Source: Austwickia chelonae NBRC 105200
Lineage (GTDB): Bacteria; Actinomycetota; Actinomycetes; Actinomycetales; Dermatophilaceae
Direction of reading: 5' to 3'
DNA length: 64,000 nt
Assembly (NCBI RefSeq): GCF_000298175.1
Contig: NZ_BAGZ01000017.1
Span: 124,001 to 188,000, forward strand
Shown: positions 1 through 64,000 of the stretch, piece by piece
Position numbering within the stretch: the stretch's first letter is position 1
How the letters are laid out: the number at the start of each line of letters is the position of its first letter
Position numbers and translations under genes: made by a program
The notes under the pieces: model-generated
Told to the model about the DNA's origin: nothing
The model's database searches: none
Seen by the model: only the letters and a program-made list of their open reading frames with translations

Positions 1-829
1 ACCACCACCGGCCTTCGATCTTCTCAAAGGTCACGTCCACGGGGGCCTTCCCGGCCTCGACCGGCGGCAGCGATCCCAACCCGACGGTGGACGGTTTCTC
101 GCCGACGAGCTTGCTGGTGCGCCCGGCGGGTTGCAACGGCCCGAACAGGCTGTCCACGCGGGCGGTCATCCGCAGCCGGCGTGCGACGCCGGTGGCCAGC
201 ACTTCGGAGGTGACCACCCGCGCGGAGCGGGCGTCGGGGGAGACTCGGGCGTACCCGGCGAGCGCGGCGCGGACCTCTTTGTCACCGCCAGCCGCGGGCG
301 CACCCTTGGGGGCCGCCTTCTTACTCTTCGCGTCGGCTGCGATGTGGGAATGCCACCACCCGAACAGCACCGCCAACGGTTGCCAGCGCAGCAGCATCCC
401 AGCGTTGTTCACGGTCGCGTTCTGGATCTCCTGGAACGGGATCTCGGCTGCCTTGATCTGGGCCTGGGCCGCGCGCCAGGTCGCGTCCGCGTGCCGGTGC
501 GACAGCCGCGCCGAGGTCGTCAGCAGCTTGCCGTCCTCGGTGACGAACCGTACGAGGGGGAACCCGATCTCTTCGGCCAGGGTTTCCGCGGCGGCCTCCA
601 TCCGGGAGGCCTGGGAGGCCCACGAGTCGATCGTGACTCCCAGCGTGCCGTCGGGCAGGGGGAACTCCCCGGCGATGTCCTTGCGGTCGGCGCGTAGCGT
701 CCCGGCCGGCGGGGTCACTGTCGGCAGCGGGGAGTTGAACGTGGTGCGGATCTGGATACCGGCGGCGTTCGGGTCGGCTGCCCAGGCGGTCAGCTGCTCG
801 ATCACGGCGCGCGAGCTCGAAGTGGTCAT
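1..829 (-). CDS. csb1: CRISPR-associated RAMP protein Csb1/Cas7 (type I-G/I-U), partial at left edge
   Basis: Backbone subunit of the crRNA-guided effector complex of type I-G (old I-U) systems. The ATG at 829 follows TAGGAGCC, a Shine-Dalgarno that overlaps the stop codon of the upstream cas6-like gene, so the two are co-transcribed. I translated about 276 residues before the window ends; the 3' end is missing. Visible family features are SWASQASRMEAAAE near residue 70 and VVTSEVLATGVARRLRMTARVDSLFGPL near residue 215, which match the GSU0053/Csb1 family as I know it. No stop or frameshift was seen in the part present. Csb2 or the adaptation genes, if present, would lie beyond the left edge. 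Confidence 0.72.
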   Translation of the reverse strand, partial: MTTSSSRAVIEQLTAWAADPNAAGIQIRTTFNSPLPTVTPPAGTLRADRKDIAGEFPLPDGTLGVTIDSWASQASRMEAAAETLAEEIGFPLVRFVTEDGKLLTTSARLSHRHADATWRAAQAQIKAAEIPFQEIQNATVNNAGMLLRWQPLAVLFGWWHSHIAADAKSKKAAPKGAPAAGGDKEVRAALAGYARVSPDARSARVVTSEVLATGVARRLRMTARVDSLFGPLQPAGRTSKLVGEKPSTVGLGSLPPVEAGKAPVDVTFEKIEGRWW

Positions 830-839
830 GGAGGGGCTC

Positions 840-1442
840 CTATCGGGTGGTGGGGACGAGCATGCCGAGGCCGTACGCGCGGCCGTGGCCGACGCCGAGG
901 GCCAGGGCGCGGGCGGCCAGGTCGGGGTCGGTGAGGGTGACGGTGGCTGCGAGGTCACGCACCGTGAAGTGGACGACGTCGCGACCGTTGCCGTAGCTCC
1001 GCTGCGGGGACAGGGCGACATCGTGGGCGGCCAGGCCGTGTCGGGCGAGCAGGTCGGTAGCCCACGCGGATGCTTCCGCGTCGGGGACAGCTCGCACCCG
1101 CATCGTGCCGTCAGGCTTCGTAGTGCGGTATTCGGCGGCCAGGACCGCGACCACGCGGGTGCCGTCGACCAAGGGTGGCACCTCGTGCGGGGTGCCGATG
1201 CCTGGCAGAAGGACGTCGCTGCGCAGCCGCAGCCGGATCAGGCGGGGGCTGCCCAGGGGGTCCTGGGGCAGGTCGAGGCGGTACTGGGTGCCGGTGTCGG
1301 CACGGATCGCCCGAGAACGCCCGCCGAGGTCGGGCAGGTAGGTCGCCATGCACCGGTGCGTGCGCTCGGGGTCGGCGACCAGCGACAACCAGTCGCGGGT
1401 CAGCGGCAGGTCGATCACGTGGTCCTGTAGCGGGGTCGTCAT
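840..1442 (-). CDS. Cas6e-like CRISPR RNA endoribonuclease (CasE/Cse3 type)
   Basis: 200-residue protein predicted to cut the precursor crRNA within the repeat hairpin. The C-terminus carries the glycine-rich loop of Cas6 RAMPs (GVGHGRAYGLGMLVP). The N-terminus reads RTHRCMATYLPDLGGRSRA, then a short strand TQYRLD, the layout of type I-E Cas6e proteins. The ATG at 1442 overlaps the upstream TGA (ATGA), so translation is coupled. Cas6e is normally a type I-E protein; here it sits between Csb3-like and Csb1 genes. This fits the array, whose repeats have the type I-E stem. Histidines near residue 25 or in AAHDVALS could be catalytic, but this is inference. A stand-alone Cas5/Cas6-like I-G subunit is the alternative. 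Confidence 0.72.
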   Translation of the reverse strand: MTTPLQDHVIDLPLTRDWLSLVADPERTHRCMATYLPDLGGRSRAIRADTGTQYRLDLPQDPLGSPRLIRLRLRSDVLLPGIGTPHEVPPLVDGTRVVAVLAAEYRTTKPDGTMRVRAVPDAEASAWATDLLARHGLAAHDVALSPQRSYGNGRDVVHFTVRDLAATVTLTDPDLAARALALGVGHGRAYGLGMLVPTTR

Positions 1443-2320
1443 CGGCGCGGCTCCAAGGGTCGGGTGTCGGCGAAGTGCGAGATCTTCGCCCCGCCGCCGA
1501 CAGAGGTCTTCACGGTGGTGTATCGCGCCCAGGACGGTGGTGCGCTCTGCTGTTCGTGCACTGCGACGAGGGAGGCCAATCCCAACGGGACCGGGTTCAG
1601 GGCCCAGGTCAGGCCTGGTCCGCGGCGCCCGTCTCGGTCGATGCCGAGCTGCCCGGCCAGGAAGGTGGTCACCCCGAGGTAGGCCAGGAGTTCCACTGTC
1701 GGGACGGTGATCACATCCTCGGTGCCGTACCGCAGCCGTGGTGTCGTCTCGGCGGTGGTGAACCGCAACGCGATGCCGCTCTTGCGTGGCCTCGGGTAGC
1801 CCCCGGTGAGCAGGACTTCCAGGTCGCGGGCGAGGTCCTCGGTCTGGTCGAGGCGGATCTGTTCGATCGTGTCGGCTTTGCGCCCGGTGGGGGTGGGCCA
1901 CAGGTCGGCCAGCGATTTCCGGGCGTAGCTGCGGCCAGTGACCAGTACCGTCGACGCGGGGGAGACCTGCGGGTCTTCGCTGACCTTGCCGTTGATCCGC
2001 CCGTAGTCGAAGACCCGCAATGCCGCATCGAGTTCCGGGTCTTCCCAGGAGCGGTCCGCCAGTTCGCGGACCACCGACCAGGCCGGGACCGTGGTCTGGA
2101 CGTGTGCCGGGATCGGGAATCCCTCCGGTTTCGTCGCTTCGGCGGTGGACTTCGCCACCACCACCGCCAAGTCCGCGGGAGCGTCTTCGCAGTGCAGCAC
2201 CGGCGTGGTGTCGGTGAAGGAGAGCTCCGCCGGGCCGGGCGCGACCCGCAGTAGACCCACCGCGGCCAGGTAGTGCGCCGGGTTCGAGGCGTCCAATGCC
2301 GCCAACTGGTAGGCGCTCAC
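1439..2320 (-). CDS. Csb3-like CRISPR-associated protein
   Basis: 293 residues. The start is GTG within GTGA, overlapping the cas3 stop by four bases. The N-terminus (ALDASNPAHYLAAVGLLRVA) resembles the opening of Csb3 proteins of type I-U/I-G, which have an xDxxNPxxFxAxxGLLxLA pattern. Later motifs include DYGRINGKVSEDPQVSPAS and GLTWALNPVPLGLASLVAVHEQQ. It is far shorter than Cas8-type or Csx17 large subunits. Given its place in the operon it could serve as a reduced large or accessory subunit of the effector. The family call rests on N-terminal similarity and context; the function is not established from the sequence. Confidence 0.55.
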   Translation of the reverse strand: MSAYQLAALDASNPAHYLAAVGLLRVAPGPAELSFTDTTPVLHCEDAPADLAVVVAKSTAEATKPEGFPIPAHVQTTVPAWSVVRELADRSWEDPELDAALRVFDYGRINGKVSEDPQVSPASTVLVTGRSYARKSLADLWPTPTGRKADTIEQIRLDQTEDLARDLEVLLTGGYPRPRKSGIALRFTTAETTPRLRYGTEDVITVPTVELLAYLGVTTFLAGQLGIDRDGRRGPGLTWALNPVPLGLASLVAVHEQQSAPPSWARYTTVKTSVGGGAKISHFADTRPLEPRR

Positions 2321-5170
2321 CGGGACACCTCCATCACATGCGCCGATGCCGGTCCGGCTGGGTCGTCCGGGACGGGCTTGGGGAGGGCCTCATCGCGGGA
2401 GACCTGCCAGTCCGCCAGCCGTACGATCGTCTCGGCCAGGGCGAGCGTGTATGGCCCGTATCGCTGGTTCAACTCGGCGAACTCCTCTGTCCGGGTCTGC
2501 CACTGCGCACAGTTCGGGTCCTGATATCTCGGGATGGGCACTTCGGCGTGTTCGATCACCGGACCCGGCCCCCGGAAGAACCCGTGATGGGTCAGTACCA
2601 GGTGCCGCACCAGCGCCGGGTCGTGAACGGCGACCTCGCCGGCGCTCACTGCGGCATCGAACAGATCCGCGGAGGCTGCTTCGTGGCGGTACTGCGCCGG
2701 GATCCCGATCATCGCCCGCACCCGAGGCCACCAACGCCGCGGCAGCCGAGATTTCGCCAACACCGAGGGGCGCGACGGGTCCGTCATCGACTTCGCCGAT
2801 CCGTCGAGGTTCGGGTCCGCCACCGACTTCAGCATCCCCGTGTCATCGATGAAGGTCCGCAGTTCGGCTTGGACGATGCCCTCGGCCTTTCCGTCGTCGT
2901 GATGTCTGCCCGCGGCCGCGATGTCCTCGATCACACGCGGGGCCAACCCGATGGCTTGCGCCCAGGCGCGGGCCTGCTCACCGACCGCCTGCTGATGCTC
3001 TGTGAGGAACACCGACCGGTCGGGGACTGTTTCGACTTGGGCGCGGACCCGGCGCAGCTGCACCCACCCGACTCCCATCCCGTCCGCATCCACGAGCTCT
3101 TCGGCGGTGAACGTCGGCGCCAGCTCCTCCGGTGCGCCGCCTCCGGTGATATATCCCGCCGCCGCGTCGACATCGCCGCTGCGGGCCAGCCCCTTCAACG
3201 TGCTCAGGTCGGCGGGGGAGAGGCCACTTTCCGGCAGGGCCTGGCCGTCCTCGAGGAAGGCCGTCTCGTGGCCGGGACGGGGCGTCAATCCGAACGGTCG
3301 CGTCGTCGCTGGTCGGATGGAGATCAGGTCGGCGCCGGCTTCGGTCAGCCCGAACGCGTTCTCGATGGGGGCGCTGACCAGCAGCCAGCCTGGGCGCAGA
3401 TCCTCTCGGGTCGGGGCCAGATTGACCGGTTCGATCCCGGCCGGGTCGAGCAGCACCATTCGCCGTTTCGCCTTACTCGCCTTCACCAGTAGGTCGGCTG
3501 CCGCGGGGAGGGGAACGGTCCAGATCTCCCCTGGAAGCGGGGGGCACGACGCAAGGTGCTTCGCGACCGCGGTGTCGTCGACCAGGTCGATCAAGGCGTC
3601 CCGGAATGCGACCTGGACTTCGGCGGCCTGCTCCTGCGGGGCCCGCAGCCAGCGGCCTACTGCCACTTCGTGGGGGGATCCGGCTGTCGCGACATACGAC
3701 TCGAAGTCGTGCCGGGTCAACACTGCGACCTCGGGGACCGGCGGGTCCCACCCGGCTTCGCCTTCCCCGGCCGGGGGTGAGATGAGCAGGTCGCTCAATT
3801 CACCCATCGTGCTTGGAGCGTGCTCGACCAGCGCGGCCGCCAAGGCAGCCCCCGCGGAGCCGTACACCGGCTCCGGGCCGTTCGCGCCGACGACCAGCGT
3901 GACCGTGCAGTCCTTCCGGTCCCCGACTCGATTCCCTCGCCCCAACCGTTGGATCAATGCTTCCCGACTGCACACCGCACTGACGACGTCATCGGCGTCG
4001 AGGTCGGCGCCGACCTCGAGTGCTTGGTTCGTCACCAACACCACTGCGGGGGCGCTTGCCCGGTCCGGGTGGCCTGTGCGGTAGCGGGCCAACGCGCCCA
4101 GCCAGTCCGCCCGGGCGTATTCCGGCATCCCGCCGATCACTGCGATGACTTGCGCGCCGGCCTGCTTCACTGCTGTGGACCGGCCCAGTGCGGTCGCGAG
4201 GCTCTTCACCGTGGCCGCGGTGTTGGCGTACACCAACGTCAACCGGCCTGCCCGGACGGGCACCGATCCCGCGTATTTCGCCAGCGCCGCGTCCGAGGTC
4301 TTGCCTTCCCCGCAGACCACCTGCACAGTCGTTGCGCGGCGCTGCTCCTGTTTGTCTCGCAGCTCGGGCCGTGCCGCGAACTCGGCGTCGAAGTCGAATG
4401 GTGCACTGCCGCCGCGCGGGGTCGCGGTCATTTCCACTACCTGCCGTGGCGGGACCGTGCCGGCGAACCACGTCTCCTCGAGCGCCTGCCGGTCCAGAAC
4501 TCGCAATGTCGTCAAGGCCTGCGCCGCGATGTGTGCCTCATCCAGGATGAAGAGGCAGTCTGTGCCGACCAGGGCCGCTTCGATCGCGCGCCGGTTTGGT
4601 GCCACCCCGTACCCGCGCCACAACAACCGCGACATCACCAGGTCGATCGTGCCGAGAATGATCGCCGGGCCAGCAGGGACCCGAATGTTCTCCGGCCGCT
4701 CGGGCATCCCGCCCCGCAACTGCCGGACCTCGACGGCCGACCCGCTCCCCGACAGGCCTGCCAGGACGTCGCTCACGGCCGCGATCGCCTCCGAGCCTGG
4801 CCCGGACGGCACCGATCCCTCTGCCGTGGTCGCTTCGAGGGTGTCCTTGATCCGCTGCGCCGTCGTGTACGTGTGGTCGACCACGGCTCGCCGGTCGACC
4901 ACCACCACGTACCGCATCGGCACCTTCCGGACTGTGCCCGGCTCCCGCGTCACCCGTTCGAGATCTACCGCCAATGCCCACAGCCACGCCACCATCAGCG
5001 ACGTCTTGCCGTACCCGGTGGGCACCACCACCTGCTCTAACGGCTCCCCAGCTACCAACTCGGCAGCCGCAGCCTCCTGCCACACATAGGGAACGTGCCC
5101 TGTCACCGCCTTGAAGAACACTGCGAACGAGGGCAAACCGCCAGGCACATCATCCGACCTTGTTGTCACG
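2317..5170 (-). CDS. cas3: Type I-G (I-U) Cas3 helicase with C-terminal HD nuclease domain
   Basis: Helicase-nuclease that degrades target DNA after recruitment by the effector complex. Starting from the GTG at 5170 it has 950 residues. Helicase motifs in order are VVPTGYGKTSL (Walker A, near residue 50), FILDEAHIA (DEAH box), EMTATPR (motif III), ALEVGADLDADDVVS and QRLGRGNRVGD (motif VI). The HD domain is C-terminal: GRHHDDGKAEG near residue 750, then RHEAASA, LTHHG and LADW. This domain order is the type I-G arrangement; I-E Cas3 has HD first. A TTG at 5220 would add 17 residues; the GTG was chosen because TTRSDDVPGGLPSFAVFF looks like the true N-terminus and GGTCGGGG precedes it. First gene of the cas operon. 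Confidence 0.85.
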
Positions 5171-5283
5171 ACCCCGACCGTAATCGCGCCCACCGACAAC
5201 ACAATGCGCGCCCGAGACAACGCCCCCTGGTAAGCTCATGCTGAAACACTTCACCGTCGCTGTATCACTGCAGGTCGGGAAGA
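5171..5283 (+). promoter_or_regulatory. CRISPR leader and divergent cas3/array intergenic region
   Basis: This 113-base stretch separates the cas3 start from the first repeat. It should carry the array promoter on the plus strand and the cas operon promoter on the minus strand. The degenerate repeat lies at the far end of the array, which places the leader here. It is less GC-rich than its surroundings. I see no clear -35/-10 pair. Confidence 0.5.
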
Positions 5284-6290
5284 GTCCTCCCCGCATACGC
5301 GGGGGTCGAGGATCGGGCCCCGGTGGAGTCCGACCGTGGCTCGAGTCCTCCCCGCATACGCGGGGGTCGAGGTCCAGGGCAGCAGTCGCGGCGGCCGCGT
5401 CATCGGTCCTCCCCGCATACGCGGGGGTCGAGGCCCTGGTACGCCCTGCTCATCCCGAATCCCCGAGTCCTCCCCGCATACGCGGGGGTCGAGGGTCTTC
5501 GGCGACGACTTCAGGCGGTACGGCGCCGTCCTCCCCGCATACGCGGGGGTCGAGGGGGCGACCCGGGCAGCGGCGGCGGCGGGTCTACGTCCTCCCCGCA
5601 TACGCGGGGGTCGAGGCCTGAAGCGCGCCTCCTGGATTGAGTGGTCGGCGTCCTCCCCGCATACGCGGGGGTCGAGGTTGGCCCCGTCATCCAAAGCGAT
5701 GCTCGACCTGGTCCTCCCCGCATACGCGGGGGTCGAGGCCCGACGACGCTCCCTAACGGCGGTCACGGGTTGTCCTCCCCGCATACGCGGGGGTCGAGGA
5801 GATCAAGATAATTCGCGCTCGCTTCGCTTGTCGTCCTCCCCGCATACGCGGGGGTCGAGGCCCCCAAGCCGGTGCCGGTCACCTGACCGCGAGGTCCTCC
5901 CCGCATACGCGGGGGTCGAGGACCGAGATCGACGCGGTCCTCGAGGCGCAGGCGTCCTCCCCGCATACGCGGGGGTCGAGGTGCCATCGCGACGATGGCA
6001 CTGACCACGGCCACGTCCTCCCCGCATACGCGGGGGTCGAGGGGTCATCCCGATCGATAAAATCGCCTAGGAGCCGTCCTCCCCGCATACGCGGGGGTCG
6101 AGGCCTCTGCTTACAACGACCCGAACGACCTTCGGGGTCCTCCCCGCATACGCGGGGGTCGAGGGAACGCCAACTCAGGGTGGGCGCAGGATCCGGTGTC
6201 CTCCCCGCATACGCGGGGGTCGAGGGTCGAATCCGAGTTCGCAGCTCGGACCCAGGTCGTCCTCCCCGCATACGACGCGGGGGTTGCTGG
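5284..6290 (+). CRISPR. CRISPR array, 17 repeats of 28 bp, 16 spacers
   Basis: Repeat starts are 5284, 5345, 5406, 5467, 5528, 5589, 5650, 5711, 5772, 5833, 5894, 5954, 6015, 6076, 6137, 6198 and 6259. The repeat begins GTCCTCCCCGCATACG and ends CGGGGGTCGAGG; the core CCCCGC/GCGGGG forms the hairpin typical of type I-E repeats. The period is 61 bases (33-nt spacers) except for one 60-base step at 5894-5954 (32 nt). The first 16 repeats look identical. The last (6259-6290) has an AC insertion after CATACG and a diverged 3' end (GGGGGTTGCTGG), marking the leader-distal end. All spacers differ from one another as far as I can see. Transcription is inferred as left to right. Confidence 0.97.
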
Positions 6291-7317
6291 TGATGCACCA
6301 GCATCGACCACGAGAACCCGCTGCGGGGAAGGCATTACAGCATCTCGCTCTTCGGGTGCGACCGCGCTCCAGGGGACCTGACGGTCTGCAATTTCCTGGG
6401 ACAGGGCCGCTCGGGCACACCGGCGATCCTGTCCCAGGAGCGAAGCCGCCACCGACCACACTCCCGACCTGGTGGCTTCCGATGAACCGTCCCAGCCGGT
6501 GCACGTCACCTGCCGTTGCCGGCGTCCCGCAGCTGAACAAGCAGCCGAGGCCAGTTCGTCGCTCATCGCCAGCATCGTCACCGTGACCGCAGCGCCCATC
6601 AGCGCCTGGGCTGCCCGAAGCACCATCGCAACAAAGAAAACCAACGAACTAGAGAGGAAGCGATCTGTGACAGCCCGCCGTTCACCAACAGCAGACAAGC
6701 CGCGCCAGGGGCCGTGAATTCCTCGTTCTGCCCTTGTCCTTGCCCGCAGGTAGGGCGGAGGATGCAAAGGAAGGAGCTGAACGTCATTCAAAGCTCTTCC
6801 TGAAGAGTGCTGCACGCCGGACGAGCCATCAGTCACGACATACCTCCAGTAGGGAGTGGCAGTGAAACGTCAGGACGTTTGGGCGTTCTCGTCGGCGGGC
6901 TGACCTGGAACATCGTGGAAAAGCCGGACACACGCGAACCGGAAACCCACACCGACGCCCCAGACCCGACTCGCTACACCTCCTGACCTGCAGCAAGCAG
7001 TGCAGCGACAAGATCGCGCACCTCACCAGGGATCCAGTAATGCTGCGTCCGTGAGGACGTTTCGCCGAGGCCGGTATCGAGGTCACCCGCTCGTACGATC
7101 GCGCCGAACTCGAGCAGATGGTCGATTCCCTGGCCGTCGACCAGCTGCCGACAGGTATGACCGTCGCCGACGCCATCGAGGCGCTCGACGGGGCCTTCGC
7201 CAGCGCCTTCATCCGCGCCACCAAACCGGCGAGGTGAGTGGGTACGTCCCCGGCCGAGACGGCGACGTGCCTCGCGGAGCGCCGTCGGCAGGGCGGGGAG
7301 GTGACGTGGTGTCAGGC
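6291..7317. other. Gene-poor stretch after the CRISPR array
   Basis: About 1 kb in which I find no gene I can support. Open frames exist on both strands, but none has a Shine-Dalgarno, a recognisable domain and consistent codon bias together. Pieces that read as coding remnants are present near 6900-6990 (plus-strand phrase GLTWNIVEKPDTREPETHTD, then stop) and 7054-7237 (listed separately). The stretch looks like decayed accessory DNA flanking the array. Confidence 0.5.
7054..7237 (+). pseudogene. Coding remnant, 3' end of an unknown gene
   Basis: The plus-strand frame reads FAEAGIEVTRSYDRAELEQMVDSLAVDQLPTGMTVADAIEALDGAFASAFIRATKPAR and ends in TGA at 7235-7237. It has the amino acid balance of a genuine C-terminus. 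The frame is closed by TGA at about 7051 and has no start codon with a ribosome binding site. I do not recognise the family. It is most likely the tail of a gene whose 5' part was lost. Confidence 0.35.
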
Positions 7318-7548
7318 TTAGTCAGAGCCCAGCCGGGGGAAGGGCGTGGTCGAGAAGACCACCTCGACCGGCACCTCGAAATAGGCGGCGATCCGTAGAG
7401 CAAGGTGCAGCGACGGGGAATACTCTCCGCGCTCCAGATAGCCAACGGTCTGATAGTGCACGCCCAACGCGGTGGCAAGATCCCGTCGGGACACTCTGCG
7501 CTCGGCCCGCAGCATCGCTATCCGGTTGTGAACCCGTTCCTCGGCCAC
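7318..7548 (-). CDS. XRE-family (YozG-like) transcriptional regulator
   Basis: 76-residue helix-turn-helix protein: RIAMLRAERRVSRRDLATALGVHYQTVGYLERGEYSPSLHLALRIAAYFEVPVEVVF, a complete Cro/CI-type domain with almost nothing else. The start is GTG at 7548, two bases after the stop of the ABC permease gene, so it is the third gene of that operon. Small single-domain XRE regulators of this type commonly accompany ABC-2 exporters or membrane proteins. It is likely to regulate this operon, which is inference. Confidence 0.85.
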   Translation of the reverse strand: MAEERVHNRIAMLRAERRVSRRDLATALGVHYQTVGYLERGEYSPSLHLALRIAAYFEVPVEVVFSTTPFPRLGSD

Positions 7549-7550
7549 GA

Positions 7551-8465
7551 TCAGTACCCCTGCGACATGACGCGGTCACGAGCAGCTGCCACGCGTGACC
7601 CGGACTGCCGACGGGTCAATCGCCGCAGCGCCATCGGGGCCAATATGAACCCGATCACGGTCCAGCTCGCCAGGACCAGAACTGTCAGCCCCAGGTTCCA
7701 CGAGCCGCCCACTTCGAGAGCTACGGCCTCCGGGGGAAGCATCGCCGAGCGGTAGCCGAGCCCGATCCAGTACGTCGGCAGCACTTGCCCGAGGTATTGC
7801 AGCCACGTGGGCAGTGCAGCGATGGGATAGAAGATGCCGCTGATCACCAAGTTGGCGTAGACCGCCATGAGGGCGATCCCTAGTAGGGACACGTCTTTGA
7901 TCCAGGCGCCCAGGACAGCGCCCCAGGACACGCACGAGCTCAGAGCCAACAGGCTCACCCAGGTGATCGTCCACCATGCTCCGGCAGACGTGGGAGCGAT
8001 CGAGGGGACGAGCAGCGAAGCGAGGACCAGGGTCAACATCATCGGCACCAATGTGGTGCCGATGGTGATCAACAAGGTGCCCAACAGGTGACTGGGCATT
8101 CCGCCGGGGACCGCCTTGGCCCGCAGCAGGGTGCCGTCCTCCTGCTCATTCATCAAGACGCAGGCGGGTGTCACCAGCGCACCGAAGATCATGCTCATGG
8201 CCAGCAGACCAGAAATCCCCATCTGGGTCACGCTGACGGCGCTGCCCCTCACCTCGATGTCGCGCAGGAACCACAGCACCAGCAAGCCGGTGATGGGGAT
8301 GTACAGCCAGGTCATGACCTGCCGGGAGCAGAACTGAATGCGCAGCTCGACGCCTGCGTGCCGGAAAGCACCCCGTACGATCGCGCCGCGGACCGTACCG
8401 CCAGGCACCTGCATCGACGGGGTAGGGGCGTATCCACCGGGAGTGGCGCTGTTCACGGTATTCAT
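7551..8465 (-). CDS. ABC-2 type transporter permease
   Basis: 304-residue integral membrane protein with about six hydrophobic segments: residues near 52-68 (MTWLYIPITGLLVLWFL), a run from 84, LLGTLLITIGTTLVPMMLTLVLASLL, TITWVSLLALSSCVSW, IALMAVYANLVISGIFYPIAALP, and a C-terminal TVLVLASWTVIGFILAP. The cytoplasmic N-terminus is about 45 residues. The start ATG overlaps the stop of the ATPase gene (ATGA). Together with that ATPase it would form an exporter of the drug/antibiotic type; the substrate is unknown. Confidence 0.85.
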   Translation of the reverse strand: MNTVNSATPGGYAPTPSMQVPGGTVRGAIVRGAFRHAGVELRIQFCSRQVMTWLYIPITGLLVLWFLRDIEVRGSAVSVTQMGISGLLAMSMIFGALVTPACVLMNEQEDGTLLRAKAVPGGMPSHLLGTLLITIGTTLVPMMLTLVLASLLVPSIAPTSAGAWWTITWVSLLALSSCVSWGAVLGAWIKDVSLLGIALMAVYANLVISGIFYPIAALPTWLQYLGQVLPTYWIGLGYRSAMLPPEAVALEVGGSWNLGLTVLVLASWTVIGFILAPMALRRLTRRQSGSRVAAARDRVMSQGY

Positions 8466-9445
8466 CGGGCAGCCTTCTCGATCGTGACGTCCTTGGTTCC
8501 GAACGCGGGTGCGAGGCGTGGCCCGAGTCTGCCTGTCACGTCCTCGACCTCTTCCTTCCTGCCGTATTCGGCGACGAGGCTGAGGTAGGCGTCTTCCAGC
8601 GTGGCGCGGCGTACTTCCAGATCGGTCACCGGCCCCTCCGCCAGCACCTGGGAGAGGTACGCGCAGGAATGTACGGTGGTCTCCCCGTCCCGGGACCAGC
8701 GCACCTCGGCCATCTCCGAGGCCTGCCGACGCAACGCATCGGGGCTGCCCTCGGCCACGATCCGGCCGCCGAGGAGCACCAGGATGCGATCGGCAAGTTT
8801 CTCGGCCTCGTCCAGATCATGGGTGGTGAGCAGGACCGTCACGTCCGTGTCGGAGAGTTCGTGGATCAGGTCGTGGAAGTCGCGCCGTGCCTGGGGGTCG
8901 AATCCGGCGGTCGGCTCGTCCAGGAACAGGACCTCGGGCCGGCCGACCAGGCCCACCGCGACATCGAGGCGGCGTCGCTGCCCACCGGAGAGGTTCTGCA
9001 CCTTGTGGAGCGCTTTGTCGGCCAAGCCCACCCGGGACAGCAGGTCGTCGACATCCCACGGCCGGGGACATCCAGTCGTGGAGTAGGGCCGGAAGTGTTC
9101 ACCGAGATGGGCCACGAGTTCACGTACCCGCCACCTCGGGTGATCACGCCAGGACTGCAACACCATGCCGATCCGTGCCCGCCAGGCGTCATCGGCGTGT
9201 GCCGGCTCCTGGCCGAGCACCCGGACATGACCGCCGGACGGGACCCGGAAGCCCTCGAGGATCTCGATGGTGGTGGTCTTCCCAGCGCCATTGGGGCCGA
9301 GCAGCGCCACCACCTCACCCCGCCGGAGCTGGAGGTCGGTGCCGCGCAACACCTCCAGCGCGCCGTACGACATCCGCAGCTCCCGGACATCGACCACGGC
9401 GTCGACGCGACCTACAGCAGCAGTGTCATCAGCTGTCTTACCCAT
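8462..9445 (-). CDS. ABC transporter ATP-binding protein (DrrA/CcmA type)
   Basis: Energises the downstream ABC-2 permease. From the ATG at 9445 it has 327 residues. Walker A GPNGAGKTT is at about residue 50, Q-loop GMVLQSW, signature LSGGQRRRLDVAVGL, Walker B VLFLDEPTAGFDP and switch histidine LLTTHD. The C-terminal region (about 100 residues) matches the regulatory tail of drug-export ATPases. A TTG 30 bases further upstream would also be in frame, but it lies inside a palindrome that looks like the operator, so the ATG is preferred. First gene of a three-gene operon (ATPase, permease, XRE regulator). Confidence 0.88.
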   Translation of the reverse strand: MGKTADDTAAVGRVDAVVDVRELRMSYGALEVLRGTDLQLRRGEVVALLGPNGAGKTTTIEILEGFRVPSGGHVRVLGQEPAHADDAWRARIGMVLQSWRDHPRWRVRELVAHLGEHFRPYSTTGCPRPWDVDDLLSRVGLADKALHKVQNLSGGQRRRLDVAVGLVGRPEVLFLDEPTAGFDPQARRDFHDLIHELSDTDVTVLLTTHDLDEAEKLADRILVLLGGRIVAEGSPDALRRQASEMAEVRWSRDGETTVHSCAYLSQVLAEGPVTDLEVRRATLEDAYLSLVAEYGRKEEVEDVTGRLGPRLAPAFGTKDVTIEKAAR

Positions 9446-9455
9446 AGGAGAGAAT

Positions 9456-9471
9456 GTAGCAGTCCTACTAC
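9456..9471. promoter_or_regulatory. Imperfect palindrome upstream of the ABC exporter operon, possible operator
   Basis: GTAGCAGTCCTACTAC is a 16-bp interrupted palindrome (12 of 16 positions symmetric) ending ten bases before the ATPase start codon. Its size and place suit a repressor site. The XRE protein of the same operon is the obvious candidate ligand; a regulator elsewhere cannot be excluded. Confidence 0.4.
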
Positions 9472-9559
9472 ACAATATCGACGGTGTTGTACTACGGACT
9501 CCGGGGTGTCAGTCCGCCGTCGAGGCCGGGCGCTAGCCCGAGTGGGCGCTGTCCGGTCC

Positions 9560-9699
9560 TTACGCCAGCCGGCCGTTGCGGCGCGGTTTCGCCTGCTCTG
9601 CCTGGGGTACGGCGAGACGCATGGCCTCCTCTAGGGTGGTGGCTCCGGTGGCCTCCATCATCAGGCGTTGGACCAGTTCATGGGTCGTCCCTCCCGGTG
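9560..9699 (-). pseudogene. Possible VapB-like antitoxin fragment
   Basis: The minus-strand frame reads HELVQRLMMEATGATTLEEAMRLAVPQAEQAKPRRNGRLA and ends in TAA at 9562-9560. DxELVxRLMxATGxxTxxEAVRLAV is the layout of ribbon-helix-helix VapB antitoxins. The N-terminal DNA-binding strand is missing, since the frame is closed just upstream, and no toxin gene follows. It is probably a relic within a 420-base stretch that otherwise holds no supportable gene. Confidence 0.3.
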
Positions 9700-9868
9700 A
9701 TCATCGGGATGGTGCCGACGCTGCTCATCGGGCAATACACGTTCTCGTCCAACTTTCCCCTCAGGCTCTCCGTCACGCATAAGCGTGGTGGTGATGCTCG
9801 TCGTCGCAGAGCTGGCCGAGCGACTCCTCCCGTCGGCCGACAGGACGCCGGGGCTGGAAGTGCGCCGA

Positions 9869-10768
9869 TCACGTCGTTTCGTGGCGGTAACGCAGCAGCG
9901 TGGTGGTGAGGGTGAGCACCGGCGCAGGAAGAACTTCGAAGTCCCTGGCGACCAGCAGCGCGCGGCGTTGCGCCCAGGACTCGGCCAGGGGCGTGACCGC
10001 CGCAGCAGACAGGTCGAGACGCCGAGCGGTGGCAGCGGGCACGATCGCTAGGCCTGCCCCGGTGCTGGCGACCGCACATACGGCGGACAGGGAGGGGAGC
10101 CTGACGCGGTAGGTGGGTGCAGTACCGATCCGGAATGCCTCCTCCTCCACCAAAGTCTGCAGCGGGTTCCCCTCGGGCAGACCGACCATCGGCTGTGCCA
10201 GGACCTCGTTCAGGGTCATGGACCCGGGCTGTTCCTCCTCCTCGGAAGTCGCTCGCGGGCCGCCCACCACGACGAGCGGGTCGTCCCACAGGTCCTTGGC
10301 GGACAGGCCCATGTGCTCGCTGGCATCCGAAACGACAGCGAGGTCCGCGGACCCGGCGGTGACGTGTTCGAGCGCGTGGATGCTGCGGGACTCGGTGAGG
10401 ACGACCTCCGTGTCGGGGGAGGCTGCCAGCACGGCGGCAAGAACCTCGGTCAGGGCATCGAGCCCTGAGCTGTTCACCTCCAGCCGTACGACGTGGCTCA
10501 GTCCGCGCTGACGGGCCAACATGTCGCGTTCCAGGTCGTGCTCGGCGTCCAGCAGCCGCCGCGCGCTCACGAGAAGGGCCTCGCCGTCAGGCGTCGGCGT
10601 GACGCCCCGCCGACCCCGCTGCAGCAATGCCACGCCGTAGTGACGCTCCAAGCCTGCGACCCGGGCGCTTGCGGTGGCGAGCGAGATGCCGACCGCGTCG
10701 GCGCCGGAGGTGATCGAGCCGCGCTCTGCGACCGCCACGAAGAGCGCAAAGTCACGTAGATCAGGCAT
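9869..10768 (-). CDS. LysR-family transcriptional regulator
   Basis: 299 residues. The N-terminal winged helix-turn-helix (MPDLRDFALFVAVAERGSITSGADAVGISLATASARVAGLERHYGVALLQRGRRGVTPTPDGEALL) is followed by a substrate-binding domain from about residue 90. It is divergent from the TauE/SafE permease gene across a 143-base gap, the classic LysR arrangement, so it probably controls that transporter in response to its substrate. The effector is unknown. Confidence 0.92.
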   Translation of the reverse strand: MPDLRDFALFVAVAERGSITSGADAVGISLATASARVAGLERHYGVALLQRGRRGVTPTPDGEALLVSARRLLDAEHDLERDMLARQRGLSHVVRLEVNSSGLDALTEVLAAVLAASPDTEVVLTESRSIHALEHVTAGSADLAVVSDASEHMGLSAKDLWDDPLVVVGGPRATSEEEEQPGSMTLNEVLAQPMVGLPEGNPLQTLVEEEAFRIGTAPTYRVRLPSLSAVCAVASTGAGLAIVPAATARRLDLSAAAVTPLAESWAQRRALLVARDFEVLPAPVLTLTTTLLRYRHETT

Positions 10769-10911
10769 ACCGCCATTGTGCCTTCGGCCCGGCCGAAGCC
10801 AGCTGCCACATCAGCGGAAGGGTGCGTGCGTCCGTGGACGGCATGGTGGGCACGAGACCTTGAGCACTCGAACAGCACGGCTTCAACGCATCCGAAAGGC
10901 GCAGAAATCAC

Positions 10912-11745
10912 ATGGTCGACCTGCACACCTTGTGGCCGGCGGTAGGGTTCCTTGCCGGCTTCTGCGCCGGCGGGATCAACGTGGTCGTCGGCGCCGGCAC
11001 TTTGGTGTCCTTCCCACTGCTCCTGGTGGCCGGTTTCCCACCGTTGACCGCGACCATCGCGAACACCGTCGGCATCGTGCCGGGCAGCGCCTCCGGCGTC
11101 GTCGTCTACCGAAACGAGCTCCGTACACGGCGCGCCACGGTGGCCCTGCTGCTGCCCGCCTCGTCGGCAGGAGGCGTCGTCGGTGCGCTGCTCCTTCTCG
11201 GGTTCCCGTCCAGTGTCTTCACGGCGGTGGTTCCCTGGCTCGTGGGACTGGGCACGCTCCTGGTACTCCTGGGCCCGTCCATCCGGCGAGCCGTAGCCGC
11301 CCGCGACATGACCTCCGGAGCCGCCCCGACCCGGCAGAGCTCGACGACACCATTCGACGGCCCGGCTCCAGCGTTCTCGGGCTGCGCGACGACGGCCGCC
11401 GGCATCGTGGGCGCTTTCGTCCTGGGCATCTACGGCGGCTACTTCAGTGCCGCCCAGGGAATCCTCCTGATCGGATTCCTGGGCATCATTTCGCGCCTGG
11501 AGATGCAGGACCTCAACGCCATCAAGAACCTCACGGTGCTGGGCGTCAACGTGATCGCCGCCGCGGTGTTCGTCGTGGTCTCGCCCTCGCTCATCGACTG
11601 GCCCCTGGTGGCCTGCATCGCGGTGGGCGCGGCCTTCGGCGGTGGCATCGGCGGTCGGTTCGCCAAGCGGCTGTCGCCTGCCTTCCTGCGAGGGTTCGTC
11701 GTCATCGTCGGCGTCGGCACCAGCCTCTTCATGCTCGTGCGCTGA
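10912..11745 (+). CDS. TauE/SafE-family sulfite/organic anion exporter
   Basis: 277-residue membrane permease. It opens with FLAGFCAGGINVVVGAGTLVSFPLLLVAGFPPLTATIANTVGIVPGS, the first TauE/SafE repeat (G-G-G-x-[LI] loop). The second repeat begins near residue 155 (AGIVGAFVLGIYGGYFSAAQGILLIGFLG). About eight membrane segments are visible. Family members move sulfite, sulfoacetate or other organosulfur anions. The divergent LysR gene is the likely regulator. AAAGGCG precedes the ATG. Confidence 0.9.
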   Translation: MVDLHTLWPAVGFLAGFCAGGINVVVGAGTLVSFPLLLVAGFPPLTATIANTVGIVPGSASGVVVYRNELRTRRATVALLLPASSAGGVVGALLLLGFPSSVFTAVVPWLVGLGTLLVLLGPSIRRAVAARDMTSGAAPTRQSSTTPFDGPAPAFSGCATTAAGIVGAFVLGIYGGYFSAAQGILLIGFLGIISRLEMQDLNAIKNLTVLGVNVIAAAVFVVVSPSLIDWPLVACIAVGAAFGGGIGGRFAKRLSPAFLRGFVVIVGVGTSLFMLVR

Positions 11746-11966
11746 CCTCCCGCCACATGCGCGACGCTGGACGCAAAGCTGTGATTCTCAGCGATCAGAC
11801 GGGCGAGGCGCTGCGACACGCAGGCGCGACAGAGCCGATCATCAGCCGCTGTACCTGCTTGAAGGTCGCCCTTGGCGCCGTTGAACTCGTGGGCCTCGAC
11901 GTCATAGCCAAGTTCAAACCCGTAGGCGGTGTCTATGGCCAGGTTTGCCTGCTGCAGCCCCGTGAG

Positions 11967-12013
11967 GACGAGTCGTTCGAGCGGTATCAGCGCAGTTGCT
12001 CGAACGACTCGTC
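11967..12013. repeat. Perfect 16-bp inverted repeat at the end of the DUF6188-like gene
   Basis: The left arm is 11967-11982 (GACGAGTCGTTCGAGC) and the right arm 11998-12013, its exact reverse complement, with a 15-base loop. The right arm encodes the last residues (GDESFEQ) of the gene on the minus strand. The left arm, 3' of that gene, would encode EDESFER on the plus strand, so the arms may have arisen by inverted duplication of a coding end. It could act as a transcription terminator for the minus-strand gene; there is no T-run. Confidence 0.6.
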
Positions 12014-12463
12014 GCCCGGGCGCCAGCACATCCACTCGCCTGGCTCGCCCAGGTCGGGGGCACCCCGCATCTGAAGCAGCGCGATCTCAGCGTGGACCTC
12101 GTCCAGGGCCGGGTTGATGTGGATCTCGCCGGTGTTCAACGTGATGCGAAGGCCGTCTCCGGAGTTCTCCGAGGTGGCTACGACGGTCCCACCACACAGG
12201 CGGCGCAGGATGTCGGCGTAGCCGATGTTGGAGACGTGCCAGGTTCGTTCGCCAAAGCTGATTTCTGGCCACATCTCGACGTTCATGTTCGCCTCGTCGA
12301 ACTGCAGCTGCAGGTAGCTGTCCAGCACGAATGTCACGGCGACGAGGCGATCGCCGACTAGCCGGGACAGCAGCGCGACAAGAAGCACGGAGCCGCGCCT
12401 TCTCACTATCTTGTCTAGATCCTCAGTCGCGGGGTCTGCAAGACTTCCATGTTCCAGTGACAT
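11987..12463 (-). CDS. DUF6188-like hypothetical protein
   Basis: 158 residues with no signal peptide or membrane segment. The pattern LVGDRLVAVTFVLDSYLQLQFDEANMNVEMWPEI (residues about 35-70) and the C-terminal WMCWRPGDESFEQL recall DUF6188, a family of small proteins seen in actinobacteria, sometimes near toxin or immunity genes. The C-terminus overlaps a 16-bp inverted repeat. No operon partner is visible. The function is unknown. Confidence 0.65.
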   Translation of the reverse strand: MSLEHGSLADPATEDLDKIVRRRGSVLLVALLSRLVGDRLVAVTFVLDSYLQLQFDEANMNVEMWPEISFGERTWHVSNIGYADILRRLCGGTVVATSENSGDGLRITLNTGEIHINPALDEVHAEIALLQMRGAPDLGEPGEWMCWRPGDESFEQLR

Positions 12464-12630
12464 GTCCCGGGACGTCCTCTGCGGGATGTGGTGTAGCTGA
12501 TCCTCGACGCTTGGCTTTTTTCCCTCGGCTTAGCCCCGGCCAGACACTGGCCCCATCAGTGCGGAACCCAGGGGCTGTCGATACGGCGTGAGATTCTTGA
12601 GCGCAGTAGCCGACCAGGGAGGACGTCGCG

Positions 12631-12777
12631 GTGGGCAAGGGCTCCGAGGAGCTGGCGACGGTGATCACCGGCCTGCTCGCCCCCATCGGGACCGGTGTCG
12701 GAACCGCCGTCTCGGACGAGTCCACCGAGCTCGCCAAGACACTAATCGAGGGGCTCGGCAGCGCCCCGCCGTTCTAG
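12631..12777 (+). CDS. Small hypothetical protein (48 aa)
   Basis: GTG start preceded by AGGGAGG with eight bases spacing, a good ribosome binding site. The product MGKGSEELATVITGLLAPIG... contains a central Gly/Thr/Val-rich segment and ends LGSAPPF. It stops three bases before the end of the IS3 relic on the other strand. It could be a genuine short gene or a leftover from an element. I recognise no family. Confidence 0.4.
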   Translation: MGKGSEELATVITGLLAPIGTGVGTAVSDESTELAKTLIEGLGSAPPF

Positions 12778-13120
12778 GCGAATCGGTACCAGGTTATGCC
12801 GCACGGGCTGTGGAGCTCCGCCTGCGCGAAATACGCACTCGCCTGACGAAGAATCGTACTGGTGCGACGCAATTCGCGATTCTCTTTCTCCAACTCCGCG
12901 ATGCGTGCAGCCTCGCTGTTGGCGGTCCCGGGCAGCTCGCTCTCATCGATGTGTTCACGCTTAACCCAGTTCCGCAGCGTGTCGCCGTTGATACCCAACT
13001 GCTCACCAGTCAGCCGACAGGCCCGCGACACTGCCAGGCCGGGCTCAGCAGCGACCCGGTCACGAACTAACCGGACCACGCGCTCACGTAGCTCATCGGG
13101 ATACTCTTCGGTGCAGGCAT
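12774..13120 (-). pseudogene. IS3-family transposase OrfA relic (frameshifted, OrfB absent)
   Basis: The minus-strand frame reads YPDELRERVVRLVRDRVAAEPGLAVSRACRLTGEQLGINGDTLRNWVKREHIDESELPGTANSEAARIAELEKENRELRRTSTILRQASAYFAQAEL, the HTH plus leucine zipper of IS3 OrfA. The expected N-terminus MPAPK is encoded at 13120 but is one base out of frame with YPDEL, a single-base deletion. After AQAEL the sequence diverges (HSPCGITWYRFA), and no OrfB with a DDE domain follows. This is a dead insertion-sequence fragment. Confidence 0.8.
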
Positions 13121-13247
13121 GACTTCATCCTCTCGGGGAGATCAAGCCCGCCACCCTTCCCAGGGCAATCCACCCCTCGGCGCGTCGCGCCCACCTCACA
13201 CTCAACTGCGAAGAGCCCCATTGCTTCGACGCCGCCGAGCAGGTCGA

Positions 13248-14147
13248 TCACGTTCTAGTACCTCGATCGACCGGGATCTGCGGGTCGCCCAGTCCCTTCC
13301 AGAAGGATGAGTCGCGGTTATGCTGTTTGACCAGCACCGACAGGACTGGATCTGTAGTTTTACTGCGCACAAGAATGTCATCGAGAGATGCGATGACATC
13401 GAGGATGGACCTGGGGCCGAACTGGCCGGCCACTTTCTTCGCCTTTACCCGGACGTTGTTCGGCGTGGGACCGGCGTCGATGACCGAGTGGTGCCAGAGC
13501 CGACTGTGGTGAGCACATCGGTTGCGGAGATAGACCAGCGCCCGTACCCGGTACGGGAAGCCTCCCTTGGCCACACCGATGCTGTTGGCGACCGCGTCTG
13601 CCAGCTCACCCTGTGCGCCACGTTCGATGCACTTCGACAGGGTGCCGAACGACCAGGCCTCGACAGCCGACCAGATCGGCAGCTGTGCGAAGCATGGGGA
13701 GCTGATGCCGTCGGCTCGATAGCGAAGGATGTGGCGCTCCTTGCTCCGTTTCAGGTCGCGGAAGCATGCCTTGACCGTCGGCTCGGCGTCGCCGACATCG
13801 GTGTAGAAGTCGTCCTCGAGGTATCGACCGCAGGGTCCGTAGGTCCGGCCGATGACGTAGGCCGTATGCGTCCGCAGCAGCAATTCCGCGCACGTCAGAG
13901 GCCTGGCAAGCATGGCCCGCAGAGCCTGGTCGGCCTCGTAGATCTCTCTGATCTCGTCGAAGGTGGTGCCGGGCCGGAAGGTGTCATCTCCGCGGTGCGG
14001 GGCGACCTGGAAGTACCGGGCGTAGCCGGAGAAGCGGTAGTAGTTGTTTGCGGCGAGGAAGTCGGTGCAGGCGTCCTTGTCGGACACGCTGAGTCCACGA
14101 TCGAGCAGCAGGGTGACCTGCTGCTCCCAGGACAGGCTCGGCTTCAT
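13248..14147 (-). CDS. Abi_2-family (AbiD/AbiF) abortive infection protein, HEPN RNase
   Basis: 299-residue phage-defence protein. The start reads MKPSLSWEQQVTLLLDRGLSVSDKDACTDFLAANNYYRFSGYARYF, the canonical Abi_2 N-terminus (Q...L..RG..I.d...a...L...nYYrlsgY). Near residue 215 is VYLRNRCAHHSRLWHHSV, containing the RNxxAHH motif of HEPN ribonucleases (R-x4-H). Members are predicted to cleave RNA and halt growth on infection. GGGG lies ten bases before the ATG. The gene is directly preceded by a strong hairpin with a T-run (see separate entry), which may be the regulatory RNA reported for AbiF-type systems. It sits among transposon relics, suggesting horizontal acquisition. Confidence 0.9.
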   Translation of the reverse strand: MKPSLSWEQQVTLLLDRGLSVSDKDACTDFLAANNYYRFSGYARYFQVAPHRGDDTFRPGTTFDEIREIYEADQALRAMLARPLTCAELLLRTHTAYVIGRTYGPCGRYLEDDFYTDVGDAEPTVKACFRDLKRSKERHILRYRADGISSPCFAQLPIWSAVEAWSFGTLSKCIERGAQGELADAVANSIGVAKGGFPYRVRALVYLRNRCAHHSRLWHHSVIDAGPTPNNVRVKAKKVAGQFGPRSILDVIASLDDILVRSKTTDPVLSVLVKQHNRDSSFWKGLGDPQIPVDRGTRT

Positions 14148-14159
14148 GAACTACCCCAG

Positions 14160-14225
14160 AACGAAAAGGCCCCTCCCATTTGAGCATCGCTGAGAGGCTT
14201 GGGAGGGGGTCGATTGGTTCCAATG
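14160..14225 (-). ncRNA. Structured leader/terminator hairpin upstream of abi, candidate RNA antitoxin
   Basis: On the minus strand CCCCTCCCA (14208-14200) pairs perfectly with TGGGAGGGG (14178-14170) around a 21-base loop, followed by CCTTTTCGTT, the form of an intrinsic terminator. It lies 22 bases upstream of the abi ATG. Just upstream is ATTGGTTCCAAT (14213-14224), a small palindrome, and TTGACG on the minus strand at about 14244. A short RNA ending here would be a natural partner of the HEPN protein; an attenuator of the abi mRNA is the alternative. RNA-regulated AbiF systems are known; the assignment here is inference. Confidence 0.4.
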
Positions 14226-14343
14226 TAGCCCATAAGGCGACGTCAAGCACATCGTTCTCCTGACCGATCTACAGGGGCCGACACCATCACGCCCGCGATC
14301 CTTCACCGGCTGGTCGCAGGTCGCCTCGCGACCGCAGCGCGAC

Positions 14344-14907
14344 ATGGTCGGTGCGACCGAGAGCCTGCACAGTTGGAACATGACGTTGCTCTTGCGCCCG
14401 CCAACGATTGCCGACGCCCAGGGACTCAGCAGCATTCTCATAAAGAACCGTGATTACTTCCGCACCGGCGAGCCTCTCCGTCCGGACGAGTTCTACACGA
14501 TCGACCACCAGACGAAGGTCATCACCGATGCTCAAGCGGCACGGGATGCTGGCACTGGATTCATGTTCGTCATCGAGCAGGACGGCGTCATGGTCGGGCG
14601 CGCCAATCTGAACTCAGTCATCCGCGGCGCTTTCCAGTCAGCCAGCGTCGGGTATGTCGTCGACGAGGCCCACACTGGTCGTGGCATCGCCACCCATGCC
14701 TTGAGGCACATGATCGACGTGGCGTTCCATGAGATTGGTCTGCACCGTCTGCAAGCGGAGACCTTGATCGACAATCACGCCTCGCAACGAGTCCTGCACC
14801 GCTGCGGCTTCGAGCATTACGGGACCGCGCCGGAGTACTTGCGGATCGATGGTCGATGGCAGACCAACACCCTCTTCCAACTGATCAACCGCGACTGGCG
14901 CGAGTGA
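14344..14907 (+). CDS. GNAT-family N-acetyltransferase (RimJ/RimL type)
   Basis: 187 residues. Acetyl-CoA binding features are VGYVVDEAHTGRGIATHALRHMIDVAFHEIGLHRLQAETLIDNHASQRVLHRCGFEHYG, motif A (Q/RxxGxG/A replaced by TGRGIA) and motif B of RimJ-like N-terminal acetyltransferases. An in-frame ATG at 14380 (MTLLLRPPTIADA) is the more usual family start and would shorten the protein by 12 residues; neither start has a strong ribosome binding site. It may modify the N-terminus of a ribosomal or other protein. Divergent from abi. Confidence 0.85.
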   Translation: MVGATESLHSWNMTLLLRPPTIADAQGLSSILIKNRDYFRTGEPLRPDEFYTIDHQTKVITDAQAARDAGTGFMFVIEQDGVMVGRANLNSVIRGAFQSASVGYVVDEAHTGRGIATHALRHMIDVAFHEIGLHRLQAETLIDNHASQRVLHRCGFEHYGTAPEYLRIDGRWQTNTLFQLINRDWRE

Positions 14908-15001
14908 CCACCCGCAACAGGCTGTCCGCGTCGACGTGCTCCGCGGACACGAAAGCGGAAAGCGGACAGGCCACCTCGAGGCGTCCGGCGTGCCTGAGCG
15001 T

Positions 15002-15460
15002 TCAGACGGTGGCGTTCCAGCTGGGCGTCGCTCGGCCGATCGACGCCAATGCGGGAGCGATCAGCCCGCGATCGACCAACACCTTGCAGCCGTCGCTGAG
15101 GACGCGCGCTGTGCCTTCATCGAGGGGCAGGGAGGCCCACGTGGACGCGGTGATCCCGAACTCGACGTAGAGCCCGCTGGGCAGCCGGACCCGGCGTTCG
15201 TTCATGGGTACCCACTGCTCGCTGCGAACGAGGCGCCCGTCGGGGCAGGCCGCGGCGATGAAGTCGAGCGATCGCAGGTGCGCTTGGGTCTCGTCGGTGA
15301 GAACAACGAGGTCGACGTCGCTGCCCATCCGCGGCCGTCCGTAGGCGTAGGAGCCGACCACGATGGCGGCCTGAACGTCGGGCTGTTGCTCAGCCCATGC
15401 GGCGAATTTCGCCACGATTCGGTTGACGAGCTGGCGTCGCGCCCTGAAGCGTGCAGACAT
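15002..15460 (-). CDS. Nucleotidyltransferase domain protein
   Basis: 152 residues. The DNA polymerase beta-like motif VVGSYAYGRPRMGSDVDLVVLTD (residues about 35-57) provides the GS and DxD metal-binding signature of minimal nucleotidyltransferases. The rest (RSLDFIAAACPDGRLVRSEQWVPMNERRVRLPSGLYVEFGI) gives a third acidic residue in VEFG. No HEPN partner gene (MNT/HEPN pair) is adjacent, so it looks stand-alone. The substrate is unknown. GGGGG precedes the ATG. Confidence 0.85.
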   Translation of the reverse strand: MSARFRARRQLVNRIVAKFAAWAEQQPDVQAAIVVGSYAYGRPRMGSDVDLVVLTDETQAHLRSLDFIAAACPDGRLVRSEQWVPMNERRVRLPSGLYVEFGITASTWASLPLDEGTARVLSDGCKVLVDRGLIAPALASIGRATPSWNATV

Positions 15461-15549
15461 GCGTACCCCCTGAATGTTCCGGCCAACCCACCCTAGGATC
15501 AGGCGTTGTCTTAGCGAAGCCCCAGCGTCGCCCGTTTGGCTGTGGCCTC

Positions 15550-15978
15550 TCAGTAACGAAGCTCGATCAAGCCCGCTAAGTTCTCCGGCGAGGTCACCGG
15601 CTCGGTCGTCGGCCAGGGGGGCTTCTCAGGGTGACCGCTCCACGTCATGTGCACCAGCGCGACTCGACCGTCAGCTGTCTGGACAATCACGTCATCCTGA
15701 GGGGTTGCGCGAGCGATCACACGAAGCTCGACGCCGTCGAGGGCGTGACCCGGGCCGATCTCACGCAACAGCTCGGCGTGGAGCATTGATGCTTCTCCGA
15801 TTGCGGTGCGCAAGTCACGGAGAGGTTCGGTAAACACGTACGCGTCTGTCCAAACCTCGTGTGGCACGTGCAAGAGGGCGGCCAAACGCCGTGGGTCGGC
15901 ACCATATTGCTGGACGGCGTTGTGGAGCTCAGCCAAGACGGCCCGCGGGGCGACTATGTCCCGCCATGTGTCTTCCAC
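15550..15978 (-). CDS. Hypothetical protein
   Basis: The frame encodes EDTWRDIVAPRAVLAELHNAVQQYGADPRRLAALLHVPHEVWTDAYVFTEPLRDLRTAIGEASMLHAELLREIGPGHALDGVELRVIARATPQDDVIVQTADGRVALVHMTWSGHPEKPPWP, with balanced composition and good third-position GC. From the GTG at 15978 it has 142 residues. The reading frame stays open far upstream, but that part is antisense to the HAD gene and reads as low-complexity Arg/Pro, so it was excluded. No family is recognised; a soluble protein. Confidence 0.6.
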   Translation of the reverse strand: MEDTWRDIVAPRAVLAELHNAVQQYGADPRRLAALLHVPHEVWTDAYVFTEPLRDLRTAIGEASMLHAELLREIGPGHALDGVELRVIARATPQDDVIVQTADGRVALVHMTWSGHPEKPPWPTTEPVTSPENLAGLIELRY

Positions 15979-16209
15979 CTCCGATGGGGCCGGGCCGGGG
16001 CCGCGTCGACGTCGAGCAGGTCGAGTGTCGTGAGCGTCCGGACATGTCGAGTTGCGGACGTCATCACGACGAGGCTGCTCGCTGTCCGTCGCCCTGGGTG
16101 ACCGGCCTGGACCGTTGACGGCCCCGCATTGGCGCAGGAGCGCAGACCGTCGCCGCCCTGCGGCCGTGGACGATGCCGGACAATCTGGGCCCCGTACCCT
16201 GCTCACGTG

Positions 16210-16890
16210 ATGACGCCCCGAATCGTGGTCTTCGACATCGACGGCACCCTCATGGACCACGCGGAGTCCGCCCGTGCCGGCCTCCAGCGGTGGGTGACAA
16301 GCCTGGGCCACACGATGAACCACGACATCGCCCAGGCCTGGACCGCGGCCGAGCGGCGCCACTTCACCGACTGGCGCGATGGGCGAATCACATTCGCCGA
16401 GCAGCGGCGCCGCAGACTGCGTGACATCCTGCCCTTGCTCGGCGAGCCGGTGGAGACCGACAACGACCTCGACGAGGCTTTCGAGGGCTACCTGCAGGCA
16501 TACGAGGCGGCCTGGCAGCCCTACCCCGACGTGGCCCGGTCGCTGGCCTCGCTGCAGGGCAAAAGCTTCCGGCTGGCCGTCCTCAGCAACGGCAACGACG
16601 CGCAGCAACGGAAGAAGCTATCCGTCATCGGGGTGGCCGATGCTTTTCCCGACGTGCTCACCGCCGAGTCCCTCGGGGTTGCCAAGCCACGTCCGGCAGC
16701 CTATGAGCGGGCCGCCGCGGCGTTGACTATCCCGCCGGCGCAGTGTCTCTACGTCGGCGACGACTATGACCTGGACGTCCTCGCAGCCCGCGCAGCAGGA
16801 TGGCAGGCCATCCACCTCGACCGAACCGGTCAGCATCGCGAGGAGGGCGCCATCACCTCCCTCAACCAGCTCGTACACCGTCTCCCCTGA
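16210..16890 (+). CDS. HAD-superfamily hydrolase
   Basis: 226 residues from the ATG at 16210. Motif I VVFDIDGTLMD (nucleophile Asp in DxDGT), motif II LAVLSNGN, motif III Lys in VAKPRPAAYERAA and motif IV YVGDDYDLDVLAARAAGW make a complete subfamily IA phosphatase fold with a helical cap (residues about 20-95). The substrate cannot be told. A longer frame exists upstream but lacks conserved sequence. Neighbours are unrelated genes of the accessory region. Confidence 0.9.
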   Translation: MTPRIVVFDIDGTLMDHAESARAGLQRWVTSLGHTMNHDIAQAWTAAERRHFTDWRDGRITFAEQRRRRLRDILPLLGEPVETDNDLDEAFEGYLQAYEAAWQPYPDVARSLASLQGKSFRLAVLSNGNDAQQRKKLSVIGVADAFPDVLTAESLGVAKPRPAAYERAAAALTIPPAQCLYVGDDYDLDVLAARAAGWQAIHLDRTGQHREEGAITSLNQLVHRLP

Positions 16891-17010
16891 CAGCACGGAC
16901 ATCCGGGATTGCCGCGAGCACCGGACATGTCGATGCGAGGACGTTGTGAAGCGCAACCTCGGCGGGAAACTCCGGTGCGGCGGCGCTGTGGCCGCATCAT
17001 CATTGGCGCC

Positions 17011-17165
17011 ATGGACCTTCCCCTGACTATGCCCGATCCGAGCCCCCGCTATGGAGAGATCCGTCTTCGTGCGCTGCGGGACGGCGACGTCGCCATGCTG
17101 GAGGACCTGGCTACCGACTCGTACATCCCCACCGTCACCTCGTTGCCAGCCAACGCTGATCCAGA
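17011..17165 (+). pseudogene. Truncated GNAT acetyltransferase (N-terminal fragment)
   Basis: Reads MDLPLTMPDPSPRYGEIRLRALRDGDVAMLEDLATDSYIPTVTSLPANADPDAA, the start of a RimJ/RimL-type GNAT (RLRALRDGDVAMLEDLA...). After about 17165 the frame runs into low-complexity Arg/Pro sequence antisense to the TnsA-like gene, so the acetyl-CoA-binding part is gone. The break coincides with the C-terminal break of the TnsA-like gene, marking a recombination or deletion junction. Confidence 0.65.
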
Positions 17166-17548
17166 CGCCGCGCGTCCTTCACGTCCACCACCAGGGGCCG
17201 CCGCCCGCTGCGAGAGAGCAGCAGGTCAGGTACGTGCCTGCGGCGGGTGTCGCCGTCCAGACCGGTCAATGCCATCGGCTGGGCGGCGATCCAGGTCACC
17301 TCGGGGCCAGCATCCGCCAGCAGCAACCGATCGAGCTCGAGCCAACTCTCGTACGGGACGTGACCCCGAGTGGTCGCTGACCAGAACAGGCCGGGCCGGT
17401 TGCGTTGCCCTGGGTAGGACGAGATCTTGCGGACTGGGAGTGCCCGCTCCACGCCTCCCAGATCGACCTCGTTGATCGGACCCTCCACGTGCTCGCCGGA
17501 ACTCCTCACGAACGCGACGCGCGTCTCCGCTACGGCTGTTCCAACCAT
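17135..17548 (-). pseudogene. TnsA-like transposition endonuclease, C-terminally truncated
   Basis: From the ATG at 17548: VRKISSYPGQRNRPGLFWSATTRGHVPYESWLELDRLLLADAGPEVTWIAAQPMAL...RRHVPDLLLSRSGRRPLVVDVKDARRLD, then foreign sequence (QRWLATR) and a stop. The E (YESWLE), D (HVPD) and VDVK residues are those of the TnsA-type restriction-endonuclease fold that cuts 5' ends in Tn7-like and related heteromeric transposons. The C-terminal helical part and the partner transposase and ATPase genes are missing. It is tail-to-tail with a truncated GNAT gene, so this is an element remnant. Confidence 0.7.
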
Positions 17549-17670
17549 GCTCGAAGCTTGGCCCTGCGACATGTCCAGTGAGACTGCGACATCTCCAATG
17601 AGATCCGACACCTGCAACGTCGTGAGTGACCTAGATCACGTCACCCGCCGGAACAGGTCGACTCCCCTAC

Positions 17671-17695
17671 AAGTTGAGCCATATGAACTCAACTT
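17671..17695. promoter_or_regulatory. HAIR element 1 (HspR operator) upstream of dnaK
   Basis: AAGTTGAG-N9-CTCAACTT is a perfect 8-bp inverted repeat and matches the HspR inverted repeat consensus CTTGAGT-N7-ACTCAAG in register (gTTGAGc-N7-aCTCAAc). It lies about 15 bases upstream of the -35 box and about 190 bases before dnaK. The repressor gene hspR is the fourth gene of the same operon. Confidence 0.75.
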
Positions 17696-17709
17696 CGATG
17701 AGCCTCGGG

Positions 17710-17756
17710 TTGACAGCTCCCCGTCCGGCGCGGAGATTGAGTCATGACGTATCAAG
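17710..17756 (+). promoter_or_regulatory. dnaK operon promoter overlapped by HAIR element 2
   Basis: TTGACA at 17710-17715 and GAGATT at 17733-17738 with 17-base spacing form a vegetative-type promoter. A second HAIR-like site, aTTGAGT-N7-tATCAAG (17736-17756), overlaps the -10 and the likely transcription start. HspR bound here would block polymerase, and release on heat shock would induce the operon. Confidence 0.6.
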
Positions 17757-17887
17757 TCCGGCCCAGCCGGGCGTGATGCCTCCCGTTCGGGTACGACTCC
17801 CCGGCGAGACCGGTGGAGAAGAGCCCCGCGCGAGTGGCGTCCCGCCCAGCGGCCCGACCTCTAGACCAAGGAGAAAGGGAACCCACC

Positions 17888-19816
17888 ATGGCCCGTGCAG
17901 TAGGCATCGACCTCGGAACCACCAACTCGGCCGTCTCCGTCCTCGAGGGCAACGAGCCGACCATCATCGCCAACGCCGAAGGCGGCCGCACCACGCCGTC
18001 CGTCGTCGCGTTCAGCAAGAACGGCGAGGTGCTCGTCGGCGAGATCGCCAAGCGCCAGGCCGTCACCAACGTCGACCGCACCATCCGCTCGGTCAAGCGC
18101 CACATGGGCACCGACTGGAACCAGGAGATCGACGGCAAGAAGTACACGGCGCAGGAGATCAGCGCCCGCACCCTGATGAAGCTCAAGCGCGACGCCGAGT
18201 CCTACCTTGGCGAGCCCGTCACCGACGCCGTCATCACCGTCCCCGCCTACTTCGACGACGCCGAACGCCAGGCCACCAAGGAAGCCGGAGAGATCGCCGG
18301 CCTCAATGTCCTGCGCATCGTCAACGAGCCCACCGCGGCCGCCCTGGCCTACGGCCTCGACAAGGGCAAGGAAGACGAACTCATCCTCGTCTTCGACCTC
18401 GGCGGCGGCACCTTCGACGTCTCCCTCCTCGAAGTCGGCAAGGACCCCGAGGACGGCTTCTCCACCATCCAGGTCCGCGCCACCCACGGCGACAACAAAC
18501 TCGGCGGCGACGACTGGGACGAGCGCATCGTCCAGCACCTGCTGACCACGGTGAAGAACCAGACCGGCGTCGACCTGGCCAACGACAAGATCGCCATGCA
18601 GCGACTGCGCGACGCCGCCGAGCAGGCCAAGAAAGAACTGTCCTCCTCGACGTCCACCAACATCTCCCTGCAGTACCTCTCCATGTCGGAGAACGGCCCG
18701 ATCCACCTGGACGAGAACCTCTCCCGGGTCCAGTTCGAGCAGATGACCTCCGACCTCCTCGACCGCTGCAAGACCCCCTTCGAGCAGGTCATCAAGGACG
18801 CAGGCGTCTCCGTGGGCGAGATCGACCACGTCGTCCTCGTCGGCGGTTCCACCCGCATGCCGGCCGTCACCGAAGTGGTCAAGAAGCTCACCGGCGGCAA
18901 GGAGCCCAACAAGGGCGTCAACCCCGACGAGGTCGTCGCCGTCGGCGCCTCCCTCCAGGCCGGCGTCCTCAAGGGCGAGCGCAAGGACGTCCTGCTCATC
19001 GACGTCACCCCGCTCTCCCTGGGCATCGAGACCAAGGGCGGCCTGATGACCAAGCTCATCGAACGCAACACCGCCATCCCCACCAAGCGTTCCGAGGTCT
19101 TCACCACCGCCGAGGACAACCAGCCCTCCGTGCTCATCCAGGTCTTCCAGGGCGAGCGTGAACTGGCCTCCGCGAACAAGGCGCTGGGCACCTTCGAACT
19201 CACAGGGATCGCCCCCGCCCCGCGCGGCATCCCGCAGATCGAGGTCACCTTCGACATCGACCCGAACGGCATCGTGCACGTCTCGGCGAAGGACCGCGGC
19301 ACCGGCAAGGAACAGTCCATGACCATCTCCGGCGGTTCCGCACTGCCCAAGGAGGAGATCGAGCGCATGGTCAAGGAAGCCGAGCAGCACGCCGAGGAGG
19401 ACAAGAAGCGCCGCGAACAGGCCGAAGCCCGCAACACCGCGGAACAGCTCGTCTACTCCACGGACAAATTCCTCGCCGACTCCGGCGACAAGGTCCCGGC
19501 CGACACGAAGAAGCCGGTCGAGGAAGCCCTCGCCGACCTCAAGGCCGCCCTGGCCAAGACGGGCGACGAAGCCGTCAGCAGCGAGGAACTCAACGCCAAG
19601 GTGACCAAACTGAACGAGGTCTCCCAGAAGATGGGCTCGGCGATCTACGCCGCTGCCCAGGCCGAAGGTGAGCAGAAGCCCGCCGGACCGGGTGCCGCCG
19701 GTGCGGCAGGCGCGGCCGGAGCCGCCGGTGCCGCCGCCGGTTTCGCCGCCGGATCTGCCGGTAAGGACGACGTCATCGACGCCGAGGTCGTCGACGAGGG
19801 CGACACCAAGAAGTGA
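17888..19816 (+). CDS. dnaK: Molecular chaperone DnaK (Hsp70)
   Basis: 642 residues, the usual length. The N-terminal ATPase starts [35 protein letters not shown] is the phosphate loop and [12 protein letters not shown] the adenosine motif. The substrate-binding domain follows from about residue 360 ([14 protein letters not shown]). The tail is Ala/Gly-rich and ends [16 protein letters not shown], the EEVD-like end of actinobacterial DnaK. AAGGAG precedes the ATG at 17888. First gene of dnaK-grpE-dnaJ-hspR. A 189-base gap with strong hairpins follows before grpE. Confidence 0.98.
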
Positions 19817-19822
19817 CCCCGC

Positions 19823-19863
19823 GACGTCCGGCCGTCCCCACCCGACAGGGACGGCCGGACGTC
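19823..19863 (+). terminator. Strong hairpin after dnaK (attenuator or processing site)
   Basis: GACGTCCGGCCGTCCC (19823-19838) pairs perfectly with 19848-19863 around a nine-base loop. It begins seven bases after the dnaK stop. There is no T-run, as is usual for high-GC terminators. It is the first of three hairpins in the dnaK-grpE gap. Confidence 0.7.
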
Positions 19864-19878
19864 CACAGGTGAGCACGA

Positions 19879-19975
19879 CAGGGACGGCGTGACTGCCCTC
19901 ACCGTCCCTGCAGGAACCCGGCTGAGCTTTGTTCTTCCCCGGTGGGGTCGTCAGGCCGAGGACGGCCCCACCGGG
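19879..19975 (+). repeat. Second and third hairpins of the dnaK-grpE gap
   Basis: Hairpin two: CAGGGACGG (19879-19887) with CCGTCCCTG (19902-19910). Hairpin three: 19938-19952 with 19961-19975, 15 pairs including one G-U, loop of eight, ending 30 bases before the grpE ATG. With the first hairpin they nearly fill the intergenic gap and may lower grpE expression relative to dnaK or protect the dnaK mRNA 3' end. Confidence 0.6.
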
Positions 19976-20005
19976 CACACTTGAGGCATACGGCGAGGAG
20001 ACACC

Positions 20006-20779
20006 ATGACCGACAAGGACACCAGGCCCACCGACGGCAGCGATGCCTTCGAGAGCGCCGGCGGGGATCCGACACAGGGGCGGGTCGGCGACAGCTGGCC
20101 AGGCCAGGGACCGAGTGCGGCCCAACAGGCCGCTGCGCGAGGAATGTACGAAGACATGCAGGCCAGCACCGGGGGCGACTCCAGGACGACGGTCGACGCC
20201 GAACCGGTCGTGGACGCCGACGAACCGCTGCCGGTCGAGGACGAGATCGAGGCCGTCGACGGGGAGAACCCGGACGAGGGCGCCCCCTCCGAGGACGAGC
20301 CCCAGCTCGACGAACCGGCAGGGATCAGCGCACCCGAGGCGATGTCACCGGACGCGCAGCTCGCCGCCGAACGCCTCAACGACCTGCAGCGCCTCCAAGC
20401 CGAATACGTGAACTACAAACGGCGGGTCGACCGAGACCGGGCCCTGGAGTCCGAACGGGCTGTCGCCGGGATGGTCGAATCCCTGCTCCCCGTCCTCGAC
20501 GAGATCCACCTGGCCCGCCAGCACGGCGAACTCGAGGTCGGACCGTTCGCGAAGATCGCCGAGAAACTCGAAGGCATCCTCGCCCGCTACGGGGTGTCCC
20601 GCTACGGGGAGATGTACGACCGCTTCGACCCGAATGTGCACGAAGCCGTCATGCACATGCAGGCAGAACTGCCCGAAGGAACTCTCGACACCACCGTCGT
20701 CCAGGTCATGCAGCCCGGATACCGGATCGGCGACCGGGTGGTCCGGCCGGCGCTGGTCGCCGTCGCCGACCCCATGTGA
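20006..20779 (+). CDS. grpE: Nucleotide exchange factor GrpE
   Basis: 257 residues, longer than the usual 190-210 because of an acidic N-terminal extension of about 120 residues. The conserved core begins at AERLNDLQRLQAEYVNYKRRVDRDRALESERAVAGMVESLLPVLDEIHLARQHGE (coiled coil and helix bundle) and ends with the beta domain YDRFDPNVHEAVMHMQAELPEGTLDTTVVQVMQPGYRIGDRVVRPALVAVA. Releases ADP from DnaK. GAGGAGACACC precedes the ATG. Confidence 0.97.
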   Translation: MTDKDTRPTDGSDAFESAGGDPTQGRVGDSWPGQGPSAAQQAAARGMYEDMQASTGGDSRTTVDAEPVVDADEPLPVEDEIEAVDGENPDEGAPSEDEPQLDEPAGISAPEAMSPDAQLAAERLNDLQRLQAEYVNYKRRVDRDRALESERAVAGMVESLLPVLDEIHLARQHGELEVGPFAKIAEKLEGILARYGVSRYGEMYDRFDPNVHEAVMHMQAELPEGTLDTTVVQVMQPGYRIGDRVVRPALVAVADPM

Positions 20780-20845
20780 TCGTCGGGGCCTGCACCCCCA
20801 CCCGCCCGTCCACCCGTCGACCCTGAGTTCAGCGAAGGAGGCGAT

Positions 20846-21922
20846 ATGGCCAGCCAGGACTGGTTCGAGAAAGACTTCTACTCGATCCTCGGGGTCTCCG
20901 CCGATGCCGACGCCGCCGAGATCAAGAAGCGTTACCGCAAACTCGCCCGTGATCTGCACCCGGACGCCAACCCGGGGGACACCACCGCCGAGCAGCGCTT
21001 CAAGGAGATCGGCGAGGCCTACGCCGTGCTCTCCGACGCCGAGCAGCGCAAACAGTACGACGCGGTCCGGGCGATGAGCCGCGGCGGCGCCCGGTTCACC
21101 GCAGGATCGACCGGCGGACCAGGAAATGGCACCGGCGGTTTCGAAGACGTCTTCAGCCAGTTCTTCGGCGGCGGTGGGCAACAAGGCCAACAGGGCAGAT
21201 TCACCCGCGGGCCCGGGGGCTTCGGCGGCACGACCTCGCACGACGCCCCCGACCTGGAGGACCTGCTCTCGATGTTCGGCGCAGCCGGTGGACACGGCTT
21301 CCCCGGCGGCAGTCCCGGCGGTGCCGGTGGTTTCGCCGGCGCAGGCACCCGCCGTAACGCCCGAAAGGGGCGGGACGTGCACGCCACGGCCACCTTGACC
21401 TTCCGGCAGGCCGTCGCCGGCGACACCGTGATCGTCAACGGCGTCGGCGGACGTTCGATCACCGCGCGGATCCCGGCCGGGGTCCACGACGGAGCGACCA
21501 TCCGGCTGCGAGGCAAGGGCGAACCGCCGATGGGGGTCTCCGTCGAACCCGGCGACCTGCTGCTGAAGATCACCGTGAAGGAACACGACGTCTTCACCAG
21601 GGACGGCGACAACCTGCTCGTCGACCTCCCGGTGACCTTCGCCGAGGCCGCACTGGGAGCCACCGTCCCGGTGCCGACCCTCGACAGCGGAACGGTGAAG
21701 GTCCGCATCACCCCGGGGACGCCCTCCGGCCGGGTGCTGCGGGTCAAGGGCCGAGGAGTCCACCGCAAGGACGGGACATCCGGTGACCTCCTGGCGAAGA
21801 TCCAGGTCATCGTCCCGCAACGGCTCAGCGACGAGGCCCGCGAAGCGGTCGAGACCCTCCAACGGATCGACGCCGGATACGACCCGCGGGAAGAACTGAC
21901 CCGCAAGTCCCGGGCGGACTGA
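20846..21922 (+). CDS. dnaJ: DnaJ-family chaperone lacking the zinc-finger domain (CbpA-like)
   Basis: 358 residues. The J domain (residues 10-75) has the HPD motif at 38-40. A Gly/Phe-rich linker (about 85-175) follows, then directly the C-terminal peptide-binding domains (GRDVHATATLTFRQAVAGDTVIV...). The four CxxCxGxG zinc motifs of canonical DnaJ are absent, so this is a class B Hsp40. It stimulates the DnaK ATPase and hands over substrates. AAGGAGGCGAT lies before the ATG at 20846. Ten bases separate its stop from hspR. Confidence 0.92.
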   Translation: MASQDWFEKDFYSILGVSADADAAEIKKRYRKLARDLHPDANPGDTTAEQRFKEIGEAYAVLSDAEQRKQYDAVRAMSRGGARFTAGSTGGPGNGTGGFEDVFSQFFGGGGQQGQQGRFTRGPGGFGGTTSHDAPDLEDLLSMFGAAGGHGFPGGSPGGAGGFAGAGTRRNARKGRDVHATATLTFRQAVAGDTVIVNGVGGRSITARIPAGVHDGATIRLRGKGEPPMGVSVEPGDLLLKITVKEHDVFTRDGDNLLVDLPVTFAEAALGATVPVPTLDSGTVKVRITPGTPSGRVLRVKGRGVHRKDGTSGDLLAKIQVIVPQRLSDEAREAVETLQRIDAGYDPREELTRKSRAD

Positions 21923-21932
21923 GGCGACAGAC

Positions 21933-22451
21933 ATGAACGGTCGGCGTCGCCCCGGTCCTTCCGGTCTCACCGAAGGAGCCGCACCCGGCGGCCCGTCGGC
22001 CGTCGGAGCTGCCCTGCCCCGCTACCAACCCGACGAACACTCCCCGGTCTTCGTCATCTCCGTGGCGGCCCAACTGGCCGGGATGCACGCCCAAACCCTG
22101 CGGCAGTACGACCGACTGGGCATCGTCATCCCCCGACGCACCCGAGGCGGCGGACGCCGCTACAGCCAGTACGACATCGCCAAACTCCGCGAAGTGCAAC
22201 GGCTCTCCCAGGAAGAAGGGGTGAGCTTGGCCGGCGTACGCCACATCATGGCGATGGCCGACGAGATCGACCGGCTACGCCGTCACGTCGAGGAACTCAC
22301 CGGGCAACTCGAACAGGCCCGACGGACGACCAACGGTCCGCGGGTGTTCGCCGCCGGACGTCATGGCGACGTGGTGGCGGTCAGACCCGGCCAGCGTCCT
22401 CGCGCCTCCGACTCGCGGGCCCTGGTGGTCTGGCGGCCCCCGGTGAGGTGA
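21933..22451 (+). CDS. hspR: Heat shock repressor HspR (MerR family)
   Basis: 172 residues. The MerR DNA-binding domain reads VFVISVAAQLAGMHAQTLRQYDRLGIVIPRRTRGGGRRYSQYDIAKLREVQRLSQEEGVSLAGVRHIMAM, the typical HspR sequence, followed by a short coiled coil (IDRLRRHVEELTGQLEQA) that mediates dimerisation. The N-terminal 40 residues are a Gly/Pro-rich extension. It represses its own operon and other chaperone genes through HAIR sites, with DnaK as co-repressor in known systems. HAIR sites are visible before dnaK and clpB. Confidence 0.95.
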   Translation: MNGRRRPGPSGLTEGAAPGGPSAVGAALPRYQPDEHSPVFVISVAAQLAGMHAQTLRQYDRLGIVIPRRTRGGGRRYSQYDIAKLREVQRLSQEEGVSLAGVRHIMAMADEIDRLRRHVEELTGQLEQARRTTNGPRVFAAGRHGDVVAVRPGQRPRASDSRALVVWRPPVR

Positions 22452-22581
22452 CCGAGCGCCTCACGGAGCTGCGCCCGCCCTGATATCCCCGGCAGACGGA
22501 TCCTCCTTTCGGCTCAGTTCTCCTGGCGGAGAGCCGACTCGAAGAGAAGCACCCGTTTGTCCCATCTGCAGGGGAGACCCG

Positions 22582-23787
22582 ATGGCACCCACCGACCGTG
22601 TCCGCCTGGCCGCCATGGTCCTGGTCCTCGGCGCAGCGACGGCGAGCTGTTCCTCCGGCGGAGGCGGCGGTAGCGAAGCCGCCGGCAACTCCGTGAAGAC
22701 GGCCAAGCTGTACGTCATCGCGCCGCAGACCGGATCCAATTCCCACCTCGGCCTGGGCGTTCGCAACGGGGTCACCCTGGCGGTGAACCAGGCCAACGAC
22801 CGCCGCGAGATCCCCGGCTGGAAACTCCAGGTCGAGGTCCTCGACGACAAAGCGGACAAGGCGGTCGGCGCGGAGAACGCCAAACGGGCCGCCACCGACG
22901 GCGACGCAGCGGCCGTGATCGGTTCGGTCTTCTCCGGGGTGACCAAAGCGATCCTGCCCGACCTGGCCGCGGCGGGCATGCCCACCGTCGGACCCAGCCC
23001 CACGAACCCTGCACTGACCAAAGGCGACGCCTACGCCTCTTCGCCTGCGCGGCCCTTCGCGAACTTCTTCCGGGTGATCGCCCCGGACGACGCCCACGGC
23101 CCGGCGCTGGCCAAGTACCTGGCGGAGAAAGGCGCGAACACGGTGGCGACCGCTCACGACGGTGACCTCTACGGCATCGGACTGGTGGCCGCGTTCACCG
23201 CGGGATTCCCCGGCCGGGCCGTCGACATCGGCCAGGTGTCGACCAGTGACCACAACTACTCCGGGCTGGTCGAACGGATCCGCTCCAGCGGCGCCCAGGC
23301 CGTCCTCTTCGGTGGGAATTCCCCGGAAGCAGGGCCGCTGTCCCTGCAGTTGAAGAAAGCCGGCATCGTGATCCCCGTCGTCGGCGGCGACTCGTTGGCG
23401 ACCAACGAATACATCCCGATGGCCGGTCCGGTGTCCGCCGGCGACCTGAGCACCAAGGCCGGACATCCGATCGAACAGGTCGAGGAGGGCAAGACCTTCC
23501 TGAAGGATTATTCGAACGCGGAATTCGCCGAGCCGGTCAACGGGTTCAGCGCGCTGGGATATGACGCGGCCCGGGCCGCGATCCTGGCGCTCAAGGAGAG
23601 CCTGCCCGCAGCGGCCACGGCCAAGGATGCCCGGGCGGCAACGGTTAAGGCGCTGTCCGGGGTGCGTTTCCCCGGCACGGGCGGGCCGGTGGCCTTCGAC
23701 GGTTTCGGCGACATCACCCCGCGGGTGGTCACGGTGATGAGCGTGCAGGGCGGGGCCTGGAAGAGCGTGAAGACGTACACCTTCTGA
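22582..23787 (+). CDS. Branched-chain amino acid-type ABC transporter substrate-binding lipoprotein
   Basis: 401 residues. A lipoprotein signal (RVRLAAMVLVLGAATASCSSGGGG; lipobox TASC) anchors it to the outer face of the membrane. The mature part is a periplasmic-binding fold of the LivJ type (KTAKLYVIAPQTGSNSHLGLGVRNGVTLAVNQANDR..., AAVIGSVFSGVTKAILPDLAAAGMPTVGPSPTNPALT). No permease or ATPase genes lie beside it, so it is an orphan or serves a transporter encoded elsewhere. GGGGAG precedes the ATG. A long hairpin follows the gene. Confidence 0.88.
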   Translation: MAPTDRVRLAAMVLVLGAATASCSSGGGGGSEAAGNSVKTAKLYVIAPQTGSNSHLGLGVRNGVTLAVNQANDRREIPGWKLQVEVLDDKADKAVGAENAKRAATDGDAAAVIGSVFSGVTKAILPDLAAAGMPTVGPSPTNPALTKGDAYASSPARPFANFFRVIAPDDAHGPALAKYLAEKGANTVATAHDGDLYGIGLVAAFTAGFPGRAVDIGQVSTSDHNYSGLVERIRSSGAQAVLFGGNSPEAGPLSLQLKKAGIVIPVVGGDSLATNEYIPMAGPVSAGDLSTKAGHPIEQVEEGKTFLKDYSNAEFAEPVNGFSALGYDAARAAILALKESLPAAATAKDARAATVKALSGVRFPGTGGPVAFDGFGDITPRVVTVMSVQGGAWKSVKTYTF

Positions 23788-23793
23788 GCAGAC

Positions 23794-23834
23794 AGCGGCG
23801 GGGCCGGGGCTTCGATCGCCCCGGCCCCGCCGCT
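23794..23834. terminator. Bidirectional terminator between the binding-protein and chemoreceptor genes
   Basis: AGCGGCGGGGCCGGGG (23794-23809) pairs perfectly with 23819-23834, nine-base loop CTTCGATCG. It lies between two convergent genes, seven bases after the first stop. Confidence 0.85.
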
Positions 23835-23847
23835 ACGGTCGTCCTGA

Positions 23848-25503
23848 TCAGGCCCGCTGGAAACGTCCCACCAGGGATTCCAGTTCGTCGGCCTGGACGG
23901 ACAGTTCTTCGGACACCTGGTTCATGTTCTCCGCGACATGGGAGTAGGTGGCGGCGGCACCGACGGCGAGTTCCACCGAATGGGCGATCCCGCTGGCCCC
24001 GTCCGCCGCGTCCTGCACATTGCGGGACATCTCCTGGGTGGTGGCGGTCTGTTCCTCCACCGCGGAGGCGATCGTGGACTGGGTGTCGTTGATCTGGGAG
24101 ATGATCCGACTGATCTGGGAGATCGCGGTGACCGCGGCCTCGGTGTCGATCTGGATCTGCCCCACCCGTTGGGAGATGTCCTCGGTGGCTTTCGCGGTCT
24201 CCTGGGCCAGTTCCTTCACCTCGCTGGCGACCACGGCGAAACCTTTCCCGGCCTCACCGGCCCGGGCTGCCTCGATGGTGGCATTCAACGCCAACAGGTT
24301 GGTCTGCTCCGCGATCGAGGTGATCACCTTGACGACATTCCCGATCTCCAGGCTGGATTCGCCGAGTTTCGTGACGGTCGACGTGGTGTCCTCGGCGGCC
24401 TGGACGGCCGTGGCCGCGACCCCGGCCGCGTCCTGGGCGTTCTTGGCGATCTCGCGGATGGAGGCCGACATCTCCTCGGTGCCCGAGGCCACCGTGTTGA
24501 TACCTCGGGAGACGTCCTCGGTTCCGGAGGACACCGAGGTCAGCTCGGTGGAGGTCGTCGCCGCCGACGTGGCCTGCTGGCCGGACAGGTCACGGATACG
24601 GTTCGACGTGGCCTGGACGGTGCCGGAGGCCTGGGCGACCTCCCCGATGACGGTGGAGATGGCCAGGCGGGTCTCCTCACAAGCCGCGGCCAGGTCGCCG
24701 ATCTCGTCGCCGCTGCCGGAGCGGGCCGGGACGGTCAGATCTCCTTGGCGCATGGCATCCATGCATCTGCGGACCACGCCCAAGGAGCCCAGGATGCGCC
24801 GGGTGACCAGGGTGACCGTCACCAGGATCGCCGCGGTGGCCAGGAGCAGGGCGATCGCGCTGGTGGCCCGCACCGTGCGGGTCGTGCTCTGTGCCTGGTC
24901 GTCCAAGGAGCGGGCGTTCTGCTCCGCGGCGGTGCGCAGCGCAGTCAGATGGTCGTGGATGGCGTCATAGGTCTGGGAGGACTGCCGGAAGGCTTCGGAA
25001 CCGGTGTTGACCGACTCCGGGGTGCCCTGACGGAAGGCGGTGGCCGCCGTGGCATCGGCGTTGATGAAGGTCTGCCAGTTCTGTTTGACGCTGTCGAAAC
25101 GACGTCGGGATCCCCCGTCGAGGGCGTCGGTGGGGAAGGTGTCGATGATCTCCTTGGCGCCCTCGGCGGCGCGCAGGAAGCTGGAGCGGCGCAACTGTTG
25201 ATCGTCGGCGCCGAGCTTGCCCCCGTAGGTGAAGACATCGGAGACGTACCCGATCTGGGCGTCCTTCGCGGCGGTCAACGTGTGGTCCAGGTTCCGGGCG
25301 GCTTCAGCGGCCCGGCGGGATTCACCGGCGGCGGAACTCTGCTCCTCGACGGAGGAGATGCCCGTCCAGGCGACGCCGCTGAGGACGAGGGCACTCAACA
25401 AGCCGATCGCTCCGATCCCGGCCAGTTTCGTGCGCAAGGTGACCCGCCGAGGGTTCCGGTGGCGGGCGGTTGCGGCATTGGGAACGGGCAGGCGGGGACT
25501 CAT
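23848..25503 (-). CDS. Methyl-accepting chemotaxis protein
   Basis: 551 residues. Membrane segments lie at about 27-49 and 208-230; between them is a four-helix-type periplasmic sensor domain. HAMP follows ([37 protein letters not shown]), then the signalling domain with the signature hairpin [45 protein letters not shown]. It relays ligand signals to CheW/CheA. No che or flagellar genes are in the window. GGAGGAATCAGG precedes the ATG. The ligand is unknown. Confidence 0.95.
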
Positions 25504-25610
25504 CCTGATTCCTCCAGGGCACGAGGTGGACGTCGTGAACGGCCGAATTTGCTCTCCCCATCGGTCAGGTCCTGTCGGACCGTAGTCGATTCGCCGCTTC
25601 GGTCATGAAA

Positions 25611-25653
25611 ACGGCGGTGGGGCGGGAACCTGTGGTTCCCGCCCCACCGCCGT
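25611..25653 (-). terminator. Intrinsic terminator of the aminotransferase/2-hydroxyacid dehydrogenase operon
   Basis: The 20-bp arms 25611-25630 and 25634-25653 are perfectly complementary with a three-base loop (TGT). Read on the minus strand the stem is followed by a T-run (TTTT) at 25611-25608. It lies 21 bases after the dehydrogenase stop codon. Confidence 0.92.
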
Positions 25654-25674
25654 GAGGGATCCGGCCCTGAGGGG

Positions 25675-26649
25675 TCAGAGACGCTTCTTCTCGGTCACCG
25701 GGGTGACCGCGGCGTCACCGGCGAGCACCTGGAGGACGTTCTGCGCGGCCAGGTCGGCCATCGCGGTACGGGTCTCGACGGTGGCCGAGCCCAGGTGGGG
25801 GAGCAGCACCGCGTTCTCGCACTCCAGCAGGCCCGGGTGCACGGTCGGCTCGTCCTCGAAGACGTCCAGGCCGGCCCCGGCGATCTCCCCGGACTTCAGG
25901 GCTTCCACCAGCGCGGCCTCGTCGACGACCGGCCCGCGGGCGGAGTTCACCACGTACGCCGTCTTCTTCATCTTCTTCAGTGATTCGGCGTTGATGAGGT
26001 GCTTCGTGGAGTCCATCAGCGGGCAGTGCAGACTGACCACGTCGGAGACGGCGAGCAGCTCGTCCAGGTCGACCCTGCGCGCGCCCAGTTCGGCCGAGGT
26101 CGCCTCGTCCAGTTCGAAGGCGTCGGCGTAGACGACGTCCATGCCGAAGGCCTTCGCGCGACGGGCCATGGCCTGTCCGATCTGGCCCATGCCGACGATG
26201 CCGAGGATCTTGCCCTGCAGGCCCATGCCGAGCATGTAGAACATGCCCCACTGCCAGGGGGTGCCCGATCGGATGACCCGTTCGCCCTCACCGAAGCGGC
26301 GGGTGGCCATCAGCATGAGACCGAATGCGGTGTCGGCGGTGGTCTCGGTGAGCACCTTGGGGGTGTTCGTGGCGATGACGCCGTGGCCGTCGCAGGCGGG
26401 GACGTCGATGTTGTTGTACCCGACGGCGACATTGGCGACGATCTTCAGCTGGTCGCCGGCCGCGGCGAGGAGTTCTTCGTCGACCTTCTCGGTGAGCAGG
26501 GTGACGACGGCGTCGGCTCCGGCGACGCGGCGCAGCAGTTCTTCCCGACCGATGGTCTCTTCGGCGTCGTGGTAGTCGACGTCGTGCTGGGCGCGCAAGG
26601 CCTCGACGGCGGAGTCGGGGATGCGGTTGGCGATGAAGATCTTGCTCAC
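25675..26649 (-). CDS. D-isomer specific 2-hydroxyacid dehydrogenase (glyoxylate/hydroxypyruvate reductase type)
   Basis: 324 residues from the GTG at 26649, which overlaps the aminotransferase stop (GTGA). NAD(P) fold GIVGMGQIGQAMARRAKAFGMDVVYAD; catalytic Arg in VNSARGPVVDE, Glu in LDVFEDEPTVHP and His in VLLPHLGSATVETR. Length and sequence fit glyoxylate/hydroxypyruvate reductase or glycerate dehydrogenase. Coupling to an aminotransferase suggests that the keto acid produced by transamination is reduced to a D-2-hydroxy acid; the true substrate is not shown by the sequence. Confidence 0.9.
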   Translation of the reverse strand: MSKIFIANRIPDSAVEALRAQHDVDYHDAEETIGREELLRRVAGADAVVTLLTEKVDEELLAAAGDQLKIVANVAVGYNNIDVPACDGHGVIATNTPKVLTETTADTAFGLMLMATRRFGEGERVIRSGTPWQWGMFYMLGMGLQGKILGIVGMGQIGQAMARRAKAFGMDVVYADAFELDEATSAELGARRVDLDELLAVSDVVSLHCPLMDSTKHLINAESLKKMKKTAYVVNSARGPVVDEAALVEALKSGEIAGAGLDVFEDEPTVHPGLLECENAVLLPHLGSATVETRTAMADLAAQNVLQVLAGDAAVTPVTEKKRL

Positions 26650-27842
26650 TTGGATTCCACCCATTCCTTCAGCTTGCCGAGTCCTTCGGTGATGCGTTCC
26701 GCGGAGATGCCGGAGTAGGCGATGCGGATGAACTTGCGGTCCTCGCCGGGCAGGGGGCGTCCGAAGTGGTTACGGGTGCAGAAGGAGCATCCGGTGTTGT
26801 GCAGTGCCGCTTCGGCGAATTCGCCCAGGTCTTCGATGCCGACCCGTTGCATCGTCTCGGTGACATCCGGGAAGAGGTAGAAGGTGGACTCGGGCTTGGC
26901 CAGTTTCAGGCCGGGGATGGCGGTCAAGGCGTCGAAGGCGGCGTCGCGACGGCCTTCGAGGGTCTTCAGGATGGACTGGACCTCGCCCTGGTCGCCGGTG
27001 AGTCCGGCGAGCCCTGCGTACTGCACGAAGTGGGTGGTGCAGGATTCGTTGTTGGTGTTGAGGGTGCTGAAGTGTGCGGAGAGGGCGTCGGGCACGATCG
27101 CCGCGCCGAGCCGCCATCCGGTCATCGCGAACTTCTTGGAGAAGGTGTAGAGGATGACCGTGCGGTCCTTCATGCCGTCGAGGCTGGTGATGGACTTGCT
27201 CTTCCCCGAGTAACGGGTCTCGAAGTAGGCCTCGTCGGAGAGCACCCACAGGTCGTGTTCCTGGGCGAAGCGGGCGACCTCTTCACGTTCGGCGTCGGTG
27301 GATTCGGCGCTGATCGGGTTCTGCAGGTCGTTGTAGATGATCGCCTTCGTCTTCGGCGTCACCAGGGAGCGGATGCGGTCGAAGTCGAGTTTGAACCCGG
27401 ACTCGGTGGGGATGTAGCCGTAGGGCAGGCCCTTGCCGCCGAGGTATTCGATCTGGGATTCGTAGATCGGGAAGCCGGGGTTGGGGAAGAGCACCTCGTC
27501 GCCGGGGTTCATGACGACCTGGAGGAACTTGGTGATGACCGGCTTGCCACCGGGCTGCACGATGACGTTGTCGGTGGAGTAGTCGGTGCCGCGCAGGGAG
27601 TTGATGTCAGCGGCGAGTGCTTCGCGCAGCTGGGGGATACCCGCTCCCGGGCAGTAGCCGGTCTTGCCGTCGGCGATGGCCTTGTTCATGGCTTCGACGA
27701 TGTTCGCCGGGGTTGCCAGGTCGATGTCACCGAGGTGGAAGGGGTAGACGGTGTTTCCGCGTGCGGCCCAGTCCGCCGCCGTCGCAGAGACTGCGAAGGC
27801 TGTTTCGGTGCCGAGGTCCTGCAACCGCTGTGCAAGCGCCAT
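26646..27842 (-). CDS. Class I/II pyridoxal-phosphate aminotransferase
   Basis: 398 residues from the ATG at 27842, chosen because AAAGGAG lies eight bases upstream. Fold type I features: YCPGAGIPQLREALA, PGGKPVITKFLQVVMNPGDEVLFPNPGFPIYES, a NPxS-type cofactor loop (DLQNPISAEST), DEAYFETRYSG, and TFSKKFAMTGWRLGAAI containing the PLP lysine. The usual NPHNPTG is replaced by NDLQNPIS. First gene of a two-gene operon with a 2-hydroxyacid dehydrogenase. The amino acid substrate cannot be told. Confidence 0.92.
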   Translation of the reverse strand: MALAQRLQDLGTETAFAVSATAADWAARGNTVYPFHLGDIDLATPANIVEAMNKAIADGKTGYCPGAGIPQLREALAADINSLRGTDYSTDNVIVQPGGKPVITKFLQVVMNPGDEVLFPNPGFPIYESQIEYLGGKGLPYGYIPTESGFKLDFDRIRSLVTPKTKAIIYNDLQNPISAESTDAEREEVARFAQEHDLWVLSDEAYFETRYSGKSKSITSLDGMKDRTVILYTFSKKFAMTGWRLGAAIVPDALSAHFSTLNTNNESCTTHFVQYAGLAGLTGDQGEVQSILKTLEGRRDAAFDALTAIPGLKLAKPESTFYLFPDVTETMQRVGIEDLGEFAEAALHNTGCSFCTRNHFGRPLPGEDRKFIRIAYSGISAERITEGLGKLKEWVESK

Positions 27843-28118
27843 GGTCGGGGCTCCTTTCATCACAACAAGGTTAATTTCGTCCAAGGTTCACGGAGGGTCG
27901 CTCCGAAAAATCAGGAGTCCGACTCGTCGAACGGTCGCAGGGATCCCACCGGCAACGGACTGCCGTACCCGATGGGTCGCCTGAGCCGCACGCTACGCCC
28001 GCTCCCGACCCGCCCGCAGGCGAATGTCGAGAAGGGGTTGAGAGACCCGTACTCGCAACATATCTCAAGGGGTGAAATCCGCAGCCCCCGCCCGGGGATA
28101 TGTCCTGGACGGCAGGGG

Positions 28119-28961
28119 TCACCGTTCGGGGAGCAGCCGGGTGCACTGCATCGTCAGATAGGCGATTTCCTCTCCGGCCAAGGGAGTTCCCCGATGGCCG
28201 GCGACGAGCCCGGCGACTTCCTTCGCCACCCGGTACGACCGGGGGTAGGACGCTCGGAGGATCGTCTCGACCGTCTCGACCGGTGACCGGGGGACATCCT
28301 CGGGAGAATGCGCCCCATGATCCAGCAGGAAACGCACGTGTGCGGCGAAACGCCGCCATTCGGTGCGTTCCTCGCCGCGGTGCAAGGACTGCGCCCGCAC
28401 CCGGTCGAGGCAAGAGCTCACCATCTCGGCCCGGGCCAGGGTGTGGGACAGGTTCCCTCCGCCCTGCCGGGCGTTCACCAGGTAGAGGGCCACCGGGGCG
28501 GCCTCGTCGTCGCCCAGGTGGACTTCGGTGCGGGTGCTGATCGAACCGACCAGAACCCGGGCGAAGGCCATGTCACGGGGGTGCATCAGGTCGACGTCGG
28601 CGGCGAGCGACCGGTTCACCGTCATCCCTTGTCGTGCCCGCCGTAACGCGGAGGCCACGTGGTCGGTGAAGGGCACGGCGATCCGTCGGGCGACCGAGGC
28701 GCCGTAGTCGGCGGTGACCTTCTCCAGAGCGGCGACGGCCACGGCGACATCGGCCCGGGCGAGATGGGGGAGAAGCGCCGAGAGCCGGTCGGCGGGGTCT
28801 TCACGGCTGGGGATGAAGGTGCGTTGTACCCGGGTGGGGTCGACCGGGTCCTCGGCTTTCACCCGGAAGCCGATGCCCTTTCCCAGGGCGATGCGTTCCT
28901 GCCCGGCGGCATCCACACAGACCACGGCGTTGTGATTCAGGGCCTTGACGGCGATGAGCAC
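28119..28961 (-). CDS. BglG/LicT-family PRD transcriptional antiterminator
   Basis: 280 residues. The RNA-binding CAT domain is at the N-terminus (MLIAVKALNHNAVVCVDAAGQERIALGKGIGFRVKAEDPVD, with the diagnostic GKGIGF). Two PTS regulation domains follow (about 70-170 and 175-280), with conserved histidines in LPHLARADVAVA, HPRDMAFARV and LDHGAHSPED. Such proteins prevent termination at RAT sites in PTS operons and are controlled by phosphorylation from EIIB and HPr. No PTS gene or obvious RAT hairpin is in the window, so its target lies elsewhere. Confidence 0.9.
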   Translation of the reverse strand: MLIAVKALNHNAVVCVDAAGQERIALGKGIGFRVKAEDPVDPTRVQRTFIPSREDPADRLSALLPHLARADVAVAVAALEKVTADYGASVARRIAVPFTDHVASALRRARQGMTVNRSLAADVDLMHPRDMAFARVLVGSISTRTEVHLGDDEAAPVALYLVNARQGGGNLSHTLARAEMVSSCLDRVRAQSLHRGEERTEWRRFAAHVRFLLDHGAHSPEDVPRSPVETVETILRASYPRSYRVAKEVAGLVAGHRGTPLAGEEIAYLTMQCTRLLPER

Positions 28962-29167
28962 AGTCCGACCTCCACCTCGGGGACCGACGGCCTCGGCGCA
29001 GGAACAGCTTTCGTCGGAGCCGCCTCGACCTCAGGGAGGATCCCACAGAAGGTGCCTCTGCGCGGGCAGATGAGGACAACCTGTGTGTGGGCAGATAAAT
29101 AGCCGCTGTCCTGATGGCGAATCGGACAGCGGCCAAAGGGTTGACAAAGGACAGGTTGAACGAGGGG

Positions 29168-29932
29168 TTATTGCGGGTTGGGGAGCTTGCACGCGAAGGT
29201 CAGCACACGGTCACGTGACTGGGTCACGTGGTCGCCGACCGTCCGTTCCACGTCGGCCAGGGTGCCTTCGAGGAATGCTTTCTGGATCGCGTCGTGCTCT
29301 TCCAACGCTGCAGCAGCGGACACCGCGTCGACGGTGATGATCTGTTGCAAGCGGAGGAAGCTCGTCCGTAGTCGGGCGAAGATCTCCTTGAGATATCGGT
29401 TCTCGCAATGGTTTGCGATCGAGTGGTGGAAACTCCAATCAGACTCGTAGAAGCGGTGCAGACTTGCGGCGTATGCCGAAGCGGACTGCTCGTCCGATGT
29501 GCCTTCCAGTTCATCCACCAGCCGTACGTGCTCGGGGCGGTTTTCCGCGAGCGCGCAGGCGACGATCTCCCTCTTGTCGTAGGCGCGAGTGGCGGCGGCG
29601 AGCTCGATGACCAGGCGGACATCGAAGAGCTCTTTCACCTGCGTGGCGTCTACGGGTGGTGCCACCCGATATCCACGCATCGCTGACCTTTCGACCAAGG
29701 AGGTCGCTTCCAATCGCACCAGGGCCTCCCGGACAGGGGTTGGCGAGACACCGAGGCGCGTGGCCAAGGCGTCGATCCCCAAGGGAGAACCTGGTGTGAC
29801 TTCGCCGCTGAGCAGCATGTGGAGGACGGCGTCGTAGACCTCGTCCTGGAGGGCGCGACGTACGACCGGGGTCCGGTTTCCGGCGTGCGTACTGGCCTGT
29901 TGCATGACGTCATCGTAGGCGTCTTCTGGCAT
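29168..29932 (-). CDS. GntR-family regulator, FadR/FCD subfamily
   Basis: 254 residues. Winged HTH: ALQDEVYDAVLHMLLSGEVTPGSPLGIDALATRLGVSPTPVREALVRLEATSLVERSAMRGYRVAP. The FCD ligand domain follows, with metal-site residues in DVRLVIELAAATRAY, FHHSIANHCENRYLKEI and EEHDAIQKAFLEG. It responds to a small carboxylate in related proteins. It lies 31 bases downstream of the nitrilase gene, with an inverted repeat in the gap. There is no clear ribosome binding site before the ATG at 29932; an ATG at 29905 is the alternative. Confidence 0.9.
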   Translation of the reverse strand: MPEDAYDDVMQQASTHAGNRTPVVRRALQDEVYDAVLHMLLSGEVTPGSPLGIDALATRLGVSPTPVREALVRLEATSLVERSAMRGYRVAPPVDATQVKELFDVRLVIELAAATRAYDKREIVACALAENRPEHVRLVDELEGTSDEQSASAYAASLHRFYESDWSFHHSIANHCENRYLKEIFARLRTSFLRLQQIITVDAVSAAAALEEHDAIQKAFLEGTLADVERTVGDHVTQSRDRVLTFACKLPNPQ

Positions 29933-29942
29933 TTTTATCGGA

Positions 29943-29958
29943 CAGGTCTTCCGACCTG
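29943..29958. repeat. Short inverted repeat between the nitrilase and GntR genes
   Basis: CAGGTC-TTCC-GACCTG, perfect 6-bp arms, in the 31-base gap. It could be the GntR operator or a weak terminator/attenuator between the two genes. Confidence 0.4.
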
Positions 29959-29963
29959 GACAG

Positions 29964-30740
29964 TTACAGTGTTTTCAGTTGCTTGCGGGTGTCGTGGACG
30001 GTGTGTGGAGCCACTTCTGCAAGCAGGAGCGACGGGGTGTGGGAGAGGCGCGCGCGGACCACGCCGAGGGGGTCGCTGAGCGCGGACCGTCCGATGCCCC
30101 GGGGAGCGCGTCCGGACGGCGGCTGCCAGGCCATGTCGCAGGCCAACAGGTAGCTCTGGGCGTCCATGGCGCGGGCGCGGACGAGCAGGTCCCACTGTTC
30201 GGCCTTGCCGGGGCCGTCACCCCAGCAGGCGGGGACGACGACCAGTTCGCTCCCGGCCCGTCCCAGCTCGATGAACTGGGTGGCGAAACGGAGGTCGAAG
30301 CAGGTGGCCAGGCCTACGGTGATCCCGGCGACCTGGGTGGTGACCAGGTGGTCGCCGGGAGCGACCGTGTCCGATTCGCGGCTGCCGAAGGCGTCGTACA
30401 GGTGGATCTTGTCGTAGGAGCATTCCCCGTCCGGGCCGGTCAGCAGGAGGGTGTTGTGCACCCGTCCGTCGGTGGCCGGGGTGAACATGCCGACGACGAC
30501 GGTGATCCGGTGACGCTCTGCTGCCCGGCGCACTCCGTCGGCGAACGGCCCGTCGAGTGGTTCGGCGACGGCGGACAGGTCGTTGCCGAAGGCCGCCATG
30601 GTGGCTTCGGGGAAGACCACGATCCGGGCTCCGGCGTCGGCGGCTCGTCCTGCCTGTTCGGTGACGGTCGACAGGTTCTCGGTGGGGTCGTCGCCGGCGT
30701 GGATCTGTGCGGCGGCGACGGTCACCGTGGATGGGGTCAT
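29964..30740 (-). CDS. Carbon-nitrogen hydrolase (nitrilase superfamily amidase)
   Basis: 258 residues. The catalytic triad is visible: Glu in IVVFPEATMAAFG, Lys in GECSYDKIHLYDAFG and Cys in VGLATCFDLRF. Length and sequence are close to omega-amidase or deaminated-glutathione amidase-like enzymes (Nit branch), which hydrolyse amides of small keto acids. The gene is followed by a GntR regulator gene. GGAGGAAGACCG precedes the ATG. Confidence 0.92.
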   Translation of the reverse strand: MTPSTVTVAAAQIHAGDDPTENLSTVTEQAGRAADAGARIVVFPEATMAAFGNDLSAVAEPLDGPFADGVRRAAERHRITVVVGMFTPATDGRVHNTLLLTGPDGECSYDKIHLYDAFGSRESDTVAPGDHLVTTQVAGITVGLATCFDLRFATQFIELGRAGSELVVVPACWGDGPGKAEQWDLLVRARAMDAQSYLLACDMAWQPPSGRAPRGIGRSALSDPLGVVRARLSHTPSLLLAEVAPHTVHDTRKQLKTL

Positions 30741-30824
30741 CGGTCTTCCTCCTGGGGGTACGGGTCCGGCCCGGCTGCAGGGAACCCGGTGGGATTCGCC
30801 GCGGCCGGGCCGGAGGGGGCGTGC

Positions 30825-32288
30825 TCAGTGGGTGGACTCGCCGGCGACCTCGCTGCGGTCACCGGACCACAGGATGTGGAAGTCGCCCTCGGTGTCGACG
30901 CGACGGTAGGTGTGCGCGCCGAAGTAGTCCCTCAGCCCCTGGGTGAGTGCGGCGTTCAACCGGGGGGATCGGGCCTGGTCGTAGTAGGACAGGGCGGCGG
31001 AGAACCCGGGGACGGGCACTCCGGCGAGCACGGCCCGGGAGACGACCCGGCGCCAGGCCTGCTGGCAGCGGGCCAGTTCGCTCCGGATCGACGGTGCCTC
31101 GAGGAGGGTGACCAGGTTGCCGGCGGCGTACTCGCTGCGGATGCGTTCGAGGAGTTCGGCGCGGATGATGCATCCGGCCCGCCAGATCTTCGCGACCTCG
31201 GCGACGTCGATGTCCCAGCCGTACTGCTGGCCGGCGGTGCGGATCTCGTCCAGCCCCTGGGCGTAGGCGACGACCTTGCTGGCCCACAGGGCGTCCCGGA
31301 TGTCCTCGACGAAGGCCTGACGGTCCTCGAGGTCCGCCATGACCCCTTCAGGGCCCTCCAGGGCCTGCTGGGCGGCCGCACGCAGCTCGGGGTGGCTGGA
31401 GATGGCCCGGGCGAAGACGGCCTCGGAGATGGCGTTCACGGGCACCCCGAGGGCGAGCGCCGACTGCACGGTCCAGGTGCCGGTGCCCTTCATCCCCGCC
31501 TGGTCGACGATGACCTCGACCAGGGGCTGCCCGGTCAGGGCGTCCCGCTGGCGCAGCACGTCCGAGGTGATCTCGATGAGATAGGAGTCCAGGTCGCCGG
31601 TGTTCCAGGTGGCGAAGGTGTCGGCCATCTCCTCGTGGGACAGACCGGCCGCTTTGAGCAGGGTGTACGCCTCGCCGATGAACTGCATGTCGGCGTACTC
31701 GATGCCGTTGTGGATCATCTTCACGAAATGGCCGGCCCCGTCGGTGCCGATGTACGTGCAGCAGGGGTCGTCGCCGACATGGGCGGAGATGCTCTCCAGG
31801 ATCGGGCCGAGGGCCTGGTAGGACTCGGGGGATCCGCCGGGCATGATCGAGGGCCCTTCGAGGGCGCCCACCTCGCCGCCGGAGATCCCGGCGCCGACGA
31901 AGTGCAGGCCGAGGGCGCGCAGTTTGGCCTCCCGGCGTCGGGTGTCCTCGTAGTGGGCATTGCCGCCGTCGACGACGATGTCGCCCTGTTCCAGCAGCGG
32001 GATGAGCTCGTCGATGACGGCGTCGGTGCCCCGCCCGGCCTGGACCATGATCACCATCCGGCGGGGGCGTTCCAGGCTGGCCACGAAGTCGGCGAGTCGC
32101 TCGGAGGCCAGGAAGGTGCCCTCGGTGCCGTAGGTGTCGATCACCTGCTGGGTCTTCGCCGTGGTGCGGTTGTAGACGGCGACCCGGTATCCCTTCCGGG
32201 CCATGTTGCGGGCCAGGCTGCTGCCCATGACCGCCATGCCGATCACGCCGACCTGGGCGCTGCCGGGGGTGGGGATCTCCATGGTCAT
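30825..32288 (-). CDS. gnd: 6-phosphogluconate dehydrogenase, decarboxylating
   Basis: 487 residues from the ATG at 32288, preceded by GAAGGAG five bases away. NADP fold AQVGVIGMAVMGSSLARNMARKGYRVAVYNRTT; GDIVVDGGNAHYEDTRRRE; substrate signature FVGAGISGGEVGALEGPSIMPGG; GHFVKMIHNGIEYADMQFIGEAY with the catalytic Lys; C-terminal RRVDTEGDFHILW. Converts 6-phosphogluconate to ribulose 5-phosphate in the oxidative pentose phosphate pathway. Full length (family about 470-490). It appears to be transcribed alone. Confidence 0.97.
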   Translation of the reverse strand: MTMEIPTPGSAQVGVIGMAVMGSSLARNMARKGYRVAVYNRTTAKTQQVIDTYGTEGTFLASERLADFVASLERPRRMVIMVQAGRGTDAVIDELIPLLEQGDIVVDGGNAHYEDTRRREAKLRALGLHFVGAGISGGEVGALEGPSIMPGGSPESYQALGPILESISAHVGDDPCCTYIGTDGAGHFVKMIHNGIEYADMQFIGEAYTLLKAAGLSHEEMADTFATWNTGDLDSYLIEITSDVLRQRDALTGQPLVEVIVDQAGMKGTGTWTVQSALALGVPVNAISEAVFARAISSHPELRAAAQQALEGPEGVMADLEDRQAFVEDIRDALWASKVVAYAQGLDEIRTAGQQYGWDIDVAEVAKIWRAGCIIRAELLERIRSEYAAGNLVTLLEAPSIRSELARCQQAWRRVVSRAVLAGVPVPGFSAALSYYDQARSPRLNAALTQGLRDYFGAHTYRRVDTEGDFHILWSGDRSEVAGESTH

Positions 32289-32467
32289 TCGAACTCCTTC
32301 GCGTGGGGACAACACGTCCATCCTCCCCCCGGGAGCGGCTGATCGTGAACGCGAGGAGGAAGTGTGCAGGGATGCCGGCAGGATCACGCCGGGACATCCG
32401 AGGTCGGAGCGGTCGGGTCCTGTCCCGGTGAGCTCATCCCGACGCCGACCCGGCCGATACGGACCGT

Positions 32468-33244
32468 ATGACCCTGTCTCGCAGGCCCGGTCGGCGTGTC
32501 CGACCCGGCGGTGCCGTCCGTTCCTTCCCGACGGTCCTCCTCGCGGGCCTGGTGTCCGTGTTCGTCCTGTTCGTGGGTTGCCTGCCGGTCCAGGCCCGGG
32601 TCGGTGGCGGCGATCGTCCCGACCCTTCGACGGCCTACTCCTCGGAGCAGCCGCGGACGCTGGACGGCTTGGGCAGTCCGCTCCCGGTGCGTGACACCGG
32701 TCGGGCCCGGCAGCTGGTCGTCGTCCGTGCGGACTGTCGTACCTGCACCTCGGCGACCCTTCAGGCCTGGGAGGTGATCGCTCCCGGGCGGGGGATGCCG
32801 GTGACCCCGCCGGTGCGGGCGAAGGTCGGCGAGCGCGGGGTGGGTGCCGCCTACGAGAACTCCCGGACGACTCCGCTGGGCACCTACGCCCTGACCGAGG
32901 CCTTCGGCAGACAGCCCGATCCGGGGACCCGGATGCCCTATTTCGTGGCCGGGCCGTACGACTACTGGGATGACGACTCGGGGTCGCCGACCTACAACCT
33001 GCACGTCCGTAGTCCGTGGCGTCCGGCGGGGGAGAGCCTGGGCGGCGCCGGCGCGGTCTACGACTACGCGGTGGTGATGGGGGTCAACCCGGACCGGAGG
33101 CCTTACGGCGGGAGCGGCTTCTTCCTGCATGTGACCGACGGACGTCCCACGTTGGGATGTGTGGCGATCGACGCGCCGGCCCTGGTGCAGATCCTGCGTT
33201 GGCTGTCGCCGTCCGCTCATCCGCAGATCGTCGTCACCTTGTGA
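32468..33244 (+). CDS. Exported L,D-transpeptidase (YkuD domain)
   Basis: 258 residues. The signal segment SFPTVLLAGLVSVFVLFVGCLPVQA could be a lipobox (FVGC) or a cleaved signal. The YkuD core is near the C-terminus: GSGFFLHVTDGRPTLGCVAIDAPALVQILRWL, with the His and the nucleophile Cys of the HxxxxxxxxGC motif. It would form 3-3 cross-links in peptidoglycan or attach proteins to it. The middle part (TPLGTYALTEAFGRQPDPGTRMPYF) matches the substrate-entry region of the family. It appears monocistronic, with a promoter close to the ATG. Confidence 0.88.
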   Translation: MTLSRRPGRRVRPGGAVRSFPTVLLAGLVSVFVLFVGCLPVQARVGGGDRPDPSTAYSSEQPRTLDGLGSPLPVRDTGRARQLVVVRADCRTCTSATLQAWEVIAPGRGMPVTPPVRAKVGERGVGAAYENSRTTPLGTYALTEAFGRQPDPGTRMPYFVAGPYDYWDDDSGSPTYNLHVRSPWRPAGESLGGAGAVYDYAVVMGVNPDRRPYGGSGFFLHVTDGRPTLGCVAIDAPALVQILRWLSPSAHPQIVVTL

Positions 33245-33413
33245 CCGGGGGGCGGGAGCGGCCTGTTAACCGGGCGGTGTCGAGGGGCACAGAGACTTTG
33301 GTCCTGAGGCTCTGAGCTGCTGTTTCAGCGTGGATTCAGTTGGGCCGCAGTCACGGTCCAGTTAAGCGGGGGGCGGGGTGTGACGCCTCGTGGACACGGG
33401 GAGAATGGCGTCC

Positions 33414-34826
33414 GTGACTGCCTGGTGGACTCTTATCCCGTTCGCTCTGATGCTCGCAGCCATTGCCGTGTGTCCGCTCCTACCGGCCACCGCGCATCGC
33501 TGGGAGGATTGGCGATTTCAGCTGGCCATCGCCCTGGGACTGGGCGTGCCGGTGGCCGCATGGCTGGTCGCCTCCGGCGAGGCCGAATCCGTGGGACACG
33601 CGGGTCTGGAATATTTCCAGTTCATCGCCCTGCTGTTCAGCCTGTACACCGTGTCCGGCGGGATCTACCTCTCCGGTGACATCCACGCCAACCCCCGGAA
33701 CAACACCATCTTCCTGGCGCTCGGTGGTGCCATCGCCTCGGTGATCGGGACGACGGGCGCAGCGATGCTGTTGATCCGTCCGCTGCTGAACACCAACGCC
33801 GAACGCAAACTGCGGGTGCACACGGTGGTCTTCGCGATCTTCGTCGTGGCGAACTGCGGTGGTCTGCTCACCCCGTTGGGTGACCCGCCGCTCTTCCTGG
33901 GCATGCTGCGTGGGGTCCCCTTCACCTGGACCTTCGGGCTCTTCCCGGAGTGGCTGTTCACCAACGGCCTGCTGCTGCTCACCTACTACGCCCTCGACCG
34001 CCGCCTGTACGGCGAGGAGGCCCCCGAGGACATCTACCGGGATGACACCAATGTGAAGCCGCTGGGTCTGCACGGGCACATCAACATCGTCTTCCTCGCC
34101 GTGATCGTGCTCTCCGTGGCCCTGATGCCCTCGGTCGACCTGCACGCCATCGAGGAGGGGCACGCGCAGCTGACCTCCTTCGTGCCCTGGCGTGAGCTGG
34201 TCATGCTGGGTGTCGCGGGTGCGTCCTTCCTGTGGAGCGACCGTGAGGCACGTTTCGTGCACAATGCGTTCACCTGGGGGCCGATCGTGGAGGTCGGGGT
34301 GCTCTTCATCGGGATCTTCCTGACGATGATCCCGGCCCTGCACTACCTGGCGGCGATCGCTCCGTCGCTGCCGTTGAACCAGGTCAGTTTCTTCGCCTTC
34401 ACCGGTGTGCTCTCCTCGGTGCTCGACAATGCGCCCACCTATGCCACCTTCTTCGAGATGGCGGCGACCTTGCCGGGTGAGCCCAGGATCGCCGGGGTGC
34501 CGGAGGTCTACCTGGTCGCGATCAGCCTGGGTGCGGTGATGTGCGGTGCGATGACGTACATCGGGAACGGCCCGAACTTCATGGTCAAGTCGGTGGCGGA
34601 GTCGGCCGGGGTGAAGATGCCCAGCTTCGGCGGTTATGTCGTCTGGTCGATGCGCTACCTGGCTCCGATCCTGGTCGCCATGATGTTGGTCTTCGTGGCT
34701 CCGGGCCTGTGGCCGCGGATCGCCGGGATCGCGCTGGCCGTGTTGATCGTGGGGCGGGCCCTGCTGGTGATCCACCGGGCCGAACCGGTGAAGCACCTGG
34801 AGTCGGTGGCCAAAGCGGCCGACTGA
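33414..34826 (+). CDS. Sodium:proton antiporter (NhaD/CitM ion transporter superfamily)
   Basis: 470 residues with about 12 membrane segments. Signature segments are VVANCGGLLTPLGDPPLFLGMLRGVPF, GVLSSVLDNAPTYATFFEMA and GAVMCGAMTYIGNGPNFMVKSVAE, which resemble the DAP and NGPN ion-binding loops of NhaD-type antiporters. The GTG at 33414 was chosen for the GGGGAGA nine bases upstream; in-frame starts at 33390 (GTG) and 33405 (ATG) would add eight or three residues. It probably exports Na+ for pH and salt homeostasis. Confidence 0.88.
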   Translation: MTAWWTLIPFALMLAAIAVCPLLPATAHRWEDWRFQLAIALGLGVPVAAWLVASGEAESVGHAGLEYFQFIALLFSLYTVSGGIYLSGDIHANPRNNTIFLALGGAIASVIGTTGAAMLLIRPLLNTNAERKLRVHTVVFAIFVVANCGGLLTPLGDPPLFLGMLRGVPFTWTFGLFPEWLFTNGLLLLTYYALDRRLYGEEAPEDIYRDDTNVKPLGLHGHINIVFLAVIVLSVALMPSVDLHAIEEGHAQLTSFVPWRELVMLGVAGASFLWSDREARFVHNAFTWGPIVEVGVLFIGIFLTMIPALHYLAAIAPSLPLNQVSFFAFTGVLSSVLDNAPTYATFFEMAATLPGEPRIAGVPEVYLVAISLGAVMCGAMTYIGNGPNFMVKSVAESAGVKMPSFGGYVVWSMRYLAPILVAMMLVFVAPGLWPRIAGIALAVLIVGRALLVIHRAEPVKHLESVAKAAD

Positions 34827-34973
34827 GGTGGCGCCCCCTGCCGGGTGCTATAGGGGATCATGGTCCTAGGGGTATGCCGTGCAGCGGGTTTCGGTGTCCC
34901 TGTCATCGGAGGGCTGTGTCGGCTCCGGTGAGACGACGCCCGCTCTGTTCGTCCGTGAGGACGGGAGGAAACC

Positions 34974-35426
34974 ATGGTCAAGTCCGGAGGTGTGGTGACG
35001 GCCGTCGCCGCAGTGATCGGGTTCAGCACCTTGTGGATGGTCAGCGCCCAGCCCCAGTCGTTGACCTACAACCTGGGGCCGGTGACCTTGGGGCTGACGC
35101 CTGCGGTCCTGTACGTCTTCGGGATGCTGACCGCAGCCCTGTTGGGTTTCGGGATCTGGCAGTTGCAGCGCGGAGTGGCGATGCAGCGTCGGGCGCGTCC
35201 GGTCGAGAACGATCCGAAGGCGGTGGGGCGGCCGTCCGTGGCTGCTGCACCGACCGGTTCGGTCCCCCCGGCTTCTCCGGCCGGCGGGGCGGGGACGACT
35301 CCTCCGCGGAAGTCGGCTGGGCCTTCTTCTGCTGGGCCGTCCTCGGCCGGCGCCGGGGGAGCGGCCGGTGGCAAGCCGGCTGGGGATGCTGCTCCGAAGG
35401 GCGGGTCCGCCGGCGCCGGCAGTTGA
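34974..35426 (+). CDS. Hypothetical membrane protein with Ala/Gly/Pro-rich tail
   Basis: 150 residues. Two hydrophobic segments (about 7-25 and 43-64: AVLYVFGMLTAALLGFGIWQL) are followed by RRAR and a 75-residue disordered cytoplasmic tail rich in Ala, Gly, Pro and Ser. GGAGGAAACC precedes the ATG, so it is probably expressed. No family is recognised. Confidence 0.65.
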   Translation: MVKSGGVVTAVAAVIGFSTLWMVSAQPQSLTYNLGPVTLGLTPAVLYVFGMLTAALLGFGIWQLQRGVAMQRRARPVENDPKAVGRPSVAAAPTGSVPPASPAGGAGTTPPRKSAGPSSAGPSSAGAGGAAGGKPAGDAAPKGGSAGAGS

Positions 35427-35578
35427 TCCCGGCGATCGACAAGTTTTTTTCGGTGACTCGCCCTGCATGCACGCCCGGCGCGGGGTAGCGTCGGGAAATG
35501 CCCTCTCCCCAACGACGTGGTGAGGGTCTTCATCGTGTCCGGGCGGGGGGATCGCCGCTTCCGGCGTCAGGACACAGA

Positions 35579-35599
35579 GTTGAGTGGAATAGACGCAAC
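35579..35599. promoter_or_regulatory. HAIR element (HspR operator) upstream of clpB
   Basis: gTTGAGT-N7-ACgCAAc matches the HspR consensus CTTGAGT-N7-ACTCAAG with three substitutions. It lies 78 bases before the clpB ATG. hspR itself is at 21.9-22.5 kb, so clpB joins dnaK in one regulon. Confidence 0.65.
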
Positions 35600-35677
35600 T
35601 TTGCGTGACGTTATGTCAGACGAGGCCGGATGGACCACGGCCACCGAGCACACGACAGCGCAGGCAAGGAGCACAGC

Positions 35678-38299
35678 ATGTCTCTTCAGCTCACCACAAA
35701 GGCTCAGGAGGCCTTCGCCGGTGCCGCCCGCACCGCAGCCACCGCCGGGCACCCCCACGTCGAACCGGCCCACCTCCTGCTCGCCCTGACCGAACAACCC
35801 GAAACCACGACCGGACCCCTGCTCGACGCCACCGGAAGCTCACTGCTGGCCGCCCGACGCGCCGCCGAGACCGAACTGGCCACCCTCCCCAAGATCAGCG
35901 GATCCACCGTCGCCCAAGCCACCCCCAGCCGGGACTTCTCCACCGTCCTCGAGCAGGCACGCCAAGCCATGGAAACCATGGGCGACACCTACCTGTCCAC
36001 CGACCACCTCCTGCTCGCGCTCGCCCGCACCGGACGGTTCGGACTCGACGCCGACGCCATCGACCAACGCATCCCGATGATGCGCGGCGGCGGCAAGGTC
36101 GACTCGGAGAACCCCGAGGACACCTTCAACGCCCTCCAGAAATACGGCACCGACCTCACCCTGGCCGCCCGGGAAGGCAAACTCGACCCCGTCATCGGCC
36201 GCGACACCGAGATCCGCCGCGTCGTCCAGGTCCTCTCCCGACGGACGAAGAACAACCCCGTCCTCATCGGTGAACCCGGCGTCGGCAAGACCGCCGTCGT
36301 CGAAGGACTCGCCCAACGCATCGTCGCCGGTGACGTCCCCGAATCGCTACGGGACAAGAGACTCATCTCCCTCGACCTGGGCTCCATGGTCGCCGGAGCG
36401 AAATATCGCGGCGAATTCGAGGAGAGACTCAAAGCCGTCCTCAACGAGATCCGCAGCAGCGACGGCAAAGTCGTCACCTTCATCGACGAGGTCCACACCA
36501 TCGTCGGCGCCGGGGCCAGCGGCGAAGGCGCCATGGACGCCGGAAATATGATCAAACCCCTGCTGGCCCGCGGCGAACTCCGTCTCGTCGGCGCCACCAC
36601 CCTCGACGAATACCGCAAACACATCGAGAAGGACGCCGCCCTCGAACGGCGCTTCCAACAGGTCTACGTCGGTGAACCCAGCGTCGAGGACACCATCGCG
36701 ATCCTGCGCGGGCTGAAGGAACGCTACGAAGCCCACCACAAGGTCGCCGTCGCCGACTCCGCGCTCGTCGCCGCAGCCGCGCTGTCCGACCGGTACATCC
36801 CCTCCCGGCAGCTCCCCGACAAGGCCATCGACCTCATCGACGAAGCCGCATCCCGGCTGCGCATGGAGATCGACTCCTCCCCGGTCGAGGTGGACACCCT
36901 GCGCCGGGCCGTCGACCGGTTCAAGATGGAGGAACTCCACCTCTCCCGGGAGACCGACGCCGCCAGCCGCGACCGTCTCGACCGGCTCCGCGCCGACCTG
37001 GCCGAGAAGGAACAGGAACTGGCCGACCTGACGGCCCGCTGGGAAATGGAGAAAGCCGGGCTCAACCGGGTCGGTGACCTCAAAGCCACCCTCGACGAAC
37101 TGCGCGTGCAGGCCGAGAAACTCCAACGCGAGGGCGACTTCGCCGGGGCCTCGCGACTCCTCTACGGGGAGATCCCCGACCGGGAGAAGGAACTCGCCGA
37201 GGCCACCGCCGCCGAGGGCGAACATCGCGCCGACGCCATGGTCAAGGAGGAAGTCGGCGCCGACGACATCGCCGATGTCATCTCCTCGTGGACCGGCATC
37301 CCCGCCGGGCGGCTCCTCGAAGGCGAAACCGACAAACTGCTGCACATGGAGGACCGGCTGGGACGCCGACTCATCGGCCAGTCCGCTGCGGTCCGAGCGG
37401 TCTCCGACGCGGTCCGCCGCTCCCGGGCCGGGATCGCCGACCCCGACCGGCCGACCGGATCCTTCCTCTTCCTCGGACCCACCGGCGTGGGCAAGACCGA
37501 ACTGGCGAAGTCCCTCGCCGACTTCCTCTTCGACGACGACCGGGCGATGGTCCGCATCGACATGTCGGAGTACAGCGAACGGCACGCCGTCGCGCGTCTG
37601 ATCGGGGCTCCTCCCGGTTACGTCGGCTACGACGAAGGCGGTCAGCTCACCGAGGCCGTCCGACGTCGCCCCTACTCGGTGGTCCTTCTCGACGAGGTCG
37701 AGAAAGCCCACCCGGAGACCTTCGACATCCTCTTGCAGGTTCTCGACGACGGGCGACTCACCGACGGCCAGGGCCGTACGGTCGACTTCCGCAATGTCAT
37801 CCTCGTGATGACCAGCAACCTCGGCTCGCAGTACCTGATCGACCCGGCACTGTCCGACGCCGAGAAACAGGACGCGGTGATGCACACGGTGCGTGCCGCC
37901 TTCAAACCCGAATTCCTCAACCGGCTCGACGAGACGGTGATCTTCGAGGCCCTGAGCACGACGGAACTGAGCCGCATCGTCGACCTACAGGTCGCGGCCC
38001 TGGCCAGGCGGCTCACGGACCGGCGGATCACGGTCGAGGTCACCGAGGCCGCCCGTGAATGGCTGGCCCTGACCGGTTACGACCCGGCCTACGGCGCACG
38101 GCCGCTGCGCCGACTCGTCCAGGTGCAGATCGGCGACCGGCTCGCCCGGGCGCTGCTCGCCGGAGAGATCCGCGACGGGGACGACGTCGTGGTCGACCAG
38201 GACGGTGACGCGGACGCGCTGAGGCTGCTGCCCACCCAGCGGGTCGAGAACCCGCCGGAGGAGGAGATCGTGGACGCGGAGATCGTCGACCCGCGCTGA
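35678..38299 (+). CDS. clpB: ATP-dependent disaggregase ClpB
   Basis: 873 residues. N domain [40 protein letters not shown]1: Walker [11 protein letters not shown], Walker [15 protein letters not shown]. The middle-domain coiled coil (about 400-520, [34 protein letters not shown]) distinguishes ClpB from ClpC and ClpA. AAA2: [15 protein letters not shown], Walker [14 protein letters not shown] and sensor [11 protein letters not shown]. There is no ClpP-binding loop. It rescues aggregated proteins with DnaK. AAGGAG lies before the ATG at 35678. A HAIR site upstream indicates HspR control; a hairpin follows the stop. Confidence 0.98.
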
Positions 38300-38305
38300 C
38301 GGAGG

Positions 38306-38342
38306 GCGGATCCGGGGCCGCCACCCGGCGCTCCGGATCCGC
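38306..38342 (+). terminator. Hairpin terminator after clpB
   Basis: GCGGATCCGG (38306-38315) pairs perfectly with CCGGATCCGC (38333-38342), 17-base loop, starting seven bases after the clpB stop codon. No T-run. The remaining 255 bases to the next gene are lower in GC and probably hold its promoter. Confidence 0.65.
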
Positions 38343-38597
38343 AGCCGCCGCAGGGCGGCTCCGGGCCTGCCGCGGGATATCGACCTGCCAGCCGAACCGG
38401 AAAGTTTTTCACATCGCCGACGAAAATCCGTGCGCCACGCCATGTGATGAATCTCCTTTTATGCCCACGCGATTTACCGGTGTATCCGAGCTGGTCGAAT
38501 TACCGTGCCATCGGGCGGACTCAACGTTTTCGTCTGGCTCGACAGCGCGACCGTACGAGATGCTTCCGGGCCTTCAGCGCAGGTGAGGAGACCCCAC

Positions 38598-40097
38598 GTG
38601 TCAGATATCCGTTCCCCGCACAGCGACCCCGGTACGGCCACGCACGCGGAAGGAGCCGAACATCTCCACCGCAGCCTGCAGAACCGTCACGTCCAGCTGA
38701 TCGCCATCGGCGGTGCCATCGGGACCGGCCTGTTCATGGGGTCGGGGAAGACGATCCACGCCGCCGGACCGTCGATCCTGCTGGTCTACCTCACCATCGG
38801 CACGATGCTCTTCTTCGTCATGCGTGCGATGGGGGAATTGCTTCTGCACGATCTCAATTTCAAGTCGTTCCAGGATTTCACCGCTGAATTTCTCGGTGCG
38901 TGGGCCGGATTCTTCTCCGGATGGACGTACTGGCTGTGCTGGGTGGTCACCGGTATGGCCGAAGTCATCGCGGTGGCCGGTTACTGGAACTTCTGGGTGA
39001 ACTCCGACCATCCCGAGAAGATGACCATGACGGCGATCCTGCTGGCCGTGATCACTCTCGTCGGACTCCTGGGGCTGAACCTGCTCACCGTGAAACTCTT
39101 CGGAGAGATGGAATTCTGGTTCGCGCTGATCAAGGTCGTCGCCATCGTGGCGTTGATCGCCGCGGGCATCGTCATGGTCGCCACCCGGTTCACCGCACCC
39201 GACGGCACCCCCGCGTCGTTGAGCTACCTGTGGGACCGCCCCGGCGGGTTCTTCCCCCACGGGATGAGCGGCTTCTTCGCAGGCTTCCAGATCGCCGTCT
39301 TCGCCTTCGTGGGAATCGAGCTCGTCGGCACCACCGCCGCAGAGACCGCCGACCCCACCAAGACCCTGCCTCGCGCCATCAACTCCATCCCCGTCCGCGT
39401 GGTGGTCTTCTACGTCTTCGCCCTCATGGCCATCATGACGGTGACCCCCTGGGACCAGGTCAACCCGGCCGTCTCACCCTTCGTGAACCTGTTCTCACTG
39501 GTCGGTATCGCCAGCGCGGCATCCCTGATGAACTTCGTGGTCCTGACCTCGGCGTCCTCCTCCTGCAACTCCGGGATCTTCTCCACCTCCCGGATGCTCT
39601 ACGGACTGGCCCACAAGAACATGGCCCCCGCCGCCTTCGGACGGCTCTCCGGGCGGGCCGTCCCCCGCAACGGGCTGCTGATCTCGGTCGCGCTCATCGG
39701 ATGCTGCATCTTCCTGCTGATGAGCGGGGAGACGGTGATGGAAGCCTTCACCATCGTCACCACCATCGCCGCGGTGCTGTTCATCTTCGTCTGGGGGCTC
39801 ATCATGGTGAGCTACATCGTGTACCGGCGCAGGCTCCCCGAAGCCCACTCCCGGTCGATCTACAAGATGCCCGGTGGAGTGCCCATGTGCTACGTGGTGC
39901 TGGCCTTCTTCGCCTTCGTACTGGTGCTGCTCACCCGGGAAACGGACACGATGAACGCGCTGCTGGTGACCCCGGTGTGGTTCCTCCTGCTCGGCGGCTC
40001 CTGGTACGTGGTGAAAGACCGGGTACGGCACGACGACGCCACCACCGAGGACCTCGACCAGCCCGTCGTCGCCGATCGCGGAAACGAACAGGCCTGA
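38598..40097 (+). CDS. Amino acid permease, AAT family (D-serine/D-alanine/glycine transporter type)
   Basis: 499 residues with 12 membrane segments. N-terminal signature LHRSLQNRHVQLIAIGGAIGTGLFMGSGKTIHAAGPSILLVYLTIGTMLFFVMRAMGEL is typical of AAT permeases. FFAGFQIAVFAFVGIELVGTTAAETADPTKTLPRAINSIPVR and NSGIFSTSRMLYGLA are further family segments, closest by eye to CycA. Start GTG at 38598, with GAGGAG eight bases upstream. Proton-driven uptake is expected; the exact amino acid is inference. Convergent with the MFS gene 13 bases away. Confidence 0.9.
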   Translation: MSDIRSPHSDPGTATHAEGAEHLHRSLQNRHVQLIAIGGAIGTGLFMGSGKTIHAAGPSILLVYLTIGTMLFFVMRAMGELLLHDLNFKSFQDFTAEFLGAWAGFFSGWTYWLCWVVTGMAEVIAVAGYWNFWVNSDHPEKMTMTAILLAVITLVGLLGLNLLTVKLFGEMEFWFALIKVVAIVALIAAGIVMVATRFTAPDGTPASLSYLWDRPGGFFPHGMSGFFAGFQIAVFAFVGIELVGTTAAETADPTKTLPRAINSIPVRVVVFYVFALMAIMTVTPWDQVNPAVSPFVNLFSLVGIASAASLMNFVVLTSASSSCNSGIFSTSRMLYGLAHKNMAPAAFGRLSGRAVPRNGLLISVALIGCCIFLLMSGETVMEAFTIVTTIAAVLFIFVWGLIMVSYIVYRRRLPEAHSRSIYKMPGGVPMCYVVLAFFAFVLVLLTRETDTMNALLVTPVWFLLLGGSWYVVKDRVRHDDATTEDLDQPVVADRGNEQA

Positions 40098-40110
40098 GGG
40101 AAGACCACCT

Positions 40111-41637
40111 TCACCGCTGCCCGGTGCCGGACGGAACAGGGCCCCGCCCGGCATCCGGGTGCAGATGGTGCGGCCGTTCGAAGAACAGGGCAGCTACCAG
40201 GCCGATCAGGACCACCGTGGCCGGAAGGAACATCGCCTCGACCAACGCCTGGGAGAACGCCTGAGCCACCTGCGGAGGCATCACCCCGCCCTGCACGCCG
40301 TGCATGCCCACCGTCGCCCCCGGAAGATGCGCCGACAACCGGCCGCTCAACAAAGCGGCGATCGCCGCGCTGCCCAGCACCGACCCCATCTGCCGGGTCG
40401 TGTTGTACACCCCGGAACCGGCACCGGCCATCCGCGGAGGCAGATTCCGGTTCGCGGTGGTCGTCAACGGACCCCACATGAAACTGCTCGCCACCCCCAG
40501 GAAGACCGCGGCGAGGAGGATCTGCCAGTACGGCGTCCCGGGCCGGAGGAGAAGACCCATCGTCGCCATGCTGGCCGAGCACAACGCCAGACCGAAACCG
40601 GCCAGCAACCGCGGATGCCTCCGGTCGACCCACCGCCCCGTCAACGGGGCCAGGACGATCGACATGATCGCCTGCGGGGCCAACAACAGCGCCGCATGGG
40701 TCGGCGACAGCCCCCGCACCACCTGCGCGTACAACATGAACGGGAAGATCATCGCGGTGATCGAAAAACCCACCGCCGAAATGGCGACATTCGCCAAGGA
40801 GAAATTCCGGTCGGTGAACAAGGACAGCGGAACCAACGGCTCCCGTTCCACCCGGGACTGCCACCACACGAAGGCCACCAGGAGAACCGCCGCCGCCACC
40901 AGCAGCGAAGGCACCGAGAGCACACCGCGGATCGTCCCCCACCGGTAGGCCTCCCCCTCCTGGATGGCGAAGACCCCGCAGAACAGACCCGTCGCGGAAA
41001 GAACCACACCCACCCAGTCGAAACTGTGCGCATGGGTCTCCAGGGCAGGCACCGCGCGCGCCGCCGCCAGGAAACCCAGGACGCCCACCGGCACGTTCAC
41101 GAAGAAGATCCACTCCCATCCCAGTGAGTCGATCAACAGCCCACCCAGGATCGGACCGAGCAGGGTGGCCACCCCGGCGGTCGCGCCCCACAGCACCATC
41201 GCCTGCCCCCGACGTTCCGCGGGGAAGGTCCTGGTGATGACCGTCATCGTCTGCGGGGTCATCATCGAGGCGCCCAGGCCCTGTACGGCGCGGGCCACGA
41301 TCAGCATCGTCAACGAGCCCACCAGCCCGCACCACAGCGATGCCGCGGTGAAGACGACCAGCCCGGCCAGGTAGACCCGTTTCGGTCCGACCCGGTCGCC
41401 CAACCGGCCGGTCACCAGCAGGGGCACGGCGTAGGCGAGCAGATAGGAACTGGTCACCCACATCACTGCGGTGACCTCGGCGTCGAAGGCGTGCATGAGG
41501 GAAGGGGTCGCGACCGACACGATCGTCGAGTCGACCAGGATCATGAAGAATCCCAGGACCATCGCCCATAACGCCGGCCACGGGTTGGTCGGTGGATGCT
41601 CTTCCGCGTCGGGGGCCGGGTGTCGAGGGTCGGTCAC
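40111..41637 (-). CDS. MFS multidrug efflux transporter, DHA2 (EmrB/QacA) family
   Basis: 508 residues, 14 predicted membrane segments. It opens WPALWAMVLGFFMILVDSTIVSVATPSLMHAFDAEVTAVMWVTSSYLLAYAVPLLVTGRLGDRVGPKRVYLAGLVVF, containing the D1 acidic residue in segment 1 and motif A (GRLGDRVGPKRV). Motif C-like region: GATAGVATLLGPILGGLLIDSLGWEWIFFVNVPVG. Exports drugs or dyes by proton antiport. No regulator gene adjoins it. Confidence 0.93.
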   Translation of the reverse strand: MTDPRHPAPDAEEHPPTNPWPALWAMVLGFFMILVDSTIVSVATPSLMHAFDAEVTAVMWVTSSYLLAYAVPLLVTGRLGDRVGPKRVYLAGLVVFTAASLWCGLVGSLTMLIVARAVQGLGASMMTPQTMTVITRTFPAERRGQAMVLWGATAGVATLLGPILGGLLIDSLGWEWIFFVNVPVGVLGFLAAARAVPALETHAHSFDWVGVVLSATGLFCGVFAIQEGEAYRWGTIRGVLSVPSLLVAAAVLLVAFVWWQSRVEREPLVPLSLFTDRNFSLANVAISAVGFSITAMIFPFMLYAQVVRGLSPTHAALLLAPQAIMSIVLAPLTGRWVDRRHPRLLAGFGLALCSASMATMGLLLRPGTPYWQILLAAVFLGVASSFMWGPLTTTANRNLPPRMAGAGSGVYNTTRQMGSVLGSAAIAALLSGRLSAHLPGATVGMHGVQGGVMPPQVAQAFSQALVEAMFLPATVVLIGLVAALFFERPHHLHPDAGRGPVPSGTGQR

Positions 41638-41675
41638 TCAGCGAAGGCTACGCGTTCGGCACGGTCGTCGCCCGG

Positions 41676-42551
41676 TCACGAGGACGTCGGGGTGTCCGTC
41701 CCTGTCGTCCTGGCAGGACGCCACCGGTGGGTGTCCTCGTGGAAGTGGTGGACGGGGCCGGAGCCGGAACCGACCCGGAGCTCGTCGGCCCGCAGGAGAG
41801 CGCCGGTGAGCCAGGTCTTGGCGGCCGCGACCGTCGCGGGCCAGCCGGTGTGCCGGGGGTACAGGGCGGCCAAGGCGGAGCTCAGGGTGCATCCGGTTCC
41901 GTGGGTGTTCCCGGTGTGGACGCGGGGTGCGCGGTACACCTCCTCGTGGTCCCCGTCGAGCCACAGGTCGAGAGCCTCTTCGGACCCGGTGAGATGTCCT
42001 CCTTTGAGCAGGATCCGCCGGGCGCCGTATCCGTCGCGCAGGAGCCGGGCCTGGATGCGCATGCCGTCGAGGTCGGTGGCCTGGGGGTGGCCGGTGAGGA
42101 CGGCGGCTTCGGGCAGGTTCGGGGTGATCACGTCGGCGTGGGGGAGGAGCATGCGTACGGCGTCGACGGCGTCTTCGGCGAGCAGTCGGCTGCCGCTGGT
42201 GGCGACCATGACCGGGTCGAGCACGCGGACGGTGTCGGCGAGGGGACCGGTCAGGTAGGTGCCGACGGCATGGGCCAGGGCGGCCGAACCGAGCATCCCG
42301 ATCTTGACGGTGTCGATGCGGACATCGGCCAGGAGCGTGTCCAGTTGGGCGCGGACGAAGTCGACCGGGATCTCGTGGACGCCGGTGACCCCGGTGGTGG
42401 CCTGGGCAGTCAGGGCGGTCAGCACGCTGGTGCCATAGGCGCCCAGGGCGGAGAAGGTCTTCAGGTCGGCCTGGATCCCGGCGCCGCCGGAGGGATCCGA
42501 TCCGGCGATGGTCAGGGCGACCGGGGGAGGGGTCGTCGGTGCGGGATGCAT
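41676..42551 (-). CDS. thiD: Hydroxymethylpyrimidine/phosphomethylpyrimidine kinase
   Basis: 291 residues, slightly longer than the usual 265-275. Ribokinase fold: [39 protein letters not shown] at the N-terminus; [37 protein letters not shown]; and the anion-hole and catalytic loop [15 protein letters not shown]. Phosphorylates HMP and HMP-P in thiamine biosynthesis and salvage. No TPP riboswitch or other thi genes are visible beside it, suggesting a salvage role or thi genes elsewhere. Confidence 0.95.
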
Positions 42552-42673
42552 GGGGAGATTCTGACCCGGTGACCTGCCCGGCGAGGGATTTCCGGGATAT
42601 CGATCTCAGCGAAGGCGTTTATCGCAGTTTAAAGTTCCTATTTCCCACTTTTTGAAGAAGTCGGTCGTTTGAA

Positions 42674-42683
42674 GCGAATATTC
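42674..42683. promoter_or_regulatory. AT-rich promoter region of the GlsB-like gene
   Basis: The 200 bases before this gene are clearly lower in GC than their surroundings. They contain the palindrome CGAATATTCG and, overlapping it, GTTT (42667-42670) and TCGTAT (42682-42687), which loosely resemble a stress sigma-factor (SigB-type) promoter. The spacing is short, so the assignment is weak. Confidence 0.3.
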
Positions 42684-42751
42684 GTATAAACCGACATACA
42701 GTTCGGCAGGAGTGAGTTCTTGATCTTCACAAAGAAAGGTGGTGACCGTAG

Positions 42752-43021
42752 ATGACCATCAGTTGGGGAATCCTCGGTTGGATCGTGCTCGGCGGTATCG
42801 CCGGGTGGATCGCCAGCAAGATCATGAAGACCGACGCCCAGATGGGTATCGGCCTGAACATCGTGGTGGGTATTCTCGGCGGGCTCCTGGGCGGTTTCCT
42901 CCTGGGAATCTTCGGGGTCGACGTCGCCGGAGGAGGACTGATCTTCAGCATGCTGACCGCCATCTTCGGCGCCGTCGTGCTCCTGTGGATCGTCGGCCTG
43001 ATCTCAGGGCGACGCCGCTGA
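42752..43021 (+). CDS. GlsB/YeaQ/YmgE-family stress response membrane protein
   Basis: 89 residues with three hydrophobic segments and glycine zippers: ISWGILGWIVLGGIAGWIASKIMKTDAQMGIGLNIVVGILGGLLGGFLLGIFGVD..., then LLWIVGLISGRRR. This is the complete transglycosylase-associated (Tgl) small membrane protein family. Members are commonly induced by general stress; the biochemical role is unclear. AAAGGTGGTGACC precedes the ATG. Confidence 0.93.
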   Translation: MTISWGILGWIVLGGIAGWIASKIMKTDAQMGIGLNIVVGILGGLLGGFLLGIFGVDVAGGGLIFSMLTAIFGAVVLLWIVGLISGRRR

Positions 43022-43253
43022 CCCACGCACGCCAGCAGGACCTCGCGCAGGCGCCTGCCCCGACCGGGACCCGTCAGAGCATCCCGGCCAGGGCGGGTGC
43101 CTGTGTCGTCCTCCCGATCTTCGACACCGGCCCCCGGGCCTCATCAACCCAGACGAAGCGCTCCCCCGTGCTTCTCCTGGAACGATCGAATACGTTGTGA
43201 GACAGCTGAACCGAACGTCCAGGCCGATACCGCCGACCGAAAGGGCCAGCACG

Positions 43254-44627
43254 ATGGCGAACTACCGCACCGAGAACCCTGCCACCGGAGAAGTGCTCCG
43301 CACCTGGGACACCCTCGACGACTCCGCCGTGGACGCGGCCGTCGAACGAGGACACGACGCCCGACGCGGCTGGAGCGACACCCCGCTCGCCGAACGCGCA
43401 GCACTCCTCGCCCGGGTCGCCGACCGCTACGCCGAACGCACCGACGAACTCGCCGACATCATCGCCACGGAAATGGGCAAACCACACGCCCAGGGAGTCG
43501 GCGAAATCGGCCTGGTGGTCTCCATCTACCGGTACTACGCCGAACGCGCCACAGAACTCCTCGCGCCAGAACCCCTGCCCGCCCAGGGATCGCAGAGCTC
43601 GATCGTGCTGAAAGAACCAGTCGGACTGCTCCTGGGCGTCATGCCCTGGAACTTCCCCTACTACCAGGTCGCCCGCTTCGCCGCCCCCAACCTCCTGGCC
43701 GGGAACACCATCCTGCTCAAACACGCCTCCATCTGCGCGCACTCCTCCCAACTCATGGAAGAGATCTTCACCGAATGCGGGCTCCCCGCCGGGGTCTACC
43801 AGAACGTCTTCGTCGACAGCGACCAGATCAGCACGATCATCGCCGACCCCCGCGTCCGCGGAGTCTCCCTGACCGGCAGCGAACGAGCCGGACAGGCCGT
43901 GGCGGAGACCGCCGGGAAACACCTGAAGAAGAGCGTCCTGGAACTCGGTGGATCCGACGCCATGATCGTCCTCGGCGGTGACATCCGGGCGACCGCCAAG
44001 ACCGCCGCGCGCGCCCGGCTCAGCAACGCCGGGCAGGCCTGCAACAGCCCCAAACGGATGATCGTCCTCGACCGGCACTACGACGAATTCGTCGACGAAC
44101 TCACCCGGGCCGTCGCCGCGCAGGTCGTCGGCGACCCCCACGACCCGAACACCCAGGTAGGGCCCCTGTCCTCCCAGGAAGGCCTGGACACCCTGCTGGA
44201 ACAGGTGCAGGACGCCGTCGACAAAGGCGCCACCGTGCACACCGGCGGCGACAAGGCCTCCAGCGAAGGCGCCTACATGCAACCGACCGTGCTCACCGGC
44301 ATCACCGACCGGATGCGCGCCTACACCGAAGAACTCTTCGGACCCGTCGCGATGGTCTTCCCCGTCTCGGACGTCGACGAAGCCGTCGAATTCGCGAACT
44401 CCTCGGACTTCGGGCTGTCAGGGTCGGTCTGGACCGACGACCTCGACCTCGCCGAAACCACCGCCCGCCGACTCGACGTCGGCATGGCCTATGTCAACGA
44501 GCACGGCACCAGCTTGGCCGGCCTACCCTTCGGCGGTGTCAAACGCTCCGGCTTCGGCCGTGAGCTCGCCCAGTACGGCATCGACGAATTCATCAACCGG
44601 AAACTCGTCCGCGTCGCCCTGAGCTGA
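43254..44627 (+). CDS. NAD(P)-dependent succinate-semialdehyde/aldehyde dehydrogenase
   Basis: 457 residues from the ATG at 43254. Aldehyde dehydrogenase features: MPWNFPYYQVARFAAPNLLAGNTILLKHAS (cofactor site), catalytic Glu in LELGGSDAMIVLGG and catalytic Cys in LSNAGQACNSPKRMIV. The short length and NAGQxCxxPKR sequence match actinobacterial GabD2-type enzymes. C-terminal GLPFGGVKRSGFGRELAQYGIDEFINRKLVRV is family-typical. Oxidises succinate semialdehyde or a related aldehyde; no GABA aminotransferase gene is adjacent. Its stop lies in a 17-bp tandem duplication shared with the next gene. Confidence 0.92.
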   Translation: MANYRTENPATGEVLRTWDTLDDSAVDAAVERGHDARRGWSDTPLAERAALLARVADRYAERTDELADIIATEMGKPHAQGVGEIGLVVSIYRYYAERATELLAPEPLPAQGSQSSIVLKEPVGLLLGVMPWNFPYYQVARFAAPNLLAGNTILLKHASICAHSSQLMEEIFTECGLPAGVYQNVFVDSDQISTIIADPRVRGVSLTGSERAGQAVAETAGKHLKKSVLELGGSDAMIVLGGDIRATAKTAARARLSNAGQACNSPKRMIVLDRHYDEFVDELTRAVAAQVVGDPHDPNTQVGPLSSQEGLDTLLEQVQDAVDKGATVHTGGDKASSEGAYMQPTVLTGITDRMRAYTEELFGPVAMVFPVSDVDEAVEFANSSDFGLSGSVWTDDLDLAETTARRLDVGMAYVNEHGTSLAGLPFGGVKRSGFGRELAQYGIDEFINRKLVRVALS

Positions 44628-44651
44628 GCCTCACCCTGAGCTGAGCCTCAC
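44618..44651. repeat. 17-bp tandem duplication across two convergent gene ends
   Basis: CCTGAGCTGAGCCTCAC occurs twice in direct tandem (44618-44634 and 44635-44651). The first copy contains the stop of the aldehyde dehydrogenase gene; the second contains the stop of the convergent GH15 gene on the other strand. Confidence 0.85.
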
Positions 44652-46447
44652 CCTCCCTGCCGGGCGGACGCCCGGGCATCGTCCAGCTCGTACGCCGACA
44701 GGATCAACCCCAGGTGGCTGAACGCCTGCGGGAAGTTGCCCAGCATGACCCCGTTCGCGTCCGACTGCTCGGCGAAGAGCCCCAGGTCCCCCGGCAGGGA
44801 CACCAACCGGTCCATCAACGCCTCCGCGTCGGCCAGACGCCCCATCCGGGCGTACGCCGTCACCAACCAGAAACAACAGATCAGGAAAGGATCCTCCGCG
44901 CCGGACAGGCCGTCGACGCCGCTGGACGTGCGATAACGCAACACCATCCCGTCCCGCAGCAGATCCTCTTCCACCGCCTGCACCGTCGCGACGAAACGCG
45001 GATCGGTCGCCGAACAGAAACCCACCACCGGCAACAACAACAACGAGGCGTCGACCTCCTCAGTGGCGTCGTGCTGGACGAAACACCCCCGGGTGGGACT
45101 GACCCCGTGCGCATCCACCTCGGCCCGCACCTGATCGCGGACCCGCTGCCAGGTCGCCACGTCTCCGGTCGCCGGGAGATCACCGGCCTCGACCGCCCGC
45201 AACGCGATATCCATCACCACCCACACCATCACCTGCGAATGAGTGAACCGCCGCAGCGGCCCCCGGATCTCCCAGATGCCGTTGTCGGCCTCACGCCAGT
45301 GCCGGGCCAGGTCGTCGACCAGCTCGACCTGCAGACAGGCCGACAACGCCGACTCGTGCACCCCCGCCCGGCGCGCCTGCTCCAGGGCGATCATCACCTC
45401 ACCGAGCACATCGGTCTGCCGTTGGTCGACCGCGCCATTGCCGATCCTGACCGGCCGTGACCCCGCATAGCCGGGGAGATGGTCGAGGACCCGTTCCGGC
45501 AGGTCGAAACCGGCGTCGATGCGGTACATGATCTGCATCCGGGTCGGATCGCCCGCCACGGCCCGGATCAACCAGTCCCGCCACAGCGCGGCCTTGTCCC
45601 GGAAACCCGCCCGCAACAAGGCCTCCAGGGTCAACGCCGAATCACGCAACCAGCAGTACCGGTAGTCCCAGTTCCGTTCCCCGCCGATCTCCTCGGGCAA
45701 GGAGGTCGTCAGCGCTGCCACCATGCCACCGGTACGGGCATGGGTCAGATGACGCAGCACCAGCAAGGAGCGCCGCACCTGCTCCCGATAAGGACCCTGG
45801 TACTGGCACAGGTCCACCCAGGACGAATCCTCGGCGACCTCATCCTCGATGGACCGGGACAGATCGACCGGACGGCCCGGCGGACGATGCGACGCCTGCC
45901 AGGTCAGATGGAAATCCATCACCTCCCCGGCCCGGACGACCAGGACGTCCCGGCACACCCCGTCGTCGTCGACGACCGGCAGCCGCGGGCCCCGCAAAGT
46001 GAACCGATCGGGGCCGCACACCGCCACCAATGCGGTGTCGCCGTGCAGTTCCCGGGTCTGTACCAGCGGCATCATCCGCCCGTACCAGGGACGCACCCGC
46101 CACTCGTGCCGGATCCGCATCTCACCGCGGACACCCTCGATACGACGCAGCACATCGGCCCGCTTGCTGCCCTCGGGCATCAGATCGGTCACCCGCACCA
46201 CGCCGGTGTCGGTCTCGTGCACCGTCTCCAGGACGAGACTGTCCGGCAGATAGCGGCGTGAGGTCCGGGCCGGGGCCTGGGGGCTGAGCAGCCACCGGCC
46301 GTGCTCCTCGGTGCCCAGCAGGGACGCGAAACAGGCCGGACTGTCGAAATTCGGCAGGCACAACCAGTCCAGCGAACCCTCCGGGGAGATCAACGCGCCG
46401 GTGTGGCGGTCCCCGATGAAGGCATAGTCCTCGATGGCGGTGGTCAT
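44648..46447 (-). CDS. Glycoside hydrolase family 15 protein (glucoamylase/trehalase type)
   Basis: 599 residues from the ATG at 46447 (GGAG is five bases upstream). N-terminal beta domain: IEDYAFIGDRHTGALISPEGSLDWLCLPNFDSPACFASLLGTEEHGRWLLSP. The (alpha/alpha)6 barrel carries ERNWDYRYCWLRDSALTLEALLRAGF (general acid region) and the C-terminal GNFPQAFSHLGLILSAYELD. There is no signal peptide, so it is cytoplasmic. In actinobacteria this subgroup includes trehalases; maltooligosaccharide glucohydrolase is the alternative. Confidence 0.93.
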   Translation of the reverse strand: MTTAIEDYAFIGDRHTGALISPEGSLDWLCLPNFDSPACFASLLGTEEHGRWLLSPQAPARTSRRYLPDSLVLETVHETDTGVVRVTDLMPEGSKRADVLRRIEGVRGEMRIRHEWRVRPWYGRMMPLVQTRELHGDTALVAVCGPDRFTLRGPRLPVVDDDGVCRDVLVVRAGEVMDFHLTWQASHRPPGRPVDLSRSIEDEVAEDSSWVDLCQYQGPYREQVRRSLLVLRHLTHARTGGMVAALTTSLPEEIGGERNWDYRYCWLRDSALTLEALLRAGFRDKAALWRDWLIRAVAGDPTRMQIMYRIDAGFDLPERVLDHLPGYAGSRPVRIGNGAVDQRQTDVLGEVMIALEQARRAGVHESALSACLQVELVDDLARHWREADNGIWEIRGPLRRFTHSQVMVWVVMDIALRAVEAGDLPATGDVATWQRVRDQVRAEVDAHGVSPTRGCFVQHDATEEVDASLLLLPVVGFCSATDPRFVATVQAVEEDLLRDGMVLRYRTSSGVDGLSGAEDPFLICCFWLVTAYARMGRLADAEALMDRLVSLPGDLGLFAEQSDANGVMLGNFPQAFSHLGLILSAYELDDARASARQGG

Positions 46448-46527
46448 GGGGTCCTCTCCACGATGCAGGTACGACAGCCGACCGGTGGACGACACATCGG
46501 CGGCTCAGGGACGGGGGGATACACCCC

Positions 46528-47319
46528 TCAGGTCAGGTCCACCACGACCGGGGCGTGATCGCTGGCACCCTTGCCCTTACGCTCCTCACGATCGACGAAG
46601 GCGCCGGTCACCCGCGCGGACACCGCCGGGGAAGCCAGGGCGAAATCGATCCGCATGCCCTGCTTCTTCGGGAAACGCAACTGGGTGTAGTCCCAGTAGG
46701 TGTAGACCCCCGGCCCCGGACAGTACGGCCGCACCACGTCGACGAAACCGGCCTCGACGATCCCGGCGAAGGCCTCCCTCTCCGGGACGCTGGTGTGCGT
46801 CGTGTCCCGGAAGAGTTCCGGATCCCAGACGTCCTCGTCGGTGGGCGCCACATTCCAGTCGCCCATCAGGACGACCGGGGCCGCGGCGTCCTCGGCGAGC
46901 CAGCCCTGCCCGGCGCGCCGCAGCGCCGCCAGCCAGTCGAGCTTGTACCGGTAATGCGGATGATCCAGCCCCCGGCCGTTCGGGACGTACAAGGACCACA
47001 CCCGCACCCCGCCGCAGACCGCACCCAAGGCGCGTGCCTCGGCGACCGCATCGGGCTCACCCCAGGTCGGCATCTGCGGGAAACCGACCTGGACGTCGTC
47101 GATCCCGGCCCGGGAGATCAAGGCGACCCCGTTCCAGTGGTTCAGGCCGTGACAGGCCACCGCATAGCCGGCGTCCTCGAACGGCTGCCGCGGGAACTGG
47201 TCGTCCTTGCACTTGGTCTCCTGCAGGGCGAGGACGTCGATCTCGTGGCGGTCCAGCAGCGCCAGCGCCCGCTCGAACCGGCTCCGAACCGAGTTGATAT
47301 TCCACGTCGCGATACGCAC
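46528..47319 (-). CDS. xthA: Exodeoxyribonuclease III (AP endonuclease)
   Basis: 263 residues from the GTG at 47319. [43 protein letters not shown] (metal Glu in QETK), [10 protein letters not shown] (Tyr), [19 protein letters not shown] (Asp/Asn), [11 protein letters not shown] and the C-terminal [12 protein letters not shown] (catalytic His) complete the exonuclease III family. Repairs abasic sites. Divergent from the FMN-oxidase gene, with about 300 bases between the starts. Confidence 0.95.
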
Positions 47320-47620
47320 ATTCCTCAGCGTAACGGTGCCCCCGTCCGGGGGACGCAGACCGCAGGAGGAGACAGTCAGTTGCTTTCCAGGACTGTCGTA
47401 CAGAATGATTCGTGCAGATGCCACCCTTCCGCCGGGCGTGGACGGCGGCGAGTCATGCCGCCCGGTAGCCCCGAAGCGTGCCGGGCGTCGTACCCACCGC
47501 TCTCATCAGTGCATCGCCGCTGAGCGGGGTCGGAACTGTCAGGACAAGGCAAGGACGCCGCCGGTGACGACGCACGCCATGACAGTTGATCTACCTCCAG
47601 ACCGACGAGAGGGACCGACC

Positions 47621-48853
47621 ATGAGGCGGCAACTTCCCAACCCTGTCGAACTCTTCGAACTGATGACCTTCAAGAAGCCGGAATTCAACGGCAGGAAGCG
47701 CAGGCTCGAAGCAGCCCTGACGATCTACGACCTCCAACGCATCGCCCGGCGACGCACCCCCAGGGCTGCTTTCGACTACACCGACGGCGCCGCCGAGGGC
47801 GAACTCTCCCTCGCCCGAGCCCGTCAAGCCTTCGAGGACGTCGAATTCCACCCCGACATCCTCAAGCCCGCCGAGCGGGTCGACCTGTCCACCCAGATCC
47901 TCGGCGGACCCTCCGCGATGCCCTTCGGGATCGCCCCGACCGGTTTCACCCGACTCATGCAGACCGAGGGGGAGATCGCCGGGGCAGGCGCTGCCGGGGC
48001 CGCCGGCATCCCCTTCACCCTGTCCACCCTGGGCACCTCCTCCATCGAAGAGGTGAAAGCCGCGAACCCGAACGGTCGCAACTGGTTCCAGCTGTACGTC
48101 ATGCGCGAACGGGAGATCTCCTACGCGCTGGCCAAACGTGCCGCCGCCGCAGGTTTCGACACCCTCATGTTCACCGTCGACACCCCCGTCGCCGGAGCAC
48201 GCCTGCGCGACAAACGCAACGGATTCTCCATCCCCCCGCAGATCACCCTGGGCACCGTCGCCAACGCGATCCCGCGGCCGTGGTGGTGGTACGACTTCCT
48301 GACCACTCCGAAACTGGAATTCGCCTCGCTGTCCTCCACCGGCGGCACCGTGGGTGAACTCCTGAACTCCGCGATGGACCCGACCATCAGCTACGAGGAT
48401 CTCGCCGTCATCCGCGACCTGTGGCCCGGCAAGATCGTGATCAAAGGCGTGCAGAACGTCGAGGACTCCCGGCGGCTCGTCGACCTGGGCGTCGACGGTC
48501 TGGTGCTCTCCAACCACGGCGGACGCCAGCTCGACCGGGCACCGATCCCCTTCCACCTGCTCCCGCAGGTCGTCCGGGAGGTCGGCCGGGACGCCACCGT
48601 CATGATCGACACCGGCATCATGAACGGCGCCGACATCGTCGCCTCCGTCGCTCTCGGCGCCAAGTTCACCCTGATCGGGCGGGCCTATCTCTACGGTCTG
48701 ATGGCCGGCGGACGCGAAGGCGTGGACCGCACGATCGAGATCCTGCGCAGCGAGATCGAACGCACCATGCAGCTCCTCGGCGTGGCCTCGCTGGGCGAAC
48801 TCGAACCCAGGCATGTCACCCAGTTGCGTCGGCTGGTGCCCACGGCGATCTGA
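47621..48853 (+). CDS. FMN-dependent alpha-hydroxy-acid oxidizing protein (L-lactate dehydrogenase/glycolate oxidase family)
   Basis: 410 residues. TIM-barrel FMN enzyme: [92 protein letters not shown], catalytic His and Arg in [23 protein letters not shown], and [42 protein letters not shown]. Oxidises an L-2-hydroxy acid such as L-lactate. The ATG at 47621 was preferred over more upstream starts, which lack conserved sequence. A hairpin follows. Confidence 0.92.
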
Positions 48854-48864
48854 CCTCCGGTGAC

Positions 48865-48903
48865 GCGGCGGGCCGGTCGCCACGTCCGGAACCGGCCCGC
48901 CGC
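48865..48903 (+). terminator. Hairpin terminator after the FMN-oxidase gene
   Basis: GCGGCGGGCCGGT (48865-48877) is perfectly complementary to 48891-48903, 13-base loop, beginning 12 bases after the stop. No T-run. Confidence 0.75.
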
Positions 48904-48929
48904 AGCCCCGGCGGGATAGTTTTCTCACC

Positions 48930-49736
48930 ATGACCACCGCACTGATCACCGGGGCCAGCGCCGGCATCGGACGCGCCTTCGCCCACCGGCTGGCCGCCAC
49001 CGGACACGACCTCGTCCTGGTCGCCCGGGACACCCCCCGCCTCGACGCGCTCGCCGCCGACCTGACCCGGGTCCACGGCGTCCGCTGCGAGGTGCTGACC
49101 GCCGATCTGGCGGACCGTGCCGACCTGGGCCGGGTCGCGGACCGGCTGGGAGTCGAGGGCGAAGACGCGGTCGACCTGCTGGTGAACAATGCCGGATTCG
49201 CTGTGAAGACATCCTTCTTCGACTCCGAGATCGCCGACGAGGAAAGACAGTTGGCGGTGCTCTGCCAGGCCGTCCTCGTCCTGACCCATGCCGCCGGGCG
49301 GGCGATGAGGGCCCGCGGGCGCGGACACATCCTCAACGTCTCCAGCGTGGCCTCCTTCGTGACCATGGGTACCTATTCGGCGTGCAAGGCGTGGGTCACG
49401 ACGTTCACCCAGTCGACGGCGGTGGCGCTCACCGGCAGCGGGGTCGGGGTCACCGCGCTCTGCCCGGGGTACACGCACACCGAGTTCCACGACCGGATGG
49501 GCGTGCGGATGGACGGTATCCCCGAGGTGCTCTGGCTGGACGCGGACCGACTCGTCCGCGACGCCCTGGCCGATGCCCGGGCCGGGAAGGTCATCAGCAC
49601 ACCGGGCATCGTCTACCGTGCTGCCGAGATCGTCACCGGGATGATGCCGCGCCGCGTCGTCCAGGCCCTGTCCTTGGCGTTGAGTGAGGAACGAGGCCGC
49701 CGCTCGGACCACAGGACGGCCCCGCCCCGCCAGTAG
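48930..49736 (+). CDS. SDR-family oxidoreductase
   Basis: 268 residues. Rossmann motif TGASAGIGRAFAHRLAATGHDLVLVARD; NNAGF; Ser in NVSSVASF; YxxxK as YSACKAWV. This is a classical short-chain dehydrogenase of the DltE/YqjQ-like cluster. The substrate is unknown. It lies 11 bases upstream of pyrE and may be co-transcribed with it. Confidence 0.92.
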   Translation: MTTALITGASAGIGRAFAHRLAATGHDLVLVARDTPRLDALAADLTRVHGVRCEVLTADLADRADLGRVADRLGVEGEDAVDLLVNNAGFAVKTSFFDSEIADEERQLAVLCQAVLVLTHAAGRAMRARGRGHILNVSSVASFVTMGTYSACKAWVTTFTQSTAVALTGSGVGVTALCPGYTHTEFHDRMGVRMDGIPEVLWLDADRLVRDALADARAGKVISTPGIVYRAAEIVTGMMPRRVVQALSLALSEERGRRSDHRTAPPRQ

Positions 49737-49746
49737 GGTGGGCGGT

Positions 49747-50295
49747 GTGACCGATGTCAAGAGCCGACTGCTCGCACTCGTCAAGGACCAGGCCGTCGTC
49801 CACGGCCGGGTCACCCTGTCCTCCGGGAAAGAAGCGGACTATTACGTCGACCTGCGTCGCATCACCCTCGACGGGGCCGCGGCTCCGCTGGTCGGCGAGG
49901 TGATGTTGGACGTGGTCGCCGACCTGGACTTCGACGCCGTGGGCGGACTCACCATGGGGGCGGACCCGGTGGCCACCGCGATGTTGCACGCGGCGGCCGC
50001 CCGGGGTCGTCGGTTGGACGCCTTCGTGGTGCGCAAGAGCGGGAAGGCGCACGGTCTGCAGCAGCGGATCGAGGGGCCCTCGATCCGAGGCCGTCGGGTC
50101 CTGGTGGTCGAGGACACCTCGACGACCGGTGGTTCCCCTCTGACGGCTGTGGAGGCCTGCCGGGAGGCCGGCGCCGAGGTCGTGGCCGTGGCAGTGATCG
50201 CCGACCGTGATTCCGGTGCCGCCGAGCGGATCTCCGGCGACACCGGTCTGCCCTACCGCTATGCCTACTCCTTGAGCGACCTGGGCCTGGCCTGA
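49747..50295 (+). CDS. pyrE: Orotate phosphoribosyltransferase
   Basis: 182 residues, the usual length. FxSGKxxxYYVDLR motif (VTLSSGKEADYYVDLRRITL), VGGLTMGADPVATAM, VRKSGKAHGLQQRIEG, and the PRPP-binding loop RVLVVEDTSTTGGSPLTAVEA. Converts orotate and PRPP to OMP in pyrimidine synthesis. GTG start. Its 3' end overlaps the convergent glpD gene by 31 bases. Confidence 0.95.
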   Translation: MTDVKSRLLALVKDQAVVHGRVTLSSGKEADYYVDLRRITLDGAAAPLVGEVMLDVVADLDFDAVGGLTMGADPVATAMLHAAAARGRRLDAFVVRKSGKAHGLQQRIEGPSIRGRRVLVVEDTSTTGGSPLTAVEACREAGAEVVAVAVIADRDSGAAERISGDTGLPYRYAYSLSDLGLA

Positions 50296-51845
50296 CCGAG
50301 TTCGGCGGCGAGTTCCAACACCTGCCGGGCCGTCTCGGTCGCCGCCGGGACGGCTTCCTCGACGAAGGACACCCTGGTGCGTCGTTCCACCAGGTCCTCG
50401 GCCTGGAGTGCGCCTTCGCAGAGCGCTCCGAAGAGCATCTCCGCGCCGGTGGTGGGCACTCCTTCGGCCACCGGTGTCGCCAGCTGCGGGTGACGGGAAG
50501 CCAGCTCGACCACTCGCACGGCTTCGGTGCCATAACGGCGTACCAGCCGACGTTCGTAGGGCAGTCGGCTCAACAGCGACCGGTCGGCGGCGCCGATCAG
50601 CGGAAGCTGCCGGGTGCGGCTCACGGTGTCCCGGTTCAACCGGGCGGAGACGGCGTCGACCGTCTGCTCGGCCATCAGGCGGTAGGTGGTGAGCTTCCCC
50701 CCGGCGATCGTGATCGCCTGGCCGGGCTCGTCGATCAGCAGGTGACGTCGGGAGACGTCCGCAGTGGCGCCTTCTCCGCCCGAGGCCGGCAGCACCAGGG
50801 GACGCAGCCCGGCGAAGCGTCCTACGACGTCAGCTGAGGTCAACGGGGTGCTCAAGGCGCTGTTGATGGTGGCCAACAGGAAGGCTTCGTCCTCGGCCGG
50901 CACCGGCGGGGCGATGCCGTCGACCCCGGAGGTCGGTTCGTCGGTGAGTCCGATGATCACCAGGCCGTCCGTCTGCGGCATCGCGAAGACGTAGCGGCCG
51001 AAGTGCCCGGGCACCGGTGCGGTGAAGATCACCCGGGGGTGTCCCACGGCCGAGGCGCGCACCACGATGTGTGATCCCCGGCTGGGGGCGATCCGTAGAC
51101 CAGGAGCATGTTCGTCGGCCCAGACCCCGGTGGCGGAGACCACCACTCCGCGTCCTTCCAGCCGTTGTCCGGTGAGCTCGTCGACGAGGGTGAGCCGGTC
51201 GGGTCCGAGGTTCTCGGCCCGGCACCGGGTGATCACATCGGCGCCATGGGCGGCTGCCGTGCGGGTCAGGGCGACGACGAGACGTGCGTCGTCCTCGAGC
51301 TGGCCGTCGGTGTACACCAGGGATCCGCGCAGTCCGTCCCGCCGCAACCCCGGGGCCATGCACAGTGTTCCGGCCGGGCCGAGGCGATGCGGCGCGGGCA
51401 GCACGGATCCGGGTGTGCGGGCGGCGCACCGCATGAGGTCGGCGAACCGGATCCCGACCTCGGCCAGCGCGCCCATCGCCGGTCCGGTGTTCCGGTCGAA
51501 GGGGACCAGGTACTGGGCCGATCGGGTCAGGTGCGGGGCGATGGTCGTCATCAGGTGGTGACGTTCCAGCGAGGACTCCCATGCCACGGCGATATCGCCC
51601 TTGGCGAGATAGCGCAGTCCGCCGTGGACGAGTTTGCTGCTCCATCTGCTGGTCCCGGCAGCGATGTCGACCTTCTCCACCAGCGCGGTGCGTAGCCCCC
51701 GGGAGGCGGCGTCCAGAGCGACACCGGCGCCGGTGACGCCGCCGCCGACGACGATGACGTCGTAATGTTCGTCGGCGAGTCGTTCGAGTGCGCGCAGCCG
51801 GGTCGTGGGGGTCAGGTCGGCTGGGCTGCGGAGGGGGTCCGTCAT
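50265..51845 (-). CDS. glpD: FAD-dependent glycerol-3-phosphate dehydrogenase
   Basis: 526 residues. FAD fold HYDVIVVGGGVTGAGVALDAASRGLRTALVEKVDIAAGTSRWSSKLVHGGLRYL is diagnostic of GlpD. VFAMPQTDGLVIIGLTDEPTSGVDG and ITIAGGKLTTYRLMAEQTVDAV follow, then a C-terminal DAO_C helical domain. Oxidises sn-glycerol 3-phosphate to DHAP at the membrane, feeding quinone. It follows tetR with a four-base overlap (ATGA), so both are one operon. The overlap with pyrE at the 3' end is 31 bases. Confidence 0.95.
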   Translation of the reverse strand: MTDPLRSPADLTPTTRLRALERLADEHYDVIVVGGGVTGAGVALDAASRGLRTALVEKVDIAAGTSRWSSKLVHGGLRYLAKGDIAVAWESSLERHHLMTTIAPHLTRSAQYLVPFDRNTGPAMGALAEVGIRFADLMRCAARTPGSVLPAPHRLGPAGTLCMAPGLRRDGLRGSLVYTDGQLEDDARLVVALTRTAAAHGADVITRCRAENLGPDRLTLVDELTGQRLEGRGVVVSATGVWADEHAPGLRIAPSRGSHIVVRASAVGHPRVIFTAPVPGHFGRYVFAMPQTDGLVIIGLTDEPTSGVDGIAPPVPAEDEAFLLATINSALSTPLTSADVVGRFAGLRPLVLPASGGEGATADVSRRHLLIDEPGQAITIAGGKLTTYRLMAEQTVDAVSARLNRDTVSRTRQLPLIGAADRSLLSRLPYERRLVRRYGTEAVRVVELASRHPQLATPVAEGVPTTGAEMLFGALCEGALQAEDLVERRTRVSFVEEAVPAATETARQVLELAAELGQARPRSLKE

Positions 51846-52495
51846 GGTGTGGTCCCGTCGTGTTCTGGCGTGTGAGGGGTCGGCGTGGCCAGGTAGCCGC
51901 TGATGAGACGACGCAGTTGGGCCTCGGTGGCCTCCGGTCCGATCTCGGTGCGGGTGATGCCCTCCGCGGTCGCGAAGGGGGTGAGCGCGTGGAGCAGGGT
52001 GACGGCGAGGGCGTGGGGGTCGCCGTCGGCGATGGAGCCGTCGGCGAGGCCGCAGCGGATCTCGGGGAGGATCGCCTTCATGAGAGCCCGTTGACTGGAA
52101 CCGAGGTGGTCGGTCAGATAGGGCTCGAAGAGGGTGAGATCGGCGGTGCGGATGGCCTGGAGCAGGGAGGAACCGGCGATGGCGCGGATGATGCGCAGGC
52201 TCATCTCGACGGTGCGTTCCAGCCCGGTGTCGCCGGGCAGGTCGATCCGGGCGTGGTCGACGATTTCCCCGGCTTCGATGGTGACGGCGGACAGGGCGAG
52301 CCTGCGGATCCCTCCGGAGCGGCGGTAGAGGGTCACCCGGGCGACGCCGGCGCGGCGGGCCACGGCGGTGGCCGTGGTCCGGTGGAGCCCGACGACGAGG
52401 ATTTCCTCACGGACCGCCTGGAGTAGTCGTTTCTCGACGTCGTCCTCTCCGGTGGCGGTGACACTCGGCCAGGGGGCGGCTGCGATCTCGGTCAC
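51842..52495 (-). CDS. TetR-family transcriptional regulator
   Basis: 217 residues. HTH near the N-terminus: VEKRLLQAVREEILVVGLHRTTATAVARRAGVARVTLYRRSGGIRRLALSAV. The ligand domain follows. It is upstream of and overlaps glpD, and divergent from the AGPS-like gene. The 35-bp palindrome at 52522-52556 in the divergent gap is the likely operator, so this regulator probably controls both directions. The effector may be a lipid or glycerol-derived metabolite, which is inference. Confidence 0.92.
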   Translation of the reverse strand: MTEIAAAPWPSVTATGEDDVEKRLLQAVREEILVVGLHRTTATAVARRAGVARVTLYRRSGGIRRLALSAVTIEAGEIVDHARIDLPGDTGLERTVEMSLRIIRAIAGSSLLQAIRTADLTLFEPYLTDHLGSSQRALMKAILPEIRCGLADGSIADGDPHALAVTLLHALTPFATAEGITRTEIGPEATEAQLRRLISGYLATPTPHTPEHDGTTP

Positions 52496-52521
52496 AGGGC
52501 CATCGTGCCACGTTCGCTACT

Positions 52522-52556
52522 CATGAGAAACACTTTGTGCCAAAGTGTTTCTCATG
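52522..52556. promoter_or_regulatory. 35-bp perfect palindrome, TetR operator overlapping a start codon
   Basis: CATGAGAAACACTTTG (52522-52537), TGC centre, then its exact reverse complement (52541-52556). It lies in the 58-base gap between tetR and the AGPS-like gene, and the ATG of the latter (52554-52556) is the end of the right arm. TGAGAAACACTTTG/CAAAGTGTTTCTCA fits a TetR dimer-of-dimers site. Confidence 0.85.
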
Positions 52557-54257
52557 GTTGATGCACTGACGCGTTCCGTCCCCCGTTCGGTGTGGCACGG
52601 CTGGGGTGATCCGACACAGGTGCGACCCCTGGCCCCCGCGGCCTGGACCTTCCTGGGAGAACGGTTGGGAGCGGAACCCCAGGCCGTGCCCCGCAAACCG
52701 GTGACCATCGGCGAGGTGCGGCTTCCCGAACGTCAGCTGCCCGAACAGGCACGGCTCGAACTGATCGAGATCGTCGGCGGCGACCACGTCCGGGAGGACC
52801 GTGACAGCCGGGTGTGCCACGCCGGCGGCAAGAGCTGGCCGGACCTCTTCCGCGCCTGGACGGGCGACGGAAGCGCAGCCCCGGACGCCGTGATCCTGCC
52901 CCGGGACGAGGAACAGGTCGGCGCGGTGCTCCAGGTGTGCGCGGACCACCGGATCGCCGTCGTCCCCTTCGGCGGAGGGACGTCCGTGGTCGGCGGGGTG
53001 CAATCGGATCTGACCGGACCGGACACGGACCCCGACGAGCTCTTCACCGGAGTGATCGCCCTGGACCTGCGCAGGCTGGACCGGATGCTCTCCTACGACC
53101 CGATCTCGCGCACCGCGGTCTTCCAGGCGGGCCTGCGCGGACCCGACGTCGAACAGGCCTTGCGCCCACACGGGATGACCTTCGGGCACTACCCGCAGAG
53201 CCACCAGGAGGCCACCTTCGGCGGATACCTGGCGACCAGGTCGGCCGGCCAGGCGTCCACCGGATACGGGCGACCCGACGAACACGTGCTGGGACTGACG
53301 ATGGTGACCCCGACCGGCACCCTGAACCTCGGCGGCCGATCCCCGGCGTCGGCGGCCGGCCCCCGCCTGCAGGACCTGGTCCTGGGCAGCGAGGGCACCC
53401 TCGGGATCATCACCGAGGCCTCGGTACGCGTACACCCGATGCCCACGGTGAAACGTCATGCCACCTGGGTCTTCGAGTCCTACCAGGCCGGCTGCGACGC
53501 CTTACGCGCCCTGGCCCAGGACCTCGGCGAAGGCATCATCGCCGATGTGTGCCGTCTGTCCGACGAGGAGGAGACCGAGGTCAACCTGAAGCACGCCGGC
53601 CGGGCGGGCCAGGCGCTGCTCCGGTACTGCTCACTGCGCGGGATGGAACACCCCGCGCTGCTGATCCTCGTCTGGGAGGGCACCGACTCCTCCCTGGTGA
53701 AGGCCCGACAGAGTGCCTGCGAGGGGGTACTGCGCAAGACCGGCGGCCGATCGGTGCCCTCGGTGGTGGCCAAGGCCTGGGAGAAGCACCGCTTCTCCGG
53801 CCCCTACACCCGCGACTACCTGCTGGCCCACCGTGTGCTCGCGGACACCCTCGAGACGGCCACGACCTGGGACCGGTTGCCGGCATTGCACTCCGCGGTC
53901 GGCGGGGCCATCCGACACGCCCTGGAACAGGACGGCCGTCGATGCCTGGTCATGTGCCACGTCTCTCACGTCTATGCGGCCGGAGCCTCGCTGTACTACA
54001 CCTTCGTCTGCCCCGAGAACGACGACCCGATGGGCCAGTGGCAGGCGGTGAAACAGGCAGCCTGCCAGGCCATCGTGACGACCGGTGGCACCATCACCCA
54101 CCATCACGCCGTCGGACGCGACCACCGCCCTTATGTGGGCGCCGAGTGGGGACAGATCGGGGTGCGCGCGGTGCGCGCCATCAAACAGGAACTCGACCCG
54201 GTAGGAATCCTCAACCCGGGCAAGCTGATTCCCGACGAGGCGAAGGATGTGACGTGA
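52554..54257 (+). CDS. FAD-binding oxidase, alkyldihydroxyacetonephosphate synthase (AGPS)-like
   Basis: 567 residues. The PCMH-type FAD domain is at about 105-290 (DAVILPRDEEQVGAVLQVCADHRIAVVPFGGGTSVVGGVQ; QDLVLGSEGTLGIITEASVRVHP). The C-terminal cap includes GGTITHHHAVGRDHRPYV, the His-rich active-site motif of AGPS (xHHHxVG). AGPS exchanges the acyl group of acyl-DHAP for a fatty alcohol to make ether lipids; bacterial homologues act on related or unknown substrates. GTG at 52545 is the alternative start; there is no ribosome binding site, and the start lies in the operator. Overlaps the lipid kinase gene by four bases. Confidence 0.88.
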   Translation: MVDALTRSVPRSVWHGWGDPTQVRPLAPAAWTFLGERLGAEPQAVPRKPVTIGEVRLPERQLPEQARLELIEIVGGDHVREDRDSRVCHAGGKSWPDLFRAWTGDGSAAPDAVILPRDEEQVGAVLQVCADHRIAVVPFGGGTSVVGGVQSDLTGPDTDPDELFTGVIALDLRRLDRMLSYDPISRTAVFQAGLRGPDVEQALRPHGMTFGHYPQSHQEATFGGYLATRSAGQASTGYGRPDEHVLGLTMVTPTGTLNLGGRSPASAAGPRLQDLVLGSEGTLGIITEASVRVHPMPTVKRHATWVFESYQAGCDALRALAQDLGEGIIADVCRLSDEEETEVNLKHAGRAGQALLRYCSLRGMEHPALLILVWEGTDSSLVKARQSACEGVLRKTGGRSVPSVVAKAWEKHRFSGPYTRDYLLAHRVLADTLETATTWDRLPALHSAVGGAIRHALEQDGRRCLVMCHVSHVYAAGASLYYTFVCPENDDPMGQWQAVKQAACQAIVTTGGTITHHHAVGRDHRPYVGAEWGQIGVRAVRAIKQELDPVGILNPGKLIPDEAKDVT

Positions 54258-55108
54258 CACGAAGAGCGGTACTGGTGACCAATCCCACGTCCGGCGGCGG
54301 ACGTGGGATGCGGTACCGGGAGCGAGTGAACGACGCGCTGACCGCCAACGGCTGGCGAGTCCGATCGGTGTGCAGCAAGAACGCCGACGACGCCGTCCGG
54401 ATCGGTGCGGAGGCCGACCCCCAGGAATGCGTGGTCAGCCTCGGCGGGGACGGCATGCACGCCCTGGTGGCCCGCGGCGTCGCGCGGAGCGGGGCACTGC
54501 TGGCCGCGCTGCCGGGTGGTCGGGGCAACGACTTCGTCCGGGCCACCGGCCAGCCCCTGGACCCGGTGGCGGCCGCGCTCGCGCTCTCCTCGGCGGGCGA
54601 ACATCGGGTCGACCTGGGGGAGGCCGATGGCACCCCTTTTCTCGGGGTCGTCAGCATCGGTTACTCGGCCTTGGCCTCGCAGGTCGCGGCCGAGTCCCGG
54701 GTGCGTGGACCGGGTGTCTACCATGTGGCCGCGGTCCGGGCTTTCTTCGGCGTGCCTCGGGCGGAGTACGTCCTGTCGGTGGACGGGGTGGAGCGCCGTT
54801 GGTCGGGTTTCGAGCTGGCGGTAGGTCTGTCCGGGTGGTACGGCGGCGGCCTGCAGGTCTGCCCCGAGGCGCGGATCGACGACGGACTGCTCGACGTCAC
54901 CATGGTGGCCGGGGCCCGGCGTCATTTCCTGCCTCTGCTGCGACGGATGTTCTCGGGCAGCCACGTGGAGTTGCCTTCGGTGGAGACCTTCCGGGCTGAG
55001 CAGGTGCGGGTGAACGGGGAGGGCGAGGTCTACGCGGACGGTGACCGCCTGGGTGTCCTGCCCGTCGACATCAACGTGAGGCCCGGGGCCCTGCGGCTGC
55101 TCGTGTGA
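54254..55108 (+). CDS. Diacylglycerol/lipid kinase (DagK_cat family)
   Basis: 284 residues. Catalytic domain: RRAVLVTNPTSGGGRGMRYRERVNDALTANGWRV, VVSLGGDGMHALV (GGDG), LLAALPGGRGNDFVRATG. C-terminal domain ends RVNGEGEVYADGDRLGVLPVDINVRPGALRLL, as in YegS/DgkB. Phosphorylates diacylglycerol or a similar lipid. The GTGA overlap with the AGPS-like gene couples translation and supports a shared lipid pathway. The usual GGDGT has Met (GGDGM). Confidence 0.92.
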   Translation: MTRRAVLVTNPTSGGGRGMRYRERVNDALTANGWRVRSVCSKNADDAVRIGAEADPQECVVSLGGDGMHALVARGVARSGALLAALPGGRGNDFVRATGQPLDPVAAALALSSAGEHRVDLGEADGTPFLGVVSIGYSALASQVAAESRVRGPGVYHVAAVRAFFGVPRAEYVLSVDGVERRWSGFELAVGLSGWYGGGLQVCPEARIDDGLLDVTMVAGARRHFLPLLRRMFSGSHVELPSVETFRAEQVRVNGEGEVYADGDRLGVLPVDINVRPGALRLLV

Positions 55109-55162
55109 GAGCTTGCTGCCGAGGGCCCCGGGCCTACCGGGGTGTGTACGGGACGGGTCGAT

Positions 55163-55840
55163 TCAGTGGTGACGTGCCTCGAGGGAGTCGGCGACGGCCT
55201 CGGTGGTCTCGGCGACGATGGCCTTGGTGCGCCGCTTGTGCATCACGTATTCGAAGACCATCGGCAGCACCGAGACGAAGACGATCAGCAGGACGGCTGC
55301 TTCGAGGTTGTCGTGGACGAAGGAGATGTTGCCGAGGAAGTACCCGAGCAGGGTGATGCCGGTCGCCCACAGGATGGCGCCGACGAAGCTCCAGGTGAAG
55401 AAGCGTTTGCGGTCCATCCGGCCGACGCCGGCGACGACGGTGATGAAGGTCCGTACGATCGGCACGAAACGCCCGATGACCAGGGCTTTGTTGCCGTGTT
55501 TGTCGAAGAATTCGATGGTCTGGTCGAAGTATTTCTTCTTGAGGAAGCGTCCGTCACGTTTGTAGAGGGGCTCGCCGATGGCGCGTCCGATCTCGTAACC
55601 GACGACATTGCCCAGGAAGGCGGCCGCGGACAGGATGACGCAGGCCATCACGATCGACATGTGGACGTCGCCGCGTTTGATGAACAGGCCGACGCTGAAG
55701 AGCAGCGAGTCGCCGGGCAGGATCGGGAAGAGCAGGCCGCATTCGATGAAGACGATGACGACGCTGGCCCAGAAGAACTGGGTCCCGAACTGATTCAACA
55801 GGAACTGGGGGTCCATCCATTCGGGACCGAGAGCAGGCAT
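55163..55840 (-). CDS. DedA-family membrane protein
   Basis: 225 residues. SNARE-associated (PF09335) features: VVIVFIECGLLFPILPGDSLLFSVGLF, GNVVGYEIGRAIGEPLYKRDGRFLKKKYFDQTIEFFDKHGNKALVIGRFVPIVRTFITVVAGVGRMDRKRFFTWSFVGAILWATGITLLGYFLG. The conserved GRFxPxxRT segment is present. DedA proteins act as lipid (undecaprenyl phosphate or phosphatidylethanolamine) transporters or support proton motive force. Convergent with the lipid kinase gene. Confidence 0.95.
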   Translation of the reverse strand: MPALGPEWMDPQFLLNQFGTQFFWASVVIVFIECGLLFPILPGDSLLFSVGLFIKRGDVHMSIVMACVILSAAAFLGNVVGYEIGRAIGEPLYKRDGRFLKKKYFDQTIEFFDKHGNKALVIGRFVPIVRTFITVVAGVGRMDRKRFFTWSFVGAILWATGITLLGYFLGNISFVHDNLEAAVLLIVFVSVLPMVFEYVMHKRRTKAIVAETTEAVADSLEARHH

Positions 55841-55959
55841 CACGTAATCCAGGCTACCGGGGGCTTCCTGAGATTCTGCTGGGGGTCCGCCGTGAGAGAC
55901 GTGGGTGATATGTCCTTTTCGTGCGGGAGGCACCCGGGAGGGATGCCGCTCCGGACACC

Positions 55960-55965
55960 TAGGAT
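55960..55965 (+). promoter_or_regulatory. -10 box for a leaderless SpoU methyltransferase mRNA
   Basis: TAGGAT ends seven bases before the GTG at 55973, so transcription would start at or next to the initiation codon. No Shine-Dalgarno precedes that GTG. Leaderless mRNAs of this layout are common in actinobacteria. Confidence 0.45.
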
Positions 55966-55972
55966 GTGCGCT

Positions 55973-56677
55973 GTGAACAGCGATGACGTGGCGGCCCGGG
56001 GCGATACTCCGACAGTGGCTCCGGCCTCGGGCGGGCGGACCGTCGGCGTCGGCCCGTGGCCAGGGGGTGAGACGGCGTGGCCCCGCGATGAGACAGGGCA
56101 GATCGCACACCCCTACGACCCGCGACTGCTCCTCGAGGGGGACACCCGCAACGTCGAGGACAGATATCGCTACTGGCAGCACGAGGCGATCGTCGCCGAC
56201 CTCGACCGACACCGTCACCCCCTGCACATCGCCGTCGAGAACTGGGAGCACGACTTCAACATCGGTTCGATCATCCGCACCGCCAATGCGTTCAACGTCG
56301 GCGCCTTCCACATCGTCGGCAAACGTCGTTGGAACCGCCGCGGTGCGATGGTCACCGACCGCTACCAGCACGAACACCATCACGCCACCGTCGACGACCT
56401 GCTCGCCTGGGCGGGAGACCACGGACTGGCCGTCCTGGCGATCGACAACGTGCCCGGGAGTCGTCCGATCGAACTCGCCGAATTGCCCCGCCGGTGCGTG
56501 ATGATCTTCGGCCAGGAGGGCCCCGGTCTCTCCGCGGAAGCCCTCGCCGGAGCCCAGGAGATCCTGCACATCACCCAGTTCGGGTCCACCCGGTCGATGA
56601 ATGCCGGAGCCGCGGCCGCGGTGGCCATGCACTCCTGGGTGTGCGCCCATGCGCAGATCCCCGGGGACGGGCGGTGA
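55973..56677 (+). CDS. SpoU/TrmH-family RNA 2'-O-methyltransferase
   Basis: 234 residues from the GTG at 55973; an ATG at 55964 adds three. Core from about residue 60: PLHIAVENWEHDFNIGSIIRTANAFNVGAFHIVGKRRWNRRGAMVTDRYQHEHH; motif 2 VMIFGQEGPGLSAEAL; motif 3 ITQFGSTRSMNAGAAAAVAMHSWV. These form the knotted SAM site of SPOUT enzymes. It methylates a tRNA or rRNA ribose. The N-terminal 60 residues are poorly conserved. Gene divergent from dedA. Confidence 0.93.
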   Translation: MNSDDVAARGDTPTVAPASGGRTVGVGPWPGGETAWPRDETGQIAHPYDPRLLLEGDTRNVEDRYRYWQHEAIVADLDRHRHPLHIAVENWEHDFNIGSIIRTANAFNVGAFHIVGKRRWNRRGAMVTDRYQHEHHHATVDDLLAWAGDHGLAVLAIDNVPGSRPIELAELPRRCVMIFGQEGPGLSAEALAGAQEILHITQFGSTRSMNAGAAAAVAMHSWVCAHAQIPGDGR

Positions 56678-56916
56678 CCGGTCGCCGATGCGCGATCTCC
56701 TGGCCGAAGACGTCCTGAGGGGTGTCGTCGGGATCCGTGAGCCCGGATCCAGATCCGGGCAAACCCTCCGAAAGGCCCCCTCCTGCCTGAAAAAACAACT
56801 CTTCCTGAGGTTTTCCCGCACATGAAGTGCCTTTTGCAACGCATCATGGACACCACTGCCCCCGGCCGCGACGGCTGGGCGGTCTCATGTCGGACCCTCG
56901 AAGAGGAGGAGTCACC

Positions 56917-58584
56917 GTGCTCATCCGGAGTCGTTCCGGGCGGCTGTCCGCATTTTCCGCCATGGCCCTGTCGGCCTGTCTGGTCGCCGGGAGCACGGTG
57001 TCGGCCGCTGCCTCGCCTGCGCCGGGGACGGCGATGACCTCGCAGGCCAAGACCCCGGTGTCCACCGCTGCCCACATCCCTGTCGTCGCACCCGCGCTCC
57101 CGGCCGGAGCGGGTCCGGCCGAATGCGTGCCCCGCAAGGGCACCGCGCAACGTCCGCCCGGCCCGCGCGCGGACGAAGGGCTCCTGGGCTACGCGGAACT
57201 TCCGCCGGTCGCCGACCAGGCCGCGCTGCCGGGCAAGGTCCATCTGCGCGACGGCCGGTCCGGTTTCAATCGTCGTTTCGAGTTCGCCCTCCACCAGGGA
57301 CGACTGGCCACCCGGGCCGTGCAGGGCGACGGTCGTTGGCGGCAGATGCGGGTGCCGCACTGTCTGGACGGGAAGATCGTCAGCTTCTCGGTGAACGACG
57401 ACGAACTGGTCGCTGTCGACCGGGCAGGCTGGTTGTACACCCTCGACAACGTGCTCTCCTCCCCTCGGCTGTGGAACTGGATGCGAGCCTGGGGCGCGCC
57501 CTTCTGGTCGGGGAGCGGGCACCGCACCCCGACTTCCGCAGAGGGCCGTTGGGCCTTGTCGATCCTGGGTAAACACGAGGACGTCTCCTTCACCGACCGG
57601 ATCGGGAATCCCCACGCGGTGGCCTTCGCGAAGGTCACCCAGGTCCTGGTGCTCTCCCCGGACGGCTCCCGGATCACCTATCTCGACCCCTGGCTGCCCA
57701 ATGACTACTCCTACGAGGTGGGCTCGCCGATGGGCGGGCGTTTCCGCTCCGAATCCCTCTCCGCCTCGGGATCGACCGTCTTCGTGACGAACCGTTACGG
57801 CGACATGTACACCCGGTTGTACGACTTCGACATCTCCGGCGCGGACCGGGTCTTCTTCCGCTACTCCTGGCAGGATCAGCGGGGCAAGCCTTCGATCGTG
57901 AACCAGCTGGTGGAGAAGCTGAACCTGAAGTACGCCGCGATCCAGCTGCCGGCGCCCGACTGGGTGCGTCAGCCGAAAGTGCCCGGGGAGATCACCTCCC
58001 GGATCTCGATCCACTCCACTGCGGCGGGCTCGCACCACCGCGAGCTGCGGGTGGAGGGGCGCTCGGGCGGACGTACCGGTTACTGGCACAAGGCGTTGAC
58101 CGCGCCGTCCTGGCAGTTCACCCCCACCGGAGAGGCATTGCGGGGGAAGATGTTGGAGAACACTCCGCAGGACCGTTCCCGGGACACGCTGAGTCCGCCG
58201 CAGCCGTACTCCTATGCCGGGACTGCTCGGAAGGCCTTCTCCGGGGACGAGTTCAACTTCGTCTTGAAGAATTTCGACTTCGCGCAGACCTCGCGACCCG
58301 TGGAGGTCACTTATCAGGGGCACCGTATCCCGGTGATCCTGCACAGCTACGACGGGATGCGCCTGTTCCCGCGGGGTGCCGGGATCGACGGGAAGACCCG
58401 CAAGCTGGGTGCTGCCCTGGAGCTGCCGGCGCAGTTGTACGCCGACCCGGAGTCCGCCGGGCCCGGGGTGGCCTCCTTCGTCCGGGAGATGCTCAAGGGC
58501 AAACGCATCCGTGAGGTGACCGTGAAGGTCAACGAGAACGAGCTGAGGATCCCCCAGCTGGGGTTGCGCATGGGGCGCTGCTGA
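56917..58584 (+). CDS. Secreted protein of unknown function
   Basis: 555 residues. GTG start with GAGGAGGAG five bases upstream. Signal peptide LSAFSAMALSACLVAGSTVSAAASPAPG, probable cleavage after AAA or ASA. The mature protein has repeated beta-rich segments (NDDELVAVDRAGWLYTLDN; TNRYGDMYTRLYDFDISGADRVFFRYSW) suggestive of a beta-propeller, then PFWSGSGHRTPTSAEGRWALSILG and a C-terminal alpha/beta part. Cysteines are few. I recognise no enzyme motif. It could be a lectin-like or surface protein. Confidence 0.75.
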   Translation: MLIRSRSGRLSAFSAMALSACLVAGSTVSAAASPAPGTAMTSQAKTPVSTAAHIPVVAPALPAGAGPAECVPRKGTAQRPPGPRADEGLLGYAELPPVADQAALPGKVHLRDGRSGFNRRFEFALHQGRLATRAVQGDGRWRQMRVPHCLDGKIVSFSVNDDELVAVDRAGWLYTLDNVLSSPRLWNWMRAWGAPFWSGSGHRTPTSAEGRWALSILGKHEDVSFTDRIGNPHAVAFAKVTQVLVLSPDGSRITYLDPWLPNDYSYEVGSPMGGRFRSESLSASGSTVFVTNRYGDMYTRLYDFDISGADRVFFRYSWQDQRGKPSIVNQLVEKLNLKYAAIQLPAPDWVRQPKVPGEITSRISIHSTAAGSHHRELRVEGRSGGRTGYWHKALTAPSWQFTPTGEALRGKMLENTPQDRSRDTLSPPQPYSYAGTARKAFSGDEFNFVLKNFDFAQTSRPVEVTYQGHRIPVILHSYDGMRLFPRGAGIDGKTRKLGAALELPAQLYADPESAGPGVASFVREMLKGKRIREVTVKVNENELRIPQLGLRMGRC

Positions 58585-58607
58585 CGGACGGTCGGGATCG
58601 AAGGGAC

Positions 58608-58654
58608 GGCCGCCGGCCGGTGACCTCTCCGAGGCGGGTCACCGGCCGACGGCC
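58608..58654. terminator. Bidirectional terminator between the secreted-protein and adh genes
   Basis: 18-base arms 58608-58625 and 58637-58654 are complementary at 17 positions, 11-base loop. It sits between convergent genes, 24 bases after the first stop. Confidence 0.82.
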
Positions 58655-58688
58655 GTGTCGGGCCGTTCGGGGGTCGCGTCGGAGCCGA

Positions 58689-59708
58689 TCAGTATTCGAC
58701 GACGACGCGCCCGTCGATGGCGCCTTCCTTCATCTCGGTGAAGATGTCGTTGATCTCCGCGAGGGAGCGCTTGTGCACGCGGGGACGGACGGCGCCGCGT
58801 GCGTAGAAGTCGATCGCCTCGACCATGTCCTGCCGGGTGCCGACGATGGAGCCGCGCACGGTCAGGCCGCGCAGCACGATGTCGAAGATCGACGCGGGGA
58901 AGTCGCCCGGGGGGAGGCCGTTGAAGACGATGGTGCCGCCACGGCGGGTCATGCCGATGGCCTGGCCGAAGGCTGCGGGGTGCACCGCGGTGACCAGCAC
59001 GCCGTGGACGCCGCCGGTGTGCTTCTGCACGGCGGCGATCGGGTCCTCGGTGGCGGCGTTGACGGTGAACTCGGCGCCGAAGTCGCGGGCGAGCTGCAGT
59101 TTGTCCTCGGCGATGTCGACGGCGACGACGCGCAGGCCCATCGCGGTGGCGTACTGCACGGCGATGTGACCGAGTCCGCCGATGCCGGAGATGGCGACCC
59201 ACTGTCCGGGCTGGGTGTCGGTCACTTTCAGGCCCTTGTAGACGGTGACCCCGGCGCACAGGATCGGTGCGACCTCGATCGGGTCGACGCCTTCGGGGAG
59301 GCGGGCGGCGAATCGGGCGTCGACCAGCATGTACTCACCGAAGGAGCCGTCGACGGAGTAGCCGCCGTTCTCCTGGCTCTCGCAGAGGGTCTCCCATCCG
59401 GTGCGGCAGTACTCGCAGGTGCCGCAGGCGGACCAGAGCCAGGCGTTGCCGACGAGATCGCCCTCGGCGAGTTCCTCGACGTCCGGTCCTACGGAGATCA
59501 CGCGGCCGACGCCCTCGTGACCGGGGATGAACGGGGGAGTGGGTTTGACCGGCCAGTCGCCCATGGCCGCGTGCAGGTCGGTGTGACAGACGCCGGTGGA
59601 GATGTTCTTGACGAGGACCTGTCCCGGGCCGGGCTGCGGCAGGGCGCAGTCCTTGACCTCGAGCGGTGCTCCGAACTCGGTCACCACAGCTGCCTGCATG
59701 TTCGACAT
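58689..59708 (-). CDS. adhP: Zinc-dependent alcohol dehydrogenase (AdhP type)
   Basis: 339 residues from the ATG at 59708 (AAAGGAAA upstream). Catalytic zinc ligands in GVCHTDLHAA and PGHEGVGRV; structural zinc CGTCEYCRTGWETLC (four Cys); ILCAGVTVYKGLK; NAD fold ISGIGGLGHIAVQYA. Sequence and length match propanol-preferring AdhP. Oxidises ethanol and other primary alcohols or reduces aldehydes. The 305-base gap to fba contains an imperfect palindrome that could regulate either gene. Confidence 0.95.
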   Translation of the reverse strand: MSNMQAAVVTEFGAPLEVKDCALPQPGPGQVLVKNISTGVCHTDLHAAMGDWPVKPTPPFIPGHEGVGRVISVGPDVEELAEGDLVGNAWLWSACGTCEYCRTGWETLCESQENGGYSVDGSFGEYMLVDARFAARLPEGVDPIEVAPILCAGVTVYKGLKVTDTQPGQWVAISGIGGLGHIAVQYATAMGLRVVAVDIAEDKLQLARDFGAEFTVNAATEDPIAAVQKHTGGVHGVLVTAVHPAAFGQAIGMTRRGGTIVFNGLPPGDFPASIFDIVLRGLTVRGSIVGTRQDMVEAIDFYARGAVRPRVHKRSLAEINDIFTEMKEGAIDGRVVVEY

Positions 59709-59812
59709 GATCTGGATTTCCTTTCCCGGGCTGAGGGGCGTGGACGGCCGGGGTGCCGCCACCGCCACGTGGATTCACACCGAATGCTCCAGTGAAAATC
59801 TGTAATCCTACT

Positions 59813-59831
59813 GTGTCAGGCGTTCTGGCAC
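59813..59831. promoter_or_regulatory. Imperfect palindrome in the adhP/fba divergent region
   Basis: GTGTCAG-GCGTT-CTGGCAC, 7-bp arms with one mismatch, 105 bases upstream of adhP and 183 before fba, within an AT-richer patch. It is a plausible operator for a redox- or sugar-responsive regulator. Apart from it and presumed promoters I see nothing in this 305-base gap. Confidence 0.35.
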
Positions 59832-60013
59832 TAAGTAATTCGGGGTCCGCTCTATCGACCTTCATAGGCGGTGACATGGGCTGATGTGTCCTCGGTGAGA
59901 AGGGGGACACGTCCCGGGGCGGTGATCCGGCTTCCGAAGCGGACTAGGCTTGGCCCCAGTACCGGTCGTGCATCCGGGCCCGACCGCATCCCCGCGACGA
60001 GAAGGAGCCTTTC

Positions 60014-61036
60014 GTGCCTATCGCAACCCCTGAGGTCTACGCAGACATGCTCGACCGGGCGAAGGCGGGATCCTTCGCCTACCCGGCCATCAACGTGTCC
60101 TCCTCCCAGACGCTGAACGCCGCCATCCGCGGCTTCGCCGAGGCCGGTTCGGACGGCATCATCCAGGTCTCCACCGGTGGTGGCGAGTACCTCTCCGGCC
60201 CGACCATCAAGAACATGGTCACCGGGTCGCTGGCTCTGGCCGCCTATGCGCACGAGGTCGCGAAGAACTACGACGTCAACATCGCGCTGCACACCGACCA
60301 CTGCCCCAAGGACAAACTGGACGGCTTCGTCCGCCCGCTGCTGGCCGCCTCCGCCGAGCAGGTCAAGAAGACCGGCCTGCCGATCTTCCAGTCGCACATG
60401 TGGGACGGCTCGGCCGTGCCGCTCGACGAGAACCTGGAGATCGCCCGCGAGCTCCTGGCCCTGGCCAAGGCCGCCAACATCATCCTCGAGGTCGAGATCG
60501 GTGTCGTCGGTGGCGAGGAGGACGGTGTCGCCAACGAGATCAACGACCAGCTGTACACCACCCCCGAGGACGCACTGAAGACCGTCGAGGCGCTGGGCCT
60601 GGGCGAGAACGGCCGGTACATGGCCGCCCTCACCTTCGGCAACGTCCACGGCGTGTACAAGCCCGGCAATGTGAAGCTCCGCCCCGAGATCCTCAAGCAG
60701 TGCCAGGACGCCGTGAAGGAGAAGCACAACACGGGCGACAAGCCGCTCGACCTGGTCTTCCACGGTGGATCCGGTTCCCTCCCGCAGGAGATCTCCGACG
60801 CCGTCGACTTCGGTGTCGTCAAGATGAACGTCGACACCGACACCCAGTACGCCTTCACCCGCCCCGTCGTGGAGCACATGATGAAGAACTACGACGGTGT
60901 CCTGAAGATCGACGGTGAGGTCGGCAACAAGAAGCAGTACGACCCCCGCTCCTGGGGCAAGGCTGCCGAGGAAGGCATGGCCAAGCGCATCGTCGAGGCG
61001 TGCGAGAACCTCCGCTCCGCCGGCACCCACAAGTGA
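60014..61036 (+). CDS. fbaA: Class II fructose-bisphosphate aldolase
   Basis: 340 residues. YADMLDRAKAGSFAYPAINVSSSQTLNAAIRGFAEAGSDGIIQVSTGGGEYLSG; zinc ligands in IALHTDHCPKDKLDG, ILEVEIGVVGGEEDGV, TFGNVHGVYKPGNVKLRPEIL and LVFHGGSGS; KMNVDTDTQYAF. This is the class IIA type used by actinobacteria in glycolysis. GTG start with AGAAGGAGCC upstream. The last base of its stop codon is the A of the next gene's ATG, so the pair is translationally coupled. Confidence 0.98.
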   Translation: MPIATPEVYADMLDRAKAGSFAYPAINVSSSQTLNAAIRGFAEAGSDGIIQVSTGGGEYLSGPTIKNMVTGSLALAAYAHEVAKNYDVNIALHTDHCPKDKLDGFVRPLLAASAEQVKKTGLPIFQSHMWDGSAVPLDENLEIARELLALAKAANIILEVEIGVVGGEEDGVANEINDQLYTTPEDALKTVEALGLGENGRYMAALTFGNVHGVYKPGNVKLRPEILKQCQDAVKEKHNTGDKPLDLVFHGGSGSLPQEISDAVDFGVVKMNVDTDTQYAFTRPVVEHMMKNYDGVLKIDGEVGNKKQYDPRSWGKAAEEGMAKRIVEACENLRSAGTHK

Positions 61037-61458
61037 TGAGCGGCGGGGACCAGCACCGGCGCAATCTGCTCGAGCCCCCGCCTGCACTTCTTCCCGAGGA
61101 TCCGGCGGCGAGCATGCTCGCCGCCGGATCCTCGGCCGTCGAGGTGGCGGCGGCCTATCCGGCGAGCTCGCTCGCCTGGGCCGAGCTGGCCGAGGACGCC
61201 TTGGCCGGCGGTCGGGTGATCGAGGGTTACGCCTATGCCCGGGTCGGTTACCACCGCGGGCTCGACGCCTTGCGTCGGGCGGGGTGGAAGGGTGCGGGGC
61301 CGGTGCCCTGGTCCCATGTACCGAACCGGGGTTTCCTGCGGGCACTGGGCGCGCTGTCCCGAGCCGCGCAGCGCATCGACGAGACCGACGAGGCCGAACG
61401 CTGCCTGGACTTCCTGCGCGACAGCTCAGCCGAGGCGGTCGACGCCCTCGACATGTGA
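61036..61458 (+). CDS. DUF3151 family protein
   Basis: 140 residues: RRNLLEPPPALLPEDPAASMLAAGSSAVEVAAAYPASSLAWAELAEDALAGGRVIEGYAYARVGYHRGLDALRRAGWKGAGPVPWSHVPNRGFLRALGALSRAAQRIDETDEAERCLDFLRDSSAEAV. This is the actinobacterial DUF3151 family, regularly next to the class II aldolase gene, as here. TPR-like helices, cytoplasmic. Function unknown; linkage to fba suggests a role in central carbon metabolism. Confidence 0.92.
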   Translation: MSGGDQHRRNLLEPPPALLPEDPAASMLAAGSSAVEVAAAYPASSLAWAELAEDALAGGRVIEGYAYARVGYHRGLDALRRAGWKGAGPVPWSHVPNRGFLRALGALSRAAQRIDETDEAERCLDFLRDSSAEAVDALDM

Positions 61459-61700
61459 CGGGGGCGCGGGTGACCGGGGCACCTCTGACAGGAACGCCGC
61501 GGCCAGCCCGAATTCGTCCAGGGCGTCGGTCAATCCGTGGCGCCACCAGGCGTAGTCGTGCCCGCCGCGGTACTCGCGGTAGCTGACGTCATGACCGACG
61601 GTTCGCGCCGCATCACGGAAGGCGCGCGCCGTCGACCATGTCGTCCTCCTCGCGGCCGATCTCGAGCTGAATCGGGCCCTCGACGGACTCACGACGCTCG
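61426..61700 (-). pseudogene. Esterase (enterochelin esterase-like) C-terminal relic
   Basis: The minus strand encodes AFRDAARTVGHDVSYREYRGGHDYAWWRHGLTDALDEFGLAAAFLSEV, the C-terminal block of Fes/IroE-type esterases (YxExxGGHDxxxWR with the catalytic His). The preceding block IQLEIGREEDDMVDGAR is in another frame, so there is a frameshift near 61620. The nucleophile part is not found. It overlaps the 3' end of the DUF3151 gene by 33 bases. Confidence 0.6.
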
Positions 61701-62582
61701 TCTACGGCATCCCAAGCGTCAGACCGGATTCGAATGTCGCTGAGAAGAAGCTCCCGCCGGAGGCGAAGACCGACCAGTGGGCGTCCTTCGCGCTGCTTTA
61801 CCGCCTGACCTTGCGTGTGGAGGCCGGCCTCCGGATCCCGACGCTGCTGTTCTGCGTGGGCCCAAGGCGCCGGGCCTGCGCCTTTCCCGCCGACGCGCTG
61901 CACAAGGCTCCCGTCGGCTGACACCAGCGGGTGGCTGTAGCTTCCCCGTGGAAGCACCGGCCCTCCGATCGGCATCCCACTGTCATCCGATCGGTTGACA
62001 GTGGGAAAGGGCCGACGGGTCGTCGCGCACGACGGGGCGGGCCAGCGAACGTGGAGGCATGTCCAGCGAAGCCCCCACCTCCGCCATCGGGATCCGCCAC
62101 GTCTACGTCCGCTACGGCGATGTCACGGCCGCGGGGTGGCCTCGATCTCGACGTCCCCGCATCCCTGCGTTTCCTCGGCGAATCCCTGGGCCCCGACGTG
62201 ATGGATGTCCGCGTGACGACGACCACGTTCGAGGGCATCTGCCTCGGACTCCTCGAGGAGAAGGGCTGACGTCATGAGCGTCCCCAACACCGCGCCTTCC
62301 AACCCTGTCGACACGGCCCCGAAGCGCCGCAGCGCGGCTCGACGTCAGCCGCCAGGAGCCTTGCGCAGCGCGCTTGCTCAGCTCCGCGGGGACTGGCTTC
62401 AGCCGATCCGCAATCCCGACGCCCAGCGGACGGCACAGGGGCCTGGATCCATGACGTGGGTGCTCCAGGGGCCGTCCACGATAGCGAGCGTTCAGCGGAC
62501 TCCCGCGCAATCGCACCTCATCAGGCCCCGGCAGCTCTCAGCAGACCCAAAGTTCAACATGCGCACAGCAAAGGAGATCACC
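61701..62582. other. Decayed intergenic stretch
   Basis: About 880 bases with no intact gene that I can support. Several short overlapping frames occur. The phrases GGLDLDVPASLRFLGESLGPDVMDVRVTTTTFEGICLGLLEEKG, ending in TGA at 62267-62269, and MSVPNTAPSNPVDTAPKRRSAARR, from an ATG at 62274, look like abutting ends of two former genes, perhaps an ABC ATPase tail and a permease head. This is an impression, not a firm assignment. The latter frame runs into the small membrane protein gene below. Confidence 0.45.
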
Positions 62583-62777
62583 ATGACGACTAACTCGCAG
62601 AACCTACCCGTGGGCCCTCTGTTCCTCTCCCTGGCACTCAGCCTCGCAGGGGCTGCCGCCGTATGGCTGATCACCTCTTCGGTGACATACGCGATGACGT
62701 CCGGCGCTGCTGGTTTCGTTCTCGGCGGAGGCATCTACCTGGCCTTGGCCATGAGCGGCCGCGAGGAGCGGCAGTAA
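62583..62777 (+). CDS. Small two-segment membrane protein
   Basis: 64 residues. ATG preceded by AAAGGAGATCACC, a very good ribosome binding site. Two hydrophobic segments, LPVGPLFLSLALSLAGAAAVWLITSSVTYA and GAAGFVLGGGIYLALAMS, then a charged GREERQ tail. The reading frame is open far upstream, but the strong site fixes the start. No family is recognised. It lies opposite the two-component genes and might be their target. Confidence 0.65.
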   Translation: MTTNSQNLPVGPLFLSLALSLAGAAAVWLITSSVTYAMTSGAAGFVLGGGIYLALAMSGREERQ

Positions 62778-62889
62778 GCTCCGAGCCGATCGCTCCCCGT
62801 ACCGGCCGAGGCGACCCCCCCGAGTGGGAGGACTTCCTCGAACTGCTCGACGCCGCCCGCGCACGATTGGTAAGCGTGCCGATGCTCGA

Positions 62890-63588
62890 CTATCGGCCCG
62901 TGCGTCGCCGCCGGAACGATGGAAAGCGCAGCCCGGTCAGGTCGCGCACGTCTTCGCGGGTGGGATCGATGATGCCCTTAGCGATGGCAACACGCACCGC
63001 CGAAGCCCGATCACGAGCATCCAGTTTGGTGTAGCACCTGGTCAGATAGGTCTTGACGGTCGCCTCGGCCAGGTGGAGCCGCTGACAGATCTGACCGTTG
63101 GTCAGGCCCAGGGAGACCAAGGTGAGGATCTCCACCTCGCGTTCGCTCAGGACGGACTCCTCCTCGGGCTGACGCAGATGCAACGCCAAGGCGGCACCGA
63201 CCCGCGACGAGACGACCATCTCTCCGGCTGCCGCGCCTTTGATACCCGCCACGATCTCTTCTACAGGCGCATCCTTGACGAGGAATCCGCTCGCGCCGCC
63301 CTTGATCGCCGACGCCAAGTCCGCGGGTTTCGTGGTGGCGGACAGCACCAGCACGCGCGGCCCACCCCGATGAGCGGCAAGCCGCCTTACCAACTCGAGC
63401 CCGCCCATCCCGGGCATGGACAGATCGGTCAACACCACGTGGGGGTCGGTGGCAGCGATCACGTCGAGCGCTTCCTCGGCGGTCGTAGCCGTGCCGACGA
63501 CCTCCACCTCGTCGCTCTCCGCCAACAACAGCGCCAGCCCGGTCGTCACGATCGAGTGATCGTCGACGAGGACCACCCGTACGGTCAT
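62890..63588 (-). CDS. NarL/LuxR-family response regulator
   Basis: 232 residues. Receiver: VRVVLVDDHSIVTTGLALLLAE, phosphorylation Asp in VVLTDLSMPGMGGLELV, Thr/Ser and Lys in LVLSATTKP and FLVKDAPVEEI. LuxR HTH: VLSEREVEILTLVSLGLTNGQICQRLHLAEATVKTYLTRCYTKLDARDRASAVRVAI. The ATG at 63588 overlaps the kinase stop (ATGA). It acts as DNA-binding output of the upstream kinase. Targets unknown. Confidence 0.95.
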   Translation of the reverse strand: MTVRVVLVDDHSIVTTGLALLLAESDEVEVVGTATTAEEALDVIAATDPHVVLTDLSMPGMGGLELVRRLAAHRGGPRVLVLSATTKPADLASAIKGGASGFLVKDAPVEEIVAGIKGAAAGEMVVSSRVGAALALHLRQPEEESVLSEREVEILTLVSLGLTNGQICQRLHLAEATVKTYLTRCYTKLDARDRASAVRVAIAKGIIDPTREDVRDLTGLRFPSFRRRRTGR

Positions 63589-64000
63589 CGTTGCCTGCCT
63601 TCGAGTGTTGTGGCCTCCACGGCCGGTCCACCGCAGTGATGAGACACCATGTCGCTCTCCTCCGCGTGAGCGTTGCTTGCAAGGAACTGCGTCGACCCCC
63701 ACGGGAGCCATGCCGTGAGCACCGTGCCCTCTCCGGCACCTCCGTCGATGGACACCCGGCCCCCGACGGTTTCCGCACGGGCACGCATCCCCTTCACCCC
63801 GAGACCATGCCCGGCCAAGGCGCTACCCTCCGCGGTGCCATCGACGCCGATCCCGTCGTCGCTGACGCTCAAGACCACCCACTCCCCGGAACGGGTCACC
63901 GACACATCGACCGACCGGGCTTGCGCGTGGGCCGCGACATTGCTCAACGCCTCGCGCAAAACCCGCAGAAGAACTGAGCGCACCTCCGGTCGCAGGTCCG
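63585..64000 (-). CDS. Sensor histidine kinase (HPK7/NarX type), partial at right edge
   Basis: Only the C-terminal 138 residues lie in the window. The ATP-binding domain shows VLREALSNVAAHAQARSVDVSVTR (N box), LSVSDDGIGVDG (G1) and GHGLGVKGMRARAETVGGRVSIDGGAGEGTVLTAWLP (G2). This is the HATPase of two-component kinases that pair with NarL-type regulators. The sensor and dimerisation parts are beyond the edge. It overlaps the response regulator gene by four bases. Confidence 0.93.
   Translation of the reverse strand, partial: DLRPEVRSVLLRVLREALSNVAAHAQARSVDVSVTRSGEWVVLSVSDDGIGVDGTAEGSALAGHGLGVKGMRARAETVGGRVSIDGGAGEGTVLTAWLPWGSTQFLASNAHAEESDMVSHHCGGPAVEATTLEGRQR

What the first reader, a model, noticed from the sequence alone, without database searches (positions are those of the whole stretch)
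13248..14225. HEPN Abi protein with an adjacent structured RNA: candidate RNA-antitoxin defence system
The Abi_2 protein carries RNxCAHH, the HEPN RNase motif. Directly upstream on the same strand is a 9-bp GC-rich stem with a 21-base loop and a T-run, an independent short RNA with its own terminator just 22 bases before the ATG. Family knowledge: AbiF-like HEPN toxins regulated by a neighbouring structured RNA have been proposed as ancestors of Cas13. If this hairpin is such an RNA, it is an actinobacterial, high-GC version of the system, located in the same accessory region as a CRISPR locus.
Basis: partly seen in the sequence, partly recalled or inferred. Interest (0 to 1): 0.8.

Follow-up and report, generated by a model that had tools for sequence, protein, structure and literature searches.

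The report
RNA-guarded toxin and its phage copies
This bacterial gene makes an RNA-cutting toxin thought to be held in check by a tiny RNA hairpin, a known kind of anti-virus switch; the unexpected part is that many viruses of bacteria carry the hairpin without the toxin, possibly to disarm it.

Summary
The hairpin at 14208-14170 (-) is a curated RNA family, Rfam RF03085 'abiF RNA' (45.6 bits, cut-off 37); the ORF 13248-14147 (-) is an Abi_2/AbiF HEPN protein related to the solved AbiF toxin 8vz6. Ten loci share a -10-like box, hairpin, T-run and AbiF. That the hairpin doubles as terminator is inferred.

Less expected: the RNA occurs in phages WITHOUT the toxin. 35 of 36 bases match in Mycobacterium phage LittleE; 14 of 15 phage loci read pass Rfam's cut-off; Abi_2 is in 0 of 15 phage genomes and 0 of 50 viral records. 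Stems are kept by compensatory changes, and 137 of 352 contig copies lie within 50 nt of a tRNA, all on its strand, about 28 expected. I propose decoy antitoxins against host AbiF, like pseudo-ToxI; binding and inhibition are untested. One such RNA was annotated before (cyanophage S-CREM1); nine searches found no report of the pattern, but two key papers are not held.

The parts
13248..14147 (-). abiF toxin gene (299 aa, Abi_2/AbiD-F, HEPN motif RNRCAHH)
   Evidence: Pfam PF07751 118.2 bits, residues 30-219; PADLOC AbiD 147.6 bits; PDB 8vz6 E 7.5e-17; motif
14170..14208 (-). abiF antitoxin RNA hairpin: 9 outer pairs around 21 nt (RF03085 match 14171-14206)
   Evidence: nearly invariant block in 10 loci
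14160..14167 (-). T-run after the hairpin (TTTTCGTT): hairpin and T-run together look like an intrinsic terminator upstream of the toxin
   Evidence: sequence; T-run in 24 of 26 distinct toxin-linked RNAs; the scan tool did not call it
14222..14227 (-). -10-like hexamer TACATT, predicted promoter of the short RNA (no good -35 seen)
   Evidence: TA...T at this place in 10 of 10 loci; no sigma-70 consensus site

Best explanation
The window holds a compact AbiF toxin-antitoxin module. A promoter just upstream makes a short RNA, about 50 nt, that is essentially one abiF hairpin. The hairpin followed by the T-run stops most transcripts, so the toxin gene is read only by occasional readthrough; the released hairpins bind the AbiF dimer and block its HEPN RNase site. 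Shown here: identity of protein and RNA, gene order, conservation and covariation. Inferred: transcription, termination, binding, toxicity, trigger. Second step, less certain (about 0.55): many phages carry the same hairpin without a toxin, most likely as a decoy antitoxin that keeps host AbiF silent during infection.
For: Identity. Box-hairpin-T-run-AbiF order in 10 loci, the nine relatives' proteins 64-73% identical to the window's. RNA-first test: of 123 bacterial copies found by loop sequence alone, 78 have AbiF just downstream (65 of the 101 with at least 700 nt of room), and 9 of 9 in loci of GC 0.58 or more. RNA neutralisation of AbiF in cis and trans and direct binding are published for C. 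difficile (PMC12373285, abstract). Phage copies: RF03085 over cut-off in 14 of 15 phage loci; PF07751 in 0 of 15 phage genomes at E<=1 and 0 of 50 viral records at E<=0.1; 180 distinct toxin-free viral RNAs pair 5.34 of 6 outer positions against 4.25 shuffled, maximum 4.46 of 300; phages MrMagoo and Aziz differ by only two substitutions in 338 aligned columns and these form one compensatory stem pair. AbiF with this RNA occurs in Mycobacteriaceae (L091, L144).
Against: No expression, binding or toxicity data for this locus. RNAfold energy is only mildly unusual. In C. difficile the RNA carries two motifs and a separate terminator (PMC12373285 passages), unlike here. 45 of 123 bacterial copies have no AbiF found downstream, 36 of them with at least 700 nt of room; three lie before RhuM genes and one before a Bro-N gene; toxin-less bacterial copies keep the T-run too (24 of 27 distinct). 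In the phylum sample 31 of 396 genomes have Abi_2 but only 5 have the RNA. For the decoy step: RF03085 is in only 1 of 198 genomes of the genus taken to be Mycobacterium although mycobacteriophages carry it often; the Baka copy has a C.A mismatch and a changed loop base; 22 of 180 toxin-free viral RNAs pair at fewer than 5 of 6 positions, and outer pair 1 pairs in only 131 of 180; phage sk1, recalled to hold a region protecting against AbiF, has no match.
Confidence: 0.85

Rival explanations
1. The hairpin is only a leader attenuator of the abi mRNA and does not act on the protein.
For: It lies 22 nt before the ATG and has a T-run, as a simple terminator would; T-run in 24 of 26 distinct toxin-linked RNAs.
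Against: The loop, which a terminator does not need, is kept as in the Rfam consensus and nearly invariant in 10 loci; toxin-free copies are common in viruses; RNA-protein neutralisation is published in C. difficile (PMC12373285, abstract).
Confidence: 0.08
2. Phage copies are leftovers of AbiF modules that lost the toxin and have no function.
For: Some copies are imperfect (Baka; 22 of 180 with fewer than 5 of 6 outer pairs).
Against: RNA identity exceeds both flanks in 103 of 105 phage pairs (mean 0.75 against 0.33 and 0.34); compensatory changes in close relatives (MrMagoo/Aziz, PZL-Ah8/T7-Ah); several unrelated phage families.
Confidence: 0.12
3. Phage copies serve a phage function unrelated to AbiF, for example in processing tRNA transcripts or as a regulatory RNA.
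For: 137 of 352 toxin-free copies in IMG/VR contigs lie within 50 nt of a tRNA, all on the same strand, about 28 expected by random placing; AbiF RNA is rare in the Mycobacterium genomes searched (1 of 198).
Against: Other copies lie in late structural operons without tRNAs nearby (Aeromonas phages, CRP-143); the loop is kept as in toxin-linked RNAs; 7 of 8 actinophages read have the 3-nt spacing of actinobacterial AbiF RNAs (one of the 7, Mimi, on a weak 4-pair stem) and none of the 7 other phages does.
Confidence: 0.3

Closest known systems
AbiF/RCd22 of Clostridioides difficile (PMC12373285; abstract and passages seen)
   Same: Abi_2 HEPN protein preceded by an RNA with the RF03085 motif; toxin expressed by readthrough; RNA neutralises toxin in cis and trans
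   Different: There two motifs plus a separate terminator in a prophage; here one motif whose own stem is followed by the T-run
PbAbiF with its ncRNA (PDB 8vz6; work of Zilberzwige-Tal and colleagues, seen only through passages of PMC12737573 and PMC12373285)
   Same: Protein homologous at E 7.5e-17 over residues 2-222
   Different: From a Prevotellaceae bacterium; structure here not solved; RNA contacts not compared
pseudo-ToxI of phage PhiTE (PMC3475682, abstract and author summary seen)
   Same: Phage-encoded copy of a type III antitoxin RNA that blocks an abortive-infection toxin
   Different: ToxI, not abiF RNA; repeats expanded in escape mutants, and function shown; the phage abiF copies here occur in isolates as found, nearly always one per stretch, and are untested
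RNA anti-CRISPRs, Racr (PMC10651486, abstract and first part of the text seen)
   Same: Solitary phage copies of a host defence RNA
   Different: Mimic CRISPR repeats; function shown
abiF sRNA of cyanophage S-CREM1 (PMC9964418, passages seen)
   Same: An abiF RNA in a tRNA-rich phage region; no Abi_2 in that genome
   Different: Reported as one annotation without mechanism; the paper also says that Rfam held three bacteriophage sequences

Membership tests
AbiF/AbiD protein family (Pfam Abi_2) | Match to Abi_2 above the curated cut-off | tested here: met
   118.2 bits against 25.6; PADLOC AbiD 147.6 bits
AbiF/AbiD protein family (Pfam Abi_2) | HEPN RNase motif RNxxxH | tested here: met
   RNRCAHH in P0001
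AbiF/AbiD protein family (Pfam Abi_2) | RNase activity and toxicity | not testable with these tools
   needs expression and assay
abiF RNA (RF03085) | Covariance-model score at or above the gathering score | tested here: met
   45.6 against 37 bits
abiF RNA (RF03085) | Stem kept by compensatory changes in relatives | tested here: met
   toxin-linked: 5.42 of 6 against shuffled 4.93, maximum 5.19 (26 distinct); toxin-free viral: 5.34 against 4.25, maximum 4.46 (180 distinct). The stem of the close actinobacterial set itself does not vary
Type III toxin-antitoxin system | RNA antitoxin gene directly upstream of the toxin on the same strand | tested here: met
   22 nt upstream; same order in 10 loci
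Type III toxin-antitoxin system | Terminator between RNA and toxin | tested here: inconclusive
   hairpin plus T-run by eye and pattern; scan tool called none; termination not measured
Type III toxin-antitoxin system | Tandem RNA repeats cut by the toxin into units (ToxIN; as described in passages of PMC12373285) | tested here: not met
   a single motif in the window and in the genome; C. difficile AbiF also shows no cleavage between its motifs (PMC12373285 passages). So it works like type III, but is not a ToxIN-type member
Type III toxin-antitoxin system | RNA binds and neutralises the toxin protein | not testable with these tools
   shown for C. difficile AbiF in PMC12373285 (abstract), not here
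RNA decoy counter-defence (pseudo-ToxI, Racr) for the phage copies | Copy of the defence RNA in phages without the effector protein | tested here: met
   RNA in 14 of 15 loci over cut-off; Abi_2 in 0 of 15 genomes and 0 of 50 viral records
RNA decoy counter-defence (pseudo-ToxI, Racr) for the phage copies | Inhibits the defence system | not testable with these tools
   needs binding and plating assays
Cas13 / type VI CRISPR | CRISPR array with an effector of two HEPN domains in one protein | tested here: not met
   one RNxxxH in a 299-aa protein; the array at 5284-6286 is about 7 kb away beside an ORF with a Cas3-type helicase domain

The most novel reading that the evidence does not exclude
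Toxin-free abiF RNAs are a widespread phage counter-defence. Phages of many kinds (Mycobacterium phages of three groups, Arthrobacter Mimi, Acinetobacter Acj61, T7-like Aeromonas phages, a Roseobacter podovirus, cyanophages and hundreds of IMG/VR contigs) carry an antitoxin hairpin, often as a spacer between tRNA genes, so that one transcript yields replacement tRNAs and an inhibitor of the RNA-cutting AbiF enzyme. The bacterial locus of this window is the kind of target the actinophage copies imitate.
Probability: 0.55. Interest if true: 0.85.

Novelty: new member of a known kind. Interest (0 to 1): 0.6.

Why it matters
The window locus is a clean, minimal actinobacterial AbiF module, useful for biochemistry because the antitoxin is one short hairpin. 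If the phage copies are decoys, they would be a natural set of AbiF inhibitors, would show that RNA mimicry of antitoxins is common rather than an escape accident, and would link the old question of why phages carry tRNA arrays to defence enzymes that cut RNA. The test is simple because the RNA is under 40 nt and many of the phages grow on M. smegmatis mc2 155, a laboratory strain.

Tried and rejected
Considered and rejected or left open: (1) plain terminator or leader only, see rivals. (2) A link to Cas13 or to the window's CRISPR array: the array (5284-6286) and an ORF with a Cas3-type helicase domain are about 7 kb away, with ABC transporter and LysR genes between; no evidence of coupling. 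(3) Lactococcal phage sk1 as an earlier-known decoy carrier (Rince 2000, title seen only in a reference list; content recalled): no RF03085 match in its genome at E<=10. (4) Plasmid copies without toxin: the window RNA found weak matches in 4 plasmid records, none covering 80% of the query; a variant query matched 3 records, one well, and that one is toxin-linked. (5) Abi_2 against RNA in the phylum: of 396 genomes, 5 had the RNA at E<=0.001 (2 over cut-off, scored with stricter filters) and 31 had Abi_2, so many actinobacterial Abi_2 proteins have no RF03085-like RNA that these scans see; of the five RNA loci, L005 has no Abi_2 gene seen and L004 lies at a contig end. Scans of the fetched Abi_2 loci gave five further weak abiF matches upstream of Abi_2 (L007, L008, L010, L012, L019; 23.8-29.3 bits, E 0.36-8.4). 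(6) No structure prediction was run because the PDB sequence match was already clear.

Limits of the counts: P1 to P4 are exact loop patterns, so they fix most of the loop and say little about its variation; two viral scans stopped at 120 rows, and the bacterial one too. Contigs of related phages are not independent, and the 74 phage records include RefSeq/GenBank twins; I read 7 Mycobacterium records of the 67. Toxin absence in the P1 to P4 stretches rests on my own HMM from 49 proteins, which found toxin in 2 of 32 P1, 0 of 120 P2, 0 of 101 P3 and 0 of 101 P4 copies (two of the 103 P4 loci gave no usable copy); the Pfam model was run on 50 records of the 220 P2 and P3 stretches, none of P4. 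The tRNA control places RNAs at random in the fetched stretch. T-runs were scored with one loose pattern for every group: 24 of 26 distinct toxin-linked, 24 of 27 toxin-less bacterial, 11 of 36 viral, 32 of 120 P2 and 29 of 101 P3. The genus is unnamed; I take it as Mycobacterium because its one hit (L204) has the same stretch around the RNA as L091, Mycobacterium sp. 1245111.1. An earlier rule counted 79, not 78, toxin-linked bacterial copies.

Full report
What is there. The ORF at 13248-14147 (-) is 299 aa, matches Pfam Abi_2 with 118.2 bits (cut-off 25.6) and PADLOC AbiD, and has the HEPN motif RNRCAHH. By sequence it is related to the solved AbiF toxin 8vz6 (E 7.5e-17, residues 2-222). The hairpin in front of it is Rfam RF03085 'abiF RNA', 45.6 bits, at 14206-14171 (-), the only family match at gathering level in the window and the only abiF RNA found in the genome. 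Energy alone would not have convinced (z -1.71).

Actinobacterial version. They share a TA...T hexamer, CAATCGA (CAATCGC in L084), the stem CCCCCTCCC/GGGAGGGG, the loop, a T-run, then AbiF 64-73% identical to the window's protein. The transcript would start close to the hairpin, giving a very short RNA; this is inference, and no sigma-70 consensus site was found. In C. difficile the RNA has two motifs and a separate terminator (PMC12373285, passages). Here, and in 24 of 26 distinct toxin-linked RNAs found by loop, a T-run follows the antitoxin stem itself. So antitoxin and terminator appear to be one element, which would couple toxin expression to the RNA. Only 4 of those 26 have the actinobacterial CCTCCC arm. 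Bacterial copies without a toxin keep the T-run as well (24 of 27 distinct).

How often RNA and toxin go together. Of the 45 without, only 9 have less than 700 nt of room. Some lie before other genes: three copies 26 nt before a RhuM-family gene and one 25 nt before a Bro-N gene.

Phage copies without toxin. The window's RNA matched 74 phage records (twin records included), 67 of them Mycobacterium phages, 35 of 36 bases in LittleE; a consensus query added Acinetobacter Acj61, Salicola CGphi29, Aeromonas phages, Roseobacter CRP-143, Rhizobium phages and more cyanophages. I read 15 phage loci: 14 of 15 score over Rfam's cut-off (38.4 to 58.0 bits; Arthrobacter Mimi does not). Abi_2 is absent from all 15 genomes at E<=1. 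In the tblastn of the window protein against phages, 62 records matched and none is a Mycobacterium phage. Of the 15 loci, S-CREM1 alone has the RNA annotated. In IMG/VR the first loop pattern hit 32 contigs, 2 of them toxin-linked.

Where they sit. In Bromden the 37-nt RNA lies in the 48-nt gap between tRNA-Gly and tRNA-Lys; in MrMagoo and Aziz it is between tRNA-Gly and tRNA-Val; in S-SZBM1, S-CREM1, Lolly9 and Mimi it is 3-6 nt from a tRNA. That makes 7 of 15 within 50 nt (2.3 expected). The other eight: LittleE, Baka and Thibault (genus Omegavirus) 269-1100 nt and Acj61 1889 nt from a tRNA, and no tRNA in the stretch of CGphi29, PZL-Ah8, T7-Ah and CRP-143; the two Aeromonas phages have the RNA between connector and scaffold genes, CRP-143 between scaffold and capsid genes. 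For IMG/VR contigs: within 50 nt of a tRNA in 14 of 30 (P1), 75 of 120 (P2), 19 of 101 (P3) and 29 of 101 (P4) toxin-free copies, every one on the tRNA's strand; random placing in the same stretches predicts 3.9, 16.4, 4.2 and 3.5. Most are within 12 nt (13, 75, 16 and 27; P2 distances 3-9). P2 to P4 were collected after the pattern had been noticed in P1. Four P1 contigs (L178, L181, L182, L184) look like the named phages LittleE, Lolly9, MrMagoo and Aziz, so the two sets overlap. Bacterial copies: 0 of 123, but only 0.14 were expected there, so this contrast says little.

Selection on the structure. Among 180 distinct toxin-free viral RNAs, 5.34 of 6 outer positions pair against 4.25 after shuffling 3' sides (maximum 4.46 of 300); 158 pair at 5 or 6; the four Watson-Crick types all occur at pairs 2 to 6, while pair 1 forms in only 131 of 180. 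MrMagoo and Aziz differ in 338 aligned columns by a 2-nt indel, end gaps and just two substitutions; these two form one stem pair, C-G in one and U-A in the other. PZL-Ah8 and T7-Ah also differ by a compensatory pair, among other changes in and around the RNA. Across 105 pairs of the 15 phages the RNA is more alike than both flanks in 103 (means 0.75, 0.33, 0.34). Against this, Baka's copy has a C.A mismatch and a loop change, and 22 of 180 pair at fewer than 5 positions.

Match to hosts. Actinobacterial AbiF RNAs have the stem directly after AAAT; among bacterial copies with at least 5 unbroken pairs, only the nine actinobacterial ones show this (window counted). Of 8 actinophage copies 7 share the spacing (Mimi only with a 4-pair stem; Thibault differs by one) and none of the 7 others does. 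A gammaproteobacterial plasmid has a P2-type RNA 22 nt before an Abi family gene inside a restriction operon, the type seen in Aeromonas phages. This fits decoys tuned to host toxins, or capture from hosts. AbiF with this RNA exists in Mycobacteriaceae (L091, L144) but is rare: 1 of 198 genomes of the genus searched (one genome per species, so accessory copies may be missed).

Print record. Known: RF03085 and AbiF neutralisation by RNA (PMC12373285, abstract and passages), the AbiF-Cas13 relation (PMC12165695, PMC12737573 and PMC12948488, passages), one cyanophage abiF sRNA (PMC9964418, passages, which also mention three bacteriophage sequences in Rfam). Precedents for the mechanism: pseudo-ToxI (PMC3475682, abstract and author summary) and Racr (PMC10651486, abstract and start). 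A proposal that phage tRNAs resist host tRNA-cutting enzymes is in PMC10264068 (abstract). My nine searches showed no report of toxin-free phage abiF RNAs as decoys; I looked at listings and at passages of the papers named above only, and the library lacks Weinberg 2017 and Zilberzwige-Tal 2025, so earlier notice is possible.

Verdict. The finding is a correct recognition of a known system: a new member, confidence about 0.85. What lifts its interest is the toxin-free phage copies, a solid sequence observation with an untested but concrete mechanism (about 0.55). Family labels such as T7-like, and the statement that host shut-off triggers such systems in general, are recalled or come from passages of PMC12373285.

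Noticed in passing
L106:6548-7393, L125:4219-5064, L153:1697-2542; L146:1726-2613: In bacterial loci (L106 is an uncultured Bacteroides; other titles not all seen), full abiF hairpins with T-run lie 25-26 nt before RhuM-family genes (three loci, near-identical) or a Bro-N gene (one), in the place AbiF normally takes: swapped toxin or reused RNA.
   Followed up: partly
Viral-contig scans: Two loop bases of abiF RNA switch together (C..G 120 or more, U..A 100 contig stretches; mixed forms 1 and 0), suggesting an extra loop pair not in the Rfam structure.
   Followed up: partly
L119 and L117: Three abiF hairpins in tandem, 135 nt apart, before one AbiF gene in L119 (an uncultured Ignavibacteriales); two in L117: small antitoxin arrays.
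   Followed up: no
window 5284-6286 and 2317-5220: CRISPR array (61-nt period, shared repeat GTCCTCCCCGCATACGCGGGGGTCGAGG) beside an ORF with a Cas3-type helicase C-terminus; one interval of 121 nt suggests a diverged repeat.
   Followed up: partly
window 12774-13079 (-): Short transposase (HTH_Tnp_1) ORF just downstream of abiF, a hint of mobility.
   Followed up: no
window 15002-15460 (-): Small ORF with a nucleotidyltransferase (Polbeta/NTP_transf_2) domain; such proteins often pair with HEPN partners (recalled); no partner checked.
   Followed up: no
L190:728-1145: Mycobacterium phage MrMagoo also carries a GOLLD giant RNA in the same tRNA region as its abiF RNA.
   Followed up: no
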